A DNA stretch of 64,000 bases from an uncultured Lachnospiraceae bacterium (GTDB lineage: Bacteria > Bacillota > Clostridia > Lachnospirales > Lachnospiraceae), in NCBI GenBank assembly GCA_946631295.1, contig CAMOZY010000003.1:1-64000 (forward strand). Direction: 5' to 3'. Each line of letters starts with the position of its first letter. Within the stretch, counting starts at the first letter, position 1. The position numbers and the translations under genes are program-made. The notes below the pieces were generated by a model. That model ran no database searches, was not told the DNA's origin, and worked only from the letters and a program-made list of their open reading frames with translations. This document shows, piece by piece, positions 1 to 64,000 of the stretch.

Positions 1-162
1 TTCATAAACATATCCAACAAATCTTTTCTGTTCAAAAAAATCGCGAAGATATTCTGTTGCATTTTCTGCTGTCCAATCTATTCCCCAATGTTCCATAGGG
101 AATGCTTTGTAATAAATCATGCCGCATTGCGCTAAGTCAATGTTCTCCATAACTCTGATCAT
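1..162 (-). CDS. GNAT-family N-acetyltransferase, N-terminal part (runs off window)
   Basis: The first 54 codons of a minus-strand gene whose remainder lies left of the window. The translation starts MIRVMENIDLAQCGMIYYKAF and continues with a segment rich in W and F (EHWGIDWTAENATEYL, then FVGYVYE). Order and spacing match the N-terminal arm of GNAT acetyltransferases of the aminoglycoside 6'-acetyltransferase-like type, where an IYxxAF helix precedes a WT..A..RL helix and a strand ending in GxVY. I chose the ATG at 160-162 because a GGTGGGG purine stretch lies just upstream; a second in-frame ATG is at 148-150. The acetyl-CoA binding motif would lie beyond the window, so the substrate is unknown. 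Confidence 0.6.
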   Translation of the reverse strand, partial: MIRVMENIDLAQCGMIYYKAFPMEHWGIDWTAENATEYLRDFFEQKRFVGYVYE

Positions 163-374
163 TTTTCTGCCCCACCATCAAATACTAATTTGTCATAGTA
201 CGTTATGCCGTAAGATAATACTTTTAATGTCAATTATATCAGAGATCCTACAAAAAGCTGACTTTCAAGCCATGATCAAGGCTTTTATTGCATTATTTAT
301 GGATTTTAATCGTCCTTGGCAAGCAGGGCATCTCAGATATTTTTCATACAGGTGATCTGTTCCGCCACCGTAAT

Positions 375-1472
375 TTACTGTATCTCCTGCTTAAGAACAT
401 ACTCCTGCCCACCGGCGATAAGTTTTATGCTCTCCGCCGATCCGTGATCGATGCTCGGGAATCTTATCCAGGCGCTGCACCTGCCGGGTTCAAAGAAGGT
501 TCCCTCTTCATCACACCAGCTCCATCCGGACTCCAGCGGAGCATACTCCTCACCGTCAACACTCAGTACAAAGTGTCCTGAAAAATCCTGCCAGGAACTG
601 TCAAATAGATTCCTCACCTCTTCAAAGTCCGTCCGGCCATCTGCAAGCTCCGTTCCGATATAATCATATGTCACCACCAGGACCGAATCATATGCTCCGA
701 ATTCGGCACGGTACAGATCATAATCTGTGTGGAAGCCGGGTATGGTCATATTATCGTAATACTGTATATACGTCTCCTTCAGTGCCGAATCAGGTACGCT
801 GAAACGATATTCCATATCCACATCATATTCATAGATTTCTTCATATCCCGGAAACTCAAAACTGATCTTCTCGATCGATGCAAGAACCTCACCGTCTTTC
901 GTCAGGAAATATCCGGGACCATCCATACAGACGTGGTAGAGACTGGCCACATCGGGATCCTTTTGTCCGTAGGCATTCCACATAACATACTGATCTCTCC
1001 GGTCCCTGTATGTATCCTCATCCATGACATATGCAAATAGTCTCAGCCTGCTGTTCATACTTGTAAGTGCTTCATCATTAACCGTAACGTCAAACAGGAG
1101 CTTCGGATACATCGCATCTCCGGTCACGGATACAAAATCCACCGTAAATATCCCATCGGTTACGGACTGTCCGATCTGACCGTAATGTCCCTCTTCTATA
1201 ATGGAAGCTGTAACGGGATCGTTCCCGAAGAATCTTCGAAACCCTTCACCAAACGGCCCGTATCCCATTGCTGAAACGGTTGTGCCAAAGACCAGCATGC
1301 ACGCTGCAGCGATCCAGAGCACTTTGCCCGCAGCCCTTCCTCTGTGTACGCCTTTAACTGTATCGATCTCTCCCTGTAAAGATGCGCTCTTAGCAATCCC
1401 CAGCATTTCTGCGCCTGTCACGGCAAATTCATTATCACATATCGTATCCATCGCGCTTTTATATTTGTTCAT
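375..1472 (-). CDS. DUF4179-like membrane-anchored anti-sigma factor candidate
   Basis: A 365-residue protein with a cytoplasmic N-terminus of about 50 residues, one transmembrane helix (about residues 51-70, VLWIAAACMLVFGTTVSAMG) and a large extracytoplasmic beta-rich domain. This is the layout of the DUF4179-type partners of ECF sigma factors in Firmicutes; the short N-terminal segment would hold the sigma factor and the outer domain would sense an envelope signal. Its ATG overlaps the stop of the sigma gene (ATGA), so the two are translationally coupled. The GFRRFFG segment just outside the membrane is typical of this group. The signal sensed cannot be read from the sequence. Confidence 0.7.
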   Translation of the reverse strand: MNKYKSAMDTICDNEFAVTGAEMLGIAKSASLQGEIDTVKGVHRGRAAGKVLWIAAACMLVFGTTVSAMGYGPFGEGFRRFFGNDPVTASIIEEGHYGQIGQSVTDGIFTVDFVSVTGDAMYPKLLFDVTVNDEALTSMNSRLRLFAYVMDEDTYRDRRDQYVMWNAYGQKDPDVASLYHVCMDGPGYFLTKDGEVLASIEKISFEFPGYEEIYEYDVDMEYRFSVPDSALKETYIQYYDNMTIPGFHTDYDLYRAEFGAYDSVLVVTYDYIGTELADGRTDFEEVRNLFDSSWQDFSGHFVLSVDGEEYAPLESGWSWCDEEGTFFEPGRCSAWIRFPSIDHGSAESIKLIAGGQEYVLKQEIQ

Positions 1473-1942
1473 ATCCAGTCTTCCTTTCTGAGAGATTCCC
1501 TGAGTTTATCCCTTCCTCTCTTAAGTCTTGTTTTTACCGCAGCTTCAGACAGACCGAGTATGGATGCGATCTCTGGTATCGAATACTCTTCGTAATAGAA
1601 CAGATGCACTGGTATCCTGTACTTTTCAGGCAGAGCCATCACCTTATTCACGATCTCATCAAATTCGTATTTATCCTCTGAAAAGGGCTCATACGAAACA
1701 TCTGAGCCGGGCGGATGTTTTCTGCTGCGCACGAAGTTCTTACACCCATTTATCGCAACTCTGATAAGCCATGCCTTTATATGTTCATCGGAATCGAATT
1801 CACCCTCATAGCCATACAGTTTCATAAAGGTATCCTGAGTCAGTTCGGATGCATCATCAGCATTGCGCACATAGTTCAGTATGACGGAGTACACCGTGTT
1901 TTTATTTTCCCCATACGCGGTCAGGAATTCCTCATCTGACAT
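1469..1942 (-). CDS. ECF RNA polymerase sigma factor (sigma-70 family)
   Basis: A 157-residue protein of normal ECF length. Region 2 covers about residues 10-75 (DDASELTQDTFMKLY, then HIKAWLIRVAINGCKNFVRS) and region 4 about 105-155, with a helix-turn-helix in IPEIASILGLSEAAVKTRLK followed by RGRDKL. The start at 1942 is preceded by GGGAG at a 9 nt spacing. It is the first gene of a two-gene unit with the membrane protein that follows. Its promoter (1976-2004) has the same AAACC-N17-GTATTAT motif as the second sigma gene at 48279, which suggests autoregulation by ECF holoenzyme. Confidence 0.9.
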   Translation of the reverse strand: MSDEEFLTAYGENKNTVYSVILNYVRNADDASELTQDTFMKLYGYEGEFDSDEHIKAWLIRVAINGCKNFVRSRKHPPGSDVSYEPFSEDKYEFDEIVNKVMALPEKYRIPVHLFYYEEYSIPEIASILGLSEAAVKTRLKRGRDKLRESLRKEDWI

Positions 1943-1975
1943 CAGCAGATACTCCCTAATGAATCCATTACATCA

Positions 1976-2004
1976 ATAATACACTTGGGATAAGACAAAG
2001 GTTT
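1976..2004 (-). promoter_or_regulatory. ECF-type promoter of the sigma/anti-sigma pair
   Basis: On the minus strand AAACC is followed after exactly 17 bases by GTATTAT. The AAC core of the -35 element is typical of ECF promoters. The identical arrangement precedes the other sigma gene (48219-48247, plus strand), while the 17-base spacers share little, which supports both being true elements. It lies about 35 bases upstream of the start codon. Confidence 0.6.
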
Positions 2005-2054
2005 CATAATAGCGGGAAAATATTTTTATATATCCCGAAACAATTTATATTTAT

Positions 2055-2144
2055 CTACGGGTTATATGGTGAGGACCTCAATATGAAAGGATTCTTTTCT
2101 TTTCGAAGCTGTGCGATGAACTTTCCGGTCAGTTCCTGATTCAT
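2055..2144 (-). pseudogene. Truncated XRE-family helix-turn-helix regulator remnant
   Basis: A 29-codon frame with an excellent ribosome binding site (GGAGGTAAGAAA before ATG) that begins MNQELTGKFIAQLRKEKN. This is nearly the canonical opening of Clostridial XRE regulators, which normally continue with MTQxxLAexLgV. Here the similarity stops at the last N and the frame runs through PFILRSSPYNP to a stop. The recognition helix is therefore gone. A plausible promoter (TTGATA-N16-TATTGT) lies upstream. It is best read as a gene cut by a deletion or insertion near position 2090. Confidence 0.6.
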
Positions 2145-2317
2145 TTTCTTACCTCCGTCCGCAACAATAGGTTACGGATAAAGCGTATCAATGGATATGT
2201 CATAGAGCTACCTACGATAAGCAGAATATGCTCTATACAACTCTATGTATAATAGAATTTGAATAGAATTTCATGGACATAGCAATTATGATCTGTTCGT
2301 ACCGATACGAAGATATA

Positions 2318-2647
2318 TCATTGTTTTATAGTGAAATATTTTTGATTTTTACTGTTCGGTTTGTCTGGAATAGTCATAGCAATACAACCAGCTGCAATCA
2401 AAGGATTTAGATACTTACGAACAGATTTCTTTTCCTTATATCCAAGCATATCTGCAATTTCAAGTATACCTTTTGCCTCAATACAGAAACTCAGTATCTT
2501 CTCATATATATCAACTAAGGTTCTATCTACTGTATCTAGGGTATTAACTAGGGTGCTGACTGGGGTGCCATTTAATCCGCTTTTCCGCTTGTTTATCTGC
2601 TTATCTGCTTGTTTATCTGCTTGTCTGCTTATCTGCTTGCTGTTCGG
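2318..2647 (-). pseudogene. C-terminal winged-helix fragment of an AlbA_2/Fic-like ATPase or regulator
   Basis: An open frame of 109 codons without a plausible start codon, closed upstream by an in-frame TAG at 2648-2650. Its last 60 residues read as a winged-helix domain: KILSFCIEAKGILEIADMLG, then KKSVRKYLNPLI, then a wing with TIPDKPNSKNQKY and a stop. That ending is characteristic of the C-terminal domain of RecG-like/AlbA_2 transcriptional regulators and some Fic proteins. The preceding part is a low-complexity K/Q/A/D run produced by the short tandem repeat at 2585-2640. The catalytic or ATP-binding part is missing, so this is a decayed fragment. Confidence 0.55.
2585..2640. repeat. Degenerate tandem repeat of TCTGCTTGTTTA/TCTGCTTA units
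   Basis: About five imperfect copies of a 9-13 base unit built on CTGCTT(G/A)T follow one another on the plus strand. On the minus strand they encode alternating K, Q, A, D and I residues inside the winged-helix fragment. In intact relatives this segment is often a variable, low-complexity linker. Confidence 0.6.
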
Positions 2648-2704
2648 CTATACACTTCCCACTATCTGGGCGTGTTCGGGACTTTCACCCGTTAGAGCGC
2701 GCCC
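2639..2704 (-). mobile_element. Possible group II intron domain I scrap
   Basis: The minus strand reads CTAACGGGTGAAAGTCCCG, then AACACGCCCAGATAGTGGG, then AAGTGTATAGCC. The GGGTGAAAGTCCC stem-loop in a CTAAC context is what I remember from domain I of bacterial group II introns. No reverse transcriptase gene, no domain V and no intron boundary is present, so at most it is a leftover. Identification rests on memory of the motif and should be treated as tentative. Confidence 0.35.
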
Positions 2705-2713
2705 ATGGCGCGC
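2697..2713. repeat. GC-only hairpin flanking the intron-like scrap
   Basis: GCGCGCC and GGCGCGC form a perfect 7 bp inverted repeat around a CAT loop. It sits exactly at the boundary between the intron-like scrap and the tRNA terminator region and has no U tract, so it is not a terminator. It may be a junction mark of the lost element. Confidence 0.5.
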
Positions 2714-2719
2714 AAACTG

Positions 2720-2750
2720 AAAAAACCTCGTAATCCGCTTGATTACGAGG
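2720..2750 (-). terminator. Intrinsic terminator of the tRNA-Gly gene
   Basis: A perfect 10 bp stem (CCTCGTAATC / GATTACGAGG) with a five-base loop is followed on the minus strand by six U residues. It begins 11 bases beyond the tRNA 3' end, as expected for a singly transcribed tRNA. Confidence 0.85.
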
Positions 2751-2760
2751 TTTCTGTGAG

Positions 2761-2831
2761 AGCAGGTGATGGGAATCGGACCCACATATCCAGCTTGGAA
2801 GGCTGGTGTTCTACCACTGAACTACACCTGC
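2761..2831 (-). tRNA. tRNA-Gly (anticodon UCC)
   Basis: The 71 nt minus-strand sequence folds into a complete cloverleaf: acceptor GCAGGTG/CACCTGC, D arm GTTC-AGTGGTA-GAAC, anticodon arm CCAGC-CTTCCAA-GCTGG, a four-base variable loop and T arm GTGGG-TCCGATT-CCCAT, with discriminator U. No CCA is encoded. The anticodon UCC reads GGA/GGG codons. The D loop keeps G18G19, so it is not of the staphylococcal cell-wall type. The oddity is C instead of U at T-loop position 55 (TCCGATT rather than TTCGATT); this position is normally pseudouridine. A terminator follows directly. Confidence 0.93.
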
Positions 2832-2967
2832 ATTGCTATGAAATTTTCAACAGCAAAAAGAATATTACACAATTGTTCAGCACTTGTCAAGATAAAATTT
2901 CACTTTTTTTCACTTTCAAGTATACTTATATATATCGCGATAACAATACTGCCCCGGAGGGTTATCC

Positions 2968-3831
2968 ATGAACAGATCAAAAGACAATCGCAAAACCCTG
3001 TTTATGTCACTGGTACCGCTGTTTTCGGTACTTTTATTAATCTTTTTCCCTCTTAAGGCATCTGCTGCCGGAACTGCGGTATTTAACGGCACCGATTTTT
3101 CCCCTATATACGATTTCGAATATTATACATCCCATTATCCTGATGTAGCTGCACTTTTTGGTAATGATCCTCAGGGGGCGCTGGCTCATTTCATCCTTTT
3201 CGGCATAGCCGAGGGAAGACAGGGATGCGAACCCGTTCAGGCTGCTACGCAGAGCGAAGGGCCTCTTGCAGGCTTTACCGTAATTCTTGATGCGGGACAT
3301 GGCGGAAGAGATCCGGGATGTGTAAGAAATGGTGTATATGAGAAGAATGTAAATCTGATGATCGTATATAAGACGGCAGCCATGCTGCAGGCACAGGGAG
3401 CAACGGTTCTCATGACAAGACCGGACGATTCCTATGTATGCCTTGAATACAGGTACTGCTTCCAGAATATCCATCCCGAAGCAGTATTCGTAAGCATTCA
3501 CTGTAACGCTCTTGCTTCCAATACCTCTTTTTCGGGAATAAATGCATTCTGTAATACTTCCTGCAACGAAAACAGTGACGAACTTGCCGCCTGTGTTTAT
3601 TCAGGTACTCTTTTCGCCACCGGCGCAAGGGGCCGTGGCATCAGAACCGACTCTAACTTAAGGGTAAACCGCTACAGCACCATACCCTCAGTTCTCATAG
3701 AAGTCGGATATCTCTCATCGAGAACTGAATTCCAGCTTCTGACTTCTTCTGATTATCAGGATCTTATAGCTGCGGGTATAACAAACGGCATTATGACATA
3801 TAAGGAACTGCTTTCTACGACACAGTCTTAA
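2968..3831 (+). CDS. Secreted N-acetylmuramoyl-L-alanine amidase (Amidase_3)
   Basis: A 287-residue exported peptidoglycan hydrolase that cleaves the bond between N-acetylmuramic acid and L-alanine. Residues 1-33 form a signal peptide with a hydrophobic core and ASA cleavage region. Residues about 45-85 form a short module (YDFEYYTSHYPDV..F..DPQGALAHFILFGIAEGRQG) found in many Lachnospiraceae surface proteins. The catalytic domain has zinc ligands H111 (DAGHGG), E125 (YEKN) and H178 (SIHCNA) and the catalytic E245 (LIEVGYLS). The start is supported by GGAGGG six bases upstream. Its 3' end overlaps the convergent MurG gene by 17 bp, with no terminator between them. Confidence 0.93.
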   Translation: MNRSKDNRKTLFMSLVPLFSVLLLIFFPLKASAAGTAVFNGTDFSPIYDFEYYTSHYPDVAALFGNDPQGALAHFILFGIAEGRQGCEPVQAATQSEGPLAGFTVILDAGHGGRDPGCVRNGVYEKNVNLMIVYKTAAMLQAQGATVLMTRPDDSYVCLEYRYCFQNIHPEAVFVSIHCNALASNTSFSGINAFCNTSCNENSDELAACVYSGTLFATGARGRGIRTDSNLRVNRYSTIPSVLIEVGYLSSRTEFQLLTSSDYQDLIAAGITNGIMTYKELLSTTQS

Positions 3832-4873
3832 CAAGCAGATCCGTTATGATACCGATCGCATCATTCTGCTCGCTTGATGACATTGTCTTTATATATGAAG
3901 CACGGTTAGCGTACAGATCATTGATCTTATTGGACAGGTACGAAGTGGACAGATCGTCCTGGTCTATCATCACAGAATATCCCTGCTGCTGGAATGACTC
4001 AGCATTCAGTATCTGATCCCCTCTTCCTCCGGGAAGCGGTATGAGAATATTGGGCTTTCTTAGGGCAAGAAGTTCAAATATCGCATTTGCTCCCGCTCTT
4101 GATACGACTATATCCGCCATAGCGAAAATATCGGCAAGTCCATCCGTAACATATTCAAACTGCTTATATCCTTCTTTTGTCAGAAGAAGGTTATCCATTT
4201 TATCCTTGCCGCACAGATGCACAATATAGAACTGCTGCAAAAGCTTGGGAAGAGCATCCCTGATCGCCTGGTTAACAGCTGAAGCACCCTGGCTTCCTCC
4301 TATCACCATAAGCACGGGTTTCTTATCATCAAATCCGCACATTTCACGGCCTTTTGCAGGATCACCGTTAAGAAGTTCCTTCCTTACAGGCGAACCTGAA
4401 AGAAGTCCTTTTCCCTCAGGAAGCATGTCTATTGTTTCCGGGAAATCACAGCAGACCTTCTGGGCCATGGGAAAACAGAGCTTGTTTGCAAGTCCCGGTG
4501 TATAGTCTGATTCGTGAACGATGACAGGTATCTTCAGAGAGGCTGCAGCTCTTACAACAGGCACGCTGACAAATCCGCCCTTGGAAAAGACGACATCCGG
4601 TGATATTTCCCTTAGTATCTTCTTGGATTCCCTGATGCCCTTCAGAACCCTGAACGGATCGGTGAAATTTCTCACATCCATATATCTGCGGAATTTTCCC
4701 GTAGAGACTCCATAATAAGGAACCCCAATCTTTCCGATGAGTCCCTTTTCCATTCCCTCATATGAACCGATGTAATAGATCTCAAAACCGGCTTCCTTTA
4801 AGGAGGGCATGAGCGCGATATTAGGGGTTACATGTCCGGCGGTACCTCCGCCTGTCATTACGATCTTCTTCAT
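3815..4873 (-). CDS. murG: MurG-type UDP-GlcNAc:lipid GlcNAc transferase
   Basis: A GT28-family glycosyltransferase that in its classic role adds GlcNAc to lipid I to make lipid II at the inner membrane face. The N-terminal glycine-rich loop is TGGGTAGHVTPN; further landmarks are SKGGFVSVPVV, HESDYTPGLANK, the C-domain loop GGSQGASAVNQ and the UDP-sugar site SRAGANAIFELLALRKP. Length (352 residues) is normal. I took the ATG at 4871-4873; a GTG nine bases upstream overlapping the GtrA stop is possible. It sits outside a division/cell wall cluster, beside a GtrA gene, so it may be a second copy acting on another polyprenyl-linked acceptor. Confidence 0.85.
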   Translation of the reverse strand: MKKIVMTGGGTAGHVTPNIALMPSLKEAGFEIYYIGSYEGMEKGLIGKIGVPYYGVSTGKFRRYMDVRNFTDPFRVLKGIRESKKILREISPDVVFSKGGFVSVPVVRAAASLKIPVIVHESDYTPGLANKLCFPMAQKVCCDFPETIDMLPEGKGLLSGSPVRKELLNGDPAKGREMCGFDDKKPVLMVIGGSQGASAVNQAIRDALPKLLQQFYIVHLCGKDKMDNLLLTKEGYKQFEYVTDGLADIFAMADIVVSRAGANAIFELLALRKPNILIPLPGGRGDQILNAESFQQQGYSVMIDQDDLSTSYLSNKINDLYANRASYIKTMSSSEQNDAIGIITDLLVKTVS

Positions 4874-4878
4874 TTCAG

Positions 4879-5364
4879 TCACTTCTTTTTCTTAAAAATG
4901 AAAACCTTGCTGAACACATAATTAAGTATTGTTACGATAACCGCAGAAATGCAGATCTTGCTGATCCAGTAGTTCCAGTCAAGAACATTTACGGTCAGCC
5001 ACATGATAAACAGATCAAGGAACCATGTTGAAAGTCTGGACACGGCAAATTCAGTGAATTCCTTTGCAATCTTCGGGTTAGTGCTTCTGAATACCCAGCT
5101 CCTGTTAAGAGGATATCCGAAACATACGCCTGCTACCCAGCCAATGGTGTTGATAACCATGTTCTGAACTGTATCGGATGAATCAAGAAGGAAATGCTCC
5201 GCAAGAAAACATGCCCCCCAGGAAACGATAGTAGTCAGCACACCCACTACAAGGTAAACAAGTATCTCTTCATATTTGCAGAAGATCTTATGAGCCCAGG
5301 GCCAGAACTGCAGAAAATCCCTGAATTTGTCCTCAAGATTTCTTCTTCTCTGAATCTCTTCCAT
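4879..5364 (-). CDS. GtrA-family membrane protein
   Basis: A 161-residue protein with four predicted transmembrane helices (for example LVYLVVGVLTTIVSWGACF, then TIGWVAGVCFGYPLNRSWVF). The PLNR.WVF element between helices two and three and the closing YVFSKVFIFKKKK are hallmarks of the GtrA/DPMS family, which moves or supports polyprenyl-phosphate-linked sugars in surface polysaccharide synthesis. I chose the ATG at 5362-5364, which has AAAGGTG five bases upstream; the longer frame would overlap the preceding dehydrogenase gene. It is tightly linked to the MurG gene, which suggests joint work on a lipid-linked glycan. Confidence 0.85.
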   Translation of the reverse strand: MEEIQRRRNLEDKFRDFLQFWPWAHKIFCKYEEILVYLVVGVLTTIVSWGACFLAEHFLLDSSDTVQNMVINTIGWVAGVCFGYPLNRSWVFRSTNPKIAKEFTEFAVSRLSTWFLDLFIMWLTVNVLDWNYWISKICISAVIVTILNYVFSKVFIFKKKK

Positions 5365-5386
5365 TTTCACACCTTTCAAATCTAAT

Positions 5387-6349
5387 TCATCCGTTAACGA
5401 CATGGATCGGATTTCCGTCAAGGAATGCCTTTATATTATCATACACTCCCTTAACGCATCTTTCTCTTGCTTCCACAGATCCCCATGCAAGATGAGGTGT
5501 GATGATCAGTTTTCCCGAATCCGTTATCCTGCTGAGAGGATTGGTGACTCTTAATGGTTCATCCTCAAGCACATCCAGTCCCGCTCCGGCTATCTCCCCG
5601 TTTTCAAGGGCTTCATACAGATCTGTATTATTCACGACCCTGCCCCTTGCAACGTTGATAAGATATGCTGAAGACTTCATTTTCTTCAGGGCATCCTTAT
5701 CTATATAGTTTCTTGTGATATCACTGAGCGGACAATGCAGCGAAAGATAATCGCTCCTTTCAAGCAGCTCATCCTTATCAACTCTCTCATATTCCGTAAC
5801 CGTGCTCTTTCCGGTTACCGATGTAAAGATGACCTTGCATCCGAAGGCTTCAGCAATCTGTGCAACTTTTCTTCCGATATTGCCCATTCCGACAATACCC
5901 CAGGTCTTTCCTGCAAGTTCATGAAACGGAATGTCAAAATTGGAAAATCTGTCCTGAGCACTGTACTTTCCCGACTTTACATAATCATCATACCATGAAA
6001 GATTCTGGGATACAGCAAGAGCAAGTGTGAATGTATGCTGCGCTACCATTTCTGTTGAATAGCCGACAACATTACATACGGGGATTCCCCTCTTCTTAAG
6101 GTATTCAAGATCACAGTTGTCATAGCCTGTTGCAAATTCACATACAAGCTTAACATTCGGAGAATCTTTCAAAGTCTCTTCGTTGATAGGACACTTATTT
6201 GCCACTACGATCTCTGCGTCCTTTGTTCTTTCCCTGACTTCGGAAACACTCACAGTATTTCTGTAGGCAGTAACTTCCCCAAGTTCATCAAGCATCTCGA
6301 CACTGATGTCAGGTCCCACGCTGTTTCTTTCAAGTATGACTATCTTCAT
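5387..6349 (-). CDS. D-isomer specific 2-hydroxyacid dehydrogenase
   Basis: A 320-residue NAD(H)-dependent oxidoreductase of the D-lactate/D-3-phosphoglycerate dehydrogenase superfamily. The Rossmann motif is GIVGMGNIGRKVAQIAEAFG; the catalytic triad is visible as Arg in NVARGRVVN, Glu in DVLEDEPL and His in ITPHLAWGS. The cofactor acid after beta-2 is replaced by a TS..GKS segment, so NAD versus NADP is uncertain. Start at 6347-6349 has AGGA eight bases upstream. Substrate could be hydroxypyruvate/glycerate or a 2-oxo acid; the neighbours (GtrA, MurG) do not decide it. Confidence 0.85.
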   Translation of the reverse strand: MKIVILERNSVGPDISVEMLDELGEVTAYRNTVSVSEVRERTKDAEIVVANKCPINEETLKDSPNVKLVCEFATGYDNCDLEYLKKRGIPVCNVVGYSTEMVAQHTFTLALAVSQNLSWYDDYVKSGKYSAQDRFSNFDIPFHELAGKTWGIVGMGNIGRKVAQIAEAFGCKVIFTSVTGKSTVTEYERVDKDELLERSDYLSLHCPLSDITRNYIDKDALKKMKSSAYLINVARGRVVNNTDLYEALENGEIAGAGLDVLEDEPLRVTNPLSRITDSGKLIITPHLAWGSVEARERCVKGVYDNIKAFLDGNPIHVVNG

Positions 6350-6367
6350 ATTGATCATCCTATAGTA

Positions 6368-6396
6368 AAGGCCGGCACAAGTCTTGCGCCGGCCTT
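6368..6396 (-). terminator. Intrinsic terminator after the lipoprotein gene
   Basis: AAGGCCGGC pairs perfectly with GCCGGCCTT, and the loop contains a further CAAG/CTTG pairing. The following U tract is short (CTTTAC), so termination may be incomplete with leakage into the dehydrogenase gene downstream. Confidence 0.6.
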
Positions 6397-6412
6397 AAAT
6401 GAATACAAAAGA

Positions 6413-7264
6413 TTACTTTACGGTTGCGATGGTAACATGAACCTGAGGTCCCTCATACCAATACATGAAACCGGTAACATCAACAACATCGCCTACCTTG
6501 AACGCCTCTACTGCCTTGTAGGTATCGGTATCAGCGCCTCTGAGATATGACTCTACAACGAAGGTATAAACATTTCCTTCGGAATCGGAAAGATTGAAGT
6601 AGATATCATCGCCCTGGCTCTTGGATCCGTCCCATCCGTAAGTGAATGCAGCGCCGTCTCTGTCAGCAACGGTAAGACCTGTGAAGGTTACGTACTGATT
6701 CATGTATGCAGCAAGAGCATCGTTATCGGAAATCTTGTCAGTTACATCAGCAGCAGCTGCTACATAGGTGTCTCCGCCAAGGATCTCATAAACAGCATCA
6801 ACGATCTCAACTTCTCCTGACCACTCGGACTTGAATCCGGTAACCTTGATCTTAGTTCCGGGAACCATCTGGTCATAATCTTCCTTTGAGCAGGGCATAT
6901 TGTAAAGGAAATATGCTCCGTCCTTATCCTGGGTATAGAAGGTTGCGTTTCCTACGCCTTCATTCTCCCACCATCCCTGCTTATCCTGGACGTAGGTGAT
7001 AACGGTTACTTCGGTATCAACATCAGCTGCTGCATACTCGGCATAGGTCATAACACCTTCCATGTCAGCATCGGTGCTGGTGGTCTGGGTTCCGTCATCG
7101 TTGGTGTCGGTTACATTTGCGTCGTTATTGCCTGCATTGTTATCAGTGCTAACGACTGTGTTGTCTGTTTCAGGTGCAGTGGTGTTTGCATCTGAAGCGC
7201 CGCCGCATGCAGTCAGTGAAAGCACAAGAGCTGCAGTGGCAACAATTGCTGAAAATTTTTTCAT
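6413..7264 (-). CDS. Secreted lipoprotein with OB-fold-like domain
   Basis: A 283-residue protein with a lipoprotein signal peptide (MKKFSAIVATAALVLSLTACGG; lipobox LTAC, Cys20) followed by a Thr/Asn/Asp-rich linker to about residue 65. Two similar beta-rich halves follow (about 70-165 and 165-283), each with a V..G.K/V..VTGF element resembling OB-fold proteins of the tRNA-anticodon/NigD type. It closes the sugar ABC transporter gene run, 68 bases behind the binding protein gene, with GGAGG before its ATG. Role unknown; a surface binding function is an inference. Confidence 0.7.
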   Translation of the reverse strand: MKKFSAIVATAALVLSLTACGGASDANTTAPETDNTVVSTDNNAGNNDANVTDTNDDGTQTTSTDADMEGVMTYAEYAAADVDTEVTVITYVQDKQGWWENEGVGNATFYTQDKDGAYFLYNMPCSKEDYDQMVPGTKIKVTGFKSEWSGEVEIVDAVYEILGGDTYVAAAADVTDKISDNDALAAYMNQYVTFTGLTVADRDGAAFTYGWDGSKSQGDDIYFNLSDSEGNVYTFVVESYLRGADTDTYKAVEAFKVGDVVDVTGFMYWYEGPQVHVTIATVK

Positions 7265-7332
7265 AATATCCTCCTAAACACGCCCCTTTACTCCTCACGA
7301 TCCGGTCCATGGGGCAGATGGACCTGTTTTGG

Positions 7333-8943
7333 TCATTTTGACCGATTTGAATTGTACCTCATTTGGTAATTTTTGACAACATAAATCCCCATACACAACC
7401 ATGCAAAGCCTATACAGCAAAGCAAAACAACCGCTGTGGCAGGAAGCGGACCAAGATCCTTGCTTCCGGTACTGATCCTCTGTTCGCCTAATCTGTACAT
7501 CTGTTCCACATCACTGTACATGCCTTCGAGATACGCATCATCAACGGTTCCTCCGCGTCTTACGGTCTTCACGCAATTTTCTACCATCTGTCCGGCAGCA
7601 TTTCTGAGGGAGGCCGATCCGTTGAACACCGGTGTGATGAAGGTATTATCAGTATTTTCTATGATCATATTGACGCAGTCGATCTTCACCTGATAATGAA
7701 GCAGATTATCGCTTCCGCCCTGGGACAGATAATCCTGATAAGCAGGGTCTTCCTGTGCCTTAAGAGTGACGGGGACATATCCTTCAGTTTCGGAATATCT
7801 TTCCTGAACTTCGTTTGTAAGAAGGAACTGGGCAAAAAGCCAGCTTGCAAGCACTTCCTGAGGATCATCTTTATTGAAGATACATACGGAAGGTCCCTGC
7901 GATATCATCTGAATATTGCCGGTATCATACTGGGGAACAAGGCGTACCACCGTTTCAAAATCCACCATCTTGCTCTCATGAATATCGGAAAGAGGTGCAT
8001 TTGCTCCGATCCAGGTCGCACCGGCAGTAGAGTCGATTGCAAGTATGCACTGACCCGCATTCATGAAGTTTCCGGGATAGCTTGATATCTTGAATGTCGA
8101 AAATGCCCTGCTCTGACCGTGAGAAGCTATCTCCTTAAGGATGCTTCCCGTTGTATCGTTGAAGATCAGTATATCTCCTCTTTCATCGGAATATCCCGCA
8201 TCTGCCTGACGAAGCATTGTGATCAGCATGTTATCGGTGGACTTATATATGAAGGGGATCATGACATCCTGACCGTTTACCGCATAAGTTCCGTCTGCAT
8301 TCTTTTTGAGCGCAGCCTCCGATACTTCCCAGACCCAGTCCCAGGTCGGAACATCAGGTATCTCATATCCCATTGCTTCAACATAAGTCTTATTGATATA
8401 CAGTGCCTCTGAAGATCTCATGAAAGGAAGGCCCATAAGATGCCCCTTGAGCCGTAATTCATCCAGATATTTCGGAACTATCTCCGAAGCGGTAGGGGCA
8501 TCAAATCTGAGCTCGCTTCCTCCCAGTCCGTATTTGGGATCATCTATCACGTCGTCGAGAAAAACAATCTCTCCCGCACCTGTCATATATGTAGCTATAT
8601 GATCAGGATAGGTGATACAGACATTCGGTGTTGTATCTGTTGAGATGTTCGTAATGACATCATTGTAGATAGTGGAATAATCCGTATACAGTTTCAGATT
8701 CACATGGATATTTGGATACAGAGCCTCAAAATCATCCACACATTTCTGATAGATCTCAACCTGGGTCTTGTTGGTATCATTCTTGGCCCAGAATACGACT
8801 TCATATTCACGGCTTTCATCAAACTGTGAAGGCATCTCAAAATCCCTGCGTGCATCTCCGCCGTGACATCCGGTCAGAGAAAACGCAGTGATCATAAGAA
8901 AGACACATCCTAATAATTTTTTTATCTTATTAAATCCGATCAT
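7333..8943 (-). CDS. Sugar ABC transporter extracellular solute-binding protein
   Basis: A 536-residue family 1 solute-binding protein that would capture an oligosaccharide outside the membrane. It has a lipobox (LTGC, about residue 26) and the family core EVVFWAKNDTNKTQVEIYQKCVDDFEALYPNI, then TYPDHIATYMTGAGEI and YINKTYVEAMGYEIPDVPTWDWVWE. Unusually, the C-terminus has a clear transmembrane helix (LPATAVVLLCCIGFAWLCMGIY, about residues 500-522) and a basic tail, so it appears anchored at both ends. It overlaps the downstream-coded permease gene by 4 bp. Family length is usually 420-460 residues. Confidence 0.9.
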   Translation of the reverse strand: MIGFNKIKKLLGCVFLMITAFSLTGCHGGDARRDFEMPSQFDESREYEVVFWAKNDTNKTQVEIYQKCVDDFEALYPNIHVNLKLYTDYSTIYNDVITNISTDTTPNVCITYPDHIATYMTGAGEIVFLDDVIDDPKYGLGGSELRFDAPTASEIVPKYLDELRLKGHLMGLPFMRSSEALYINKTYVEAMGYEIPDVPTWDWVWEVSEAALKKNADGTYAVNGQDVMIPFIYKSTDNMLITMLRQADAGYSDERGDILIFNDTTGSILKEIASHGQSRAFSTFKISSYPGNFMNAGQCILAIDSTAGATWIGANAPLSDIHESKMVDFETVVRLVPQYDTGNIQMISQGPSVCIFNKDDPQEVLASWLFAQFLLTNEVQERYSETEGYVPVTLKAQEDPAYQDYLSQGGSDNLLHYQVKIDCVNMIIENTDNTFITPVFNGSASLRNAAGQMVENCVKTVRRGGTVDDAYLEGMYSDVEQMYRLGEQRISTGSKDLGPLPATAVVLLCCIGFAWLCMGIYVVKNYQMRYNSNRSK

Positions 8944-9818
8944 CCCTTTGTACCGCCTCTCGATACACCCGCCATTATCTGACGTCTGAAGATCAGGAAC
9001 AGGATTATCAGGGGAAGTGAGATAACTACCACTGCTGCCATCATCGCAGGAATATTCTCTCTTCCGAAACCGTTCTGTCTTATCTCCTGTATCCCGTTTG
9101 AAACAAGATAGTAATTCTTATCGTCTGTTATCAGTCTCGGCCATACATACGAGTTCCAGCATTCGATCACCTTAAGTATTACGATCGTCACTACCGTAGG
9201 TCTGCAGATAGGAAGCATGATCCTGAACAGATACTTAAGATCACTTGTTCCGTCCACCTTCGCAGCATAATAGAGCTGATCCGGCACCTGTGAGAAATTT
9301 TCTCTCAGAAGATATACGTAAAACACGCTCATAACGGAAGGAAGTATAAGACCGGAGAAAGTATTTCTCATATCGGCATTCGTTATCGTGACGAAATTGG
9401 TTATGACTATAAGTTCGCTCGGTATCATCATCATCGAAAGGAATATTGTAAAAAGAAGATTCCTTCCCTTAAACTCAAGTCTTGAAAAAGCAAATGCCGC
9501 AAGTGTCACGACAATCACCATCACAGCGGTCGTGACCACAGTGAATATAAAGGTATTGAGCAGATATCTTCCGAGAGGAACCTGCGAAAATGCATTGGTA
9601 AAATTAGACAGTGTGGGATCCGTAACATAAAATCTCGGAATCTTTTCCCCGTTATATGATGCATAACTCTTAAAGGATGTAAGTATCATCCAGTAAAAGG
9701 GAAACAGGACCATAAGTCCCCACATCCCAAGGAAGCCGTACACCACAATATTTTTAATGATCTTTTTTCTTTTTCCGGCCTGTTCGGCCTTCATATTCTT
9801 CTCTGCGTTATCCATCAT
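8940..9818 (-). CDS. Sugar ABC transporter permease (MalG/UgpE type)
   Basis: A 292-residue inner membrane permease with six predicted helices. The EAA loop that docks the ATPase is visible as YYAAKVDGTSDLKYLFRIMLPICRPTVVT. The protein opens with a basic cytoplasmic segment and PFYWMILTSFKSYASY, standard for the MalG-like half. It forms the channel together with the MalF-like protein encoded just upstream, six bases away. The translation start may be either of two adjacent ATG codons. Confidence 0.92.
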   Translation of the reverse strand: MMDNAEKNMKAEQAGKRKKIIKNIVVYGFLGMWGLMVLFPFYWMILTSFKSYASYNGEKIPRFYVTDPTLSNFTNAFSQVPLGRYLLNTFIFTVVTTAVMVIVVTLAAFAFSRLEFKGRNLLFTIFLSMMMIPSELIVITNFVTITNADMRNTFSGLILPSVMSVFYVYLLRENFSQVPDQLYYAAKVDGTSDLKYLFRIMLPICRPTVVTIVILKVIECWNSYVWPRLITDDKNYYLVSNGIQEIRQNGFGRENIPAMMAAVVVISLPLIILFLIFRRQIMAGVSRGGTKG

Positions 9819-9824
9819 TATCCC

Positions 9825-10721
9825 TTATGAATAATAAACATGCTTCTTGCTTACCAGGAGATTGATACAGGTTATGGTAAGAACTATCACGAACAGTATT
9901 ATGGCTGCAGCTGACGCAAAAGAAGGATAACCGCCGCTGTCACCATATAACATGTCATACACATATCCGACGATCGTGTTCATCCCTGCCGCATTAAGAT
10001 CTGTACCAAACAGTGCCACGGCGTCCGAATATTCCTTGAATGCTCCGATAAAACCTGTGATCACAAGGTAAAATACAGTCGGAGATATCATCGGAAGTGT
10101 TATCTTTGTGAAAACCCTGAATGAACCGGTACCATCAACCTTGGCCGCGTTGTAATACATCTTATTGACAGATGCCAGCGCGCTTGTAAGGAGGAGAACC
10201 TTGAACGGAAGCACTATCCAGATGATATAAAAACACATCACGAACATCTTGGCCCAGTAAGGTCCGTCGATAAAGTCAACGCTTTCTCCGCCAAAAAAAG
10301 TGATCAGAAGATTTACAAGTCCGTCCGAGTATGCCGTCTTTTTAAACAGAACCATAAAAACAAGACCGACAGCCAGAGTATTTGTTACATACGGTAGAAA
10401 ATAGATGGTCTGGAACAGTTCCCTGAGTTTCTGTATCGAGTTCAGGGCAAGTGCAATCAGCAGTGCAAACCCAGTGGAGATGGGCACTGTAATGATTACC
10501 ATGATGAAAGTATTCTTCACAGCCTGAAGAAAATACGTATCATGAAGAACATATGAGAAATTATACAGACCAAGTCCTGACGATCTCTGCGATACAAAAT
10601 TGTATCCTTCCTCCATGGAGTAAACAAATACATCCACGATCGGATACACCATGAAAACTATCATGAAGAGCAGCGCCGGCAGCAGATAAAGCCAGGCTTT
10701 CAGATTGTTTTTTTCAATCAT
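9825..10721 (-). CDS. Sugar ABC transporter permease (MalF/UgpA type)
   Basis: A 298-residue permease with six predicted helices. It starts WLYLLPALLFMIVFMVYPIVDVFVYS, typical of UgpA-like proteins, and its EAA loop is YYNAAKVDGTGSFRVFTKITLPMISPTVFY. It partners the MalG-like permease and the ATPase at 11500-12615. Between the ATPase gene and this gene lies an FRG-domain gene, an unusual insertion in this kind of operon. Confidence 0.92.
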   Translation of the reverse strand: MIEKNNLKAWLYLLPALLFMIVFMVYPIVDVFVYSMEEGYNFVSQRSSGLGLYNFSYVLHDTYFLQAVKNTFIMVIITVPISTGFALLIALALNSIQKLRELFQTIYFLPYVTNTLAVGLVFMVLFKKTAYSDGLVNLLITFFGGESVDFIDGPYWAKMFVMCFYIIWIVLPFKVLLLTSALASVNKMYYNAAKVDGTGSFRVFTKITLPMISPTVFYLVITGFIGAFKEYSDAVALFGTDLNAAGMNTIVGYVYDMLYGDSGGYPSFASAAAIILFVIVLTITCINLLVSKKHVYYS

Positions 10722-10742
10722 AATTATTTCCTAAATAATTTT

Positions 10743-11507
10743 TTACTTGGAGGGATTTCCATATTTGATGGTGCTTACAAGATCCTTTATCCTTCCAACA
10801 TTCATAAACAGTGAATCTTCCGAGATATGTTTCCTTGCAAGATCTTCCAGGATCTTGGGCTTGTGCTCTGCAGAAATGACAATCGTGTCAAAAACATCCT
10901 TTTCCTCGATACCTTCATTCTTAAGTATCTTTTCAAGACATATCTCATCCTTGCCCCACAGAAGGAACAATCCTCTCTGTGAATAAAGTCTGTCAAACTG
11001 TCTTGTGGCTTCTACAAAAATGGGCATATCAAGTCCGTCATCTCCCATTCTTGTGTCACTCTTATCAACGTAGTGCTGGAGCCATTTATACAGATACTCA
11101 TTGCTCCTGACAACGTTGGCACTGTTTTTCTTATGGTTCCTCAGTATCCATTCATACCTGCTCTTATTGAAAACATATACCTTGCCGTCCTTGTCACCAT
11201 ATCTTCCCTTGGCGTCGAAACACGCAAAGAACAGTCCCACTGTATATGAATAGGAAAAGTCCAGCATCCTTGTCGGAAGTGAAAAATGCTGTGCTATCTC
11301 GATGCATGTAAGTTCATCATATCCGAAGACCTTTTGCATCTCGTCCACAAACCTGAACATCTGTGCATCAGCTTTGTTAATGTGATTTTCACGAAGTCCC
11401 GAAGGAATAAGTACAAAGTCGCTCACCGGCTGACCTCTGAAGAGTATTACATCCCCTCTTCCGTTCAGTGCCTCGCAGAATTCATCATATGATGTGACCT
11501 TATCCAT
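10743..11507 (-). CDS. FRG-domain protein embedded in the ABC transporter operon
   Basis: A 254-residue soluble protein. The FRG signature is clear: LFRGQPVSDFVLIPSGLR (about residues 22-39) and IEIAQHFSLPTRMLDFSYSYTVGLFFACFDAKG (about 84-116), followed by GKVYVFN. FRG domains carry a conserved F/Y-RG and a QH.G.PTR.LD element; they occur in stand-alone proteins, in phage-defence contexts and in toxins, and their chemistry is not firmly known. The start overlaps the end of the ATPase gene by 8 bp, so it is translationally coupled to the transporter. Its role there is unknown. Confidence 0.85.
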   Translation of the reverse strand: MDKVTSYDEFCEALNGRGDVILFRGQPVSDFVLIPSGLRENHINKADAQMFRFVDEMQKVFGYDELTCIEIAQHFSLPTRMLDFSYSYTVGLFFACFDAKGRYGDKDGKVYVFNKSRYEWILRNHKKNSANVVRSNEYLYKWLQHYVDKSDTRMGDDGLDMPIFVEATRQFDRLYSQRGLFLLWGKDEICLEKILKNEGIEEKDVFDTIVISAEHKPKILEDLARKHISEDSLFMNVGRIKDLVSTIKYGNPSK

Positions 11508-12615
11508 CTATCCTTCTTCCTTTTCCGAAACGGATCCTTGCTCCTGTCTCAGGCTCGAAAAGGTGAACCTTGTTCGGACGGAGTTTAAATGATACTGTCG
11601 TGACATCATCTGCAGGTCTTTCATCGGAATCGATGATTGATCTGACTACAGGTGCTTCGCAGGCCGGATTCTTTGACACAATGCTGATATCCCTTCCCAT
11701 GACCTCAACCCTGTCGAGTGCGCACTTAAGTCCGCCGTCCTTATCGTAAATAAATCCTTCCGGTCTGATTCCGACGATAACTGCTCCGTCCCTGGCTCCT
11801 TGAACATCAAGAACCGTATCGTCTCCGATCATGAGCTTTTCCTTTTCGACTCTTCCTTCAAAAATATTGATAGCGGGAGTTCCGAGGAATTTGGCAACAA
11901 AGAGATTGGATGGATCATCATACACTTCCTGTGGCTTTCCGCACTGATGGAGTTCTCCGTCCTTCATAACGACGATCACGTCAGAAATACTCATTGCCTC
12001 TTCCTGGTCATGCGTAACAAAGATCGTAGTAACTCCGGTTTCCCTCTGAATACGTCTTATCTCTTCTCTTGTCTGAAGTCTGAGTCTTGCGTCCAGATTG
12101 GAAAGAGGTTCGTCCATAAGAAGCAGTCTCGGAGTCTTGACCAGTGCTCTCGCAATTGCGACTCTCTGCTGCTGGCCTCCTGACAGTTCACCCGGTTTTC
12201 TTGCCATCAGTTCTTCTATCTGAACAAGCGAAGCAACCTTGTCGGCCTTTTCCTTCATCTGCTCTTTGGTCAGTTTTTCCTCGCCTTTCAGATTGCCGAG
12301 AGGAAAAATAATATTGTTATATACGGTCATGTGAGGGTAAAGTGCATAGTTCTGAAACACCATACCCACGCCTCTGAGTTCGGAAGGCAGATCCGTAACG
12401 TCATCATTTCCAAAAAAGATCTTACCCTCCGTAGGCTTTTCAAGTCCGCAGATCATATTCAGCATGGTACTCTTTCCGCAGCCTGAAGGTCCGAGAAGGG
12501 CAACAAGCGTTCCGTCAGGGATAACAAATGTAAAATCCTTGACAGCTGTAACGCCTTTTCCCTTTCCTATCCTCGGTGGAAAGATTTTGGTAAGTCCATC
12601 CAAAACTACTTTCAT
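11500..12615 (-). CDS. Sugar ABC transporter ATPase (MsmX/UgpC/MalK type)
   Basis: A 371-residue ATP-binding subunit. Walker A is GPSGCGKST, the Q loop GMVFQNYALYPHMTVYNNI, the signature LSGGQQQRVAIARAL, Walker B LLLMDEPLSNLD and the switch His is in VTHDQEEA. The last 130 residues form the TOBE/OB regulatory domain typical of the carbohydrate CUT1 group. It powers the two permeases coded downstream. Many Firmicutes share one such ATPase between transporters; here it lies in the same operon. Confidence 0.93.
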   Translation of the reverse strand: MKVVLDGLTKIFPPRIGKGKGVTAVKDFTFVIPDGTLVALLGPSGCGKSTMLNMICGLEKPTEGKIFFGNDDVTDLPSELRGVGMVFQNYALYPHMTVYNNIIFPLGNLKGEEKLTKEQMKEKADKVASLVQIEELMARKPGELSGGQQQRVAIARALVKTPRLLLMDEPLSNLDARLRLQTREEIRRIQRETGVTTIFVTHDQEEAMSISDVIVVMKDGELHQCGKPQEVYDDPSNLFVAKFLGTPAINIFEGRVEKEKLMIGDDTVLDVQGARDGAVIVGIRPEGFIYDKDGGLKCALDRVEVMGRDISIVSKNPACEAPVVRSIIDSDERPADDVTTVSFKLRPNKVHLFEPETGARIRFGKGRRIDG

Positions 12616-12633
12616 TATTTTTCTCCGATAATG

Positions 12634-13920
12634 TTATTCAGCACCGGTAACGGTAACTCCGGCAAGCCTTGTGTATGAAGGGATGAGAGCACTGTCATAT
12701 CTGGTTCTGTCTGTACTCATCTTCATATCTTTGAGAAGATCCTTTATATTACCCGAAATGGAACCGCCGGTAACAGGCTTTATTGATCCGTCTTTTTCAT
12801 GCAGATATGCAAGTCTGATCTCTCCGAAGATATCTCCGGACATTGTATCTACCTGGAAATCCGAGAAGAATATACATTCAAGAACCGGTCCCTGCAAAAG
12901 TTCATCCTTGGAATGGGTTCCTCCGCTGACTTCATAATTGCCGGGGATGAATGTATTCTTTTCTCCGAGATAATATGAAAACTTTGTTCCGCCATGAAAT
13001 GCCACAGGAACATTTTCGTTCATAAGTACTTCATCATAAATCACGCTTCCTTCGGAATCCGTCATTCTGTTAAGTGAAGAACCGGGAAGCTCCCTAAGAA
13101 CCTTCAGAGTAACCTTATCGCCTTTGACATCATCAGCTATCGGAGTTCCTTTTTTGAACGGAGAGTATTTCATGTAAATATATGCCGTATCAAGTCCGTC
13201 CTTAAAGAATTCATAGATTCTTACTGCATCTTCACTTGAAAAGACAACATCGCATTTTCCGAGTGAAGGAGTCTTTTCAGCGGTAAGTCTGTCACGTCCG
13301 TAGGAAAAAGTCTTTCCAAGGTCGCTGCTTATATCATCCTTAATACAGGTTCCCGAATCATACAGTTTATAGAACTCGATCTCATGCTCGGGATTCTTTG
13401 CATTTACTACTGTTTCAAGAAGCGATACAGGATACTTTTCAGTAACGTCTATACCGGTACTGGTTATGATCCTTCTTTTTATCGACGAAACGAATATCTC
13501 ATAGCTGTTCATGAAGGTAATTTCATCTTCATGGATATTCTTCATCATATCGATAAAGTCTGAAGATATTTTGTTAATGTCTATATCCTGCTCTTTATAT
13601 GCAGGATTTTCATCAGGAGTCTTCAGCTCATAATATGCATCCTTAACAAGACCTGCCTGGAAGATAAGATCCTTAATCGTAAGTCTTACGTATTCTTCCG
13701 TTTCATCAGGTCCCATCTCTGCCGTAGCACTTCCTACTGATTTTCCGTCCTCGGAAAGCACAAAGACAGTTATCTGTATATTCTCAAGATCCTTGGATCT
13801 GTTCTGATCAAGACTGTGACGGATAAAATAGAATTCCCATCCCTTTGTAAGGGTATCGGTTATTCTCCATGCAAATGCTCCGCTCTCTTTCAGGAGCTGT
13901 ACTATCATATCTGTTTTCAT
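12634..13920 (-). CDS. pmbA: PmbA/TldE-type modulator of the TldD/PmbA protease pair
   Basis: A 428-residue member of the TldD/PmbA (PF01523) family without the HExxxH zinc motif, as is normal for the PmbA/TldE subunit. The C-terminal part carries GNYEVSGGTHSKDELLQGPVLECIFFSDFQVDTMSGDIFGEIRLAY, split here only for orientation by family features such as the conserved FSDF..D..TGDFS-like stretch and SISGN.KD. It pairs with TldD, coded immediately upstream with a 1 bp overlap, to form a heterodimeric metalloprotease that degrades unfolded peptides and, in known cases, trims RiPP precursors. Confidence 0.85.
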   Translation of the reverse strand: MKTDMIVQLLKESGAFAWRITDTLTKGWEFYFIRHSLDQNRSKDLENIQITVFVLSEDGKSVGSATAEMGPDETEEYVRLTIKDLIFQAGLVKDAYYELKTPDENPAYKEQDIDINKISSDFIDMMKNIHEDEITFMNSYEIFVSSIKRRIITSTGIDVTEKYPVSLLETVVNAKNPEHEIEFYKLYDSGTCIKDDISSDLGKTFSYGRDRLTAEKTPSLGKCDVVFSSEDAVRIYEFFKDGLDTAYIYMKYSPFKKGTPIADDVKGDKVTLKVLRELPGSSLNRMTDSEGSVIYDEVLMNENVPVAFHGGTKFSYYLGEKNTFIPGNYEVSGGTHSKDELLQGPVLECIFFSDFQVDTMSGDIFGEIRLAYLHEKDGSIKPVTGGSISGNIKDLLKDMKMSTDRTRYDSALIPSYTRLAGVTVTGAE

Positions 13921-15353
13921 TATCCGAGCCTCCCTCTGGTCTTAAGATAAGGGCCGCCATCTGCAACCTTGACCCATTCCTTGTGTCCCTTTCCGCAGCC
14001 TCCGCTTCCGAAGACCTCTCTGTCATTTGAACACATAGTGATATTTCCGAGAAGATCCGGAACATAGCCCGTCATAATGACAGGAGCAACGATCCTTCCG
14101 GTAAGCTTTCCATCCCTGATCTCTCTTCCTTTCTGAATGATACATTGTATTCCCCAGTGCTTGGGATCTTCCATTCCGCTCTGCATTCCTTCAAGAAGAT
14201 ATCCGTATTTTACGGAAGCAATCATCTCGTCCTTTGTGTAACTGCCGGAATCGAACATGGTATTTGTCATTCTCGTATATACCTTGTGTGCAAAATTTTC
14301 TCTCTTGCCGTTTCCGGTAGGCTTCACACCAAGTCTGAGTGCAGCAAGCGCATCACATATGCCGGACTTAAGTATTCCGTTTTCTATCTCAGTGACATCA
14401 CCTGCCATGACTCCTTCATCATCAAAGAAGTAGCTGGTTACGTTATCTGCGCAAAGAGCTCCCTCATGCATGGTGACATTGTCTGAAGCTACTCTCTTAT
14501 CGATATATTCAGAACCTAGTGCTCTTCCCTTTACGAACATATCCATCTCAACGCCATGCCCGAATGCTTCATGAGCGATAAGTCCGGTAACCTCAGGGGA
14601 AGTGATGATATCATATTCTCCGGGCTCGATGGACTCTGCTTCGAGAAGTTCCTCTGCTCCGTTTACAACTTCGGGAAGAACTGCTTCAAGTTCGTCGAAA
14701 AGTTCAGGTCCCTTTATTCCCGATACGGATTTATAATCTTCCCTGACCTTGTCATCCCTGCTTACAACTGCTGCTACAATGGCCTCACTGTAAACATATG
14801 CCTGTCTGAGATCTCTGTTTGGTGTAAGGAACATCTTGCTGATGTGAGTGGACTGTGCTCTTGCGATACATTCGATCACATCCTTACCCATCTCCATTCC
14901 CTTATCGGATATGGAAATAAGCTTTCCTGCAAGTTTTTCAAGATCTGCTTCCTCGGGAAGATACTGTGTTTCCTTCTGGCCAAAGAATTCAAGAGGCTCA
15001 TCCTCTAAAATGCCTGTCTCATAAATGTTGACACCAAGTCTGCCAAGCATCTCATCCTGCTTATCAAGTTCATCACGGACGAATCTAATTATGACATCCG
15101 TGTCATTCCAATCCGCGGTATTGAGAGCAACCTCCGCATACTTCTTATTGCGGCACACTCTGAAGACCACGCCTCTTTCGGTGGTCATTGTCTGGTTGGA
15201 GATAGTCCTTGATCTGTGGCCTATGCGTATCATAAGCCCTTTCGAATCGGTGCATAATGCACTGACGTAATCGTGGTCTTTTTTCAGATCATCGATGACT
15301 TTTTTTACCGACGGTGCTATTTCCGTCAGATACTCTGAAAATGGTACTTTCAC
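13920..15353 (-). CDS. tldD: TldD metalloprotease catalytic subunit
   Basis: A 477-residue TldD protein. The zinc-binding helix HEAFGHGVEMD (HExxxH, about residues 260-270) marks it as the active subunit. Further family landmarks are GNGKRENFAHKVYTRMTNT, GY.LEGMQSGMEDPKHWGIQC and the Cys-containing C-terminus GSGGCGKGHKEWV. Its first codons overlap the end of a LicD gene by 4 bp, and its stop overlaps the PmbA start by 1 bp. Whether the pair processes a peptide linked to the surface-glycan genes nearby is unknown; no RiPP precursor gene is visible in the operon. Confidence 0.9.
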   Translation of the reverse strand: MKVPFSEYLTEIAPSVKKVIDDLKKDHDYVSALCTDSKGLMIRIGHRSRTISNQTMTTERGVVFRVCRNKKYAEVALNTADWNDTDVIIRFVRDELDKQDEMLGRLGVNIYETGILEDEPLEFFGQKETQYLPEEADLEKLAGKLISISDKGMEMGKDVIECIARAQSTHISKMFLTPNRDLRQAYVYSEAIVAAVVSRDDKVREDYKSVSGIKGPELFDELEAVLPEVVNGAEELLEAESIEPGEYDIITSPEVTGLIAHEAFGHGVEMDMFVKGRALGSEYIDKRVASDNVTMHEGALCADNVTSYFFDDEGVMAGDVTEIENGILKSGICDALAALRLGVKPTGNGKRENFAHKVYTRMTNTMFDSGSYTKDEMIASVKYGYLLEGMQSGMEDPKHWGIQCIIQKGREIRDGKLTGRIVAPVIMTGYVPDLLGNITMCSNDREVFGSGGCGKGHKEWVKVADGGPYLKTRGRLG

Positions 15354-16420
15354 GTTGTTCCTTCCTTTCCGTATATCTTATCAAGAAGAACCTTTTTCTC
15401 AGGATCTTCTTCATAAACATCCTGTATGTAATACTTTGGCATAAACTGTGCCATCTCCGGATCCCTGATCACATAATTCATTACCCATCTTTCTTCCATC
15501 TTGTAATAAGGGTAATCGTGTGGCACATGTGTATTAGGTATCATGTAATCCGGACCGTAATTTCTTCTCAGAACCGCATCAGGATCCGATGGTACATATA
15601 TACTTCCATTCTCAAACGGTATTTCCATGCGGTTTTTGAACGCACTCTTCGGAAACACCATATGATTCTCACCAAAGGCGCTGTGCATCATACATGCAAC
15701 CATATCCGAATCCTTGCTTTTCGTATATGAAGCAATATTGATTGCTATATCATTCAGCTGCCTGAGTACATCTCCGTTTTTATTGATCTTAACTCCTGTT
15801 GCCTCATAAATTGATGCATATGCTTCATCAAGATCAATATCATCTATGTTGATATTTGGTTTTTCATATCTCGGCCAGTTAAGACTCTTATATTTATATC
15901 CCGTAAGTATTGTATAACCGAAAATATTCTTGGCAATCTCATATTCCTCGGGATTTCTTGGAACATAATCCAGCGGATACAGATCGATTCCGACTGTGTA
16001 AGGAAAACGGCAATGGGAATTCAGATAATCCGGATTGAAATCCGCAGTATATGTATTGTTTATTCTGGTAATACCCTGGAAATTATAATTTCTGTTTTCC
16101 TCAGGTGTATACGAATCATAATTTTCTATCAGATATCCCGGCATTTCCTTCTTTGCATAATGAAGGAACATGTTGTAATCGCCTCGGAGCATACAGATAT
16201 CAACATCATCATCCCAGGGTATGAACCCTTTATGTCTGACCGCACCCAGAAGTGTTCCGCAGAATGCATACCATTTAAGAGCATGTCTTGAACATACCGC
16301 ATCAAAATCGGCAATAACTTTGAGCTGAGCCCCCCAGCATCTTTTCATCAGAGAAGAGACTTTAAATCCGCATCTTACCTCATCCTGAAAAAAATCTTCA
16401 TTCTCATTGAAGTTGAACAT
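15350..16420 (-). CDS. LicD-family phosphotransferase, copy 1
   Basis: A 356-residue LicD (PF04991) protein. The signature is GAVRHKGFIPWDDDVD (about residues 59-74), where the Asp cluster binds metal and nucleotide. LicD proteins transfer phosphocholine or similar phospho-groups from CDP-activated donors to surface glycans. The protein shares its opening (F.DE...GF.VSSLMKRCWGAQLKVI..FD..CSRH.LKW.AFCGTLLG) with copies 2 and 3, so the three genes arose by duplication. No signal peptide or membrane helix is seen. Confidence 0.9.
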   Translation of the reverse strand: MFNFNENEDFFQDEVRCGFKVSSLMKRCWGAQLKVIADFDAVCSRHALKWYAFCGTLLGAVRHKGFIPWDDDVDICMLRGDYNMFLHYAKKEMPGYLIENYDSYTPEENRNYNFQGITRINNTYTADFNPDYLNSHCRFPYTVGIDLYPLDYVPRNPEEYEIAKNIFGYTILTGYKYKSLNWPRYEKPNINIDDIDLDEAYASIYEATGVKINKNGDVLRQLNDIAINIASYTKSKDSDMVACMMHSAFGENHMVFPKSAFKNRMEIPFENGSIYVPSDPDAVLRRNYGPDYMIPNTHVPHDYPYYKMEERWVMNYVIRDPEMAQFMPKYYIQDVYEEDPEKKVLLDKIYGKEGTT

Positions 16421-16431
16421 GAAATCTCCTT

Positions 16432-17493
16432 TTATTTCTTACCATAGATCCTGTCGAGGAGAACTTTCTTTTCAGGATCTTCATCATATACATCGCTTAT
16501 GTAATATGCACCCATGAAATCCGCAACATCCGGATTCTTTATGACATAATCCCTGACGAGTCGTTCCTGCTTCCTGTAATATGGGTAATCATGGGGCACG
16601 GATGTATTGGGGGTCATATATCCCGGTCCGTAATTAACACGAAGAACCGTATCATAATCTCCGGGAACATATAAACTGCCTGTTTCAAAAGGCACTTCCT
16701 GCCTTTTTGAAAAAGCATCCTTTGGAAAGATCATATGTTTATGATCAAAAACCATATGTGACATACATGCTACTTTTTCGGAATCTTTTCCCTTTGTGTA
16801 GGATGCAACATTCTCTGCAAGAAGATTAAGCTGCGGAAGTACCTCCCTGCTTCGATCTATCCTTACTCCCGTAACCTGTTCAAGCGTCTTATAAGCTTCA
16901 TTAAGATTAATCGCGCCATAAGCAGGATCCGGGGTGCGAAATCCCGGCCAGTTATCCATTTTATACTTAATACTTACGCCAAGAATATATTTATATATAT
17001 TTATTGCTGTATCATATTCGTCCGGATCCTTCGGAACATAATCAAGCGGGTAAAGATCTATCCCCACAGGATAAGGAAATCCGTAATGCGATTTAAGATA
17101 CTCCGGATTAAAATCCGATGTATGTGTGTTATTGATACGTGTTATTCCAAGTGCATGAGTAAAGGTATTATCAGAAGAGTGAACATTATCATACGTTTCG
17201 ATCAGATATCCGTTCATCTCCTTTTCCGCATACCTGAGGAACATATTATAATCACCCCTGAGCATGCAGATATCAACATCATCATCCCATGGAATAAATC
17301 CCTTATGCCTGACTGCGCCAAGGAGAGTTCCGCAGAATGCAAACCATTTAAGGCCATGTCTTGAACAGACTCTGTCAAAATCCTCTATCGCTTTGAGTTG
17401 CGCTGCCCAGCATCTTTTCATCAGGGAAGAGACCATGAATCCGGATCTTTCTTCATCCTGCAGAAACTCTTCAGATATTTTAAAACCGATCAT
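16432..17493 (-). CDS. LicD-family phosphotransferase, copy 2
   Basis: A 353-residue LicD protein, the closest relative of copy 1, with the same core (GAVRHKGFIPWDDDVD, then ICMLRGDYNMFLRYAEKEM) and the same C-terminal ending (YDEDPEKKVLLDRIYGKK). The two genes are 11 bases apart. The high similarity at both ends and divergence in the middle suggests a shared donor and different acceptors, which is an inference. Confidence 0.9.
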   Translation of the reverse strand: MIGFKISEEFLQDEERSGFMVSSLMKRCWAAQLKAIEDFDRVCSRHGLKWFAFCGTLLGAVRHKGFIPWDDDVDICMLRGDYNMFLRYAEKEMNGYLIETYDNVHSSDNTFTHALGITRINNTHTSDFNPEYLKSHYGFPYPVGIDLYPLDYVPKDPDEYDTAINIYKYILGVSIKYKMDNWPGFRTPDPAYGAINLNEAYKTLEQVTGVRIDRSREVLPQLNLLAENVASYTKGKDSEKVACMSHMVFDHKHMIFPKDAFSKRQEVPFETGSLYVPGDYDTVLRVNYGPGYMTPNTSVPHDYPYYRKQERLVRDYVIKNPDVADFMGAYYISDVYDEDPEKKVLLDRIYGKK

Positions 17494-17523
17494 AGATCCT
17501 CCACAGTTGCAAAATTACCGGAT

Positions 17524-18513
17524 TTATAGGTTTTGTCTAATCCATTCTTCCGGAATAGCCCCCGGATGCTTATCCAGATATTCCCTGACAACCTTCTGAT
17601 GCTGACCGTAATACGGATAGTCATGAGGTGAGGCCTTTCTCGGGATCATGTAGTTCCTTCCGTAATTCCCTTTAAGTATCGTCTCATATCCCGCAGGAAT
17701 ATTTACATATCCTGTTTCAAACGGTACTCTTAATACAGTATCAAAGCATGCTTTCGGGAATATCATCCGCTCACCTTCAAAGGTAAGATGCCCCATATTT
17801 CCTATGTATTCCGACTCCTCTTCGGTATTGACCGAATCAGTAAGATCAAGAAGGATATTGAGCTGTCTGACGATGTCCTTATTAAGATCAAATTCATAAC
17901 CGGTCATCATCGAAATCTCAGCAAGAAGTTCCGCGGGTTCAAGATGATTACCGTCCTTATCGGAAAGAGGTCCTGATCCTCTCAGAAGCTTTCTGCAAAG
18001 CTCTGTTGCTTGAAAAATCCTGTAATGCAGATCCCTGTGTGCTTTTCTTTCCTCCGGATCCCCCACTACATAATCGAGAGGATAGATATCCAGTCCCGCA
18101 GGATACGGAAAATAGTAGAATTCTTCAGCCTTCTTTTCATTGAATATGACGGATCTTGAATTATTGAGCCTTGTAAGGCAGTCATATTCATGATCACCTT
18201 CGTCATAATTAATGATCAGATAACCCTCGGGGAGTTCAAGTGGTGCAACACTCAGGAACTTTTCGTAATCTCCCCTCATCATTGCGATATCAACATCATC
18301 ATCCCAGGGAACAAATCCTTTATGCCTGACCGCTCCAAGGAGAGTCCCGACATATGCAAACCATCTCAGACCGTGGGCTTCACAGATCCTGTCAAACTCT
18401 TCGAGTACTTTCATCTGGGCTGCCCAGCATCTTTTCATGAGTACCGGAACGGCAAAATCGTCCTTTACTTCATCCCTGAAGTAATCTTCATTGAATTCAA
18501 AATGAACAGACAT
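17524..18513 (-). CDS. LicD-family phosphotransferase, copy 3
   Basis: A 329-residue LicD protein with GAVRHKGFVPWDDDVD at about residues 60-75. It is more distant from copies 1 and 2 and about 25 residues shorter, lacking their DEDPEKKVLLD tail. It lies 30 bases from copy 2 and 2 bases from the radical SAM gene. Its own middle region (SGPLSDKDGNHLEPAELLAEISMMTG) differs from the others. Confidence 0.9.
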   Translation of the reverse strand: MSVHFEFNEDYFRDEVKDDFAVPVLMKRCWAAQMKVLEEFDRICEAHGLRWFAYVGTLLGAVRHKGFVPWDDDVDIAMMRGDYEKFLSVAPLELPEGYLIINYDEGDHEYDCLTRLNNSRSVIFNEKKAEEFYYFPYPAGLDIYPLDYVVGDPEERKAHRDLHYRIFQATELCRKLLRGSGPLSDKDGNHLEPAELLAEISMMTGYEFDLNKDIVRQLNILLDLTDSVNTEEESEYIGNMGHLTFEGERMIFPKACFDTVLRVPFETGYVNIPAGYETILKGNYGRNYMIPRKASPHDYPYYGQHQKVVREYLDKHPGAIPEEWIRQNL

Positions 18514-18515
18514 TC

Positions 18516-19508
18516 CTACCTCCAGTCAAAAGTACGGGCTCCGGAACATTTATCAGATATCAGTTCTTTCATGTAATCCTCCATGGCAAGTCTCACCACT
18601 TCGGGATACTGATAATATCCTCTGTCACTTATATATGGATACTGGGCTATTTCAGAATCAGGCATTTTCTTTCTCATATTCTTCAGATACTGATCGGATA
18701 TCCTGAATGTTCCGATGCTTATATCCCTGACCATGTGAAGATCAATACGTGATGTGAGCGTCTCCATCATGCCGCGGTAATGTTCTCTCCAGTTACGTAC
18801 ATATATCATCGGATCAAAACAGATCCTCACGGGGAAACCGGCCTTCATCGCCTCTTCCACAGCCCTGATCCTGCCTTCAAGATCAGGCGTTCCCTTTTCA
18901 AATCTCCTGATTATCTCATCCGGCGAAAGCGTAAACGCAAAAACGGCCCTGTCACTTACCGGAAGTTTTGAATATATATCCGTGCGGCTGCACTTGGTCC
19001 TGAGTTCAACACTGAAATCCGGATGTGTAAGTGCCCTTTCACACCATTTCTCTACATACCCCGTCAGATTTTCAAGAGCATTAAGATCGGTATTATATGA
19101 AGCACAGACATATACCGGATGCTCCTTTTCAAGCTCGTCAAGTACTTTAAAGGTCTCCCCGATATCGGTAAAAATACAGATATCCCTTCCCGGATACATT
19201 CCTTTCAGAAAGCAGTACTCACAGTCATATATACAGTTCATGACACCGGGAGAATAATAAAAATGCTCATTTCCAAAGCTCTGACATACGGGAGCTCCCT
19301 CATACAGATGCTTTCCCGGATTATGTGCCAGGATCAGGGATCTTTCACTGTTTCCTTCCGAGTCCTTCCTGTCAAAAACATCCTTGTAGTGTTCTATCAC
19401 TATCGGATCCGTACATCCCGCCCTTTCAAGGATTCGCTTTGTCTCGGCATCCTCAAGGGTTCTCTTTTCCACATATACATTGTCAAAAAGAGCACGCCAC
19501 ATACTCAT
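18516..19508 (-). CDS. Spore-photoproduct-lyase-family radical SAM protein
   Basis: A 330-residue radical SAM enzyme. The iron-sulfur cluster site is C-x3-C-x2-C in MNCIYDCEYCFLKG (about residues 92-99). FDNVYVEKRTLED, SFGNEHFYYSPG, YVCASYNTD, VELRTKC, FTLSPDEIIRRFEKGTPDLEGRI and FDPMI are typical of the SPL-like family. True spore photoproduct lyase repairs UV damage; in organisms with few or no spores, relatives are widespread with unknown substrates. I chose the ATG at 19508 (MSMWRALFDN) because a longer frame lies over a small upstream gene and shows no family similarity. It ends 2 bases before the LicD genes. Confidence 0.8.
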   Translation of the reverse strand: MSMWRALFDNVYVEKRTLEDAETKRILERAGCTDPIVIEHYKDVFDRKDSEGNSERSLILAHNPGKHLYEGAPVCQSFGNEHFYYSPGVMNCIYDCEYCFLKGMYPGRDICIFTDIGETFKVLDELEKEHPVYVCASYNTDLNALENLTGYVEKWCERALTHPDFSVELRTKCSRTDIYSKLPVSDRAVFAFTLSPDEIIRRFEKGTPDLEGRIRAVEEAMKAGFPVRICFDPMIYVRNWREHYRGMMETLTSRIDLHMVRDISIGTFRISDQYLKNMRKKMPDSEIAQYPYISDRGYYQYPEVVRLAMEDYMKELISDKCSGARTFDWR

Positions 19509-19716
19509 ATACTTTCGCAAGGGCCTTTTTTGACCCGTTCTTATCCGTGCAGGGCAGAAATCCCTCTTCATGCAGACGCAACCTGACATTTTCCATATCA
19601 ATTCCCGTTATCCGGGCATAGATACACATCTGGCGCAGCTGAATCTTCATCGTTTCGCTCAGCGCCATCTCCGATGTCAGAATATCCATGATTTCGGGGA
19701 ATTTTTCTGTTTCCAT
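19483..19716 (-). CDS. Small hypothetical protein upstream of the SPL-family gene
   Basis: A 77-residue frame (METEKFPEIMDILTSEMALSE at the start). It has protein-like composition, predicted helices and ends VYEYVACSF. Its end overlaps the start of the radical SAM gene by about 26 bp, which suggests coupling. The ribosome binding site is weak. I do not recognise a family. SPL genes in spore formers are often preceded by a small gene (splA), but I see no clear resemblance to it. Confidence 0.5.
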   Translation of the reverse strand: METEKFPEIMDILTSEMALSETMKIQLRQMCIYARITGIDMENVRLRLHEEGFLPCTDKNGSKKALAKVYEYVACSF

Positions 19717-19813
19717 AGTCCATATAATTATACATTTTTATAAAATTCCCTACAACCCAAATATACTGTATAATACTACGTGCGCACTCTTAAGAAAGGG
19801 ACTGCCTGAAAAC

Positions 19814-21442
19814 ATGAAATTCGATATTTTAAAGAACAGATACTACCTGTATATAACCGAATTTTTCGCGGGAATGGCCGTGATGGCTGTTGAACTCGGA
19901 GCATCAAGGCTTCTTGCTCCATACTTTTCATCCTCACAGATTGTATGGACCATGATCATAGGAACGATAATGATCGCAATGGCTCTCGGAAATGTTGCCG
20001 GAGGAAGATGGGCCGACAGGGATTCTGATCCCGCAAAGCTCTTTAGAAGAATACTTATCGCTGCGGTCTGGATCGCATTTATCCCCGTTCTGGGAAAATA
20101 CATAATCCTTGCGATCACGGGACTGATGATAGTAACTGTCTCCACCGGTCTTCTGATATGGTCATCTTTCATCGCCTGCATGGTGATCTTCGTATTCCCT
20201 CTTTTCCTGCTGGGAACCGTAACCCCCTCACTTATCAAGTACACGATCTCAGATACAAGTGAGAGCGGATCTGTTGCGGGAAGACTCGGTGCATGCAATA
20301 CCATCGGTTCCATAATCGGAACCTTTCTCCCTACATTTGTTACCATTCCGTCAGTGGGAACAAGCATCACATTCCTTATTTTCTCAGGAATACTGCTCTG
20401 TCTCGGACTTCTTTTCTTTATCTCTAAAAAGGCAAAGCCCGTACTTACGATTATTTGCACAGTACTTTATCTGGCAGCATGTATTTTCGGAAACTCGTCA
20501 CATTTTGCATTCTGGGTCTCGGATCTTACATATGAAGGAGAATCCGTATACAACTATCTGCAGGTAAGGGATACGGATCGTGCCACATATCTTTCCACCA
20601 ATGTCATCTTCGGAGTCCAGTCGATAAGAATGAAATCGGATTCACTTACCGGAATGTATTATGACTATGCTCTTGCAGCTCCGGTGATGGCCATGACTCC
20701 GGGTGAAAGCACAGAAGAAATCCTCACTTCCGATTTCAGTGATATGGACATACTTATCCTCGGAATGGGCACCGGTACATTTGCAGTCCAGTGCGAAAGA
20801 TATTTTCCCGGATGCAACATCACGGGAGTTGAGATTGACGATAAGATCACATATCTTGCACACGAATACTTTGCTCTCCCCGATGATATCGAAGTTGTAA
20901 CCTATGACGGAAGGGCATATCTCGAAGCGGATGACAGAAAATATGATGTGATAATGGTCGATGCTTATCAGGATATAACCATTCCTTTCCAGATGAGTTC
21001 CATAGAATTCTTCACTCTTGTAAAAGAGCATCTTAAGACAAACGGTATCATGGTCATGAACATGAATATGCACGGAGACGGAGAGACCGATATAACAACG
21101 TATCTTTCCGATACGGTTTCAGCAGTATTTGATGAAGTTGCCACAGTCAATGTTTACGGTTCAACCAACAGGGAACTTTTTGCATCAGACTGCACAGGCC
21201 TGACTGCAGCTCTTGAAAACAACTCAAAATATCTTACTGACGATTCACTGGCATCCCAGATGATCACCGTTTCAGACAGACTTGCATATTACGAAAGCAC
21301 AGGACTGATCTTTACAGATGACAAAGCTCCCGTTGAACTTCTTGGAATGGAAGTCATAGACATCCTGATAAATGATGAGATCGGATATTATAAAGATGTT
21401 TTCAAAGAAGAGGGACTTACCGGACTGATCGAAGCACTCTGA
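19814..21442 (+). CDS. Membrane protein fused to spermidine-synthase-like methyltransferase-fold domain
   Basis: A 542-residue protein. Residues 1-230 contain about seven transmembrane helices (start LYITEFFAGMAVMAVELGASRLLAPYFSSSQIVWT), with the GNVAGGRWADR loop known from fused MFS/spermidine synthase proteins. Residues 310-520 form a spermidine-synthase-like Rossmann domain: nucleotide loop ILILGMGTGTF (314-323), acidic GVEID (338-342), DGRAYL (365-370) and VDAYQD (382-387). The aminopropyltransferase Asp and Asp/Tyr set is only partly kept, so polyamine synthesis is not certain. I chose the ATG at 19814; longer starts give a nonspecific extension. Followed after 16 bases by an acyltransferase gene, probably one operon. 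Confidence 0.8.
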   Translation: MKFDILKNRYYLYITEFFAGMAVMAVELGASRLLAPYFSSSQIVWTMIIGTIMIAMALGNVAGGRWADRDSDPAKLFRRILIAAVWIAFIPVLGKYIILAITGLMIVTVSTGLLIWSSFIACMVIFVFPLFLLGTVTPSLIKYTISDTSESGSVAGRLGACNTIGSIIGTFLPTFVTIPSVGTSITFLIFSGILLCLGLLFFISKKAKPVLTIICTVLYLAACIFGNSSHFAFWVSDLTYEGESVYNYLQVRDTDRATYLSTNVIFGVQSIRMKSDSLTGMYYDYALAAPVMAMTPGESTEEILTSDFSDMDILILGMGTGTFAVQCERYFPGCNITGVEIDDKITYLAHEYFALPDDIEVVTYDGRAYLEADDRKYDVIMVDAYQDITIPFQMSSIEFFTLVKEHLKTNGIMVMNMNMHGDGETDITTYLSDTVSAVFDEVATVNVYGSTNRELFASDCTGLTAALENNSKYLTDDSLASQMITVSDRLAYYESTGLIFTDDKAPVELLGMEVIDILINDEIGYYKDVFKEEGLTGLIEAL

Positions 21443-21458
21443 TATCCAAGGTGATCCA

Positions 21459-22769
21459 ATGAAGATAAAAACCGTAAAACTGTCATATCAAGAAGCCATG
21501 AAGCTTCCTCCCGCCGGCATAAAAGATCCGCAAAAACCATCGAAGCTGCTCAGCGCACTCATCCATACGCTTTCATCGTCCGAACTGAAAAAGGTCGGAT
21601 TCAAGTGTATAGAAGGAGACATGAAAGGGATCGGAGAAAAACAGCCGGCTCTCTATCTGATGAATCACTCATGCTTCACAGACCTGATGATAGCATCACA
21701 TGTGATAAAAGGCTCCTATAATATTGTCAGTACAACTGACGCCCTTGTCGGAAAAGAAAAACTGATGCGGGCGATCGGATGTATTCCCACTCAGAAATTT
21801 CAGACCGATATAAGACTTATCAGAGACATAAAGTATGCTCTTGATAATCTTCACTGTTCGGTACTTATGTATCCTGAAGCCGGATACTCCTTCGACGGAA
21901 CTGCAACAACGCTTCCGGATTCCCTTGGCAAATTCCTGAAAATCCTCGGATTTCCCGTCGTTATGATCCGTACTCACGGGGCATTCTTACGCGATCCACT
22001 CTATAACGGGCTAAGGATCAGAAACTGCCAAATCACAGCGGATAAATATACTTTATTTACTGTGGATGAGTTAAAGAACATGTCCGCATCACAGGTAAAT
22101 GAACGTATACATGACGCCTTCGGATTCGATAATTTTGCCGAACAGTTCGAAACAGACACAAAGATCACGGAGGATTTCCGTGCAGAAGGTCTCTCCAGAG
22201 TTCTCTATAAATGTCCCGTGTGCGGAAAAGAAAGCAGGATGCAGGCTTCGGGAATAACTCTTAAATGCCTTGAATGCAGCTCGGAATGGGAACTTAATGA
22301 ACTTGGAAAAATGGAATATAAAAGCGCAGGAATCCCGGAGAGGATATCTGCGCCAAAGCTCTTTGATCACATACCCGACTGGTATGCATGGGAAAGACAA
22401 TGTGTAAAAAATGAGATTGAAGACGGAGCATACAAACTTGACATTCCTGTCAGGATATTTATGATCCGGGATAATAAAGCGATGTATGAAATAGGTGAAG
22501 GAAGACTGACTCATACGGAAAAAGGCTTCCATCTGACAGGATGTGACGGTAGACTTGATTATTTCCGAAAGCCCCTCTCTTCATATACCGTTAATTCCGA
22601 TTATTTCTTTTACGAAATAGGTGACATGATCTCAATAGGCGATAAGGACAAGCTCTTCTACTGTTTCCCTCCATCTGACATCGATGTCGTTGCCAAAACA
22701 AGACTTGCAGCAGAAGAACTGTATAAGATCTGTAAATCAGCTACTTCGCTTTCACCTTCAGACTCTTAA
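21459..22769 (+). CDS. PlsC-like acyltransferase with C-terminal zinc ribbon
   Basis: A 436-residue protein. Residues 60-215 are an acyltransferase domain with the HX4D motif NHSCFTD (H70, D75) and an EAGYSFDGT segment (140-148) replacing the usual EGTRS. Residues 250-275 form a zinc ribbon (C252, C255, C270, C273). The remaining 160 residues are beta-rich and of unknown function. The domain order suggests an acyl transfer to a lysolipid or other hydroxyl acceptor. It lies 16 bases after the membrane/spermidine-synthase-like gene. Its last 29 bases overlap the convergent AlkD-like gene. Confidence 0.8.
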   Translation: MKIKTVKLSYQEAMKLPPAGIKDPQKPSKLLSALIHTLSSSELKKVGFKCIEGDMKGIGEKQPALYLMNHSCFTDLMIASHVIKGSYNIVSTTDALVGKEKLMRAIGCIPTQKFQTDIRLIRDIKYALDNLHCSVLMYPEAGYSFDGTATTLPDSLGKFLKILGFPVVMIRTHGAFLRDPLYNGLRIRNCQITADKYTLFTVDELKNMSASQVNERIHDAFGFDNFAEQFETDTKITEDFRAEGLSRVLYKCPVCGKESRMQASGITLKCLECSSEWELNELGKMEYKSAGIPERISAPKLFDHIPDWYAWERQCVKNEIEDGAYKLDIPVRIFMIRDNKAMYEIGEGRLTHTEKGFHLTGCDGRLDYFRKPLSSYTVNSDYFFYEIGDMISIGDKDKLFYCFPPSDIDVVAKTRLAAEELYKICKSATSLSPSDS

Positions 22770-23436
22770 GGTATTCCTTCTGTTCATCCGTTATACGATA
22801 GCTCTCAACCGATTTTTGTATTGCCTTGTTGTGTGTCCATGCATCAAGGCGATTTTCTTCTATATAAGGAATCACAGCATCATACTGCTTTGCCAGAGCC
22901 GTGGCAAAATACCACGCGATCATCATGTTTATGTAATACTCATCGGATCTTATCCCGGCAACCATCTCAGGATATTTTGCATCGAAATCCTCATCAAGAA
23001 AATGTTCCATAAGCATTCCGATGGAGAATCTGACCGTATATGTTTCTTTTGACTTAAGCCACTTTTTGATATTCTTAAGCAGCTCGTCCTTATGCTTCTT
23101 AAATATCTTCGGAGACATCTGATCACAGGTAGCCCAGTTATTCACATACGGAAGAAACCTGTTCACTCCCTCCATACATCTTTCGTAATCCTTAATTTCA
23201 GAAAGCATAAATGCATGAAGCTGGTCCTCGTCAAAATATTTATGCGGAAGATCGGTTAAAAATTCATCTGCATCTTCCCTCTTTGCAAGTTCCTTCGCAT
23301 ACTTTCTGAGCGCAGGAGTTCTTAATCCGATGATCATCTCAGGATTGACCGTCGGAATAAGCTTGGCCTGGAAATCCCTGTATTTCTTATCCTGACCGGC
23401 CATCATCCATGATCTTATCTCTTCATTTATGTTCAT
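22741..23436 (-). CDS. DNA alkylation repair protein (AlkD-like, HEAT repeats)
   Basis: A 231-residue all-helical protein of the AlkD glycosylase family (PF08713), which removes bulky or cationic alkylated bases without flipping them. Landmarks are YRDFQAKLIPTVNPEMIIGLRTPALRKYAKEL near the start, WATCDQMSPKIF and VRFSIGMLMEHFLDEDFD in the middle, and NMMIAWYFATALAKQYDAVIPYIEE at about residues 170-195. Whether the family's catalytic Asp and aromatic residues are all retained would need an alignment. It is a single gene that converges on the acyltransferase gene with a 29 bp overlap of the coding regions. Confidence 0.85.
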   Translation of the reverse strand: MNINEEIRSWMMAGQDKKYRDFQAKLIPTVNPEMIIGLRTPALRKYAKELAKREDADEFLTDLPHKYFDEDQLHAFMLSEIKDYERCMEGVNRFLPYVNNWATCDQMSPKIFKKHKDELLKNIKKWLKSKETYTVRFSIGMLMEHFLDEDFDAKYPEMVAGIRSDEYYINMMIAWYFATALAKQYDAVIPYIEENRLDAWTHNKAIQKSVESYRITDEQKEYLKSLKVKAK

Positions 23437-23486
23437 CCATCATCCCTCCACGACTTCCTGGATACATAATACAATAAAAGGCAGGA

Positions 23487-25229
23487 TCAGCGTCCCGCCT
23501 TCATTGCTTTTTTCATATCATACATCCTCGTATCGGCAATACGAAGTCCGTCACGGATCATCTTTGCATCACCATCCATCGAATCATACATTCCATACGA
23601 CGTACTCATCTTAAGCCCGGAATGTCCCGTATCCTTATTGGATAGTATCGCATTCAGATCTTTAAGTCTGCCTTCAAGCCATTTTCTGTCACTTTCAATC
23701 TTCGGGATCATTACATATACAAATTCGTCTCCGCCTGTTCTTGCAATAAAACCCTTGCCCTCGAAAATGGTTTTAAGAGTTTCGGAAAATAGAACAATAT
23801 ATTTGTCTCCCTCTTCATGACCATAGGTATCATTTGCCTTCTTGAGATTGTTAAGATCGAATTCAACGATCATATACTCTTCACCTGATGAATCAACGGA
23901 GTCAAAAAATCTCTCGATAGCCTGCCTGTTATTAAGACCGGTAAGAGCATCCGAATATGCAAGCTTTGAAATGATCCCGATCCTCTCCTCTTCACGTGCA
24001 TCCCTGACGGTCGTGCTCATATAATCAAAGAACAGTGAAAGAACGAAGAATACCATCACGACATAGAGCGTACTCATTGTAAAGCCTGCACTTCCGCGAG
24101 GGGAAAATCTCATATAGAAATTATATCTTGCAAGATCAACAAGTGCGGCAACACCTGTCATGAGTGTTACATATGAAGAAACCAGATGCCTGTTCACGCC
24201 CTTTATCAGATCATATATTCTGACCGTTATCAGCATGACTATCACTATCGTATCGTAAATATGTGCAAAGAGCAGATATGTTCTCAGACTCTCGCCTGCG
24301 CAAAAATGTCTGAGCAGAACAAATATGACATATAATAATCCGATCAACCATGAAATACCGAATACTGTATTTCTCTTCCTTGCCTGTCTGATTCCGGCTT
24401 CATCCTTAAATCTTCCTGTCTCAAAATGAAAACCGATAAAAAAGAGAGGAAGAAAATAGAAAGCGTAATAGTTCAGATTTACCTTGGTCAGAATATCATT
24501 GGAAAAAAGCTCGGTAAGATGCATTCCGGTAAAGATCCATATACCGAAAGTCATTGCAAGAAGTGAAAGGCTCGCAAATCTCGTGGTATCTGCAAAGGAA
24601 AAATTTCCTCTTATCTCCTGCGCAAATGCCATAATGAGCATCGCCATACCTACGATTATGAAAAAGAATGAAAGTGCGATATTGGATATATTGCCTGCGG
24701 CAAAATCCTGCCAGAAGGTTTCGGCATCCCAGATTTCCGGACTTCTGAGGGATGAAAACGCACCGTTTTCACCGGCTCTGATCTCTATCTCAAGATGCTT
24801 TCCGGAACAGTCTGTTCCAAGATTCACAGTATAGAATCCGCTTCCGAGTCCCTGACCGTTATCAACTCTTCCCCTGTCGGCCTCATAGATCTGCTCTCCG
24901 TCAAGTAGAACCCTGATATCATAATAATGGATATATACCACAAGCATGCTTTCCTTCGGAAGACCATCGGGAAGATAGCAGCTTAAGGTAACTTCTTCTT
25001 TCCATTTTGTATTCTCAAAAGAAAACGACCTCAGGTCGATTCCCTGATAATTCCTTGATCTGAAATTCAGTTCCCACCCGTAATTCAGGATCTGCACGGG
25101 CCCGCGGCCGCCGTCAAGTCTTGAGAAGATCCCGGCCACATAAGAAACACTGATAAGGCATATGAGCGCAATCACGATCAGCCTTACCGCTTTTGTAACT
25201 ATCTGTTTTTTCGTCAGCTTTATCTTCAC
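23487..25229 (-). CDS. Membrane diguanylate cyclase (GGDEF) with extracytoplasmic sensor domain
   Basis: A 580-residue protein. A signal-anchor helix is at residues 10-33, followed by an extracytoplasmic beta domain to about 190 (a 7TMR-DISM-like arrangement), seven or so helices to about 400 and a GGDEF domain with ALTGLNNRQAIERF and RTGGDEFVYVM. The intact GGDEF predicts cyclic-di-GMP synthesis. No RxxD inhibitory site stands five residues before it. It lies four bases before the GH25 gene end, in the same orientation, so the two may be cotranscribed. Confidence 0.88.
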   Translation of the reverse strand: MKIKLTKKQIVTKAVRLIVIALICLISVSYVAGIFSRLDGGRGPVQILNYGWELNFRSRNYQGIDLRSFSFENTKWKEEVTLSCYLPDGLPKESMLVVYIHYYDIRVLLDGEQIYEADRGRVDNGQGLGSGFYTVNLGTDCSGKHLEIEIRAGENGAFSSLRSPEIWDAETFWQDFAAGNISNIALSFFFIIVGMAMLIMAFAQEIRGNFSFADTTRFASLSLLAMTFGIWIFTGMHLTELFSNDILTKVNLNYYAFYFLPLFFIGFHFETGRFKDEAGIRQARKRNTVFGISWLIGLLYVIFVLLRHFCAGESLRTYLLFAHIYDTIVIVMLITVRIYDLIKGVNRHLVSSYVTLMTGVAALVDLARYNFYMRFSPRGSAGFTMSTLYVVMVFFVLSLFFDYMSTTVRDAREEERIGIISKLAYSDALTGLNNRQAIERFFDSVDSSGEEYMIVEFDLNNLKKANDTYGHEEGDKYIVLFSETLKTIFEGKGFIARTGGDEFVYVMIPKIESDRKWLEGRLKDLNAILSNKDTGHSGLKMSTSYGMYDSMDGDAKMIRDGLRIADTRMYDMKKAMKAGR

Positions 25230-25233
25230 TTTT

Positions 25234-26496
25234 TTACTTTATTATAAATGCAAGTCCTGTAGCATCAGCCACATAGATATGCCCCTGTGCATCGGTTGCT
25301 GTTCCGTTTACAAGAAGTGCTCCGCCCTTTGCGGGATCAAAATAAAATGACAATCCGCTCATGGTAACCAGTCCGGTCTGAAGATGTCCGTTCAGATCTG
25401 CAAAATACAGGGACTTTCCTACAGAAAACAGTCCTGTCTGCATAACTCCGGCATCATTCATATAATAAATATTTACTCCATCTGTGACAAAGCCCGTCTG
25501 CATAACACCGCTTATATCAAACAGATACGTAAAACCTGCGAGGTTCTGCCATCCGGTGAGCATATGTCCGTTTTCATCAAAGTATCTGATGCCGTCGGCA
25601 AAATTTACAAAGCCGACCTGCATCATACCATTCTTATCAAAATAATAAATATAATCTCCGACGGGATATAGTGTATTTGCTACCAGATGTCCGAAAACAT
25701 CCACATAATAAATTCCGTCACCTACAATAAAGAATCTGTTTGACTGTCTTCTGTAATTCTCGTAGTAGAATGTATATCCGTCTCTGGTAACAAAGCCATA
25801 AGGAACGATATAGGAAGAAAGATCCTTGAACTGATAATCAAGATCCACATATCCGTTTATTCCGGGAACCAGATAACTGTCGGTAGACTGCCAGAATGCG
25901 GCGCTTTCGTCATAGCAGTAATCATTCCACTGTGCAACCCACTTATCATAGGTAAAGGGACCTATCTTGTCTCTGAGCATGCTCCTGTTGGAATAAACCA
26001 TAGGATAATAGCCTGCAGCTTCAACGATCTGGCAGAAGGTCTGGCAGATCATGGCATTGGTCAGTGGATCCAGTCTTTCCTGTCTGTAATTTTCAATATC
26101 GAGAACAACGGGCATATTGATGATGAACGGAGCACATGCATTGATCACCCACTGTGCCTCAACCATTGCATCCGCCACACTTGATGCATAAGAATAAATA
26201 TAGACACCGGTCTTAATCCCCGCAGCCTGGGCTCCGGCCATATTCTGAACAAATTTTTCATCAAGACCGTAAATGGTACCGCCGCATTTTATGAAAACAA
26301 ACTGCACACCGCTTGCTTTTACGGCGTACCAGTCAATATCACCCTGCCATGCGGATACATCTATTCCCCAGCCTATTGCCTGAGATGCGCCTTTGGCTTC
26401 CACTCTTTCAGATCCCGGTTCAGGGATGCATCCAAAAGCCAGCATCACGGCCAGCACTGTACAAACTGCGATCTTGATCCTGCTGATGATCTTCAT
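25234..26496 (-). CDS. GH25 lysozyme with wall-binding repeats
   Basis: A 420-residue secreted muramidase that cleaves the MurNAc-GlcNAc bond. A signal peptide occupies about residues 1-35. The GH25 domain shows GIDVSAWQGDIDW (D46), FIKCGGTIYGLDEKF and VVLDIENYRQ with the catalytic acid. From about residue 280 on there are six to seven 20-residue repeats (such as YIYYFDKNGMMQVGFVNF, GIRYFDENGHMLTGW) of the choline-binding type, though most lack the usual first Trp. The start at 26496 has GGGGAG six bases upstream. Three LicD genes nearby could decorate the cell wall with the ligand these repeats bind. Confidence 0.9.
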   Translation of the reverse strand: MKIISRIKIAVCTVLAVMLAFGCIPEPGSERVEAKGASQAIGWGIDVSAWQGDIDWYAVKASGVQFVFIKCGGTIYGLDEKFVQNMAGAQAAGIKTGVYIYSYASSVADAMVEAQWVINACAPFIINMPVVLDIENYRQERLDPLTNAMICQTFCQIVEAAGYYPMVYSNRSMLRDKIGPFTYDKWVAQWNDYCYDESAAFWQSTDSYLVPGINGYVDLDYQFKDLSSYIVPYGFVTRDGYTFYYENYRRQSNRFFIVGDGIYYVDVFGHLVANTLYPVGDYIYYFDKNGMMQVGFVNFADGIRYFDENGHMLTGWQNLAGFTYLFDISGVMQTGFVTDGVNIYYMNDAGVMQTGLFSVGKSLYFADLNGHLQTGLVTMSGLSFYFDPAKGGALLVNGTATDAQGHIYVADATGLAFIIK

Positions 26497-26570
26497 TAAA
26501 TCTCCCCTGTGATTTGCCTTTAAGAAATTTCGTAAAAACGGTTCACAAACAAAAGTCATTATACTATAAA

Positions 26571-26596
26571 ACAGGGGCAGTGAAAACTGCCCCTGT
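26571..26596 (-). terminator. Terminator of the branched-chain amino-acid transporter operon
   Basis: ACAGGGGCAGT and ACTGCCCCTGT form a perfect 11 bp stem with a four-base loop, followed on the minus strand by UUUAUAG. It starts 18 bases after the stop codon of livF. Confidence 0.85.
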
Positions 26597-26614
26597 CATC
26601 ATATGAAATATAAC

Positions 26615-27325
26615 TCATCCGCCCAGATATGCTTTTCTGACAGAATCGTCATTCAGAAGATCCTTGCCGGTTCCTGTGTTGACGATGCGTCCGGTCTCAA
26701 GGACATATGCCCTGTCAGCGATGGAAAGCGCCATCTGCGCATTCTGTTCAACAAGAAGTATCGTGGTACCTGCTTTATTAAGTGCCTGTATGATCTCAAA
26801 TATCTGATCAACAAGTATCGGCGCAAGTCCCATTGAAGGCTCATCAAGCATCATAAGTCTGGGTTTGCTCATAAGCGCTCTTCCCATTGCAAGCATCTGC
26901 TGCTCACCACCGGAAAGTGTTCCCGCCATCTGGTTTTCTCTTTCTTTTAATCTGGGGAAATGCTCATATACCTTCTCGAGAGTCTCGGGAATTTCTGAAG
27001 CGGGTCTTGTATAAGCTCCCATCTCCAGATTCTCCTTTACGGAAAGCTGGGCAAAAACCCTTCTTCCCTCGGGGCACAGAGCCATTCCCTCACTTACAAC
27101 CTTATGAGGTGCAACACCAAGGATGCTCTTTCCCTCAAATTCGATCATGCCTTCACGAGGTCTTAACAAACCGCCGACAGTATTAAGCGTAGTCGACTTT
27201 CCCGCACCGTTTGCTCCGATAAGTGTTACTATCTCACCCTCACCAACTTCAAACGATACGCCCTTTATCGCATGTATGCTGCCGTAATATACGTGCAGGT
27301 TTTCACATTTAAGAACTGTATTCAT
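26615..27325 (-). CDS. livF: Branched-chain amino-acid ABC transporter ATPase LivF
   Basis: A 236-residue ATP-binding subunit, normal length for LivF. Walker A is GANGAGKST, signature LSGGEQQMLAMGRAL, Walker B LMMLDEPSMGLAP and switch His is replaced by the LivF-typical LVEQNA. The protein ends DSVRKAYLGG, standard for LivF. It is the last gene of the liv operon, seven bases after livG, followed by a strong terminator. Confidence 0.95.
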   Translation of the reverse strand: MNTVLKCENLHVYYGSIHAIKGVSFEVGEGEIVTLIGANGAGKSTTLNTVGGLLRPREGMIEFEGKSILGVAPHKVVSEGMALCPEGRRVFAQLSVKENLEMGAYTRPASEIPETLEKVYEHFPRLKERENQMAGTLSGGEQQMLAMGRALMSKPRLMMLDEPSMGLAPILVDQIFEIIQALNKAGTTILLVEQNAQMALSIADRAYVLETGRIVNTGTGKDLLNDDSVRKAYLGG

Positions 27326-27332
27326 ATTTCAC

Positions 27333-28175
27333 CTAGCCTCTGTGAGTTCCGAGATATGCTTCGATAACCTGGGGATTTTCCTGAATCTGGGAAGGAGTTC
27401 CCTTTGCAATGATCCTTCCAAAATTAAGTACCACAATGCTCTCGCATATTCCCATTACAAGATTCATATCATGTTCAATGAGAAGAACCGCAATCTGGAA
27501 TTCATCCCTGATCTTACGGATATTATTCATCAGTTCTTCGGTCTCGGAAGGGTTCATTCCCGCAGCAGGCTCATCGAGAAGAAGAAGCTTCGGTCCCGTA
27601 GCCAGTGCTCTTACTATCTCAAGTCTTCTCTGTGCACCATAGGGAAGTGAATCGGCTGTAACATTTGCAAGATCCGCCATTCCGAAGATATCAAGAAGTT
27701 CAAGTGCCTTCTCATGTGATTTCTTTTCTTCCCTCCAGTATGAAGGAAGTCTGAAAACACCTGAAAGAGTGTGATATCCGATATGATTATGAAGACCGAT
27801 CTTAACGTTTTCTTCTACAGTCAGTTTGTCGAAAAGTCTTATGTTCTGGAAGGTTCTTGCAATACCCATCTGATTGACCTGAACGGGAGTCATGTTATGA
27901 GTATCCTTGCCGCCGAGCATTATCGTGCCTCTCGTCGGTTCATAAACCTTGGTCAGAAGATTGAATATGGTAGTCTTGCCGGCACCGTTAGGTCCGATGA
28001 GACCACAGATCTCGGTAGCACCGATTCCGATATTGAATTCGTCTACCGCTACAAGTCCTCCGAAATCGATTCCAAGATGTGCTGCCTCGAGAACAAGAGG
28101 CTTATCAATATCTTTTTCGGGAACAAAATTGGGGCTGGGTACATTAACAAGCTTTACTTCGGGAGACTTACTCAT
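27333..28175 (-). CDS. livG: Branched-chain amino-acid ABC transporter ATPase LivG
   Basis: A 280-residue ATP-binding subunit with Walker A GPNGAGKTT, signature PYGAQRRLEIVRAL, Walker B LLLLDEPAAGMNP and LLIEHDM. It has an extra N-terminal segment of about 25 residues (MSKSPEVKLVNVPSPNFVPEKD) before the family start. It ends PQVIEAYLGTHRG. Its start overlaps the livM stop by 4 bp. Confidence 0.95.
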   Translation of the reverse strand: MSKSPEVKLVNVPSPNFVPEKDIDKPLVLEAAHLGIDFGGLVAVDEFNIGIGATEICGLIGPNGAGKTTIFNLLTKVYEPTRGTIMLGGKDTHNMTPVQVNQMGIARTFQNIRLFDKLTVEENVKIGLHNHIGYHTLSGVFRLPSYWREEKKSHEKALELLDIFGMADLANVTADSLPYGAQRRLEIVRALATGPKLLLLDEPAAGMNPSETEELMNNIRKIRDEFQIAVLLIEHDMNLVMGICESIVVLNFGRIIAKGTPSQIQENPQVIEAYLGTHRG

Positions 28176-29236
28176 TTCTTCCTGCCTCCTTTCGAAATAT
28201 TCATGCGAAACTTCTTCAGGAACGTATCGATCTTTCCCTTCAGTTTTTCATTATTGGTAACAAGCATTACCAGAATGAGAACGATTGCATAAACAAGCAT
28301 ACGGTAATCGCTGAACTTTCTGAGAAGCTCCGGAAGAACAACGAGAACACCTGCTGCTATCAGAGATCCGGTCATGTTGCCGATACCGCCGAGAACCACG
28401 AATACAAGCACAAGTATTGATGTGTTGAAATCAAACTTCTTGGGAACAAGCGTTGAATAGTTGAGTGCATAAACTGCACCTGCAGCACCTGCCATAGATG
28501 CCGAAACGGTAAACGCAAGCATCTTGTATTTCATCGGTGAAAGTCCCATGCTCTCCGCTGCGATCCTGTTATCCCTTATTGCCATGATCGCACGTCCGGT
28601 TCTTGAATTTACCAGATTCTGAATGATGATCAGTATGACCATAAGAAGAATGACCGCGCCGGAAAATGTTGCAATCTTGCTGATTCCGACAGCACCCATA
28701 GGACCATTGATGATAACCTTGCCGAGAGGATCCATTCCGAGTGCATTGGGATTGTTGAATGCAAAATGAACGCCCTTATCATCTATACCGACATAAAGAC
28801 AGTTAAGGATATTCTTGATGATCTCACCGAAAGCAAGAGTAACTATCGCAAGATAGTCTCCGTTCAGTCTGAGAACAGGAATACCTATAAGGAAGCCCGC
28901 GATAGCCGCAGTTATCGCACCGACGATGATGCTCACCAAAAGTCTTGCGGGATTGGATGCTCCGTCCATGAGCGAGCTTACTATTACAGCAGTGAACGCA
29001 CCAACTGACATAAATCCCGCATGTCCTAAGGAAAGCTCTCCGGATATACCTACAACAAGATTAAGCGAAATGGCCATTATCATGTAGCAGGTAATGGGGA
29101 TCAGCTGTCCCTTGAGTGCACTGGTGATATTACCGGTAGAAACAAGTGTCTGGAAAACAACAAAGAATACAATGACTATACCGTAGTTGATAAATGCTTT
29201 TTTTGATGCCGTGGAGGCATTTTTGATCATCTTCAT
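28172..29236 (-). CDS. livM: Branched-chain amino-acid ABC transporter permease LivM
   Basis: A 354-residue permease with about nine helices. Family landmarks are MAISLNLVVGISGELSLGHAGFMSVGAFTAVI near residues 50-85, GNYLAIVTLAFGEI-like LNGDYLAIVTLAFGEIIK, and AIRDNRIAAESMGLSPMKYKMLAFTVSASMAGAAGA. It forms the membrane channel with LivH, whose gene ends 14 bases upstream. Confidence 0.94.
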   Translation of the reverse strand: MKMIKNASTASKKAFINYGIVIVFFVVFQTLVSTGNITSALKGQLIPITCYMIMAISLNLVVGISGELSLGHAGFMSVGAFTAVIVSSLMDGASNPARLLVSIIVGAITAAIAGFLIGIPVLRLNGDYLAIVTLAFGEIIKNILNCLYVGIDDKGVHFAFNNPNALGMDPLGKVIINGPMGAVGISKIATFSGAVILLMVILIIIQNLVNSRTGRAIMAIRDNRIAAESMGLSPMKYKMLAFTVSASMAGAAGAVYALNYSTLVPKKFDFNTSILVLVFVVLGGIGNMTGSLIAAGVLVVLPELLRKFSDYRMLVYAIVLILVMLVTNNEKLKGKIDTFLKKFRMNISKGGRKK

Positions 29237-29250
29237 ATGCTGCCTCCTCC

Positions 29251-30123
29251 TTATACTTTCTCGTGAACCTGCTTACCGAGAAGCCCGGTAGGTCTGAATA
29301 TCAAAACTACTATAAGAACACCGAACACTATCGCATCGGCAAGCTCAGATGAAATATAAGCTCTTGCAAGGATCTCGATGATACCAAGAAGAATGCCTCC
29401 GATCATCGCACCGGGAATGGATCCGATACCTCCGAAAACGGCAGCGGTGAAAGCCTTGATACCGGGCATGGAGCCTGTTGTGGGCATAAGTGTCGGATAT
29501 GCGGTACACAGAAGAACACCTGCTATCGCAGCAAGTCCTGATCCGATGGCAAATGTAAGGGATATCGTAAAGTTTACATTGATGCCCATCAGTGTTGCAG
29601 CACCCTTATCTTCGGAAACCGCTCTCATGGCTTTACCGACCTTGGTACGTGTCGTAAAAAGAGTAAGGGCGATCATGATTATAAGGTTTGCAACGATTGA
29701 AACTATGGCAACCGGTGAAACTCTTGCTCCGGCAAATTCAATTGCCTCGATATTTTTGAACATATTGGGGAAAGCTTTCGGATTTGCTCCCCAGATAAGA
29801 AGTGCAGCATTCTGAAGGAAGTAGGACATACCGATAGCGGTGATCAGAACCGCAAGAGATGTAGCGGCACGAAGAGGTTTATAAGCAAGTCTTTCCACCA
29901 CTATTCCAAGTACGGTACAGACAAAGACTGCAGCGAGTATGGCCACCGGGGCAGGAAGTCCCAGATACATCATTGAGCAGAAGGATACATATCCTCCTAC
30001 CATGATGACGTCACCATGAGCGAAATTCAGCATCTTGGCGATACCGTATACCATGGTATAACCGAGAGCGATTATCGCATATATACTTCCCAGACTTATT
30101 CCGTTTATAAGATGTGCCAGCAT
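29251..30123 (-). CDS. livH: Branched-chain amino-acid ABC transporter permease LivH
   Basis: A 290-residue permease. The start MLAHLINGISLGSIYAIIALG and the segments YGIAKMLNFAHGDVIMVGGYVSF and MRAVSEDKGAATLMGINVNFTISLTFAIGSGLAAIAGVL are typical of LivH. It lies 107 bases after the binding protein gene, a usual place for a processing or attenuation element that lets the binding protein be made in excess. Confidence 0.94.
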   Translation of the reverse strand: MLAHLINGISLGSIYAIIALGYTMVYGIAKMLNFAHGDVIMVGGYVSFCSMMYLGLPAPVAILAAVFVCTVLGIVVERLAYKPLRAATSLAVLITAIGMSYFLQNAALLIWGANPKAFPNMFKNIEAIEFAGARVSPVAIVSIVANLIIMIALTLFTTRTKVGKAMRAVSEDKGAATLMGINVNFTISLTFAIGSGLAAIAGVLLCTAYPTLMPTTGSMPGIKAFTAAVFGGIGSIPGAMIGGILLGIIEILARAYISSELADAIVFGVLIVVLIFRPTGLLGKQVHEKV

Positions 30124-30178
30124 AATCTGTACTCCTTAAACTCTTTCAGAATCTGTTCCTGTAAAAAAGTAATACACT

Positions 30179-30205
30179 GAGCACTTTTGACGGTGCCCAG
30201 TGCTG
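30179..30205 (-). other. Weak inverted repeat between the binding protein and LivH genes
   Basis: AGCACT and AGTGCT bracket a 13-base loop in the 107-base gap between the binding protein stop and the livH start. There is no U tract. It may stabilise the upstream mRNA part or allow partial termination. Evidence is weak. Confidence 0.25.
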
Positions 30206-30230
30206 AAAAACCGTTTAAAGCAGAACCGGA

Positions 30231-31436
30231 TTACATACCTACGTATGCGCCGTTCTGGATTACAACAGCCTTAGGCTCCTTATTTACCTCACCGTTGGAA
30301 TTCCATCTCATTCCGAGACCGGTAACTCCGTCAACGGAGAAGTCAGGATCAGCGAACACCTTGATAAGAATATCGCAAAGCTTCTCAGCGCTCATTCCGG
30401 TAACATCAAGTCCGCCATTCTTGCCTGCATAGAACTTAAGAGCAGCCATGATAGCATAAGGGCAGTCATATCCGTCAGCAGCAAACTGTGAAGGAACCTC
30501 ACCATACTTGTCATTGTATGCCTTTACGAAGTTAGCGGTAAGATCATCGGTAGCATCAGCTGAGAAAGGAGTAAGAAGCATAACACCCTCAGCAAGAGAA
30601 GTATCGAATCCCTCGATGGTAAGGATTCCGTCCATACCGTCAACGCCGAAGAACTTAGGCTTATATCCTGCAGATGAAGCCTGCTGAAGGATGAGTGATG
30701 CAGGAGTGTAGTAGATGGGAAGGAATACAAGCTCTGCACCGTTAGACTGAGCATCTCCTACCTGGACGGAGAAATCAGTGGTGTCATCGGTAAAGGTGGT
30801 CTCGGAAACGATCTGAAGTCCGAGCTCTGAAGCCTTTGACTTGAAGGTCTGATAGATTCCGGTTGAATAAGCATCAGCGTTGTTGTAGATAACAGCTACC
30901 TTGGTAGCAAGATTATTGTCTGCAATGTACTGTGCGGATGCTGAACCCTGGTTAGGATCTGCGAAGCAGAGCTGGAATACATTATCCTTACCATCGGTTA
31001 CGGATGTAGCAGATGCTGAAGGAGTGAGCATGAATACTCTGTCGGAATTAGCTTCTGCTGAAACTGCGATACAGGGAGTGGTGGTAACGGTACCTGCGAT
31101 AGCCTGTACGCCCCAGTCCTGAAGCTGGTGATAAGCATTTACTGACTTCTCTGCATCATGCTCGTCATCCTGTGCATTGAGCTCGATGGAGAATCCGGTT
31201 CCCAGTGCATTGATCTCATCAACTGCAATCTGAGCTCCGTTAGCTACAGCATTTCCATAAATAGCAGCAGGTCCGGTAAGAGGTCCGATAACACCGAGCT
31301 TAAGAGTTCCGGTAAGCTCGCCGTTTCCGGTTGCACCCGATCCGCTGTTTCCGCTTGCTCCGGTACTTCCGCCGCAAGCAGTCATTGCCATGACAAGTGC
31401 GCCTGTCATGATGAGTGAAAGCAACTTCTTTTTCAT
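30231..31436 (-). CDS. livJ: Branched-chain amino-acid ABC transporter binding lipoprotein
   Basis: A 401-residue extracellular binding protein of the LivJ/LivK type. The signal peptide MKKKLLSLIMTGALVMAMTACGG has the lipobox MTAC (Cys21) and is followed by a Gly/Ser-rich linker. The periplasmic-binding fold is marked by KLGVIGPLTGPAAIYGNAVANGAQIAVDEINA, TPSASATSVTDGKDNVFQLCFAD and SYGTG-like DAYSTGIYQTFKSKASELG. Start at 31436 has GAGGAAATATT upstream. It is the first gene of the operon and is preceded by a 119-base leader with two strong inverted repeats. Confidence 0.94.
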   Translation of the reverse strand: MKKKLLSLIMTGALVMAMTACGGSTGASGNSGSGATGNGELTGTLKLGVIGPLTGPAAIYGNAVANGAQIAVDEINALGTGFSIELNAQDDEHDAEKSVNAYHQLQDWGVQAIAGTVTTTPCIAVSAEANSDRVFMLTPSASATSVTDGKDNVFQLCFADPNQGSASAQYIADNNLATKVAVIYNNADAYSTGIYQTFKSKASELGLQIVSETTFTDDTTDFSVQVGDAQSNGAELVFLPIYYTPASLILQQASSAGYKPKFFGVDGMDGILTIEGFDTSLAEGVMLLTPFSADATDDLTANFVKAYNDKYGEVPSQFAADGYDCPYAIMAALKFYAGKNGGLDVTGMSAEKLCDILIKVFADPDFSVDGVTGLGMRWNSNGEVNKEPKAVVIQNGAYVGM

Positions 31437-31493
31437 AATATTTCCTCCTGTGCCGCCCATGAGGCGACGGTGATTCTGCACCTTACCATTGTC

Positions 31494-31521
31494 ATCATAT
31501 ACACGGTGCCCTGTATATGAT
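31494..31521. repeat. 28 bp inverted repeat in the liv operon leader
   Basis: ATCATATACA and TGTATATGAT form a perfect 10 bp inverted repeat with an eight-base loop (CGGTGCCC). It lies in the transcribed leader, 58 bases before the start codon. It could be an RNA hairpin or an operator. Confidence 0.65.
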
Positions 31522-31529
31522 AAATAGCC

Positions 31530-31549
31530 GAAAGAATGCGCATTCTTTC
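31530..31549. promoter_or_regulatory. Perfect 20 bp palindrome just after the liv promoter
   Basis: GAAAGAATGCGCATTCTTTC is its own reverse complement over all 20 bases, with no spacer. It occupies about +6 to +25 of the predicted transcript, the place of a classic repressor operator; a hairpin with no loop is less likely in RNA. No regulator gene adjoins the operon. Confidence 0.6.
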
Positions 31550-31562
31550 AACCTTGAAAAGC

Positions 31563-31591
31563 ATTTTATTGGAAAGAACTCGTTTCGTCAA
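31563..31591 (-). promoter_or_regulatory. Sigma-A type promoter of the liv operon
   Basis: TTGACG (31586-31591) and TAAAAT (31563-31568) on the minus strand are separated by exactly 17 bases, giving a five-of-six match in both boxes. Predicted start of transcription is near 31556, leaving a leader of about 119 bases. Confidence 0.75.
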
Positions 31592-31697
31592 TGTTAAATT
31601 ATACAAATATTCCTGTATACAATCTTTAAATTTATGGATAAATTTGGCAAAAAGCCTCACAAAAACTGAATTTTTATCACAATCTGCCCCTTCTCTC

Positions 31698-31725
31698 AAA
31701 AAAATGCCCCGGTCTCCCGAGGCAT
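31698..31725 (-). terminator. Terminator after the GT-C-like membrane protein gene
   Basis: ATGCCTCGG and CCGGGGCAT form a 9 bp stem (one G-U pair) with a GAGA tetraloop, followed by seven U residues on the minus strand. It lies 46 bases after the stop codon. Confidence 0.85.
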
Positions 31726-31771
31726 CATACTCATCTTTTAAACCTTGTTTTCTGTCATTCGAAGATTACCT

Positions 31772-33391
31772 TTATTTCTTTTCTTCTCCTTCTGTATCTT
31801 CTTCCGGTTCCTTATCACTGTCTAAGCCTTCTTCTGTTTTCTCATCACCGAATTTTTTTTCTTCGGAATTTACGTTTTCTGATTTTCTTTCTTCCGACTT
31901 TGTATCTTTATCAGCTGCCTTTTTCTCTTCGGATTTATTTTCTTCCTCTCCGGACTCTTCCTTATCCTCCTCAGACTCTTCTTCTTTTTCGGCGGAAGCG
32001 GCCTTATGTGCAAATACCGGGAGCAGGAAGGCGGGAGCGGTCAGCAGGAAGGGATATATATGAATAAAATCACTTCTGGCTTCAAAAAGGTATGTGATCC
32101 ACAGAGCCAGCATCATAAGTACTCCTGCCGTATATCCGCGGCGTTTTGCGCGAAAAGCATTATAAAGACCTGCAAGTATGATACACAGAGGAAGTCCCAT
32201 AACTCCCGGATGCCAGATAATGACATTAAGATTCAGGAACTCATCAAGAAATTCATAAGGATACTTTTCCGCAAAGTGCATATACAGATCCCAGAATGCA
32301 GACCTGTCTGAGAGATAAAGTTCTTCATTAAAAGAATTCTTTACAAAGCGTGCGTCTCTTGCCGTAAATGCACCGGGATCCATATATCCGTCGGTAAGGA
32401 ATTTCTCGGCGATCGTAAGTTCGGAATTATGATTCTCATACACTGAAGCTATCTGAGCTGTAGGAACACCTAAGATATCTGTCTCACGGAGATCTTCGAT
32501 ATCATAATAACGATACAGCGCAAAGAATATAGCCAGAACAGAAATGATACCGACAATTAAAACTGCTAGATATTTTCTTGAAGTCCTGTTTCCTATCATA
32601 AAAAGAAGAACAAAGAAAAGAATGACCGCAGCGGGAAGGAAATTATATCTGAACAGACAGCTGAGAACAAAGAACAGCCAGAATGCTATCACGCCGCCCT
32701 TTTCCTTTCTGTCAGATCTTGTAAGAAGCAGAAAGACTATCAGTACCGATGAAAAGAAGAGAATGTCCGCAGACTCAATCCTGTACTGTATCATAAATAC
32801 GGAGAATACCGCAAAATACACCATCGTGATCAGCACGACAGGCATACTGATCCCCTCTGACATTTCACGTCTGACCGTGTATCCGCAGGCAACGCTGAGT
32901 ACAAGTATATGTGCACCGAAATAAATGATCACCCCGTAAGGATAAGGAAGGCCGAGCATATCAAAATAAATGAAGGCCTGTCTTATAAGTGTATGGATCA
33001 CGGGATATTTTTCGACAGGGATGCTGTTAAATGCCACAAGATACTCAAGTCTGTCGACTGTCAGACCGGGGTAAAAAAGCAGAACTCCGGTAATGCACGA
33101 AACTATGACCGGAAGCACCGCCACAAACTGAAAGATATTTATCATTTTTGCGGAATATGTACTGCCGGTTCTGGAAAAAGCACGGATACCCTTTCCAAAA
33201 AAAGCAAACACGAGCAGAAACGGAACAAACATTATAAAAAATACTATTGCATGTTCCTGTATGGAAGAGGTCAGCGTATAGACCGAACCTGTTTTGAAAA
33301 CACATCTGCCGATCGTAAAGATAAGAGAGGATAACAAGGCAAAAACGATCTCGGCAATCCCTATAAAATGAAACTTCTTATTTGTATCCAT
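31772..33391 (-). CDS. Polytopic membrane protein (GT-C/DUF6020-like) with charged C-terminal tail
   Basis: A 539-residue protein with about eleven predicted helices to residue 445. A FYPGLTVDRLEYL segment after the third helix and the general layout resemble the DUF6020/GT-C group of glycosyltransferase-like membrane proteins. The last about 90 residues are a highly charged Glu/Lys/Ser/Asp run (for example EKEEESEEDKEESGEEE) with no predicted fold. The tail is in frame and followed by a normal terminator, so it is not a sequencing artefact. It overlaps the tcdA stop by one base and is part of a four-gene operon. Substrate unknown. Confidence 0.65.
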   Translation of the reverse strand: MDTNKKFHFIGIAEIVFALLSSLIFTIGRCVFKTGSVYTLTSSIQEHAIVFFIMFVPFLLVFAFFGKGIRAFSRTGSTYSAKMINIFQFVAVLPVIVSCITGVLLFYPGLTVDRLEYLVAFNSIPVEKYPVIHTLIRQAFIYFDMLGLPYPYGVIIYFGAHILVLSVACGYTVRREMSEGISMPVVLITMVYFAVFSVFMIQYRIESADILFFSSVLIVFLLLTRSDRKEKGGVIAFWLFFVLSCLFRYNFLPAAVILFFVLLFMIGNRTSRKYLAVLIVGIISVLAIFFALYRYYDIEDLRETDILGVPTAQIASVYENHNSELTIAEKFLTDGYMDPGAFTARDARFVKNSFNEELYLSDRSAFWDLYMHFAEKYPYEFLDEFLNLNVIIWHPGVMGLPLCIILAGLYNAFRAKRRGYTAGVLMMLALWITYLFEARSDFIHIYPFLLTAPAFLLPVFAHKAASAEKEEESEEDKEESGEEENKSEEKKAADKDTKSEERKSENVNSEEKKFGDEKTEEGLDSDKEPEEDTEGEEKK

Positions 33392-34122
33392 TAAACAGTT
33401 CTCCCTCTGTCACATAAATCTTTAACAACCTCGCCTGCAATTATAAGACCGCAGACGGATGGAACGAAAGCGATGCTTCCCGGAGCACTTCGTCCCGAAG
33501 CCTTTACAGGCATATCTTTTTCAAGCAGTGTTTCTCTTATCGGTTCTTCTTCCGAATAAACAACCTTAAGATCCCGGATTCCCCTTTTTTTGCATTCATG
33601 CCTCATGACCTTGGCAAGAGGACATACCTTGGTCTTATATATATCCGAAACCCTGAAAGCGGAAGCATCCAGCTTGTTTCCTGCACCCATTGAACTGATA
33701 ACAGGTACGCCTGCTGCCTTCGCCCTTTCTATTATGGAAAGCTTTGCCGTTACTGTATCAACAGCATCAACCACATATGAATACTTCGTAAAATCAAAAT
33801 CACCGGCATTCTCCGGCAGATAAAAGCACCGTCTCACATCAACATCCGCATCCGGATTGATATCCAGTATACGCGCTTTCATTACATCGACCTTATACTG
33901 ACCCACTGTCGACTGAAGAGCGATTATCTGCCTGTTAACATTTGTAATATCAACGCAGTCACTGTCAACAAGCACAAAATGCCCGACACCGGATCTTGCC
34001 AGAGCTTCGCAGGTATACCCGCCAACCCCGCCGATACCGAATACCGCAACCGTAGAGTCGTGTAATTTATCTATCCCCTCTTTTCCAAGGAGGATCTCAG
34101 TTCTTGTAAGCCATTCACTCAT
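33391..34122 (-). CDS. tcdA: tRNA threonylcarbamoyladenosine dehydratase (TcdA, ThiF/E1 family)
   Basis: A 243-residue enzyme that uses ATP to cyclise t6A37 to ct6A in ANN-decoding tRNAs. The ATP-binding loop is FGIGGVGGYTCEALARSG, followed by LVDSDCVDITNVNRQIIALQSTVGQ and the TcdA-typical CPLAKVMRHECKKRGI (Cys of the active site region) and VVYSEEEPI. Its length is typical of the family. It overlaps the Nudix gene by 8 bp. Confidence 0.92.
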   Translation of the reverse strand: MSEWLTRTEILLGKEGIDKLHDSTVAVFGIGGVGGYTCEALARSGVGHFVLVDSDCVDITNVNRQIIALQSTVGQYKVDVMKARILDINPDADVDVRRCFYLPENAGDFDFTKYSYVVDAVDTVTAKLSIIERAKAAGVPVISSMGAGNKLDASAFRVSDIYKTKVCPLAKVMRHECKKRGIRDLKVVYSEEEPIRETLLEKDMPVKASGRSAPGSIAFVPSVCGLIIAGEVVKDLCDRGRTV

Positions 34123-34588
34123 TCTTATCGATCACTTCCTGCAGATGCTCTTCCGAACCTGTTCCCTTATAGATAAGCGTCATTTCAATGTTGTCACGGC
34201 CTTCAAGCAATGCCTTCAGGAAAAACCTGTCTCCTTCCCACATCGGAAGATCCATGATCTCATTCCTTGCAATCCATTTCAATTCACCCTCATCACAATC
34301 TGCGATGATCTGTCCGGTATATTCGTGCGAGGAGAAAAGATACATATCCTCATCATCCCAGCTTTCCGAAAGAAAATGCACTATTCCGTGAAAATGAGGA
34401 TCTGAAAGACAAAGTCCCGTTTCCTCTCTGACCTCACGTTTTATGCACTCTTCAGGAGATTCACCTTCTTCTATCTTTCCACCGATACCGATCCACTTGC
34501 CCTCATTCGGATCGTTTTCTTTTTTATTCCTGAATAAAAGAAGGATTTTTCCGTCCTTTTCTATATAACATAATGTGGATCTTCTCAT
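34115..34588 (-). CDS. Nudix hydrolase, 8-oxo-dGTP diphosphatase-like
   Basis: A 157-residue protein with a complete Nudix box (GGKIEEGESPEECIKREVREETGL, described here as G36-x5-E-x7-REVREETGL). The strand GKWIGIGGKIE before it and MRRSTLCYIEKDGKILLLFRNKK at the start fit MutT-like enzymes that clean the nucleotide pool. It overlaps its neighbours by 4 and 8 bp, so it is co-translated with the GGDEF protein and TcdA. Confidence 0.9.
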   Translation of the reverse strand: MRRSTLCYIEKDGKILLLFRNKKENDPNEGKWIGIGGKIEEGESPEECIKREVREETGLCLSDPHFHGIVHFLSESWDDEDMYLFSSHEYTGQIIADCDEGELKWIARNEIMDLPMWEGDRFFLKALLEGRDNIEMTLIYKGTGSEEHLQEVIDKNE

Positions 34589-36108
34589 CTTCTGCGGTCT
34601 ATCCCGTTTTCCCTGTAATATCTTCCTTTTTCGGCATACATGTCAGAATCTGCCATACGCTCGAGTTCTTCTATTCCGGAATCCATATGTTCTTTATGTG
34701 ATGCATAACCGATTGACAGATGAAGGTTCTCGACATAGGCTCCGTGCCATTTTCCTGCCTTTTCATAAACGGACTTTCTGACACTTTCGGGGTCATCCGT
34801 GTGGAGGATTGCCATAAACTCATCACCACCGGTACGATAAACCTTACCATACGGCATAAGTGAAAGAACCAGACAGTCAGCAGCACCCTTGATCAGCTCG
34901 TCTCCCGCAATATGTCCCTTACTGTCATTAACGACCTTAAGGCCATTAATATCCGTGGAAAAAATGACGAATTCTTTGTCCATTCCGTTTGCCTTGAAAT
35001 ACGCCAGATCCTCATCGTATGACCTTCTGTTATAAAGCCTGGTCATCTCATCAGTCATTGAAAGCCTGATAAGGTGCTCTTCCCTTCTCTTTTCTTCATC
35101 TACATTACGGGTTGTATAGATGATCTTATCGGGAATTCCGTCAACTCCGGTTTCTACTGTAATGAACTGTGCTCTGAACCAACCTCTTACCGCATCTACA
35201 AAGTCCGCACTTATAACCTTCTTGCTTGATAGTCTGGTTCTGATGGTCTGTATATTAGTGTAATTTTTGAAATCCTCGGCCATATCAGGCATAACCTGAT
35301 TGTCAAGCTTCTTGTTCATGATCGAATGTGTCTGAGTAGTCAGATCGATTCCCTGTTTTTCAAGCTCCGCATCTCTCAGAGGAGTCTCCGTACTATTTTT
35401 GAAATCAATAAGATTTACATGATCATATATCTCTGCCATGGATGAAAGAATATCCATCTTTTCCTTCATCTCACGCTCCTGCGACTTGATCACCTCATAC
35501 TGTCTGAACATTTCCTTAAAATAATCCACGATCAGTCTGCAGATTATGACACCGGCAGCAACCATAACTATCATCTCGATCGTGTATGCTCCCATCGCAT
35601 CGGCAAAATAAGCCTCGGGAGAACCGAAATCCGATCTGAGATAATCATAATGCGAACTTACCGCATAAACAGCAAGAATCATGGTGATATAATTCGTCAG
35701 CACCGCATACATAAATATATGCAGATGACAGAAAAGCAGCGAAAGAAGAGGCACAAGAAACCATGTAACCTGAATATTGATCTTCACATATGTAATATAA
35801 AAAATGAGAATATCCAGCGCTGTCAGCGAAAAGAGACAGGTTATGACCGACTTTGGATAGAACTTAAGAAGAATCAGGTGTCCCATTGCCATGATGAGAA
35901 CAACCAGAGATATATTGAAGCATGTGACATATTCTATATCAAAAAATATGCCTGCCTTAAGACCTATTGCGATAGCAGGTCCTGTCAGTATAAAAAACCA
36001 AAGTACTATATTAAGATACTTATTGACTTTAATGCGGTTTCTTTCAAAAAACTCATCATATTCGCGAGCCGCAGTTTCATCAAGCTGAATTTTCTTTCCG
36101 GTTTTCAT
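34585..36108 (-). CDS. Membrane diguanylate cyclase (GGDEF) with PAS-like linker
   Basis: A 507-residue protein. Six predicted helices occupy about residues 25-210, then a short coiled segment, a PAS-like region of about 120 residues and a C-terminal GGDEF domain (DEMTRLYNRRSYDEDL, then YRTGGDEFMAIL). The intact GGDEF predicts cyclic-di-GMP synthesis. I chose the ATG at 36108 with AAAGGA seven bases before it; an ATG six bases upstream is too close to the purine stretch. It heads an operon with Nudix, tcdA and the GT-C-like gene. Confidence 0.85.
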   Translation of the reverse strand: MKTGKKIQLDETAAREYDEFFERNRIKVNKYLNIVLWFFILTGPAIAIGLKAGIFFDIEYVTCFNISLVVLIMAMGHLILLKFYPKSVITCLFSLTALDILIFYITYVKINIQVTWFLVPLLSLLFCHLHIFMYAVLTNYITMILAVYAVSSHYDYLRSDFGSPEAYFADAMGAYTIEMIVMVAAGVIICRLIVDYFKEMFRQYEVIKSQEREMKEKMDILSSMAEIYDHVNLIDFKNSTETPLRDAELEKQGIDLTTQTHSIMNKKLDNQVMPDMAEDFKNYTNIQTIRTRLSSKKVISADFVDAVRGWFRAQFITVETGVDGIPDKIIYTTRNVDEEKRREEHLIRLSMTDEMTRLYNRRSYDEDLAYFKANGMDKEFVIFSTDINGLKVVNDSKGHIAGDELIKGAADCLVLSLMPYGKVYRTGGDEFMAILHTDDPESVRKSVYEKAGKWHGAYVENLHLSIGYASHKEHMDSGIEELERMADSDMYAEKGRYYRENGIDRRR

Positions 36109-36226
36109 AGGCATCCTTTCCAAAACACGGTAACCGGTCATCCTTAAATATATATAATAACATATATTATAAAAACCTGCGTAAAAGCTTTTGTTCTCAC
36201 TATTCATGCAGGACAGAAAAAATACT

Positions 36227-36253
36227 AACGGCGACCCATGAAAGGCCGCCGTT
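36227..36253 (-). terminator. Terminator after the sulfur operon
   Basis: AACGGCG and CGCCGTT pair perfectly around a 13-base loop in which GGCC/GGGTC can pair further; AGUAUUUUUU follows on the minus strand. It lies 35 bases after the stop of the AhpD-like gene. Confidence 0.7.
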
Positions 36254-36287
36254 ATGAGGAAATTATGTGTTTTTGCGAGGTCGTGAC

Positions 36288-36842
36288 TTATTTAATTACA
36301 TCTCTCCAGGTAGCGGGCTTGAACTCGTCCTTAAGAGGAAGAAGGCGCTTGTCAACATCAACTCTGAGAACGGAGTTGAAATTGTTGGTTGCCTGCATCT
36401 GAGCACCAAAGCCTACGATAACAATAAGCTCGGTATCTGTGAAATACTTCTTAAGTCCGTCAAAAAGTTCATCGGAAACCTTGGTAGGATCCTTTACGAT
36501 CTGCTGTCCGAGCTGCTGAAGAAGCTGTTCCTTCTCATCGAGTACAAGATTGTTAGGATCAAGTCCAAGCTCCTTAAGATCGCTTATGAAGAAAAGGGAG
36601 CACAGAAGGCATCCGTTGGTGGTAGATACGGAGTGAGCATAAATGGTAGCTGCTCTCTGTCCGACAACATTAACAAGGCTTCCCCATGAATCATACCATC
36701 CCATGAATGCGAGATAGGTTCCGTAATCCTGAAGCATTACCAGCTTCATGTTAGTGATCTTTCCCTTGGAGTTAAGATCATCATATGCTTTCTTGGATTC
36801 TGCCGAGAGCTCCTCGGGCTGCTTTAATTCTACTCTTGCCAT
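36288..36842 (-). CDS. AhpD/carboxymuconolactone decarboxylase-like protein
   Basis: A 184-residue all-helical protein. The core IYAHSVSTTNGCLLCSLFFISDLKELG with Cys78-x2-Cys81 and the later DTELIVIVGFGAQMQATNNFNSVL fit the AhpD-like fold. In AhpD the disulfide pair is followed three residues later by a proton-relay His (CxxCxxxH) and preceded by a Glu; here the His place holds Phe85 and no Glu is present. So peroxidase or disulfide reductase chemistry may be altered. It is the last gene of the sulfur amino-acid operon, 48 bases after the alcohol dehydrogenase gene. Confidence 0.75.
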   Translation of the reverse strand: MARVELKQPEELSAESKKAYDDLNSKGKITNMKLVMLQDYGTYLAFMGWYDSWGSLVNVVGQRAATIYAHSVSTTNGCLLCSLFFISDLKELGLDPNNLVLDEKEQLLQQLGQQIVKDPTKVSDELFDGLKKYFTDTELIVIVGFGAQMQATNNFNSVLRVDVDKRLLPLKDEFKPATWRDVIK

Positions 36843-36890
36843 TTTAAAATATCTCCTTTCATCTTTTGAATCGGTTTTTTATTATTTTGC

Positions 36891-38051
36891 TTAGATAGCA
36901 AGTTTTAATATCTTTACGATGCTTTCTGCATCAAGAGGCTCATAATGTCCGACTTTTCCGTTCCTTGTCGCACGCTTTGCCATTATCTCAAAATCCTTAT
37001 CATCTATACCAAGTTCGGTAAGTGTTGTTTTAAGGCCGAGCTTTTTGAAGAATTCCTTCAGCTTCTCAGAAAGGATCTGAGCTCTTTCGGTCTCTGAATA
37101 ATTGTAAGGATCCACTCCGTACACCCTGCTTGCAAGAAGCGCCAGTCTCCAGGGCTTAACCTGTGCCATATACTTCGTCCATGCAGTGAAAACAACTGCC
37201 ATTCCTTCACCGTGAACTATGTTGTACTGGGCTGAAAGCTCATGTTCTATTCTGTGTGATCCCCAGTCAGCTCTTCTTCCGGCATCAAGAGATCCTCCGT
37301 GTGACACACTTGCAAGCCACTGAACCTCTGCTCTTGCATTTATGTCTGACAGATTTACAAGAAGCTTATCCGCGTTTACAAGTAATGCTCTGATAGCACC
37401 TTCGATCAGATAATCGGTGGTATCGGAATTTTTTTCATCGGAAAAGTATCTCTCAAGAAGATGAGCCAGGACATCTGCAACTCCGACAAATGTCTGATAT
37501 GCGGGAAGACCTGCGGTGAATCTGGGATTCATTATGGCAAACTTCGGTATGATGCGGTCATCTTCAAATCCAAGCTTCCACTCTCCGTTTGAAAGTATTG
37601 CGGCATTGGAGGTTTCCGATCCGCTCGATGCGGTAGTTGCGATAACCCCTATCGGAAGAACTTCATCCGGTACAATTCCTTTTTCAAAGAAATCCCATAC
37701 ATCTCCTTCATAAGGAATTCCGATTGATATTGCCTTTGCAGTATCGATCGAACTTCCACCGCCTACTGCGAGAATGAAATCGACCTTATCCTTCTTTCCC
37801 TGGGCTACAAGCTCTCTTACCAGCTCTATGCTCGGATTGGGTACTACATTTCCGTTCTCACTGAATGCTATCCCCAGCTCCTTTACAGCTTCCTCTATTA
37901 CGGAATATATTCCGAGAGTCTTGATGAAATCTCCGCTGTATACGAGAAGAAGTGACTTTACTTTATATTTTTCAAGAAGTCCCTTAAGACTCTTCTCACT
38001 GTCTTCTCCGAATACTATCTTCGCAGGATTGTAATACTCAAATCCGATCAT
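36891..38051 (-). CDS. Iron-containing alcohol dehydrogenase (BdhA/YqhD type)
   Basis: A 386-residue group III dehydrogenase. The dinucleotide site is AVGGGSSIDTAKAISIG (about residues 95-111). The metal-binding part shows VADVLAHLLERYF, then RIEHELSAQYNIVHGEGMAVVF with the Asp and His ligands. The GWYEP..I.FG-like start is seen as FEYYNPAKIVFGED. Probably reduces an aldehyde with NAD(P)H. It lies 12 bases after metQ, inside the sulfur operon; a role in handling an aldehyde formed from methionine-derived 2-oxobutyrate is only a guess. Confidence 0.9.
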   Translation of the reverse strand: MIGFEYYNPAKIVFGEDSEKSLKGLLEKYKVKSLLLVYSGDFIKTLGIYSVIEEAVKELGIAFSENGNVVPNPSIELVRELVAQGKKDKVDFILAVGGGSSIDTAKAISIGIPYEGDVWDFFEKGIVPDEVLPIGVIATTASSGSETSNAAILSNGEWKLGFEDDRIIPKFAIMNPRFTAGLPAYQTFVGVADVLAHLLERYFSDEKNSDTTDYLIEGAIRALLVNADKLLVNLSDINARAEVQWLASVSHGGSLDAGRRADWGSHRIEHELSAQYNIVHGEGMAVVFTAWTKYMAQVKPWRLALLASRVYGVDPYNYSETERAQILSEKLKEFFKKLGLKTTLTELGIDDKDFEIMAKRATRNGKVGHYEPLDAESIVKILKLAI

Positions 38052-38063
38052 AGTGTGCCTCCT

Positions 38064-38915
38064 TTAGTTAAGCGGAACTACTGCTCCGTCGTAAGTATCA
38101 TTGATGAACTTCTTGATCTCTTCTCCCTGAAGAACTTCTACAAGTGCAAGAAGTGCTGCGTTATCAGCGTTTGCGGGAGCTGCCGCGATAATGTTGCCGT
38201 ATGTGACTGCTGCAAGTCCGTCATTTGCTTCTACTGCAAGAGCCTGACTTACATGAAGTCCGCCTTCAATTGCGTAGTTTCCGTTTATGACAGCAACGTC
38301 AACATCGGGAAGCGCTGCAACAAGCTGCTCTGGAGCAAGCTCCTTGAACTGGATATTCTTGGGATTCTCCACGATATCCTCTACAGTAGCGGTGATTCCT
38401 GCATCATCCTTAAGAGTAAGAAGACCTTCCTGTGCAAGGAGAAGAAGTGCTCTTGCCTCATTGGTAACATTGTTAGGTACTGCTACAACCGCTCCGTCAG
38501 GAAGCTGTGAAAGATCGGTTGTCTTGCCTGCATAGATTCCGAAGGGCTCGTAGTGAATTGCTCCGATTGAAACAAGATCGGATCCGTTCTCTGCATTGAA
38601 CTGATCAAGATAAGGAACATGCTGGAAGTAATTGGCATCAAGGCTTCCCTCGATAACACCGGTATTGGGAGTTACTGAATCCTCGATCTTAACGATCTCA
38701 AGAGTGATACCCTTTGCTTCAAGAAGAGGCTTTGCCTGTTCAAGGATCTCAGAGTGAGGGGTGATATTGGCACCTACCTTAATTACAGTGTTGCCTGCTG
38801 CTGAAACAGTGCTTCCGCCGGTTGCCTGTGAAGATGATCCGCATCCTGCGAGTGAAAGTGTAAGTGCGAGTGTGGCAGCTGCTGCCACGATTTTGTTAAG
38901 TACATTCTTTTTCAT
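38064..38915 (-). CDS. metQ: Methionine ABC transporter binding lipoprotein MetQ
   Basis: A 283-residue NlpA-family lipoprotein with lipobox SLAGC (Cys at about 25). Family landmarks are KVGANITPHSEILEQAKPLLEAKGITLEIVKIEDSVTPNTGV, ANYFQHVPYLDQFNAENG and IAVPNN-like VVAVPNNVTNEARALLLLAQEGLLTL. It binds methionine (or a related sulfur amino acid) outside the cell. The start at 38915 has AAGGAG at a nine-base spacing. A stem-loop in the 98-base gap before it may raise its dosage relative to the permease. Confidence 0.92.
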   Translation of the reverse strand: MKKNVLNKIVAAAATLALTLSLAGCGSSSQATGGSTVSAAGNTVIKVGANITPHSEILEQAKPLLEAKGITLEIVKIEDSVTPNTGVIEGSLDANYFQHVPYLDQFNAENGSDLVSIGAIHYEPFGIYAGKTTDLSQLPDGAVVAVPNNVTNEARALLLLAQEGLLTLKDDAGITATVEDIVENPKNIQFKELAPEQLVAALPDVDVAVINGNYAIEGGLHVSQALAVEANDGLAAVTYGNIIAAAPANADNAALLALVEVLQGEEIKKFINDTYDGAVVPLN

Positions 38916-38967
38916 AATTTTTCTCCTTTTATACAAATAAAACGATTTTCCTCATTTTTATAGATAA

Positions 38968-39016
38968 ATCCCGTTCTCATTCCGGATATGTATCACGGGA
39001 TCTGATCTTAAGATCA
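38968..39016 (-). other. Stem-loop elements between metI and metQ
   Basis: ATCCCGT and ACGGGAT form a 7 bp stem around a 20-base loop (38968-39001), and a perfect 14 bp palindrome TGATCTTAAGATCA (39003-39016) overlaps the end of metI. No U tract follows. Position suggests mRNA processing or stabilisation before the binding-protein gene. Confidence 0.4.
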
Positions 39017-39664
39017 TTTTCTTACCTTAACTGCTATTTTGTTACCGACACCCTGGATCAGCATCACCATGATCACCAGGATGGTAACTGTGGTCCACAG
39101 AACATCCTTCTGATATCTGTAGTATCCGTATTGAAGAGCTATTGCTCCAAGTCCGCCTCCTCCGATAACTCCGGCCATTGCTGAATATCCGAGGATCGTT
39201 GCTATGTTGATAGCTGCTCCGAGCAAAAGTGAAGGTGTTGCCTCCGGAAGTATGAAATGAATTATCACATATATGGGGGAGGCCCCCATCGATACTGCCG
39301 CTTCAATGATCCCGGGCTGAACTTCACTAAGTGAGGATTCAACCATTCTTGCAACGATCGGTATTGCTCCGATTGTCAGTGGAACAATCGATGCCGTTGT
39401 TCCGATTGATGATCCGACCACAAATCTGGTAAACGGTATCAGCAGAACCAGAAGTATCAGGAAAGGAAGAGATCTTCCGATATTTACGATAAGTCCCAGT
39501 ACAAAATTGACCGGTGTGTTTTCAAGTATCTTTCCTTTTGATGTTGCGTATAACAGTATTCCCAGCGGGAGTCCGAACAGGTAGGCGAATATTGATGAAA
39601 AGAAGGTCATTGCAAGAGTTTCGAGAATGCCTGTCCGTATTGCTTCTATAATGTAATCGCTCAT
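39014..39664 (-). CDS. metI: Methionine ABC transporter permease MetI
   Basis: A 216-residue permease with five predicted helices. Family landmarks are LETLAMTFFSSIFAYLFGLPLGI, GRSLPFLILLVLLIPFTR, EVQPGIIEAAVSMGASPIYVIIHFILPEATPSLL (the ATPase-docking loop) and GYSAMAGVIGGGGLGAIALQYGYYRYQ. It overlaps metN by 4 bp and functions with it and MetQ. Confidence 0.94.
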   Translation of the reverse strand: MSDYIIEAIRTGILETLAMTFFSSIFAYLFGLPLGILLYATSKGKILENTPVNFVLGLIVNIGRSLPFLILLVLLIPFTRFVVGSSIGTTASIVPLTIGAIPIVARMVESSLSEVQPGIIEAAVSMGASPIYVIIHFILPEATPSLLLGAAINIATILGYSAMAGVIGGGGLGAIALQYGYYRYQKDVLWTTVTILVIMVMLIQGVGNKIAVKVRK

Positions 39665-40662
39665 CTTACCACCTCCGAAATGCTCAGTCCGCTTTCTGTA
39701 AAGAAATTTATGATCACATCCTGATCTGCTTTTGATTCCGGAAGTTCCAGTACCATCTGTCCATATCCTATTCCGCCCACGCTCTTTGTATTTGCGCTGA
39801 GGATATTTACCTTTCTGCCTGTTTTCTCAACAAGCTCGGCTATGAATGGTCTGCTTGCGGCAAGTCCGTCGAATGCCACTCTGATAAGTCTGCTTTCAGG
39901 TTTAGAAGGATCGTAAGGATTGCTGGGAAAAACAAGTTTCTTGGCAGCTGCAGATTTTGGTGATCTGAATACCTCCTTAACCTCTCCGGTTTCTGCGAGA
40001 TTTCCTTCATCGATGATCGCAACCTTATCACATATCTTCTCAATGACTGACATCTCATGGGTGATGATGACGATTGTAAGCTTTCTGGTTTTATTGATCT
40101 CCTTGAGAAGATCCAGTATCTCACCTGTCATTTTGGGATCAAGTGCCGAAGTTGCTTCATCACAGAGAAGAACTTTTGGATTGGATGCAAGTGCTCTTGC
40201 GATTGCTACTCTCTGACGCTGTCCTCCTGAGAGCCTTGAAGGAAACTGATTCTTTTTATCCTCAAGTCCTACGACCTCGAGCATCTCGAGTGCTTTTTCT
40301 TTTGCTTCCCTGCCCTTTATTCCTGCTATCCTGAGAGGCTGAAGCACGTTGCTCAAGACCGTTCTCTGTCCGAGAAGATTAAAGCTTTGGAAGATCATTG
40401 CTATCTGTCTTCTGACTTTCCTTAGCTCAGGAGCTTTCAGCTGCGCCAGATCCTGATCGTAAAAGCTTACTTTTCCGGAGCTTACATCTTCCAGACGATT
40501 CAGTGTTCTTACAAGGGTTGATTTTCCGGCTCCGCTCATTCCGATGATCCCGAATATCTCTCCTTCTTCTATATCGAGGCTGATACCCTTAAGAGCGCTG
40601 AACTCCTTCCCGTCGTTTCTGTATACTTTTGTCACATTATCCAAACTGAAAACTGCTGCCAT
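39661..40662 (-). CDS. metN: Methionine ABC transporter ATPase MetN with NIL domain
   Basis: A 333-residue ATPase. Walker A is GMSGAGKST, Q loop IAMIFQSFNLL, signature LSGGQRQRVAIARAL, Walker B VLLCDEATSALDP and switch ITHEMSVI. Residues about 255-333 form the C-terminal NIL domain, which in E. coli MetN binds methionine and shuts transport down when methionine is plentiful. It lies 11 bases after cysK. Confidence 0.95.
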   Translation of the reverse strand: MAAVFSLDNVTKVYRNDGKEFSALKGISLDIEEGEIFGIIGMSGAGKSTLVRTLNRLEDVSSGKVSFYDQDLAQLKAPELRKVRRQIAMIFQSFNLLGQRTVLSNVLQPLRIAGIKGREAKEKALEMLEVVGLEDKKNQFPSRLSGGQRQRVAIARALASNPKVLLCDEATSALDPKMTGEILDLLKEINKTRKLTIVIITHEMSVIEKICDKVAIIDEGNLAETGEVKEVFRSPKSAAAKKLVFPSNPYDPSKPESRLIRVAFDGLAASRPFIAELVEKTGRKVNILSANTKSVGGIGYGQMVLELPESKADQDVIINFFTESGLSISEVVR

Positions 40663-40673
40663 GTGAACGCTTT

Positions 40674-41582
40674 CTAAAACAATTCTTTACTGAAATATCT
40701 GTCACCCCTGTCAGGAAAAACAACAACTATATTTCCGTGGTCTATCTCCTGAGCAAGTTTCAGGCTTGCTGAAAGGGCTGCACCTGATGATGAACCGGCG
40801 AGGATTCCTTCTTTTGCAGCAAGAGTTCTGGCTGCTTCAAAAGCTTCATTATCCTTCACCTTGATGACTTTATCGACAAGTGTGATATCCATGGTGTCTG
40901 CAATGAAATCATTACCTATACCTTCGATATCGTAGTCAGCATGTTCACCGCCTCCGATGATCGAACCGTAAGGATCGGCAAGAACGCCCTTGGTGTTACT
41001 GTTTTTTTCTTTGAGGAATTTAACGATACCGCTGAATGTTCCTCCGCTTCCGGCGCCTGCTACAAGGTAATCAACCTTACCGTCCAACTGTCTGTATATC
41101 TCAGGTCCCGTCGTCTTATAATGTGCATATGGGTTCATTGGATTGTGGAACTGACCAAGAGATATGGATCCGGGTATTTCCTTAAGAAGTTCATTTGCCT
41201 TTGCTTCAGCTCCCTGCATTCCGCCTTCTCTGCTTGTATGAACAAGTTCAGCTCCAAGAGCTTTCATCACCTTCTGCTTTTCGATTGAGAATTTTTCTGG
41301 TACTACGAAGATGACTCTGTATCCTCTTCCAAGTGCTGCAATGGCTATTCCTATTCCGGTATTTCCTGCAGTAGCTTCTATGATCGTTCCGCCGGGACCT
41401 ATAAGTCCTCTTTCCTCCGCATCATTCAGCATATACAGTCCGACGCGGTCCTTAACGCTTCCTGCGGGATTCATAAGTTCAAGCTTGGCATAAAGGTTTA
41501 CTCCTTCCTTTACACCCAGGTGGTTAAGCTTAAGTATGGGAGTGGATCCTATCATTTCCTGGACGCTCATATACACATCCAT
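40674..41582 (-). CDS. cysK: Cysteine synthase family protein (CysK, possibly MccA-type)
   Basis: A 302-residue PLP enzyme of the beta family. The PLP lysine is K44 in NPAGSVKDRV; TAGNTG is seen as EATAGNTGIG and the phosphate-binding loop as GAGSGGTFSG. It would use O-acetylserine with sulfide (CysK) or with homocysteine (MccA, cystathionine beta-synthase activity). Its place right after a MccB/MetB-type gene and before a methionine importer favours the MccA role in turning methionine into cysteine, as in Bacillus mccA-mccB. The start is supported by GGAGG nine bases upstream. Confidence 0.88.
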   Translation of the reverse strand: MDVYMSVQEMIGSTPILKLNHLGVKEGVNLYAKLELMNPAGSVKDRVGLYMLNDAEERGLIGPGGTIIEATAGNTGIGIAIAALGRGYRVIFVVPEKFSIEKQKVMKALGAELVHTSREGGMQGAEAKANELLKEIPGSISLGQFHNPMNPYAHYKTTGPEIYRQLDGKVDYLVAGAGSGGTFSGIVKFLKEKNSNTKGVLADPYGSIIGGGEHADYDIEGIGNDFIADTMDITLVDKVIKVKDNEAFEAARTLAAKEGILAGSSSGAALSASLKLAQEIDHGNIVVVFPDRGDRYFSKELF

Positions 41583-41583
41583 A

Positions 41584-42744
41584 TCAGACCGCCTCCTTCC
41601 TCGAAGCTTCGATTGCCTGTTTCAGATCTGCTATAAGATCATCTGCATCTTCTATTCCTACGGAAAGACGTATAAGCTCGTCTACTATTCCGACCTGCTT
41701 TCTGATATCTGCCGGTATTGCGGCATGCGTCATTGAAGCGGGATGGCATACAAGAGATTCAACACCTCCCAGGCTCTCTGCAAGTGTTATGAGTTTAAGA
41801 CTCTTGAAGAATTTCTTATAATCGTATTTCTCATCCAGAACAAAAGAGATCATTGCTCCGGCACCATCAGCCTGTTTTTTCTGAATCTCGTATCCTGGAT
41901 CTGACTTAAGACCGGGATAATAAACCTTGCTTACATATCCGCTTCCTTCCAGCCACTCCGCAATCTTGCCGGCGTTGGCTACATGTCTGTCCATCCTTAC
42001 TCCGAGTGTCTTTATTCCCCTTATAACAAGGAAACTGTCCCAGGGAGCAAGAACTCCGCCTATAGCGTTCTGCAGATAGTAGAGCCTGTCAGCCAGTGCC
42101 TTATCCTTAACTACCGCAAGTCCTGAAACCGTGTCACTGTGGCCTCCCAGATACTTGGTTCCGCTGTGTACTACGATGTCAGCCCCGAGTGCAAGAGGTC
42201 TCTGGAGGTATGGTGTAAGGAAGGTATTGTCTACTATCAGTAGTTTGCCGTATTTGTGCGAGACCTCTGCAACCTTTGCAATATCCGTGATCGTAAGAAG
42301 CGGATTTGCGGGACTTTCAACATAGACTGCCTTAACGGTATCGTCTATAGCTGACTCAATCTGAGCTACATCGGAAGTATTGACTATGGTGTAGGTGATA
42401 CCGAAGTTCTTAAATACATTGTCAAGGATCCTGAATGTTCCGCCGTAGATATTGTCTGAAACTATCAGTCTGTCACCGGATTTAAAAAGTGAAAGAACCG
42501 TATTTATGGCTGCCAGTCCTGATGCAAATGCGAATCCGAAATTTCCCTGTTCAAGATCTGCTATAAGCTTTTCCAGAGCATCTCTTGTAGGATTGCCTGT
42601 TCTGGAATATTCCCAGCCTCTGTTCTCACCTAAACCGTCCTGCTTATAAGTAGATGTCTGATATACCGGAACGGCTACAGCTCCTGTTGTTTCATCTCCG
42701 TCAACACCGCCATGTATCAATAATGAATTTAGTTTTAAGCTCAT
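41584..42744 (-). CDS. Cystathionine gamma-lyase/synthase family PLP enzyme (MccB/MetB type)
   Basis: A 386-residue Cys/Met-metabolism PLP enzyme. Visible are PVYQTSTY, YSRTGNPTRDALE, the Tyr/Arg phosphate contacts, VYVESPANPLLTITDI, IVDNTF and the PLP Lys in VVHSGTKYLGGHSD. The C-terminal SLGGVESLVCHPASMTHA fits both gamma-synthase and gamma-lyase. With the CysK/MccA-like gene next to it and the MetNIQ importer behind, a lyase role in reverse transsulfuration is most likely; motifs alone do not decide. A leader ORF with cysteine codons and a terminator-like hairpin precedes it. Confidence 0.88.
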   Translation of the reverse strand: MSLKLNSLLIHGGVDGDETTGAVAVPVYQTSTYKQDGLGENRGWEYSRTGNPTRDALEKLIADLEQGNFGFAFASGLAAINTVLSLFKSGDRLIVSDNIYGGTFRILDNVFKNFGITYTIVNTSDVAQIESAIDDTVKAVYVESPANPLLTITDIAKVAEVSHKYGKLLIVDNTFLTPYLQRPLALGADIVVHSGTKYLGGHSDTVSGLAVVKDKALADRLYYLQNAIGGVLAPWDSFLVIRGIKTLGVRMDRHVANAGKIAEWLEGSGYVSKVYYPGLKSDPGYEIQKKQADGAGAMISFVLDEKYDYKKFFKSLKLITLAESLGGVESLVCHPASMTHAAIPADIRKQVGIVDELIRLSVGIEDADDLIADLKQAIEASRKEAV

Positions 42745-42767
42745 TTTATTTACCTCTCATCCTGTAT

Positions 42768-42974
42768 TTACTGGTTTATTTGCAAAAAAATACGGGGCCT
42801 ATTTCTAAGCTCCCGGACTGATGGCTTTCGGATTTGAGGCTGACATCGACCACGATCAGGACGCGCGACTTTAATGTCAGACGCCTGTGCCATAATAACA
42901 GTCCGGCTGATATGAGTTCGACAACATCTGTATGTACACATGTATCCATGTCTTTTTATCTCTATAGCTCTCAT
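42768..42974 (-). CDS. Leader ORF 1 with cysteine codons at positions 13, 17 and 18
   Basis: A 68-codon frame with a strong ribosome binding site (GGAGG, eight bases before ATG). It begins MRAIEIKRHGYMCTYRCCRT; Cys13 and the pair Cys17-Cys18 are UGU codons, and one more Cys is at 44. Residues after 20 look unlike a folded protein (very rich in R, P and Q). The stop lies 23 bases before the lyase gene. The twin leader at 45131-45214 has Met12, Cys13, Cys17 and Cys18 at the same positions, although the rest differs, which argues that these codons are what is selected. Likely a regulatory leader peptide; the length beyond the terminator hairpin is unusual. Confidence 0.65.
   Translation of the reverse strand: MRAIEIKRHGYMCTYRCCRTHISRTVIMAQASDIKVARPDRGRCQPQIRKPSVRELRNRPRIFLQINQ
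42784..42815 (-). terminator. Attenuator hairpin in leader 1
   Basis: On the minus strand CGGG(A)GCU pairs with GGCCCCG (seven pairs, one bulged A, one G-U), with an eight-base loop, and is followed by UAUUUUUUU. This looks like an intrinsic terminator placed 39 bases before the lyase gene. The 5' arm overlaps CAGUCCGG, which can pair instead with an upstream segment (see 42813-42906). Confidence 0.6.
42813..42906 (-). promoter_or_regulatory. Candidate antiterminator pairing in leader 1
   Basis: CCGGACUG (42899-42906) is perfectly complementary to CAGUCCGG (42813-42820). The first arm starts 14 bases after the Cys17-Cys18 codons (42921-42926), just outside the footprint of a ribosome stalled there. 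Pairing would take away CCGG of the terminator's 5' arm. A further CTGACAT/ATGTCAG pairing lies between the two arms. The model is inferred from complementarity only. Confidence 0.5.
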
Positions 42975-43046
42975 TGTTCGCACCTCCTTTTCCTGGGATT
43001 TTGTTCGATTACTTTCTGAACCGATTTGTTTTCTTAAGATGTCTTT

Positions 43047-43075
43047 ATACTATCATTGAAAAACTGTTTTGAAAA
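43047..43075 (-). promoter_or_regulatory. Promoter of the lyase/cysK/metNIQ operon
   Basis: TTTTCA (43070-43075) and TAGTAT (43047-43052) on the minus strand, 17 bases apart, with TGA directly before the -10 box (extended -10). The identical boxes, spacing and extended element precede metY at 45277-45305. A weak -35 box fits an activated promoter. Confidence 0.65.
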
Positions 43076-43097
43076 TTTCTTAGAATTGATCACCGGT

Positions 43098-43114
43098 GAT
43101 AAGTATTATTTATC
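43098..43114. promoter_or_regulatory. LysR-type operator candidate upstream of the lyase operon
   Basis: GATAA-N7-TTATC, a dyad centred near -65 relative to the predicted transcription start and 22 bases before the -35 box. T-N11-A dyads at about -65 are typical of LysR-type recognition sites. The same dyad at the same distance precedes metY (45328-45344). Confidence 0.6.
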
Positions 43115-43118
43115 GCGG

Positions 43119-43748
43119 TTATGCAACGCTTATTTCAGCTAATTTATTGAATATAGCCTCTGATAATGCCTTATGTCCCTCAGCATTAAGATGCTCATTA
43201 TCGGTTTCATCAGGTGCTGCCACATCGGATGCTGCAAGAAATCTTACTCCTCTTTTCGAAGCGATCTTAGAATAAACTTCCCTGAGTTCATGACTTACTT
43301 CGATGGAATCCTTATCAAACTCAGGATCCTTATCAGGTCTCCATACATCATCACCAAGATGGATAGGTGATACGAGTATGATCTTCTCAGCAGGAACTGT
43401 TTTTTCTATCTCATCCAGACACAACTCGATACCTTTTCCTATCGTATGTGCGGATGCACCGTAGACACTCTTGCAGTCATTTGTTCCGAGCATGATGATC
43501 ACTGCATCGAGCGGAGCATGACTTTCAAGTACTACCGGAAGCAGTGATAATCCCTTTCTCCCTACACGAAGCTCGTCTTCAAATACCGTTGTTCTTCCGC
43601 ACAAGCCTTCCTCTATGACGCGCGTGTCATTTAATCTGCTCTGGAGGAGTCCAGTCCATCTTATGTCCTCCGGATATCTGACACGGGAGCCGGTTCCCGG
43701 AACCAGCCCCCACGTATTTGAATCACCAAAAGCAAGTACAGACTTCAT
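43119..43748 (-). CDS. SGNH/GDSL-family hydrolase
   Basis: A 209-residue esterase-like protein without signal peptide. Block I is FGDSNTWG (Ser9), the block III element is GTNDCKS and the catalytic Asp/His pair is in DETDNEHLNAEGHKAL. The overall fit is to arylesterase/lysophospholipase-like SGNH proteins that cleave acetyl or acyl esters. It follows metY by 12 bases, so a link with O-acetylhomoserine or another acetyl ester is thinkable but unproven. The control region of the next operon starts directly after its stop. Confidence 0.88.
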   Translation of the reverse strand: MKSVLAFGDSNTWGLVPGTGSRVRYPEDIRWTGLLQSRLNDTRVIEEGLCGRTTVFEDELRVGRKGLSLLPVVLESHAPLDAVIIMLGTNDCKSVYGASAHTIGKGIELCLDEIEKTVPAEKIILVSPIHLGDDVWRPDKDPEFDKDSIEVSHELREVYSKIASKRGVRFLAASDVAAPDETDNEHLNAEGHKALSEAIFNKLAEISVA

Positions 43749-43760
43749 ACGTAAAACCTC

Positions 43761-45044
43761 TTATTTTGCTGCTGCAAATCCGTTCTCGAGGTCCTCGATG
43801 ATATCATCGATGTGCTCGGTACCGATTGAAAGACGAATGGTGTTCTTCTTGATACCGGTTGCAAGCAGATCCTCTTCAGACAGCTGTGAATGGGTTGTTG
43901 ATGCAGGATGGATAACAAGGCTCTTAACATCCGCAACATTTGCAAGAAGTGAGAAGATCTTAAGATTATCGATGAATTTCCAGGCTTCTTCTTCTCCGCC
44001 CTTGATATCGAAGGTAAAGATTGAACCGCCACCGTTAGGGAAATACTTCTTGTAAAGCTCGTGATCGGGATGATCTGGAAGTGAAGGATGGTGAACCTTC
44101 TCAACCTGAGGATGATTTGTAAGGAACTCAATAACCTTCCTGGTATTCTCAACATGTCTGTCAAGTCTGAGTGAAAGTGTCTCAACTCCCTGAAGAAGAA
44201 GGAATGCGTTGAAGGGTGAGATTGCAGCACCGGTATCTCTGAGAAGAATGGTTCTGATGTAGGTAACAAATGCTGCAGGTCCGAGTGCATCATAGAATGA
44301 AAGTCCATGATAGCTGGGATTGGGCTCAGTGATCTGAGGATAGAAGCCCTTAGCCTTCCAGTCGAACTTGCCGGACTCAACGATTATTCCGCCGAGAGTT
44401 GTTCCATGTCCGCCGATGAACTTGGTTGCGGAATGTACAACGATATCTGCACCATGCTCGATAGGTCTGATGAGGTAAGGAGTTCCGAACGTGTTGTCAA
44501 CAACTACGGGAAGACCGTGCTTGTGAGCTATCTCAGAGATTGCATCGATATCGGGAATATCACTTCCGGGATTTCCGAGAGTCTCAAGGTAGATGGCTCT
44601 GGTGTTAGGCTGGATGGCATCTTCAACTTCCTTAAGGTTATGAGCATCAACGAATGTGGTGTCGATGCCGTAAAGAGGAAGTGTGTTGTTAAGAAGATTG
44701 AAGCTTCCGCCGTAGATGGTCTTCTGTGCTACAATATGCTCTCCCTTGGTTGCAAGAGCCTGAATGGTATAATCGATAGCTGCTGCTCCGGATGCTACTG
44801 CAAGTGCTGCGCTTCCGCCTTCAAGTGCTGCAAGTCTCTGCTCGAGAACGCCCTGTGTGGTATTGGTAATTCTTCCGTATACATTGCCGCCTGCTCTGAG
44901 AGCGAATCTGTCAGCTGCGTCCTTGCTGTCATGGAATACATAAGAAGTTGTCTGGTAAATGGGAACTGCTCTGGAATCTGTTGCGGGATCTGCCTGTTCC
45001 TGTCCGACATGAAGCTGTAATGTTTCGAATCTGTAGTTTGCCAT
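43761..45044 (-). CDS. metY: O-acetylhomoserine sulfhydrylase (MetY/CysD)
   Basis: A 427-residue PLP enzyme that makes homocysteine from O-acetylhomoserine and sulfide. It has PIYQTTSYVF, YGRITNTTQGVLEQRLAALEGG, the PLP Lys in VVHSATKFIGGHGTTLGG and the long insert YHGLSFYDALGPAAFVTYIRT that separates MetY from MetB. The C-terminus has SLVIHPASTTHSQLSEE. Length and insert are normal for the family. The start has AAAAGGAG nine bases upstream. A 27-codon leader with cysteine codons precedes it. Confidence 0.95.
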   Translation of the reverse strand: MANYRFETLQLHVGQEQADPATDSRAVPIYQTTSYVFHDSKDAADRFALRAGGNVYGRITNTTQGVLEQRLAALEGGSAALAVASGAAAIDYTIQALATKGEHIVAQKTIYGGSFNLLNNTLPLYGIDTTFVDAHNLKEVEDAIQPNTRAIYLETLGNPGSDIPDIDAISEIAHKHGLPVVVDNTFGTPYLIRPIEHGADIVVHSATKFIGGHGTTLGGIIVESGKFDWKAKGFYPQITEPNPSYHGLSFYDALGPAAFVTYIRTILLRDTGAAISPFNAFLLLQGVETLSLRLDRHVENTRKVIEFLTNHPQVEKVHHPSLPDHPDHELYKKYFPNGGGSIFTFDIKGGEEEAWKFIDNLKIFSLLANVADVKSLVIHPASTTHSQLSEEDLLATGIKKNTIRLSIGTEHIDDIIEDLENGFAAAK

Positions 45045-45065
45045 AATATTTATCTCCTTTTAAGG

Positions 45066-45094
45066 TAATGTGTAATGTTAGTAGTTAATGTGTA
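45066..45094. repeat. Direct repeat TAATGTGTA, 20 bp apart, between leader 2 and metY
   Basis: TAATGTGTA occurs at 45066-45074 and again at 45086-45094. The 20-base period is two helical turns. It lies in the untranslated part between the leader stop and the metY ribosome binding site. No function can be assigned. Confidence 0.4.
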
Positions 45095-45130
45095 TCGATC
45101 ATTTTTTCATATTTGTTTATCAGGTTCGTA

Positions 45131-45214
45131 TTATCTCTTGTCCTCGGAGGGACACATCTGACAACACATTCGATGGCACATCTCTCTGTTCTGAACCGTT
45201 ATTCTTTTAATCAT
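45131..45214 (-). CDS. Leader ORF 2: 27-residue cysteine- and methionine-rich peptide
   Basis: A 27-codon frame with AAGGAGGTG before its ATG. The sequence runs MIKRITVQNREMCHRMCCQM, then CPSEDKR and a stop: four Cys codons (13, 17, 18, 21) and four Met codons in 27. Cys13, 17 and 18 coincide with those of leader 1. The stop is 86 bases before the metY start. A small hairpin TGTCC-CTCCGA-GGACA covers the last Cys codon and those after it; I see no U-tract terminator, so the control step (translation, RNA stability or Rho) is open. Confidence 0.7.
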   Translation of the reverse strand: MIKRITVQNREMCHRMCCQMCPSEDKR

Positions 45215-45276
45215 CTGTATGCACCTCCTTGCTGATTTCTTCTTTTGATCAACTGTGTGATCTCTTTGATGTGTTC

Positions 45277-45305
45277 ATACTATCATCGTAAACAGATCTT
45301 GAAAA
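45277..45305 (-). promoter_or_regulatory. Promoter of the metY operon
   Basis: TTTTCA (45300-45305) and TAGTAT (45277-45282), 17 bases apart, with the TGA extended -10 element, identical in boxes and spacing to the promoter at 43047-43075. About 20 bases around the -10 box (ATGATAGTAT.AA.ACATC) are also shared. Confidence 0.65.
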
Positions 45306-45327
45306 TTACGAGGAATTTATCGTGGGT

Positions 45328-45344
45328 GATAAGCATTACTTATC
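45328..45344. promoter_or_regulatory. LysR-type operator candidate upstream of metY
   Basis: GATAA-N7-TTATC, 22 bases before the -35 box, the same dyad and distance as at 43098-43114. The flanking CTTATCACC on the minus strand is also shared. Confidence 0.6.
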
Positions 45345-45350
45345 ACAGAG

Positions 45351-45388
45351 AAAATAAAAAATGCTCTCCGCCCGCAGGCGAAGAGCAC
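45351..45388 (-). terminator. Terminator after the GH43 gene
   Basis: GTGCTCTTCGCC and GGGCGGAGAGCAT form a long stem with a three-base loop and one mismatch; UUUUUUAUUUU follows on the minus strand. It lies about 70 bases after the GH43 stop codon and directly before the metY operator. Confidence 0.8.
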
Positions 45389-45459
45389 TCTTTATAGTTT
45401 ATAGATCATTACTCCATCTTAAAACAGATCATAATACGGAACTGTCTCTGTATAGATTT

Positions 45460-46881
45460 TTATTTCAGGAACACGAACTCTTCCAGTTCACAGATGACTC
45501 TGTCCTTGAAAAAGCTTCCTGTCCATGTGCTTGTATCGGATGCACCTTCCGCAACAAAGTACAGTGCATGTCTTCCGGTCACATTCCTTACTCTTCCACG
45601 ATAGATTCCGTCTCCAAGATCAATCTCGATAGTTCCGATCTCGGTACCATTTACAGGCTTGCTGAGGGATGAATATCCTATTGCATCACCGCTCTCAATC
45701 CATGCGGATCTTACACTGTTATCGCTGTCGTCGGAGATTTCAGTCCCGTCTATCATGACATGAAGTTTGCCTCTGAAACCTCTGCCGATAGTCTTCACTG
45801 CGAGCTCCATAGTCTTAGTAGAGTCATCTTCTCCGAAATCAAAATACTTGAATCCGACAACACAGCCGTCCTTGATATCAGTAACTACGCGTCTGAATAC
45901 ATCCTTCTCGGTAATGAAGCAGCCACCCATCAGAACACATGCAATCTCTGCCTTTACCGGCTCGTATGGATTGAGGGATTCTTCAAATCCAAGAGATGTC
46001 ATCTCAACGGGAGGAATTGTTCCATCGGGAAGTATAGTCACCTTTTCAACGCATGCTCTTCTTGAGAAAACTGACGCGTTTGTCATTCTGTGATAGAAGA
46101 TATACCACTGATCACCAATCTTGCAGAGTGAACCATGGTTATTTCCACCGGGAAAATCTATACCGTTATCGATGATATAGCCTCTGTAAACAAAAGGACC
46201 TGTAGGCTTATTTGATGTTGCATACGCAAGTCTGGATCCTTTTCTCGGAGAGTAGATCAGATAATATGTATCACCTATCTTTCTTGGAGAACTTGCTTCA
46301 TAGAATCTCTGAGGCTCGGGAACTTCGAGTCTGTCGTCCATGATCTGCTTAATAAGACTTCCGGGAACGACCTTGTACATTGACTCTCCATCGAGTTCGT
46401 TCATATTGGAATGCTCGAATCCGTAGTAGATATATACTTTTCCGTCATCATCAACCAGAACGCCGGGATCATTATAGATTCCCTCATCACCTGCATCCTC
46501 GGGAGCGTATTCATATGTTGAGATGAACTTAAAAGGTCCCTCAGGCTTGTCACTTACACTGACACATCCCTTTGATCCGCAGATGTATGTATAGAGATAG
46601 TACTTTCCGTCCTTCTCAACAACATCGGGAGCATAAAGCTCATGATCGGTATGAGGAACGCTGGATTCATGATCGGTATCAGGTCTTGTCTGGAAGATAT
46701 GACCATGGCATGTCCAGTGATCAAGATCGTCTATGGGAGCACTCCATGCCTTAAGCTTATAATCGCAGAACTTGTCATATCCGAATCTGTCATGTGAACC
46801 GTAAAGATACACTCTGTCACCGAACTGTCTGGGTTCTCCGTCGGGAATGCATTCCCATAATGGAAGAATAGGATTTGCCAT
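45460..46881 (-). CDS. Glycoside hydrolase family 43 (arabinosidase/xylosidase-like), cytoplasmic
   Basis: A 473-residue enzyme without signal peptide. The five-blade propeller covers about residues 1-300: NPILPLWECIPDGEPRQFGDRVYLYGSHD, APDVVEKDGKYYLYTY, YNDPGVLVDDDGKVYIYYG, ASSPRKIGDTYYLIYS and FPGGNNHGSLCKIGDQWYIFYHRM. Motifs fit GH43 enzymes acting on arabinose- or xylose-containing oligosaccharides. The last about 160 residues form a beta-sandwich of CBM6-like type. Being intracellular, it should cut imported oligosaccharides; the membrane protein coded upstream may import them, which is an inference. Confidence 0.9.
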   Translation of the reverse strand: MANPILPLWECIPDGEPRQFGDRVYLYGSHDRFGYDKFCDYKLKAWSAPIDDLDHWTCHGHIFQTRPDTDHESSVPHTDHELYAPDVVEKDGKYYLYTYICGSKGCVSVSDKPEGPFKFISTYEYAPEDAGDEGIYNDPGVLVDDDGKVYIYYGFEHSNMNELDGESMYKVVPGSLIKQIMDDRLEVPEPQRFYEASSPRKIGDTYYLIYSPRKGSRLAYATSNKPTGPFVYRGYIIDNGIDFPGGNNHGSLCKIGDQWYIFYHRMTNASVFSRRACVEKVTILPDGTIPPVEMTSLGFEESLNPYEPVKAEIACVLMGGCFITEKDVFRRVVTDIKDGCVVGFKYFDFGEDDSTKTMELAVKTIGRGFRGKLHVMIDGTEISDDSDNSVRSAWIESGDAIGYSSLSKPVNGTEIGTIEIDLGDGIYRGRVRNVTGRHALYFVAEGASDTSTWTGSFFKDRVICELEEFVFLK

Positions 46882-46896
46882 ATATTACCCCCTGTT

Positions 46897-46983
46897 TTAA
46901 TCGTTTATTTTTTCTCCGCTCAGCCTGATATAGGCTGCAAGCGCCTTTGCCACAAAATACAATATGCCGATTTCCTTCATCAT
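46897..46983 (-). CDS. 28-residue coupled small ORF between the EIIC-like and GH43 genes
   Basis: The frame starts ATG at 46983, overlapping the stop of the membrane protein gene (ATGA), and reads MMKEIGILYFVAKALAAY followed by IRLSGEKIND. It forms a plausible amphipathic or short membrane helix with a charged tail. The overlap makes coupled translation likely, and its stop lies just before the GH43 ribosome binding site. Composition is protein-like but the length precludes certainty. Confidence 0.4.
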   Translation of the reverse strand: MMKEIGILYFVAKALAAYIRLSGEKIND

Positions 46984-48071
46984 GCCTTCAGCTTCATGTC
47001 TCCGTCCTTGACCCATCCGAGCTTCTTAACACCTGCATGGAAAAGAAGTGACAGCAGTGCAGGAAGCACAAACGAGATCATTATCAGTCCGGTCCAGTCA
47101 AATGCAGTGATAGCTGCCTTTGTTCCGGCATTTATGTCATTTACCCATCCGCTGTACACACCGATCTGTCCGACAAGTCCGCATGTACCCATTCCGGAGG
47201 AAATTGCAGCTCCGTTCATCTCCATTTTAAACAGACAGGTTGCGATAGGTCCGGTAACAGCAGATGCAAGGATCGGTGCTATCCATATTCTTGGATTCTT
47301 TACAATATTGCCCATCTGGAGCATTGATGTTCCGATTCCCTGAGAGACAAGTCCTCCCCATTTATTCTCTTTAAAGGAGATGACTGCAAATCCTATCATC
47401 TGTGCACAGCATCCTGCAACGGCAGCTCCCCCCGCAAGACCGGTAAGCTGAAGTGCAGCGCATATTGCAGCTGAAGAGATCGGAAGCGTAAGGGCGATAC
47501 CCACTATCACAGATACCAGTATTCCCATAAGGAACGGCTGAAGTTCGGTTGCCCACATGATCAGTCTGCCAACCGCCTGTGCAGCATCACCTATCGGTTT
47601 AGCTATAAGTGCTGACAGAAGCATTCCGATTCCTATGGTGACAAGGGGAGTGACCAGAATATCCACCTTAGTCTCTTTTGACACGGCCTTTCCGAATTCA
47701 GATGCTATTACAGCTATGATCAGAACCGCAAGAGGTCCTCCTGCTCCGCCGAGTGCATTCGATGCAAATCCGACGGTTATCATGGAAAAGAGTACAAGAG
47801 GCGGACATTTAAGTGCATATGCTATGGCTGCAGCCATTGCAGGGCCACTCATAGCCTTTGCAAGACCTCCGACCGTATAATCAGTACCGGCGACTGTTGC
47901 TACGGTATTTGTCAGAAAGGGGATATGAAACGATGAACCTACAGTATCAATGATCGTACCTATAAGAAGGGAACAGAAAAGTCCCTGCGCCATGGCTCCC
48001 ATTGCATCTATGCCATATCTCTTGAGCGAGATCTCAATATCTTTTTTCTTAAGAAACTCTTTGAACTTCAT
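46980..48071 (-). CDS. PTS EIIC-like membrane transporter (PF13303 type)
   Basis: A 363-residue protein with about nine helices. IDAMGAMAQGLFCSLLIGTIIDTVG at the start, GPAMAAAIAYALKCPPLVLFSMITVGFASNALGGAGGPLAVLIIAVIASEFGKAVSKETKVDILVTPL (shown here only by its position, about residues 70-140) and GMGTCGLVGQIGVYSGW fit the PTS_EIIC_2 family of stand-alone EIIC-like proteins. No EIIA or EIIB gene is nearby, so it may work as a non-PTS transporter. The ATG at 48071 has GGAG seven bases upstream. It is upstream of, and probably cotranscribed with, the GH43 gene. Confidence 0.8.
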   Translation of the reverse strand: MKFKEFLKKKDIEISLKRYGIDAMGAMAQGLFCSLLIGTIIDTVGSSFHIPFLTNTVATVAGTDYTVGGLAKAMSGPAMAAAIAYALKCPPLVLFSMITVGFASNALGGAGGPLAVLIIAVIASEFGKAVSKETKVDILVTPLVTIGIGMLLSALIAKPIGDAAQAVGRLIMWATELQPFLMGILVSVIVGIALTLPISSAAICAALQLTGLAGGAAVAGCCAQMIGFAVISFKENKWGGLVSQGIGTSMLQMGNIVKNPRIWIAPILASAVTGPIATCLFKMEMNGAAISSGMGTCGLVGQIGVYSGWVNDINAGTKAAITAFDWTGLIMISFVLPALLSLLFHAGVKKLGWVKDGDMKLKA

Positions 48072-48218
48072 CTCATATCTCCTATAACTTGCCACCCGGC
48101 ATTTTATCCGGTTTCTTCTTAATTAATGGAAACCATTTCTATAGAATATAATACTTATCCACATATTAGTCAAAAGAATGCCCTGCTTATTCACAAAAAA
48201 AGATTTTTTAGCTTCACA

Positions 48219-48247
48219 AAACCATTTTACTCATTCGGACGTATTAT
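48219..48247 (+). promoter_or_regulatory. ECF-type promoter of the second sigma/anti-sigma pair
   Basis: AAACC at 48219-48223 and GTATTAT at 48241-48247, with exactly 17 bases between. Matches the promoter of the first sigma gene (1976-2004) in both boxes and spacing. The ribosome binding site GGGAG follows, with the start codon 31 bases after the -10 box. Confidence 0.6.
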
Positions 48248-48278
48248 ATATGTAAGACGTCTGCACAGGGAGTTTTTG

Positions 48279-48755
48279 ATGACAAAAGATTTCGACAAAA
48301 TATGCGAAAAGTACGGGAACAGGCTGTATGCTGCTGCCTTTAATATATGCAGGCAGCAGCAGGATGCCGAAGATGCGGTACAGGACGCACTGCTTGCCTA
48401 TTACAGGACCGATAAGGAATTCGAATCCGAGGAGCACATAAAGGCCTGGCTGCTGAGAGTTACCGTAAATGCCGCCAAAAGTACAAAAAGGTTATTCTGG
48501 AACAAAAACCGTACATCCTATGAAGAATATATGGACAGTCTCGTATTCGAGGAACCGTCTGACAGAACACTGATGGATGAAGTTTTGGCCCTCCCGGAAA
48601 AATACCGAATAGTCATACATCTCTTCTACTTTGAAGAATATAAGACCAGAGAGATTGCCGAAATCCTTAAATTATCGGAAAACACCGTCAAAACAAGATT
48701 ATCAAACGGCCGTAAGATCCTGAAAACAAAGCTGGAGGGATGGGAAGATGAATAA
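48279..48755 (+). CDS. ECF RNA polymerase sigma factor, second copy
   Basis: A 158-residue ECF sigma factor. Region 2 shows AFNICRQQQDAEDAVQDALLAYYRTDKEFESEEHIKAWLLRVTVNAAKS (about 20-68), region 4 PEKYRIVIHLFYFEEYKTREIAEILKLSENTVKTRLSNGRKIL (about 108-150). It resembles the sigma factor at 1469-1942, notably in HIKAWL, LPEKYRI and HLFY.EEY. I took the ATG at 48279 with GGGAG before it. It overlaps the partner gene by 8 bp. Confidence 0.9.
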   Translation: MTKDFDKICEKYGNRLYAAAFNICRQQQDAEDAVQDALLAYYRTDKEFESEEHIKAWLLRVTVNAAKSTKRLFWNKNRTSYEEYMDSLVFEEPSDRTLMDEVLALPEKYRIVIHLFYFEEYKTREIAEILKLSENTVKTRLSNGRKILKTKLEGWEDE

Positions 48756-49476
48756 CAACAAAGACAGATACCAGAAAAGCTTTAATACATTACATCTCTC
48801 CGAGGAATTCCGGGAAAAGATAAATGAACACCCGGAGGATAACGGAAAGGGTAAGATCATGAATTTCAGAGCAATGCATGGAATAAGCCGTATTGCAGCG
48901 GCAGCCGTAACAGTATGTACTATAGCACTCGGAAGTGCAGGTGTTTGCTATGCCAACGACATAGGTGGTGTACGTACAACGCTTCAGATGTGGCTAAACG
49001 GAAGCAGCCAGGAAGTGGAAGTTGTTCAGACAGGTGAAGGAAGCTATGCCATTTATGATGAAAACGGCGAAGAGACAATGGGATTCGGCGGAATAAGCTA
49101 TGATGAATTCGGCAATGAGGTCCCTATGAGCGCAGAAGAACTTGTAGGATATATGAACAACGACTGCCACTTAGAGATCACCGATGACGGAAGATATATC
49201 TTCTCCTACAAGAATCTTACAGAAGATGTTACAGATCAGGTGGATAAGAAAGGAAATCTCTATCTCCATGTTGACGATCCTTCTAATCCTTACACCTATT
49301 TTGAGATCACTGATATCGAAAATCATGGATATTCAGTGGAATCCGGACGTAAGGCTTCATTCGGAAAGACATATTATGAAATTGACTCATCATCGCTCGT
49401 AATCACTGATGTAAATGAGCGTAATGATGACGAAAATACCACTTACTCATCATTCGTTATGTCAGATGGAGAATAA
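48748..49476 (+). CDS. Membrane-anchored anti-sigma partner, DUF4179-like
   Basis: A 242-residue protein: about 45 cytoplasmic residues, one helix at about 49-69 (ISRIAAAAVTVCTIALGSAGVCYA) and an acidic extracytoplasmic domain ending NTTYSSFVMSDGE. The layout matches the partner of the first sigma factor, though the outer domain is shorter. The outer part has repeated YDENGEE/YDEFGNE turns. Coupled to the sigma gene and followed by a bidirectional terminator. Confidence 0.65.
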   Translation: MNNNKDRYQKSFNTLHLSEEFREKINEHPEDNGKGKIMNFRAMHGISRIAAAAVTVCTIALGSAGVCYANDIGGVRTTLQMWLNGSSQEVEVVQTGEGSYAIYDENGEETMGFGGISYDEFGNEVPMSAEELVGYMNNDCHLEITDDGRYIFSYKNLTEDVTDQVDKKGNLYLHVDDPSNPYTYFEITDIENHGYSVESGRKASFGKTYYEIDSSSLVITDVNERNDDENTTYSSFVMSDGE

Positions 49477-49524
49477 ATACACTCTGACCATAACGAAATA
49501 CATAAAACCATAAATATTTAAAAC

Positions 49525-49560
49525 AAAACCTGCTGCCGAATTTTCACGGTAGCAGGTTTT
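49525..49560. terminator. Bidirectional terminator between the sigma pair and the lipid operon
   Basis: AAAACCTGCTGCCG and CGGTAGCAGGTTTT form a 14 bp stem (one G-U pair) with an eight-base loop. The plus strand continues ATTT and the minus strand GTTTTAAAT, so it can end transcription from both convergent units. Confidence 0.85.
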
Positions 49561-49567
49561 ATTTCAT

Positions 49568-51031
49568 TTATTTAAGCAGCTTCGAACTGCTGTAGATATG
49601 GTATTTTCCTATCCTCTCATATCCGGACACTTCAGAGTTCAGCCTGTCGATAAGTTCATCCCAGTTTGTACTGTCTGCTTTATCGGATCCTTCCTTCAGG
49701 AAAATATCCGTACAGAGCTTATCGTCCCTGACGTATACCTTGACTGAAGAAATATCACTGCTCAGTGTTCTGACTCTTTCCTCAATCTTCTTTGCAGATA
49801 CATTCTCTCCGTTAGGCAGTGATATCAGAGTATCCTTTCTGCATTTCAGATATACTTTTTTATTCCTGATGATACCTATATCTCCGGTGAGGAAGTATCC
49901 GTCCTTATTGAACATCCGAGCGGTTGCCTCTTCATCTCCGTAATATCCCTTGAAGATCAGATCACCCTTTACGGCAAGTTCGCCATATCCCTCATCGTCC
50001 GGATCAAGGACAACTGCTTCTATATCCTCCATCAGAGTCCCCGCACTGTTCAGATCAGCCTCTTCGGGATAGTCTATGCAGAATCCTGATGAAGTCTCGG
50101 ACAGTCCGTAGGCATTCATCATATACATGCCCTCTTCCAGGTACGCTTTTCTCATTTCCTGAGAAAGCATCGCTCCTCCGCTGAAGAGATATTTCATCTT
50201 TCCTCCGAAAAGCGCCGACAGACTGATACCGGATGCCAGTGAAGCCTCATGAAATCTTGTGAATATCTTGGGGACTCCTGAAAAAACCGTAGGCTGTGCT
50301 ATAGCCATCTCTCTGGGCATATCATGTACGTTGTTTGCGAGATACACACTGTATCCAAACACAAGTGAATACATATAGTTATATATCGAACCATATGTAT
50401 GATTTAGCGGAAGAAAGAGATAGCACCTGTCGTTTTCGCCGAGCTGAACACGCCTCCCGAGCGTTCTCCATCCGGAAAAAATATTCCTGACAGAAAGCAT
50501 GACAGCTTTAGGAAACGAAGTAGTACCGCTTGTAAATACTATCTTGGCAGGGGAATCCTCATCGGAAGGCTGTACATCAAATAATGAACCGCAGAGTTTT
50601 CTTCCCTCTTCCACGCATTCATCAAAATCATTCTGCATCGAGATAAATCTGATATCAGGATGTTCTTCCTTAAGCCTGTCTGTAACAGCGGACATTGCCT
50701 CGTCATAGATAAGACATGCCAGATCTGCTTTATTTACGGAATATGATGCATTTTCATATGACCAGTCCTTGGAAAAGCCTACACTGCATCCCACATATCC
50801 GATTATGGCCACATCAGCGATAAGCCATCTTATGCTGTTGGGACCGTATATTCCTATATTCTTTCCGCCAAATCCCTGATCTTTAAGATATGCGGCAAAA
50901 TAATTAACTCTTTCAATAAAGTCAGCATAAGTAGTCGGTATATATTTATCTTCGTGAAGTTCAAACAGATAATCCCTGTCTCCCCACTTTATATAATCCT
51001 CGCGAAGATATGTATCGAGCGTATTACCCAT
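49568..51031 (-). CDS. AMP-forming acyl ligase (long-chain acyl-CoA synthetase-like)
   Basis: A 487-residue member of the ANL superfamily that activates a carboxylic acid with ATP. The phosphate loop is IVFTSGTTSFPKAVML, then LPLNHTYGSIYNYMY, the aromatic-adenine motif NAYGLSETSS, GDLIFKGYY..EEAT and YFLTGDIG. The C-terminal domain is shortened but has CRKDTLISLPNGENVSAKKIE. The nearest type is long-chain fatty-acid ligase. It is the last gene of a seven-gene lipid operon, directly behind a GNAT acyltransferase-like gene to which it could deliver an acyl donor. Confidence 0.85.
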   Translation of the reverse strand: MGNTLDTYLREDYIKWGDRDYLFELHEDKYIPTTYADFIERVNYFAAYLKDQGFGGKNIGIYGPNSIRWLIADVAIIGYVGCSVGFSKDWSYENASYSVNKADLACLIYDEAMSAVTDRLKEEHPDIRFISMQNDFDECVEEGRKLCGSLFDVQPSDEDSPAKIVFTSGTTSFPKAVMLSVRNIFSGWRTLGRRVQLGENDRCYLFLPLNHTYGSIYNYMYSLVFGYSVYLANNVHDMPREMAIAQPTVFSGVPKIFTRFHEASLASGISLSALFGGKMKYLFSGGAMLSQEMRKAYLEEGMYMMNAYGLSETSSGFCIDYPEEADLNSAGTLMEDIEAVVLDPDDEGYGELAVKGDLIFKGYYGDEEATARMFNKDGYFLTGDIGIIRNKKVYLKCRKDTLISLPNGENVSAKKIEERVRTLSSDISSVKVYVRDDKLCTDIFLKEGSDKADSTNWDELIDRLNSEVSGYERIGKYHIYSSSKLLK

Positions 51032-51034
51032 CAG

Positions 51035-52102
51035 TCAGTCCTCCGTTAATGGATGTTCCATCAATACATATTCATAAATACTTGTGATATCCTCCGATGC
51101 GTAGGTCTGTGTGACCTTACCGTCCCTCGCAAGCGCTCCTATGCTTGGCAGTTTATTCTGCTCCAGTTCCTTCATGATCGAATAAACGATTGCCTTGCCA
51201 AGACCTCTGTGCTGTGCGTCCACACCCATATACAGCATCACATAACGCTTGGGATGCTTTTTGGTATTAAGAACTTTTAGTATATTAACAGGATTAAGGT
51301 GATATACCCTGTTGCCGTAATCCGGGAGACTTATATAAAAACCGACAACCGTGTCATGAAAATAAGCTATCTTGGTCATACTCATGTTCATGATCGTCTT
51401 GTAGCTCATGAACATCTCACGGAAGGCTTCCCATGACAGATTCTTGAATATGGGAAAATCGCTGTAAAGATCAGTGATCAGCCTGTACACATCCTCCAGG
51501 ATCTTCTCATAATCCTCCGGTTTCGGACTTTCTATCCTGTAACCCTGGTCAAGAAACTGCTTATATCTGGTCTCGTACTTTTCATTTACATAATCTTCGT
51601 TTATAGCCCTGTACAGATTTGAAGTGTAATGCTCCTTAACCGCGTAACCGTTTGCAAGGAACAGATCATAATAATAATCCTTATTGTAAGGTTCTCCGGT
51701 ATATGGAGGCATAGCGAAATTATTGATCTTCAGTCTGTACTTGATCCAGAAAGACGCATCAACAGGACCGGTTATAACCGAACAGTTCTTCTCTTTGGAA
51801 ACCTTCTTCGCATTATCAAATAGAAATGCAGCAGTATCATTATCGTCTATGCACTCGAAAAATCCCAGATATGCTGTATCATCATCCGGATATGTGGTTA
51901 TCGCAAATCTTCCGTTTACATTACTTCCGTCATATATCAGATATGCCTCTATTCTAAAATACTCAGAAAGAGGATGCTCCCCCTTAAGAAGCTGCCTGAC
52001 TGTATCAGGACTCTCCATATTATCGGAAGCAGAATAAAGCTTCTTCGGAAGCTTCACAAAATCCTCTATATATTTATCACCGTTTACTTTAACGCATTCC
52101 AT
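51035..52102 (-). CDS. GNAT-fold acyltransferase-like protein
   Basis: A 355-residue protein. The N-terminal half (FVKLPKKLYSASDN, then AYLGFFECIDDNDTAAFLFDNAKK, GPVDASFWIKYRLKINNF and PYTGEPYNKDYYYDLFLANGY) matches the long GNAT proteins seen in sphingolipid and related lipid gene sets of other bacteria, where one member is a ceramide synthase. The C-terminal GNAT core has MLYMGVDAQHRGLGKAIVYSIMKEL with the acetyl/acyl-CoA loop QHRGLGKA. N-acylation of an amine with a fatty acyl donor is therefore a reasonable hypothesis. Start overlaps nothing but is adjacent to the preceding stop (0 bases). Confidence 0.75.
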   Translation of the reverse strand: MECVKVNGDKYIEDFVKLPKKLYSASDNMESPDTVRQLLKGEHPLSEYFRIEAYLIYDGSNVNGRFAITTYPDDDTAYLGFFECIDDNDTAAFLFDNAKKVSKEKNCSVITGPVDASFWIKYRLKINNFAMPPYTGEPYNKDYYYDLFLANGYAVKEHYTSNLYRAINEDYVNEKYETRYKQFLDQGYRIESPKPEDYEKILEDVYRLITDLYSDFPIFKNLSWEAFREMFMSYKTIMNMSMTKIAYFHDTVVGFYISLPDYGNRVYHLNPVNILKVLNTKKHPKRYVMLYMGVDAQHRGLGKAIVYSIMKELEQNKLPSIGALARDGKVTQTYASEDITSIYEYVLMEHPLTED

Positions 52103-54385
52103 TTACTTTCTCCGAATGATATCAATCCTGCCGGTTCCTCCGTCCATACGTATCACATCTCCTGTACGGATCGTATCAGTAAGATCCTGAACTCCTACTA
52201 TTGCAGGTTTCTTAAGTTCTCTTGATATGATGGCAGTATGTGAAAGGAGTGATCCTTTTTCCGAAACAACTCCTTTTGCCGAAGCAAGCAGGAATACCCA
52301 TCCCGGATCCGTCATCACCGTAACAAGTATTTTGTCCTTTACATCCCGGACATCTCCTATATTCCTTATTACAAGTGCTTCTCCCTCTATGACGCCGGCA
52401 GAACACGGCACTCCCGACAGTGTATCCGTTTCCTTTATTCTTCTGTAGGATTTTACATCAGCAATGCTCTTATCGAATTCCTTATCTTCGAATATCAGCC
52501 TTGTATAGGGAGGGAGTTTTTTAAAAACATCATACGCAGATTTTCTCTCCTCAACATCAGCCCTCATATCTTTTGGAGTATCTGCGAGTTTAAACGCTTC
52601 ATCAACACTGAGAAAAAAAATATCATCTGGTTTTTCAAGAAGGCCGTTATCTGCGTACGATTTTCCGAGCGATGTGAAAATACTTCTCACCATTCCATAA
52701 ACTCTGCTTCGGTTCAGCCTGGATCTTTCTCTTCCCGCGATTCCGGCTGCACATCTTTTGCCAAGGAAACGCGTTACCGGATCAATTTTGATTTTCTGAG
52801 CATTATCATTCTGAGCGTAATCATTATTCAGCCCGTTATATGTCTCCTTAAGTTTCTCCGGATCATTCCTGTACTCTGCGATCCTTTCATCAAGCAGATA
52901 CGGATGAGACCGGAAGGTTTTGCTTTCAAGCTTTAACTCTTCAAGGTTTCTGTCACCGTATTCCCTTATGTATTCCTTTTTCTTTTTTTCCAGTTCGTCC
53001 GACGAATACTCATCATATCTGTATGCAAGCTCAATAAGAGCTTTGATCGGTTTCATACTCTCGATATTTGTAATTCCGGAAATGTAGCGGTTTATATAGG
53101 CATCATCAGCGTTTTTCTTCTTCAGCCTGTTCTTCACAAGTGCCGTAAATACGAATGAATATGTATCATTCAGCAAAGTTACATCCCATATATCAAGAAG
53201 CTTTTCTTTTATCTCGTTATACAGACTGATCAGTTCAGCCGGAGTGCTTTCGGAACTGTAGCGTTCATAGAAATACCTGTTTGTTTCTGAAAACTTCTTT
53301 TCGAGACTTTTCATATGTCTGGGAACACTGATCAGTTCATAAAAAGAATTCACATAGGTCATGAATCTCACAAATGATGACAGATCCACCTCACTGTCAT
53401 CGTAGCCTTTGTTTTTTACTCCGAGCATTTCCTGCCATACGGGTATGATCTTTTTGCTGAACGGAAGGAACTTGAGCACCGTATACCAGTTGCTGATTTT
53501 ATAGTACATACGACCGTTCGCATTTCCGACCATATTGCCGAACACTTCGGTATGTTTATTTAATTCCTTATCATTCTTGAGTACTCTCCTGCTGACTCCT
53601 CTGAACACCCCACTGTATACGATATGCACGAATGATACCGTCAGCGGAAGAGAAAGTCCCGGATAACTCTCCACAATGTTGCTGTTATCCAGAATAAGCG
53701 GCGAATCACCCTTTATCGTCGTAATGGGACGAGCCTGTAATATATTCAGTTCTCCATTAGAAAAGGCAAATTCTATATCAAGGTAATCTCCAAGAATTTC
53801 CCTGATTCTGTCGGATACATCCATGAGCTCGTCTATCTCTTTTTCGGAAAGAAGTTCCTCTTTGCCCTCGTAGTAGTAAAGCCTGTCCGTCTTGTTGTAA
53901 TAGTATGTCGTAGTATCCGCAGACCCGGATACCACGCCCTCTCCAAGCCCCCTGGTTACACTCACAACACTTTCATTGAGTATTCCCTGAGGATTGGATG
54001 TAAACAGAACTCCTGCCTTATCAGCCTCTACCATATCCTGAACGATGACACACATCTTCAGATCATCGGAAGACAGATGGTGATATTCCATGTACTTTTT
54101 AACGTTATCAGCATACATGGAGTCTCTGCAGAGCATCACCTTATCATAAACCTCTTCAGGTTTTACATTCAGATAAGTTGCAAACTGTCCGGCAAAGCTC
54201 TGGTCACTTCCGTCTTCAAGATTACATGAACTTCTCACAGCATAGGCTTTTGTATTCTTTGATGAGATGAATGAAAGTCCGGCATCTGTATCTGTTTTCC
54301 CGTCAAGACGGATTACCTCAAATGCAGGAACGCTTATCCCTGCATCACGGAGTTTTATGAGATTGTCCGCTTTACTTCCGTACAT
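52103..54385 (-). CDS. Dikinase-like phosphotransferase, copy 2 (no PEP/pyruvate barrel)
   Basis: A 760-residue protein. Residues 1-240 form the PPDK_N ATP-grasp domain (GSKADNLIKLRDAGISVP, YAVRSSCNLEDGSDQSFAGQFATYLNV, VIVQDMVEADKAGVLFTSNP, SVTRGLGEGVVSG, DIEFAF...LNILQARPIT). The last 100 residues form the swivelling phosphohistidine domain with catalytic His716 in SLLSHTAIISREL. The 380-residue helical middle part is not the PEP-binding TIM barrel of PEP synthase. This order is that of rifampin phosphotransferase, where ATP is split and the beta-phosphate moved via His to a hydroxyl. Here the acceptor is unknown, probably a lipid or lipid precursor. Confidence 0.8.
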   Translation of the reverse strand: MYGSKADNLIKLRDAGISVPAFEVIRLDGKTDTDAGLSFISSKNTKAYAVRSSCNLEDGSDQSFAGQFATYLNVKPEEVYDKVMLCRDSMYADNVKKYMEYHHLSSDDLKMCVIVQDMVEADKAGVLFTSNPQGILNESVVSVTRGLGEGVVSGSADTTTYYYNKTDRLYYYEGKEELLSEKEIDELMDVSDRIREILGDYLDIEFAFSNGELNILQARPITTIKGDSPLILDNSNIVESYPGLSLPLTVSFVHIVYSGVFRGVSRRVLKNDKELNKHTEVFGNMVGNANGRMYYKISNWYTVLKFLPFSKKIIPVWQEMLGVKNKGYDDSEVDLSSFVRFMTYVNSFYELISVPRHMKSLEKKFSETNRYFYERYSSESTPAELISLYNEIKEKLLDIWDVTLLNDTYSFVFTALVKNRLKKKNADDAYINRYISGITNIESMKPIKALIELAYRYDEYSSDELEKKKKEYIREYGDRNLEELKLESKTFRSHPYLLDERIAEYRNDPEKLKETYNGLNNDYAQNDNAQKIKIDPVTRFLGKRCAAGIAGRERSRLNRSRVYGMVRSIFTSLGKSYADNGLLEKPDDIFFLSVDEAFKLADTPKDMRADVEERKSAYDVFKKLPPYTRLIFEDKEFDKSIADVKSYRRIKETDTLSGVPCSAGVIEGEALVIRNIGDVRDVKDKILVTVMTDPGWVFLLASAKGVVSEKGSLLSHTAIISRELKKPAIVGVQDLTDTIRTGDVIRMDGGTGRIDIIRRK

Positions 54386-54391
54386 CTGTGC

Positions 54392-55291
54392 TCAGATCCT
54401 TCCCACAAGAAGAAATACCACAACAGTAAGAAGCATCGTTGATTCCTGAAGGTATGTATATCTTTCGACTTTATCGACAAGCACGAATCTCTCGGGATCC
54501 TTCATATACTGAACGAATTTCCATGTCATCCATGACACTAGAAGGACAAGGATCAGTATGGAAATCTTATTTAGCCTGAACACAAGAATAATATTGGTCA
54601 TGATATCCACAAGCGTAAGTATCATTACGAACCTTGTAGACTTCTTATACCCGAACAGTTTGGAATATGTCGTATAATCATTCTCATCCTTAGGAGCCTT
54701 GATCTTACGTGAAACCTCCCAGATAAGAGCAGGGAAATACAGAGTCCATAAGGTCATTACAGTGGTGATGGTAAAAGGAGGGAGATCATACTTGATGACA
54801 GTGAATGAAATGATATATAGATTGACGAACATCTGAACAGGATTATGAGTTACAAGTGCAAGAGGAAGAGACGGCTGGATCTTAGCCTTTTGGAAGAACC
54901 ACTTGCTCATAAGATATCCATAGAAATACAATATGCAGAAGAATACGATGTTGTTCATGAAGATGATATTCAGCACAACAGCGATCAGGTTAAAGAACGC
55001 GCAGAGTATTACAACATCCTTCTTAAAAACAGCACCTCTTGCAAGAGGTCTGTCAGGAAACAGCTTCTTATCAACATCAAAATCCTTCAGGTCATCCGCA
55101 ATCCTTAGCCAGAGTAAAAAGGCAAATACTGTATATGCCCCGACCACTTCCTGTATACCTATATCAAATGTCGTTACACCTTCATTTAATAATATGATGA
55201 AATGTATTTCCAGAAAGACGATGAGTCCGAGTATCAGTCTTGCGATAAACGGATATCTTTCCTTCATGTAAATATGCATTCTCTTTAGCAT
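54392..55291 (-). CDS. UbiA-family prenyltransferase
   Basis: A 299-residue membrane enzyme with eight to nine predicted helices. The first Asp-rich motif is RIADDLKDFDVDKKLFPDRPLARG (D66, D67, D70, D72, D74), the second is KAPKDENDYTTYSKLFG (D202, D205). Both bind prenyl diphosphate through Mg. The family attaches a prenyl chain to an aromatic or polar acceptor. The first motif, DDxxDxxxD, is intact. It overlaps the phosphatidylserine decarboxylase stop by 7 bp and lies six bases before the dikinase-like copy 2, so it is part of the lipid operon. Confidence 0.85.
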   Translation of the reverse strand: MLKRMHIYMKERYPFIARLILGLIVFLEIHFIILLNEGVTTFDIGIQEVVGAYTVFAFLLWLRIADDLKDFDVDKKLFPDRPLARGAVFKKDVVILCAFFNLIAVVLNIIFMNNIVFFCILYFYGYLMSKWFFQKAKIQPSLPLALVTHNPVQMFVNLYIISFTVIKYDLPPFTITTVMTLWTLYFPALIWEVSRKIKAPKDENDYTTYSKLFGYKKSTRFVMILTLVDIMTNIILVFRLNKISILILVLLVSWMTWKFVQYMKDPERFVLVDKVERYTYLQESTMLLTVVVFLLVGRI

Positions 55292-56145
55292 CTTATTCCT
55301 ACGCCTTCCCCATACAGAACTTTAGTTTCAATCCCCTCTGCACTATGTACCATGATGTCTTCATCAATCTTCACAGTATTCTTTTTGAAGAACTGGATTA
55401 TGGTCGAACCGCCGGGTTCAAAATAACCTTTCTCATCACCCTTTGAGAAGCTTCTTATATTATGATTGATTATTTTTCCGACCAGAAGAGCTCCGACCTC
55501 TATATGGATCACCCTGCCGAAATTCTCCGTATCCATTACATTTATTACTCTGAAGTTCTCTTTATATATCTTATGATCCTTCGAAAGAGAACTGACCGTA
55601 TGCAGCTTTCCTTTAATGGTTCTTCGCGCCTTCAGTCTTCCGTTGTCTATGAAACAGTATCTGTGAAGATCATCCATACACAGACGATATACCAGACAGA
55701 TTCCTCCGGAATATTCTTCACTGTACTTATCATCCGCAAGTATCTCATCTACTGAATAAGTTCTGCCCTTGACATTTATCTGCAGATCTTCATCTATTTT
55801 ATAGACCAGCAGTTTTGCATCCGCGGGAGAAATAAGGATATCCTTATTCCCTTCGATCTTCCTTGCTCCGTCACGGAGTTTTCTTGTAAAGAAATCATTA
55901 AACGATACGTATTCCCTGTCTTCGTAATCTTCCATTCGGATGTGGTTTTCTTCTATAAACCCGGGAATTTTTCCGGCACTGGACTTCCTGTCGTTCAAAG
56001 CACCGTACAGCCTCGATACAGCAGGAGATACCACTATCTTCAGAAGCACTCTTCCGAATACATTCCCATACAGGAATTTCAGTTTCTCCTGACCATACTG
56101 TGTGATCTCCTCGTATTCTTTTGTCCTGCGGTCATATATTTTCAT
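55285..56145 (-). CDS. psd: Phosphatidylserine decarboxylase
   Basis: A 286-residue pyruvoyl-dependent enzyme that turns phosphatidylserine into phosphatidylethanolamine. It shows SFNDFFTRKLRDGAR, SPADAKLLVY with the catalytic Asp, YRLCMDDLHRYCF with the His and FEPGGSTIIQFF, where cleavage between G246 and S247 makes the pyruvoyl group. Length is that of type II Psd from Clostridia. The usual partner, a CDP-alcohol phosphatidyltransferase making phosphatidylserine, is not in this window. Confidence 0.92.
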   Translation of the reverse strand: MKIYDRRTKEYEEITQYGQEKLKFLYGNVFGRVLLKIVVSPAVSRLYGALNDRKSSAGKIPGFIEENHIRMEDYEDREYVSFNDFFTRKLRDGARKIEGNKDILISPADAKLLVYKIDEDLQINVKGRTYSVDEILADDKYSEEYSGGICLVYRLCMDDLHRYCFIDNGRLKARRTIKGKLHTVSSLSKDHKIYKENFRVINVMDTENFGRVIHIEVGALLVGKIINHNIRSFSKGDEKGYFEPGGSTIIQFFKKNTVKIDEDIMVHSAEGIETKVLYGEGVGIRC

Positions 56146-56225
56146 AAATTATGTTTTATTCTTAAGTCAGCCGGATATCCTCACAATTTCTATTTATATC
56201 TGAGCCACTAACGCATCTGTCCGGG

Positions 56226-58733
56226 TTACTTCTTAATTGTAACGGTCCCTGTACTTCCATCTATAGTTATGATCTGTCCGTCACGAATCTTCGACATTGC
56301 ATCCTTGCAACACACTATCGCAGGGATACCATACTCTCTCGATACGATTGCTGCATGACAGAGTATTCCGCCATATTCCGTAACGATTCCTGACAGTATC
56401 GCAAATTTTGGAGTCCATCCGGTATCGGTAAATTTTGTGACAAGAATGTCACCTTCTTCGAGCCTGTCTATCTGTGTGAAATCCTCAATAACTCTTGCTA
56501 TACCTGTCACTTCACCGTTGTTGGCACCAAGTCCTTTTATAAGTGCTTCACCGTTACCGACACTTTCTGATCTGTTGTTGAATACAGTACCGATCTCATT
56601 CTCACTCATATAGTTCCTGTATGCGTTGTAATAGAACCTGTTTTTGGATATCAGATTCTTCAGATCATCCGCTGTCTTCTTTCCATCAATATAATCCCAC
56701 AGGTCTCCGACCTTAAGGAACCATACATCCTCTTTCTTCTCAAGAACACCTTTCTGAGTAAGCAGCTTAGCATACTCAAGGGTATACATTCTGATCATGT
56801 AATAAAACCTGGTGGATACATCCCTGAATTCCTCTCTCCACCACAGCATCTTTCTCATCCCGGACACTTTCTTACAGATTCTGTTGTAAGTAAAAGGAGA
56901 AACTTTGGCTTTTACTTTTCTCAGAACATCCCTGTACATTTTCTGTCCGTTCTTCTTATCTTCGAGCGGAGAATAAAGGTCTTCGAGTGCGACCATATCC
57001 CTGACCATTCCGACCATGACTTCAGGCTCTTCGTAATAGCAGGGATATGTTATATCCAGTTCCTTATCGGAATGATAACCATATTTGTCTATCAATGCCT
57101 TAACATCAGGAAGACAGAATTTATCATCTGAAAGAGACGCTGCTATTCCGGAAGCCTCTGTTCCGGTCCAGTATCCGTATGAATCATTATCCTTTCTTAT
57201 CTTCCTTGAGATATCCCACATCTCATAGAAAGGAAGCAGGTGTGAGATGTTATCAATGCTTCCGAGAAGTGACAGATATTCACTTTCCGAAACATACTTT
57301 AGCAGACTGTCCTTATACAGTGACTGATGGATGGTATTGATGAAGATCTGCCAGAAATAAGTCGTTTCACTTCTCAGATAAGTCTTCTTAGTGATACGGT
57401 AGAAACTCTTCTCAATATCATTTATGGCATGATTGTCATATTTTTCTTTATAGTCATAATACTGTTCCAGCAGATCCTTCTTATACCTCTCGGCATTCTC
57501 TCTTCTGGATTTCAGTATCCTGCTCTGATTTATCACAATACGGATCATTTTTGAGACAGATGCAGGAGTGATCTTCGTCGTCTCGCCGTCACCCTCATAA
57601 TCGCCTATGATGCCATACTCGTTATCGAATTCTCTTTCCTTATATCCGATGACCTGACTCATCGTCTTCTTGACGGCAGACATATTCCAATAAGGACGTC
57701 CGTAGAACATCTCTCCCAGTTTTGCAGGAAGTTCATCATCCCTCAGGATCTCTGATCTTACAATGAAATTTCTCAGTGAAAATTCCCAAATATATTCATA
57801 CAGACTCCACATATATGGAGTGCATACAGTTGCGGATACTCCTCCATCCTTGAAGTCCGCCGTTGTCCACATGTCTGTAATACCGTTGTATTTGATGCTG
57901 GTTATCTTTCTTGCCTGCAGGATATAGAGTGTGTCTCCTTTTATCGCAAATTCTATATCGCACGGATATCCGAAGTACTGCTGAATATCGGCGAATACAG
58001 CAGCATATTCCGTCACCTTCTCTCCCGTAAGAAAGCTGCACTGATCGTCTGCACCAACCTGAACTCCGTCATACCAGTTGTAGTGATACTGCTCCGGTTT
58101 TGTCTTTCCGCTGACTATATTTTCACCAAGTCCTTCTGAGACCTCGATAAGCATCTCTTTATCATTTCCGGTTACCGGATTAATGGTAAAGCAGATACCG
58201 CTGTATGATGCATCTACCATTTCCTGTATGACAACCGACATCTTCATTGAAGCAGCATCTATATTTCTTCCTGCCACATACTGAAGAAGTACTTCACTGA
58301 ACATCGATCTGTAACATGCAAGGATATTCTCCTCAAGGTCTGCCTTCTTAATGTTCAGAAAGGTTTCATACTGTCCCGCAAAAGAATACTCTGCAAGATC
58401 TTCCTTACTGCCGCTGCTTCTTACCGCATAGAGAACATCATCACCGGCAAGCATGTTGATCTCTTCAAGGATCTTCTCAGGAATAAGTGCACCGTTAAAT
58501 AACTCAGTGATCCTGCCCGATATCTCACGTACATTTTCGGATGTAAGTTCACTGAGAGCGTTTTGTATCTTTTCTCCGATACCGTTTGATGTTATTACCT
58601 CGTCATATACATCACTGTCCAGGATAAATCCTCCCGGAACATTAAATCCCTGCTTTTTCATCTGCAGCAGAAATTTACCTTTGTTTCCGAGTTTTTCTTC
58701 CTGTAGTGATTCCTTTTCGAGTTTTACTATCAT
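56226..58733 (-). CDS. Dikinase-like phosphotransferase, copy 1 (no PEP/pyruvate barrel)
   Basis: An 835-residue protein with the same order as copy 2: ATP-grasp PPDK_N domain (GNKGKFLLQMKKQGFNVPGGFILD, YAVRSSGSKEDLAEYSFAGQYETFLNI, VVIQEMVDASYSGICFTINP, EVSEGLGENIVSG, DIEFAIKGDTLYILQARKITS), a helical middle part of about 450 residues and a C-terminal phosphohistidine domain (GGILCHAAIVSREYGIPAIV; His about 793). The C-terminal part keeps the TKFTDTGWTPKFAILSGIVTEYGG strand order. The PEP/pyruvate barrel is missing. The two copies diverge in the middle, where the acceptor would bind. Start chosen at ATG 58733 with GTGGG upstream. Confidence 0.8.
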   Translation of the reverse strand: MIVKLEKESLQEEKLGNKGKFLLQMKKQGFNVPGGFILDSDVYDEVITSNGIGEKIQNALSELTSENVREISGRITELFNGALIPEKILEEINMLAGDDVLYAVRSSGSKEDLAEYSFAGQYETFLNIKKADLEENILACYRSMFSEVLLQYVAGRNIDAASMKMSVVIQEMVDASYSGICFTINPVTGNDKEMLIEVSEGLGENIVSGKTKPEQYHYNWYDGVQVGADDQCSFLTGEKVTEYAAVFADIQQYFGYPCDIEFAIKGDTLYILQARKITSIKYNGITDMWTTADFKDGGVSATVCTPYMWSLYEYIWEFSLRNFIVRSEILRDDELPAKLGEMFYGRPYWNMSAVKKTMSQVIGYKEREFDNEYGIIGDYEGDGETTKITPASVSKMIRIVINQSRILKSRRENAERYKKDLLEQYYDYKEKYDNHAINDIEKSFYRITKKTYLRSETTYFWQIFINTIHQSLYKDSLLKYVSESEYLSLLGSIDNISHLLPFYEMWDISRKIRKDNDSYGYWTGTEASGIAASLSDDKFCLPDVKALIDKYGYHSDKELDITYPCYYEEPEVMVGMVRDMVALEDLYSPLEDKKNGQKMYRDVLRKVKAKVSPFTYNRICKKVSGMRKMLWWREEFRDVSTRFYYMIRMYTLEYAKLLTQKGVLEKKEDVWFLKVGDLWDYIDGKKTADDLKNLISKNRFYYNAYRNYMSENEIGTVFNNRSESVGNGEALIKGLGANNGEVTGIARVIEDFTQIDRLEEGDILVTKFTDTGWTPKFAILSGIVTEYGGILCHAAIVSREYGIPAIVCCKDAMSKIRDGQIITIDGSTGTVTIKK

Positions 58734-58766
58734 TTCATTTCCCACCACTAAATTTATTTAAACTGT

Positions 58767-59357
58767 TTAAAATGGATTCTTCCTTAGTTTTGCCAGATAC
58801 AGAAGAATATTCAGGATAATATGCGTTAGTGCTCCAACCAGTACATAGACAAGATACAATCCGATCCCAAGATCATAGAACAGCCACACGACCAGTGCAC
58901 ATCCGAATACCGAATCCGCCTGATCCAGAAAAACAAAGAAAAACTTCCAGAAGCCCGATATGGTTTTTCCCGGAGTTATATCGAGTCTTCTTTTCATGAA
59001 GCTGTTCGGAAGTTCAAACAGAGCATATCCGCATCCGATAAGAAAACCGGTAATTATATTAAATAGAAGTGTATTATCGTGATCTACGTAAAAGAAATTA
59101 AGATGATCGATTCCTGCAGCGCGGCAGATCAATCCCCATATAACAGAAAAAATGGTATTAAAAACAAGATACCCTAAAAAACCCTTCCAGGTCTTGTTGT
59201 CTCCGAATATTCTCCTGCCGTCTGTATAATTCTTTCCCATATCCATGGGCTTTTTCAGAGGCTTCAGGAGTCCGGTCTTACACCATATCATATTCAGTAT
59301 TCCCGATAATATGGCAGGTGCAAGAGTTATATACATCATCAGTAAGGTCGTAAGCAT
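58767..59357 (-). CDS. CDP-archaeol synthase-like (CarS/DUF46) CTP:lipid-phosphate cytidylyltransferase
   Basis: A 196-residue membrane protein with five predicted helices. FGDNKTWKGFLGY, the loop ALFELPNSFMKRRLDITPGKT and FLDQADSVFGCALV are the CarS signature (GDNKTWRG, S..KRR..I.PG, DQ.D). In archaea CarS turns an isoprenoid ether-lipid phosphate into a CDP-lipid. Bacterial relatives are thought to act on diacyl- or other lipid phosphates. As first gene of the lipid operon it would supply the activated lipid. I took the ATG at 59357; the longer frame starts with TTG inside the promoter. Confidence 0.8.
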   Translation of the reverse strand: MLTTLLMMYITLAPAILSGILNMIWCKTGLLKPLKKPMDMGKNYTDGRRIFGDNKTWKGFLGYLVFNTIFSVIWGLICRAAGIDHLNFFYVDHDNTLLFNIITGFLIGCGYALFELPNSFMKRRLDITPGKTISGFWKFFFVFLDQADSVFGCALVVWLFYDLGIGLYLVYVLVGALTHIILNILLYLAKLRKNPF

Positions 59358-59403
59358 TTTTATTCTCGATCCATATCTGTGGTGTGGCAATAACAACCAT
59401 ATA

Positions 59404-59412
59404 ATTATACCA
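59404..59412 (-). promoter_or_regulatory. Extended -10 promoter of the lipid operon
   Basis: TATAAT (59404-59409) preceded by TGG on the minus strand is a perfect -10 box with an extended -10 element. No good -35 box is seen at 17 bases. The start of transcription would be near 59397. Confidence 0.55.
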
Positions 59413-59462
59413 TTTTTGTGATATTTTTTCCCTTATCCAAGGAAATATTCCCACTACACATT

Positions 59463-59498
59463 AAAAAATTCCCGCTGCCATAATATGACAACGGGAAT
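59463..59498 (-). terminator. Terminator after the zinc-ribbon protein gene
   Basis: ATTCCCG-T-TG-T-CATA pairs with TATGGCAGCGGGAAT over 15 positions with two G-U pairs; UUUUUUAA follows on the minus strand. It begins 16 bases after the stop codon. Confidence 0.85.
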
Positions 59499-59513
59499 AC
59501 TGTATTTTAGGTA

Positions 59514-60686
59514 TTAATGCGGCTTGGGATTACCGCATTCCGAGCAGAACTTACCGGCATTTTCCGCACCACAGGTCGGACACTTCCATTTTTCTACAGG
59601 CCTGGGGCTTCCGCACTCACAGCAGAATTTTGCCGTATCATTGTTCTCATATCCACAGGTGCATTTCCATGTAACAGCTGCAGGTGCAGAGGTTTTTTCC
59701 GGTTCGGGAGTACCTCCGGCCTGATTACCGCCGGATTTCCCTCCAAGGAAGAACATCCCTATGCCGCCACCATTAAACCCTGGCATAGCATTTCCCGGAG
59801 CATAAATATCATAAGATTTTTCCTCTTTCTCCAGACAGGTACCTGTATACTTACATTCCTTTATGATCTCGTACACCACTTTGACAGCATCACTCTGAAG
59901 TCTCCAGTAGGAGCCCAGATTCAGTGTTCTTGTGACCACTGCGTGCGCACCATCCTTACCGTCATCAAAAGTGAATTTCATGTATGCACTCGATGAATAG
60001 TCAGTCATCTGATAAGGTGATGGAATAGCTTTTACCTGCGCCATCTCGGCAAGATGCGCATCTTTTACATACTGGCGGAGCTTCTCAGCCGCCTCATTTC
60101 CCGCAAGATATTTTTCATACTTGTCGGTTCCGTTACTGTGATCCCTGCTTTCAATGACAACACTTCCGTCATCCTTCCACATAATGACTTCACTGCTCGA
60201 AGTCCCACTGCCCATCGACATTCCGTGGCTTGAATGCCAGTAGTTGATCTCCAGGAGAGGTCCATGTTCCTCCGGGGTCAGATCCGATAGTTTAGGCTGT
60301 TTTGATGTTTCATCGAATGTGATTTTCTTTTGGTGCAGATCTCCGTATTTCTGTCTGGATTCTTGAGTCAGCATAAATGTGGCAATAACAAATGATGCCT
60401 TGATCCCAATCTTAGCAAATTCCTCTTCAAGCAATGATGCCAGTAATTCCTCTTTATTGGAATTAACAATTTCCTTGACCGGCCAATGATCAAGAGCATT
60501 CTGGGCTATAGGCGTAACACCTGATCTGACAGCAAAAGTAACTGCAGCTTCGTCAGCGAATTTGGAGGCATCATATTCCTTTATAACTGCCGCGCCACTG
60601 AATCTTGCTTCCAAAGGTTCATCTATTCCGGGTTCCTTAAAACTTACCGGAGTCGGTGTTCCAAATTTCATATGTATTGCATCCAT
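59514..60686 (-). CDS. Protein with two C-terminal zinc ribbons, unknown N-terminal domain
   Basis: A 390-residue protein. Residues 1-290 form a soluble domain I do not recognise; it has Asp/Glu-rich strands and EINYWHSSHGMSMGSGTSSSEV. A Gly-rich linker (about 300-330) leads to two zinc ribbons: WKCTCGYENNDTAKFCCECG and WKCPTCGAENAGKFCSECG, each with four Cys. Double zinc ribbons of this kind occur in regulatory and chaperone-like proteins. The start has AAAGGAG eight bases upstream. Single gene with its own terminator. Confidence 0.7.
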   Translation of the reverse strand: MDAIHMKFGTPTPVSFKEPGIDEPLEARFSGAAVIKEYDASKFADEAAVTFAVRSGVTPIAQNALDHWPVKEIVNSNKEELLASLLEEEFAKIGIKASFVIATFMLTQESRQKYGDLHQKKITFDETSKQPKLSDLTPEEHGPLLEINYWHSSHGMSMGSGTSSSEVIMWKDDGSVVIESRDHSNGTDKYEKYLAGNEAAEKLRQYVKDAHLAEMAQVKAIPSPYQMTDYSSSAYMKFTFDDGKDGAHAVVTRTLNLGSYWRLQSDAVKVVYEIIKECKYTGTCLEKEEKSYDIYAPGNAMPGFNGGGIGMFFLGGKSGGNQAGGTPEPEKTSAPAAVTWKCTCGYENNDTAKFCCECGSPRPVEKWKCPTCGAENAGKFCSECGNPKPH

Positions 60687-60774
60687 TGTCCATTCTCCTT
60701 TTATCGTGTCTATATCACTATATAAATACTCGGAGCTTTTTTATTATATCAGATAACCGTGGTTTTTCCTCAAT

Positions 60775-60807
60775 AAAACAAGCCGTTTCCTTTTTTCGGA
60801 AACGGCT
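60775..60807 (-). terminator. Terminator after the MerR-methyltransferase gene
   Basis: AGCCGTTTCC and GGAAACGGCT form a perfect 10 bp stem with a seven-base loop; UGUUUUAUU follows on the minus strand. It lies 37 bases after the stop codon. Confidence 0.85.
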
Positions 60808-60844
60808 CTGTTTATATCTTTATGCCTCTTCAGAGAATGCATTC

Positions 60845-62026
60845 TCACTTGGTGCAGTGCCAGAACTCACTTGAAGTCTCGATTACAACTTCTCCATTCT
60901 TCTTGATCACCTGATCAAGAACGATACGGATTTTCTTCTCATAGGCAAGGATGAGTTTTTCCTGTTCGGGATAGAATTTGATCATCTTCTCAATGATCTC
61001 TTTGGAATCCGTGTAGTGCCATTTGGTAGGAAGTGTAATAAGCTCAAGATCGGAGAAATACTTATTCAGCATCTCAACATGGGAATCTCTTTCCTTTCCA
61101 TCCTCTTCGATCTTCTGATCAATAAAATCAGCCTTAACTCCGATTTCATCAAACAGGCCCTTGAAATATTCACTCCATGAATTGACCTGTACACAGTTAA
61201 AGGAGAATATTCCGCCCTTTGCAAGGACTTTACTTGCACGTCCAACGAACTTTTCCACATCCCTTAATTCATCGCTGATATAGTGTGCAACGATAATGCT
61301 GTAATCTTTCTCCTTTTTGATCTTCTTCCATGCATCTTCCTTCTCGAGATCTTCAAAAGTTATATCGATCTCAACATCCTTAGGAAGAGTGCCCTTGTTC
61401 TCTTCAAGAAATCCTGCGAAATCATCTGCCCAGCTTCCGTGCATATCATATGCATAAACCTTCGTTCCGACAGGAATGTCAGTCCAGTTATTTCTCCACA
61501 GTTTGGAGAAACCGCATCCAAGATCAAGAACCTTCTCATTCTTCTTAATATCAAGAGATCTGAATACCTTCACATACCAGTCTGTCTCCTGTGAAGTGTG
61601 AAGCAGTGCATCCCAGTGTCCTTCATCCGCCTTCAGATCTATGCTTACGTTCTGAACTATCTCTGCAACATCATCCCAGTCAAGTTTCTTGTCCTTTCTC
61701 TCGAGAGTTCTGTTTATCGAGGTGATGACCTTCTCAATCTGCCAGCGCTTTTCCTCCATGACCTTAAGCTGCATGCGGAGTGCTTCTTCAATATCAACAG
61801 CATCACCTGCTACCAGGTTGTCTCTGATCTCTTCGAGTGAAAAACCTATTGCTTTGAGTGCAACGATCTTCTCCAGGATCTGAAGAGCTTCTTTATCGTA
61901 AAGTCTGTAATTACCTTCCGAATAATCCGAGGGCTTCAGTAATCCTTTCTCGTCATAAAGACGAACAGCCTTCTGTGATACTCCTGCCTTTTTGGCGATC
62001 TCGCCGGATGTCATTTTCTTTTCCAT
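60845..62026 (-). CDS. MerR-family regulator fused to a SAM-dependent methyltransferase
   Basis: A 393-residue fusion. Residues 1-75 are a MerR winged helix-turn-helix (MTSGEIAKKAGVSQKAVRLYDEKGLL...NYRLYDKEALQILEKI), then a coiled dimer helix to about 110. Residues 150-310 are a class I methyltransferase with motif I VLDLGCGFSKL (166-176) and an acidic YAYDMHG. Such MerR-methyltransferase fusions occur in Firmicutes; the substrate is not known. GGAGG lies before the ATG. The upstream MerR-type promoter (62058-62088) points to autoregulation. The methyltransferase may serve as the sensor or remove the inducing compound. Confidence 0.85.
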   Translation of the reverse strand: MEKKMTSGEIAKKAGVSQKAVRLYDEKGLLKPSDYSEGNYRLYDKEALQILEKIVALKAIGFSLEEIRDNLVAGDAVDIEEALRMQLKVMEEKRWQIEKVITSINRTLERKDKKLDWDDVAEIVQNVSIDLKADEGHWDALLHTSQETDWYVKVFRSLDIKKNEKVLDLGCGFSKLWRNNWTDIPVGTKVYAYDMHGSWADDFAGFLEENKGTLPKDVEIDITFEDLEKEDAWKKIKKEKDYSIIVAHYISDELRDVEKFVGRASKVLAKGGIFSFNCVQVNSWSEYFKGLFDEIGVKADFIDQKIEEDGKERDSHVEMLNKYFSDLELITLPTKWHYTDSKEIIEKMIKFYPEQEKLILAYEKKIRIVLDQVIKKNGEVVIETSSEFWHCTK

Positions 62027-62057
62027 ATTCAGGAACCTCCTTTTCTTTGATGATTCA

Positions 62058-62088
62058 ACCTTAAAGGGTTCCCTAAGGGAAGAGTCAA
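62058..62088 (-). promoter_or_regulatory. MerR-type promoter with 19 bp spacer
   Basis: TTGACT (62083-62088) and TAAGGT (62058-62063) on the minus strand are 19 bases apart, the over-long spacer that MerR regulators untwist. The spacer holds the dyad CCCTTAGGGAACCCTTTAAGG (positions 62061-62080, with CCCTTA/TAAGGG-like halves). It lies 32 bases before the MerR-methyltransferase start. Confidence 0.75.
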
Positions 62089-62095
62089 CAGTGTT

Positions 62096-64000
62096 TTAAA
62101 AAAATTTTTTAGGCTCCGGGATTATGGAAAACCAGTCATATTTAAATGGACCATCCGCCTCAATTCGGATTGTATGAGATGTAGAAGTATCCGAGGCTTT
62201 ATTCATATCAAGAGGAATATGAATATCCGCCCATGATACGGTGAAAGACTCTTTTCTTCTGCTTTCCGACTCCGCCGCTCTTGGCATGTGATTTCGTGCA
62301 TCAGAAGACATTTTCTCATAGCCACGTGTGCTGAATGAAGCTTCTCCGGCCTTTTCATCATCAATATAAATACTAACTTTCGCTTCTTTCTGGGCGTATC
62401 CGTGGATCCTGAATATCTTACCGTCTTCAGGAATCCGGCAGTCCTTATACGTTGCAGAAAAATGTCCTTCGGGATCAGGATCGTAAACCTCCGGTCCCTC
62501 CGCCATCAGTGCACTGTACCCGTACAGGCCTTCGACTATCTGCGATCCGCTTTCTTCATCATAGTGATCTGCTTTGATCTTCTTTGACATATCACGAATA
62601 CCGCGTGACAAACCGTTTATATATATGAACTCGGATGTACCATGATCACGGCTGGATGCTGCTGCAGTGATCAGATAATCACCCTCTTCTATGATGAGCG
62701 ATTCACTTACAACATCATAGTAAGCAAGTTCTCTAACAGGAATCAAAAAATGTACTGTTCTTGATTCTCCCGGAATGATATTTTTTACCCTCTCAAATCC
62801 TATAAGCTGTCTTTCAGCTCTCTTAGCTCTGCGGGATTGAGCCGAAGCATATATCTGTACTACTTCATCGGATTCCTTATCACCTGTATTGGTTACAGTG
62901 ACCTCTATTCTGAATGCTCTGTTATCTTTGCGTACGGAATCGTATACGCCTTCCGGCTGTCCAAATACTTTACGTTTTATAATCTCTTTCTGAACCTTAT
63001 CGGTCTGCTCAATGGAAATCTTCAGATCACTGTAAACAAACTCGGAATAAGTAAGTCCATACCCAAACGGATACAGTACATCCCCGTTAAAGTATCTGTA
63101 TGTGCGGCCCTTTCCGATGATATCGTAATCATCAATTGACGGAAGATCATCATCTGACTTAAACCATGTCTGTGTAAGTCTTCCTGCAGGATGAACCTTT
63201 CCGATAAGAGCATCAGCAATTGACTGTCCCATGCACTGAGATCCTGTTGCCGTCCAAAGGATTGCACCGGCTTTATCATTAATATCATTAATGGAAAAAG
63301 GATAATTACTCATCAGGACTACAATGATATTTTGATTAACCTTATATACCTCATCGAAAAGCTTTTGCTGATAAGGAATAAATTCTATTGTTCCTCTGTC
63401 TATCTCTTCCTTGGCATTGATCATCGGATTATGACCGAGAGCCATAATTACGGTTCCTGCTTTTGAGCATAAGGATACAGCCTCATCAATTCCGCTTTTT
63501 ACAGTCTGAATCATAAATGACAGTGGTGTCAGTCCGGGGTAATCCTCTGCAGCAGTAACAATATAACCGTCCTTATCCGCATACAGTCTGTTTCCGAATC
63601 GGTCACAAAGAACGACTTCACCATTGCCTCCGGAAGCATTCATCCTGAATACTTCAAGATCAAACCAGCTGAATACTCTGTCTGTATCTTCATAAACCTT
63701 TCCCGCAATGGTACCTGTACTTACTCCTTCTGCGGTTGCTATGCCCTCGATAGCATCACCTGCAAGATGGGTGTTCATATACTTTCCGGTAGAATCATTC
63801 CTGAATGTATATGAATCCTCTCCCCAGTCTTCAAGGACAAATACATCAGCCTTATCAGACAGGATCATCCTTCCCTCATCATCAGCGGAAAGAAACTTTT
63901 CACCGCATTTAATACTGATCCTGTCACATGCATCCACATATGATGTATTTCCTTTGAGTCCTGATGCCGTTCTGCAGTTATTCAGTCCATCCATCAGTGA
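62096..64000 (-). CDS. Glycoside hydrolase family 3, C-terminal part (runs off window)
   Basis: The last 634 codons of a minus-strand gene that continues right of the window. Visible are the GH3 C-terminal alpha/beta sandwich (AVSLCSKAGTVIMALGHNP, IVVLMSNYPFSINDI, ILWTATGSQCMGQSIADALIGKVHPAGRLTQTWF) and the fibronectin III-like domain (LYPFGYGLTYSEF, RIEVTVTNTGDKESDEVVQIYA, RQLIGFERVKNIIPGESRTV). About residues 15-155 of the visible part are an inserted beta-trefoil-like domain, and the last 120 residues are a further beta domain. The family catalytic nucleophile lies in the N-terminal barrel outside the window. Beta-glucosidase or beta-xylosidase are both possible. Confidence 0.88.
   Translation of the reverse strand, partial: SLMDGLNNCRTASGLKGNTSYVDACDRISIKCGEKFLSADDEGRMILSDKADVFVLEDWGEDSYTFRNDSTGKYMNTHLAGDAIEGIATAEGVSTGTIAGKVYEDTDRVFSWFDLEVFRMNASGGNGEVVLCDRFGNRLYADKDGYIVTAAEDYPGLTPLSFMIQTVKSGIDEAVSLCSKAGTVIMALGHNPMINAKEEIDRGTIEFIPYQQKLFDEVYKVNQNIIVVLMSNYPFSINDINDKAGAILWTATGSQCMGQSIADALIGKVHPAGRLTQTWFKSDDDLPSIDDYDIIGKGRTYRYFNGDVLYPFGYGLTYSEFVYSDLKISIEQTDKVQKEIIKRKVFGQPEGVYDSVRKDNRAFRIEVTVTNTGDKESDEVVQIYASAQSRRAKRAERQLIGFERVKNIIPGESRTVHFLIPVRELAYYDVVSESLIIEEGDYLITAAASSRDHGTSEFIYINGLSRGIRDMSKKIKADHYDEESGSQIVEGLYGYSALMAEGPEVYDPDPEGHFSATYKDCRIPEDGKIFRIHGYAQKEAKVSIYIDDEKAGEASFSTRGYEKMSSDARNHMPRAAESESRRKESFTVSWADIHIPLDMNKASDTSTSHTIRIEADGPFKYDWFSIIPEPKKFF

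Follow-up and report, generated by a model that had tools for sequence, protein, structure and literature searches.

A cassette of seven lipid-related genes, two of which encode dikinases that resemble rifampin phosphotransferase (Rph), is supported as a recurrent lipid operon of an uncultured Lachnospiraceae bacterium and its relatives. The cassette probably represents a lipid pathway of its own, second to the ordinary one, with ethanolamine as the final head group. The cassette is located in a window of 64,000 nucleotides (the whole stretch of DNA that was analyzed; GenBank assembly GCA_946631295.1, contig CAMOZY010000003.1, positions 1 to 64,000).

Organization and conservation of the cassette

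The seven open reading frames occupy positions 49568–59357 on the minus strand and are separated by at most 80 bases, which confirms the preliminary description of seven genes in one direction with gaps of at most about 80 bases. In the order of transcription, they encode a CarS-like CTP:lipid-phosphate cytidylyltransferase (58767–59357), the Rph-like dikinase DK1 (56226–58748), a pyruvoyl-type phosphatidylserine decarboxylase (Psd; 55285–56145), a membrane transferase of the UbiA superfamily (54392–55291), a second Rph-like dikinase (DK2; 52103–54385), a putative GNAT-type acyltransferase (51035–52102), and an AMP-forming acyl ligase (ACS; 49568–51031). With the start of CarS set to the ATG at position 59357, the gap between CarS and DK1 comprises 18 bases and that between DK1 and Psd 80 bases; Psd and UbiA overlap by 7 bases, and the remaining gaps measure 6 bases (UbiA–DK2), 0 bases (DK2–GNAT), and 3 bases (GNAT–ACS). 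Six of the seven proteins exceed the gathering score of Pfam, the exception being GNAT; the match is clear for CarS (PF01864, 71.6 bits; cut-off 22), Psd (PF02666, PS_Dcarbxylase, 164.9 bits), and ACS (PF00501, AMP-binding, 190.6 bits) and marginal for UbiA (PF01040, 35.5 bits; cut-off 34.2). The claim that the catalytic motifs of all members are intact holds at the level of individual residues for five proteins (both dikinases, UbiA, the GNAT motif, and Psd); it covers the SGTT loop in the ligase and conserved alignment columns in CarS, and has to be corrected for UbiA, whose second acidic motif is built on Glu (E192, E203) instead of being Asp-rich as usual.

Of 280 relatives found for the UbiA from the window, the best 80 served for a comparison of neighborhoods, and each of the other cassette genes is present in 60 to 78 of these loci (CarS in 72). 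An eighth member, a PssA-like CDP-alcohol phosphatidyltransferase, is encoded in 61 of the 80 loci and has no copy in the cassette of the window; any other flanking family occurs in at most 13 of the 80 neighborhoods. The genes are not scattered among the relatives, and their recurrence supports a functional unit: an arrangement that is maintained in dozens of genomes with differing flanks is more than a matter of chance. In a wider sample of 100 distinct loci, genes were counted by tblastn, which replaced calls of the longest non-overlapping reading frames that had hidden short genes (such as dgkA in locus L140). Here, DK2 is present in 98, GNAT in 91, and CarS in 83 loci; ACS is not universal (69 loci), and some loci end at contig ends. 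All 96 loci with at least four labeled genes have them on a single strand. The histories of the genes are correlated (r = 0.74–0.93; 41 loci), for which a common species history could account in part. A zinc-ribbon gene flanks the cassette, and the neighborhood analysis revealed no further conserved gene around it. To judge by record titles, the carriers include many Clostridia of herbivore guts. Some titles point to cultured strains, namely Lachnospiraceae P6A3 and AC2028, Butyrivibrio sp. XPD2006 and INlla14, and Ruminococcaceae YRB3002; in the cluster of INlla14, no ligase was seen.

Head-group genes and their separate genomic copies

The CarS-like protein would be a second CDP-lipid synthase beside a housekeeping CdsA, which is encoded elsewhere in the genome of the window (G000:C8) and was found in 39 of the 40 relatives searched, including this genome. 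It reaches 81.1 bits on the equivalog model of CDP-archaeol synthase (PRK04032), which lies below the cut-off of 148. Psd, the proposed maker of the ethanolamine head group, has the pyruvoyl-forming GGST motif, a motif of the GGST/LGST type that is present in all 82 aligned sequences. Since the genome also encodes a separate PssA–Psd pair (G000:C30), the cassette copies are extra, and the cassette looks like a second lipid pathway that runs in parallel.

In most relatives, the PssA-like gene (PF01066) occupies the gap between DK1 and Psd, which in the window measures 80 bases (56146–56225). Its product, whose best NCBIfam match is archaetidylserine synthase (80.9 bits; cut-off 240), would link CarS to Psd and thereby complete the head-group chain. 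The gene is missing from the cassette of the window and from 15 other CarS-bearing loci in the sample of 100. Whole-genome searches for PssA in 14 of these 16 genomes found none in two of them (G010 and the genome of locus L058), and those in genome G1111 yielded only matches of which most hold stop codons. A CDP-alcohol enzyme of 271 amino acids that seemed to track the cassette was rejected as a candidate; the reading frames in two of three such stretches place it beside genes for proline synthesis and a glutamyl-tRNA ligase, and none of the cassette genes is visible there.

The two dikinases

DK1 and DK2 share an N-terminal ATP-grasp domain (PF01326, PPDK_N), a middle region, and a C-terminal phosphohistidine domain (PF00391, PEP-utilizers); these are the only Pfam domains above cut-off, and no C-terminal PEP/pyruvate-binding barrel was detected in Pfam. 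The phosphohistidine is conserved in all 74 aligned homologs of DK1 (H798) and in 93 of 94 homologs of DK2 (H716), with a gap in the remaining sequence. Both proteins stay far below the cut-offs of the curated models for rifamycin phosphotransferase (NF041857, 999 bits; DK1 311.0, DK2 217.4) and PEP synthase (TIGR01418, 739.75 bits; DK1 282.1, DK2 175.3). DK2 narrowly misses a model that is named phosphoenolpyruvate synthase (NF004882; 806.3 of 850 bits), and the closest solved structures to both dikinases, the 5fbs/5hv1 group, were deposited under the same name; we take them to be the rifampin phosphotransferase of Listeria. The cassette dikinases resemble Rph, the prodigiosin ligase PigC, and PEP synthase-like dikinases in domain order and conserved histidine but differ from them in their scores on the curated models and their lipid context. 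A role in lipid synthesis would be the first for Rph-like dikinases of which we are aware.

Exchange of kinases and head-group modules

Exactly one of three kinase families is encoded in 92 of the 100 loci, namely DK1 (77 loci), DgkA (8 loci), or the putative lipid kinase CTPK (7 loci); eight loci have none, and no locus combines two. This exclusivity is counted per locus, and the events behind it are two switches between DK1 and DgkA and one BtaA clade. In its eight loci, DgkA, a kinase of lipid alcohols, stands in for DK1 without ever co-occurring with it and is always encoded directly before CarS (in seven cases with overlapping tblastn spans). At least two switches between DK1 and DgkA are apparent on the DK2 tree, which comprises 63 of the 96 available rows. 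Because DgkA replaces DK1 next to CarS, DK1 may likewise be a lipid-alcohol kinase.

The second exchange concerns seven distant clusters, at least one of them from an alphaproteobacterium, in which BtaA (PF11899) and CTPK stand in place of the head-group genes. These clusters lack CarS but retain UbiA and DK2 in all seven cases and GNAT in six. CTPK had no match beyond chance in searches of Pfam, NCBIfam, and PDB; its motifs suggest that it is presumably kin to the kinases of phytol, dolichol, and diacylglycerol, and a relationship to CarS was dismissed (profile comparison probability 0.2%). BtaA acts on a lipid hydroxyl, and the described BtaA pathways use diacylglycerol; we know of none that involves UbiA or a dikinase. 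The clusters differ from known betaine-lipid synthesis in that BtaA occurs together with relatives of the UbiA and DK2 of the window, whose own type of cassette is devoid of BtaA.

Taken together, the replacement of DK1 by DgkA and the exchange of the BtaA module assign different roles to the two dikinases: DK2 would be part of a constant core with its usual neighbor UbiA, nearly always accompanied by GNAT, whereas DK1 would fill a replaceable kinase slot. The preliminary description was right about a lipid operon with two dikinases, which proved to be recurrent, but had missed the eighth gene, the separate CdsA and PssA–Psd pair, and both exchanges.

UbiA, GNAT, and the acyl ligase

The UbiA of the cassette has the first Asp motif of the superfamily (D66-x3-D70-x3-D74), and these residues as well as E192, K196, and E203 are invariant in all 97 aligned sequences. 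It scores 405.5 of 443 bits on an NCBIfam model named prenyltransferase and 17.7 of the 353 bits required by the archaeal model PRK12883. The Asp-rich motif 3 of archaeal DGGGP synthase, as described in PMC9385802, is missing from the UbiA of the window; it is in this region that E192 and E203 are located. A prenyl synthase that belongs specifically to the cassette is not apparent: the respective family (PF00348) is present in a single copy in 30 of the 31 genomes of the genus, of which 11 (including that of the window) carry the cassette, and in two copies in genome G018. The GNAT of the window has no match in Pfam; at a threshold of E ≤ 0.1, PF00583 is recognized in 36 of the 40 sequences aligned (lowest E value 3.3e-7), and the predicted structure comprises two alpha/beta halves (mean pLDDT 85.5, pTM 0.84). 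Searches of PHROGs with GNAT and UbiA gave no match.

Proposed pathway and alternatives

The individual reactions of the proposed scheme are assigned from what is known of the respective families. UbiA and DK2, together with GNAT supplied with acyl donors by the ligase, would assemble an unusual lipid alcohol within the membrane, and DK2 might transfer the beta-phosphate of ATP via its phosphohistidine and thus activate a substrate or a product of UbiA. DK1 would phosphorylate the lipid alcohol, CarS would convert the lipid phosphate to a CDP-lipid, a PssA-like enzyme (encoded in the cassette of most relatives and elsewhere in the genome of the window) would exchange CMP for serine, and Psd would decarboxylate the serine head to ethanolamine. 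It is somewhat probable that the cassette makes, by this full scheme, a second amino-phospholipid in parallel to ordinary phosphatidylethanolamine. Counting against the scheme are the loci without PssA, the lack of a dedicated prenyl synthase, and the closeness of DK2 to the model named phosphoenolpyruvate synthase. That DK1 feeds CarS is evenly balanced; a kinase-like gene is present also beside BtaA, where no lipid phosphate is needed, so the slot may serve UbiA instead. Whether the product is an amide-linked or prenylated phospholipid, as the preliminary description suggested, is a guess.

The order of the head-group reactions is that of bacterial phosphatidylethanolamine synthesis (CdsA, PssA, Psd), and PssA and Psd are homologous; the cassette differs by having CarS in place of CdsA and by the additional kinase, UbiA, DK2, GNAT, and ligase. 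If the cassette were a redundant means of making ordinary phosphatidylethanolamine, UbiA, DK2, and GNAT could regulate or remodel normal lipids; this would explain why CarS, PssA, and Psd each have a counterpart elsewhere in the genome. However, the cassettes of L140 and L144 contain UbiA and DK2 but neither PssA nor Psd, and seven loci combine the two genes with BtaA, hence neither gene is bound to ethanolamine lipids; although the genomes of L140 and L144 encode PssA elsewhere, which weakens this argument, such a redundancy is very improbable. It is even less credible that the dikinases inactivate rifampin-type antibiotics or serve a small-molecule pathway, with the lipid genes as chance neighbors. 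The closest structures are indeed those of the 5fbs/5hv1 group, and DK2-related dikinases are common outside the cassette (198 plasmid records, only one of which also has UbiA), but the low scores on the rifamycin phosphotransferase model (311 and 217 of 999 bits) and the tight, conserved synteny with lipid genes speak against it. Similarity to archaeal polar lipid synthesis extends to a UbiA-superfamily transferase, CarS, a serine synthase, and a decarboxylase, which might act as DGGGP synthase, CDP-archaeol synthase, archaetidylserine synthase, and archaetidylserine decarboxylase in an isoprenoid ether lipid pathway of Clostridia, and the best NCBIfam match of the PssA-like protein agrees with this. 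Yet no GGGP synthase (PF01884) was detected at E ≤ 0.001 in the genome of the window (91% complete) or in the other ten cassette-bearing genomes of the genus, UbiA falls outside the archaeal model and lacks motif 3, and the two dikinases, GNAT, and the ligase are extra. Moreover, archaeal DGGGP is already phosphorylated and would not need a kinase slot. An archaeal-type pathway was therefore set aside as very improbable.

A more serious, if still unlikely, alternative is the activation of a prenol. In plants, VTE5, VTE6, and VTE2 act in that order on phytol, and the cassette may share the logic of this salvage: the slot kinase (DK1, DgkA, or CTPK) would convert a free prenol (dietary phytol or an endogenous one) to its monophosphate, DK2 would add a second phosphate, and UbiA would attach the prenyl moiety to an acceptor lipid. 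The substrate of CarS, PssA, and Psd would then be either phosphatidate or the lipid that has been prenylated. This would account for the finding that even the BtaA clusters, which lack CarS, have a kinase-like gene that belongs to one of the three families. The DgkA of Gram-positive bacteria is an undecaprenol kinase, UbiA has retained the first acidic motif of prenyltransferases and comes close to a prenyltransferase model, and the single polyprenyl synthase of almost all genomes of the genus, with or without the cassette, is what salvage would allow. By contrast, DgkA is coupled to CarS and not to UbiA, the conserved surroundings of the cassette include no further gene such as one for a prenol importer or a reductase, and we know of no dikinase that phosphorylates a phosphate; VTE6 is, to our knowledge, unrelated to dikinases.

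Implications

The preferred reading, a second lipid pathway with a replaceable kinase, can be extended, if only tentatively, to a modular pathway of patchy distribution that would produce a new class of membrane lipids in bacteria. The lipid backbone would be assembled by a UbiA-type transferase and a dedicated phosphohistidine dikinase instead of PlsX/Y/C, and the head would be either ethanolamine phosphate (DK1 or DgkA, CarS, PssA, Psd) or a betaine-type aminocarboxypropyl group (BtaA). In agreement with the preliminary description, which knew of no pathway with this gene set, no paper titled on it was found among the open-licence PMC papers searched.

If this reading is true, many herbivore-gut Clostridia would produce a membrane lipid class of which we found no description, as would at least one alphaproteobacterium that has the variant with BtaA. 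Some proteins named "phosphoenolpyruvate synthase" or "PEP/pyruvate-binding protein" would gain a function, and the presence of CarS-like genes in bacteria without GGGP synthase would have a possible reason; CDP-archaeol annotations from the rumen may be partly bacterial. Several carriers appear to be cultured strains, which makes the reading testable.

Operon structure and protein families

The seven genes read as one operon in the preliminary description are real open reading frames, arranged almost contiguously on the minus strand (49568-59357). Their assignment by Pfam and NCBIfam agrees with the names given, namely CarS, a first dikinase (DK1), Psd, UbiA, a second dikinase (DK2), GNAT, and an AMP-forming acyl ligase. 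The score of UbiA barely exceeds the Pfam cut-off, and GNAT is assigned entirely by way of its relatives (matches at E ≤ 0.1 in 36 of the 40 sequences aligned). The predicted model of GNAT (mean pLDDT 85.5) has two mixed alpha/beta halves, which we read as a two-domain GNAT.

Both dikinases consist of an ATP-grasp domain, a middle region, and a C-terminal phosphohistidine domain, and the phosphohistidine and the checked ATP-grasp residues are invariant or almost so. The nearest solved structures are the 5fbs/5hv1 group, which is deposited as ‘phosphoenolpyruvate synthase’ and which we take to be the rifampin phosphotransferase (Rph) of Listeria. Among the best 25 NCBIfam families for each protein, both fall below the curated cut-offs for PEP synthase, Rph, and PigC; the closest miss is that of DK2 to NF004882, a model named phosphoenolpyruvate synthase (806 of 850 bits). 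The window's genome (G000) encodes two more proteins with a PPDK_N domain outside the cassette (C45:4326-5459 and C10:19920-20957).

All 97 UbiA sequences share six residues (D66, D70, D74, E192, K196, and E203), and 73 of the 97 have the lysine of motif 2 (K130). Measured against the DGGGPS motifs as quoted in PMC9385802, motif 1 is present and the Asp-rich motif 3 is absent. The GGST motif of Psd is found in all 82 sequences. An ECF-type sigma factor and a following 242-aa protein without a family match, possibly its anti-sigma factor, lie on the opposite strand (48126-49476), directed at the 3' end of the operon.

Conservation and patchy distribution of the cassette

Scanning genome contigs with a UbiA alignment yielded 280 relatives. 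Around the best 80 of these, tblastn detected DK2 (78), Psd (75), GNAT (74), CarS and DK1 (72 each), and the ligase (60), with contig ends truncating several of the loci. Clustering of neighboring ORFs revealed an eighth recurrent gene (61/80), mostly between DK1 and Psd, which encodes a CDP-alcohol phosphatidyltransferase (PF01066); its best NCBIfam matches are archaetidylserine synthase and PssA, neither of which reaches its cut-off. The commonest other neighbor is an ABC ATPase (judged by eye; 13/80). A Pfam scan of ten inserted or flanking proteins from six loci identified one additional two-domain GNAT, three proteins without a match, and otherwise glycosidases, a transposase-type nuclease, RNase HII, and a chemoreceptor. 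Such an additional GNAT-domain protein separates GNAT from the ligase in four loci (L064:14216-15229, with members of the same family in L065, L071, and L072).

The distribution of the cassette is patchy. Its UbiA is present in 11 of the 31 genomes of the window's genus; within the order, 14 of the 295 genomes sampled (own genome included) have a member of its family. Profile matches at E ≤ 0.001 were obtained for 18/391 genomes of the class and 5/398 of the phylum, of which 10 and one, respectively, are strong (own genome included). Pairwise distances between cassette genes correlate (0.74-0.93; 41 loci in which the six genes compared are all present), to which species-level inheritance may contribute. 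Four loci (L089, L108, L115, and L090) are on contigs titled Saccharibacteria or Fibrobacter; they may reflect either binning errors with clostridial DNA or genuine transfers.

Exchange of kinases and head-group modules

Divergent clusters found across the order and the class, and on one plasmid, extended the sample to 103 loci (100 after removal of three duplicate contigs). A tblastn recount found UbiA in all 100 loci (by construction), followed by DK2 (98), GNAT (91), Psd (84), CarS (83), DK1 (77), PssA (72), and the ligase (69). UbiA and DK2 are the constant core, nearly always accompanied by GNAT. In all 96 loci with at least four labeled genes, these are located on a single strand.

DgkA (PF01219 for the copy in L136, the others by similarity) immediately precedes CarS in eight loci, none of which has DK1. 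On a DK2 tree (built by a quick method from 63 of the 96 available rows, after thinning of those with DK1), DK1 and DgkA were exchanged at least twice, as L091 and L112 are nested in a DK1 clade with supported branches. Seven other clusters (L132, L133, L134, L145, L174, L175, and L176) encode BtaA (PF11899/DUF3419 in L132 and L133, a DUF3419 annotation in L145, the others by similarity) together with CTPK, a membrane protein. They comprise UbiA and DK2 (7/7 each), GNAT (6/7), and the ligase (5/7); CarS, DK1, DgkA, PssA, and Psd were not found in the fetched stretches. We presume that CTPK is a lipid kinase, based on motifs (RK..H, D..AA..G, KS.EG, and DN..P) that are discernible in most alignment rows; this family identity is unsupported by the libraries searched (Pfam, NCBIfam, and PDB). 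Comparison of CTPK with CarS as a potential relative was negative.

Exactly one of DK1, DgkA, and CTPK is present in 92 of the 100 loci, two in none, and none in eight (tblastn), a figure that counts loci, not independent events. Seven of the kinase-less loci (L047, L053, L062, L106, L109, L135, and L142) are on short contigs or have a contig end inside the cassette region; in L095, an unrelated glycosidase precedes UbiA within the 2 kb available.

One of the BtaA clusters is plasmid-borne in the alphaproteobacterium Roseinatronobacter sp. S2 and matches the gene order of clostridial L133. Its plasmid is the sole carrier of this type of UbiA among 72,556 plasmid records. Relatives of DK2 occur in 198 of these records, which indicates that such dikinases are common outside the cassette. 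A related dikinase-like protein is encoded upstream of a MoaE gene on a plasmid of Peptoclostridium acidaminophilum (L146:7728-10752). The UbiA–DK2–BtaA–CTPK clusters of Clostridia and Roseinatronobacter probably form a separate pathway, leading to a betaine-type or homoserine lipid. In L132, where GNAT was not found, two proteins encoded between UbiA and DK2 (7259-9108), one with a condensation domain (PF00668) and one weakly HAD-like, may represent a different acyltransferase.

Relationship to phospholipid and archaeal-type lipid synthesis

CdsA is present in 39 of the 40 relatives searched, including the window's genome, whose cassette lacks PssA but which has a PssA-like gene adjoining another Psd (contig C30); the cassette's CarS and Psd are therefore additional copies, probably belonging to a second lipid pathway. 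PssA is missing also from 15 further CarS-bearing loci of the sample (tblastn). A search of 14 of the 16 genomes with PssA-less cassettes and two controls gave matches in 14 of the 16 genomes searched; the exceptions are G010 and that of L058, each with a PssA-less cassette. The best match in G1111 has one internal stop. Its cassette contig contains two short PssA-like pieces, one with stops, near Psd (L170; C125:5663-5899), and the gene appears to be undergoing decay in situ.

GGGP synthase had no match in the window's genome or in any of the other 10 genomes of the genus that carry the cassette; the 16 matches in 106 relatives are weak, most spanning less than a quarter of the model. By contrast, FCB bacteria with archaeal-type lipids are described in PMC7852524 as having GGGPS and DGGGPS, with CarS not detected, which is the opposite of the gene content of the cassette. 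A single polyprenyl synthase is present in 30 of the 31 genomes of the genus, with or without the cassette.

A putative lipid pathway with exchangeable modules

Because the core is paired with two unrelated routes of head-group attachment, we infer that UbiA, DK2, and usually GNAT would produce the lipid alcohol that subsequently receives the head group. DgkA enzymes are lipid-alcohol kinases. Since DgkA adjoins CarS and replaces DK1, DK1 would in the simplest case be a dikinase acting on the same alcohol, with either kinase providing the phosphorylated substrate for CarS. The resulting CDP-lipid would then receive serine and be decarboxylated, following known chemistry. Among the alternatives, we take most seriously that the kinase activates a prenol for use by UbiA: BtaA, which should require no lipid phosphate, likewise has a kinase-like gene beside it.

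The broad claim of an undescribed lipid pathway is thus supported by comparative evidence that was beyond the reach of the preliminary description. We rate the cassette among the lipid biosynthesis clusters, a known kind; there is a fair chance that the product is a really new lipid class. In the rumen metatranscriptome of PMC12570477, CDP-archaeol biosynthesis is taken as methanogen activity, and the bacterial CarS of the cassette could add to such annotations.
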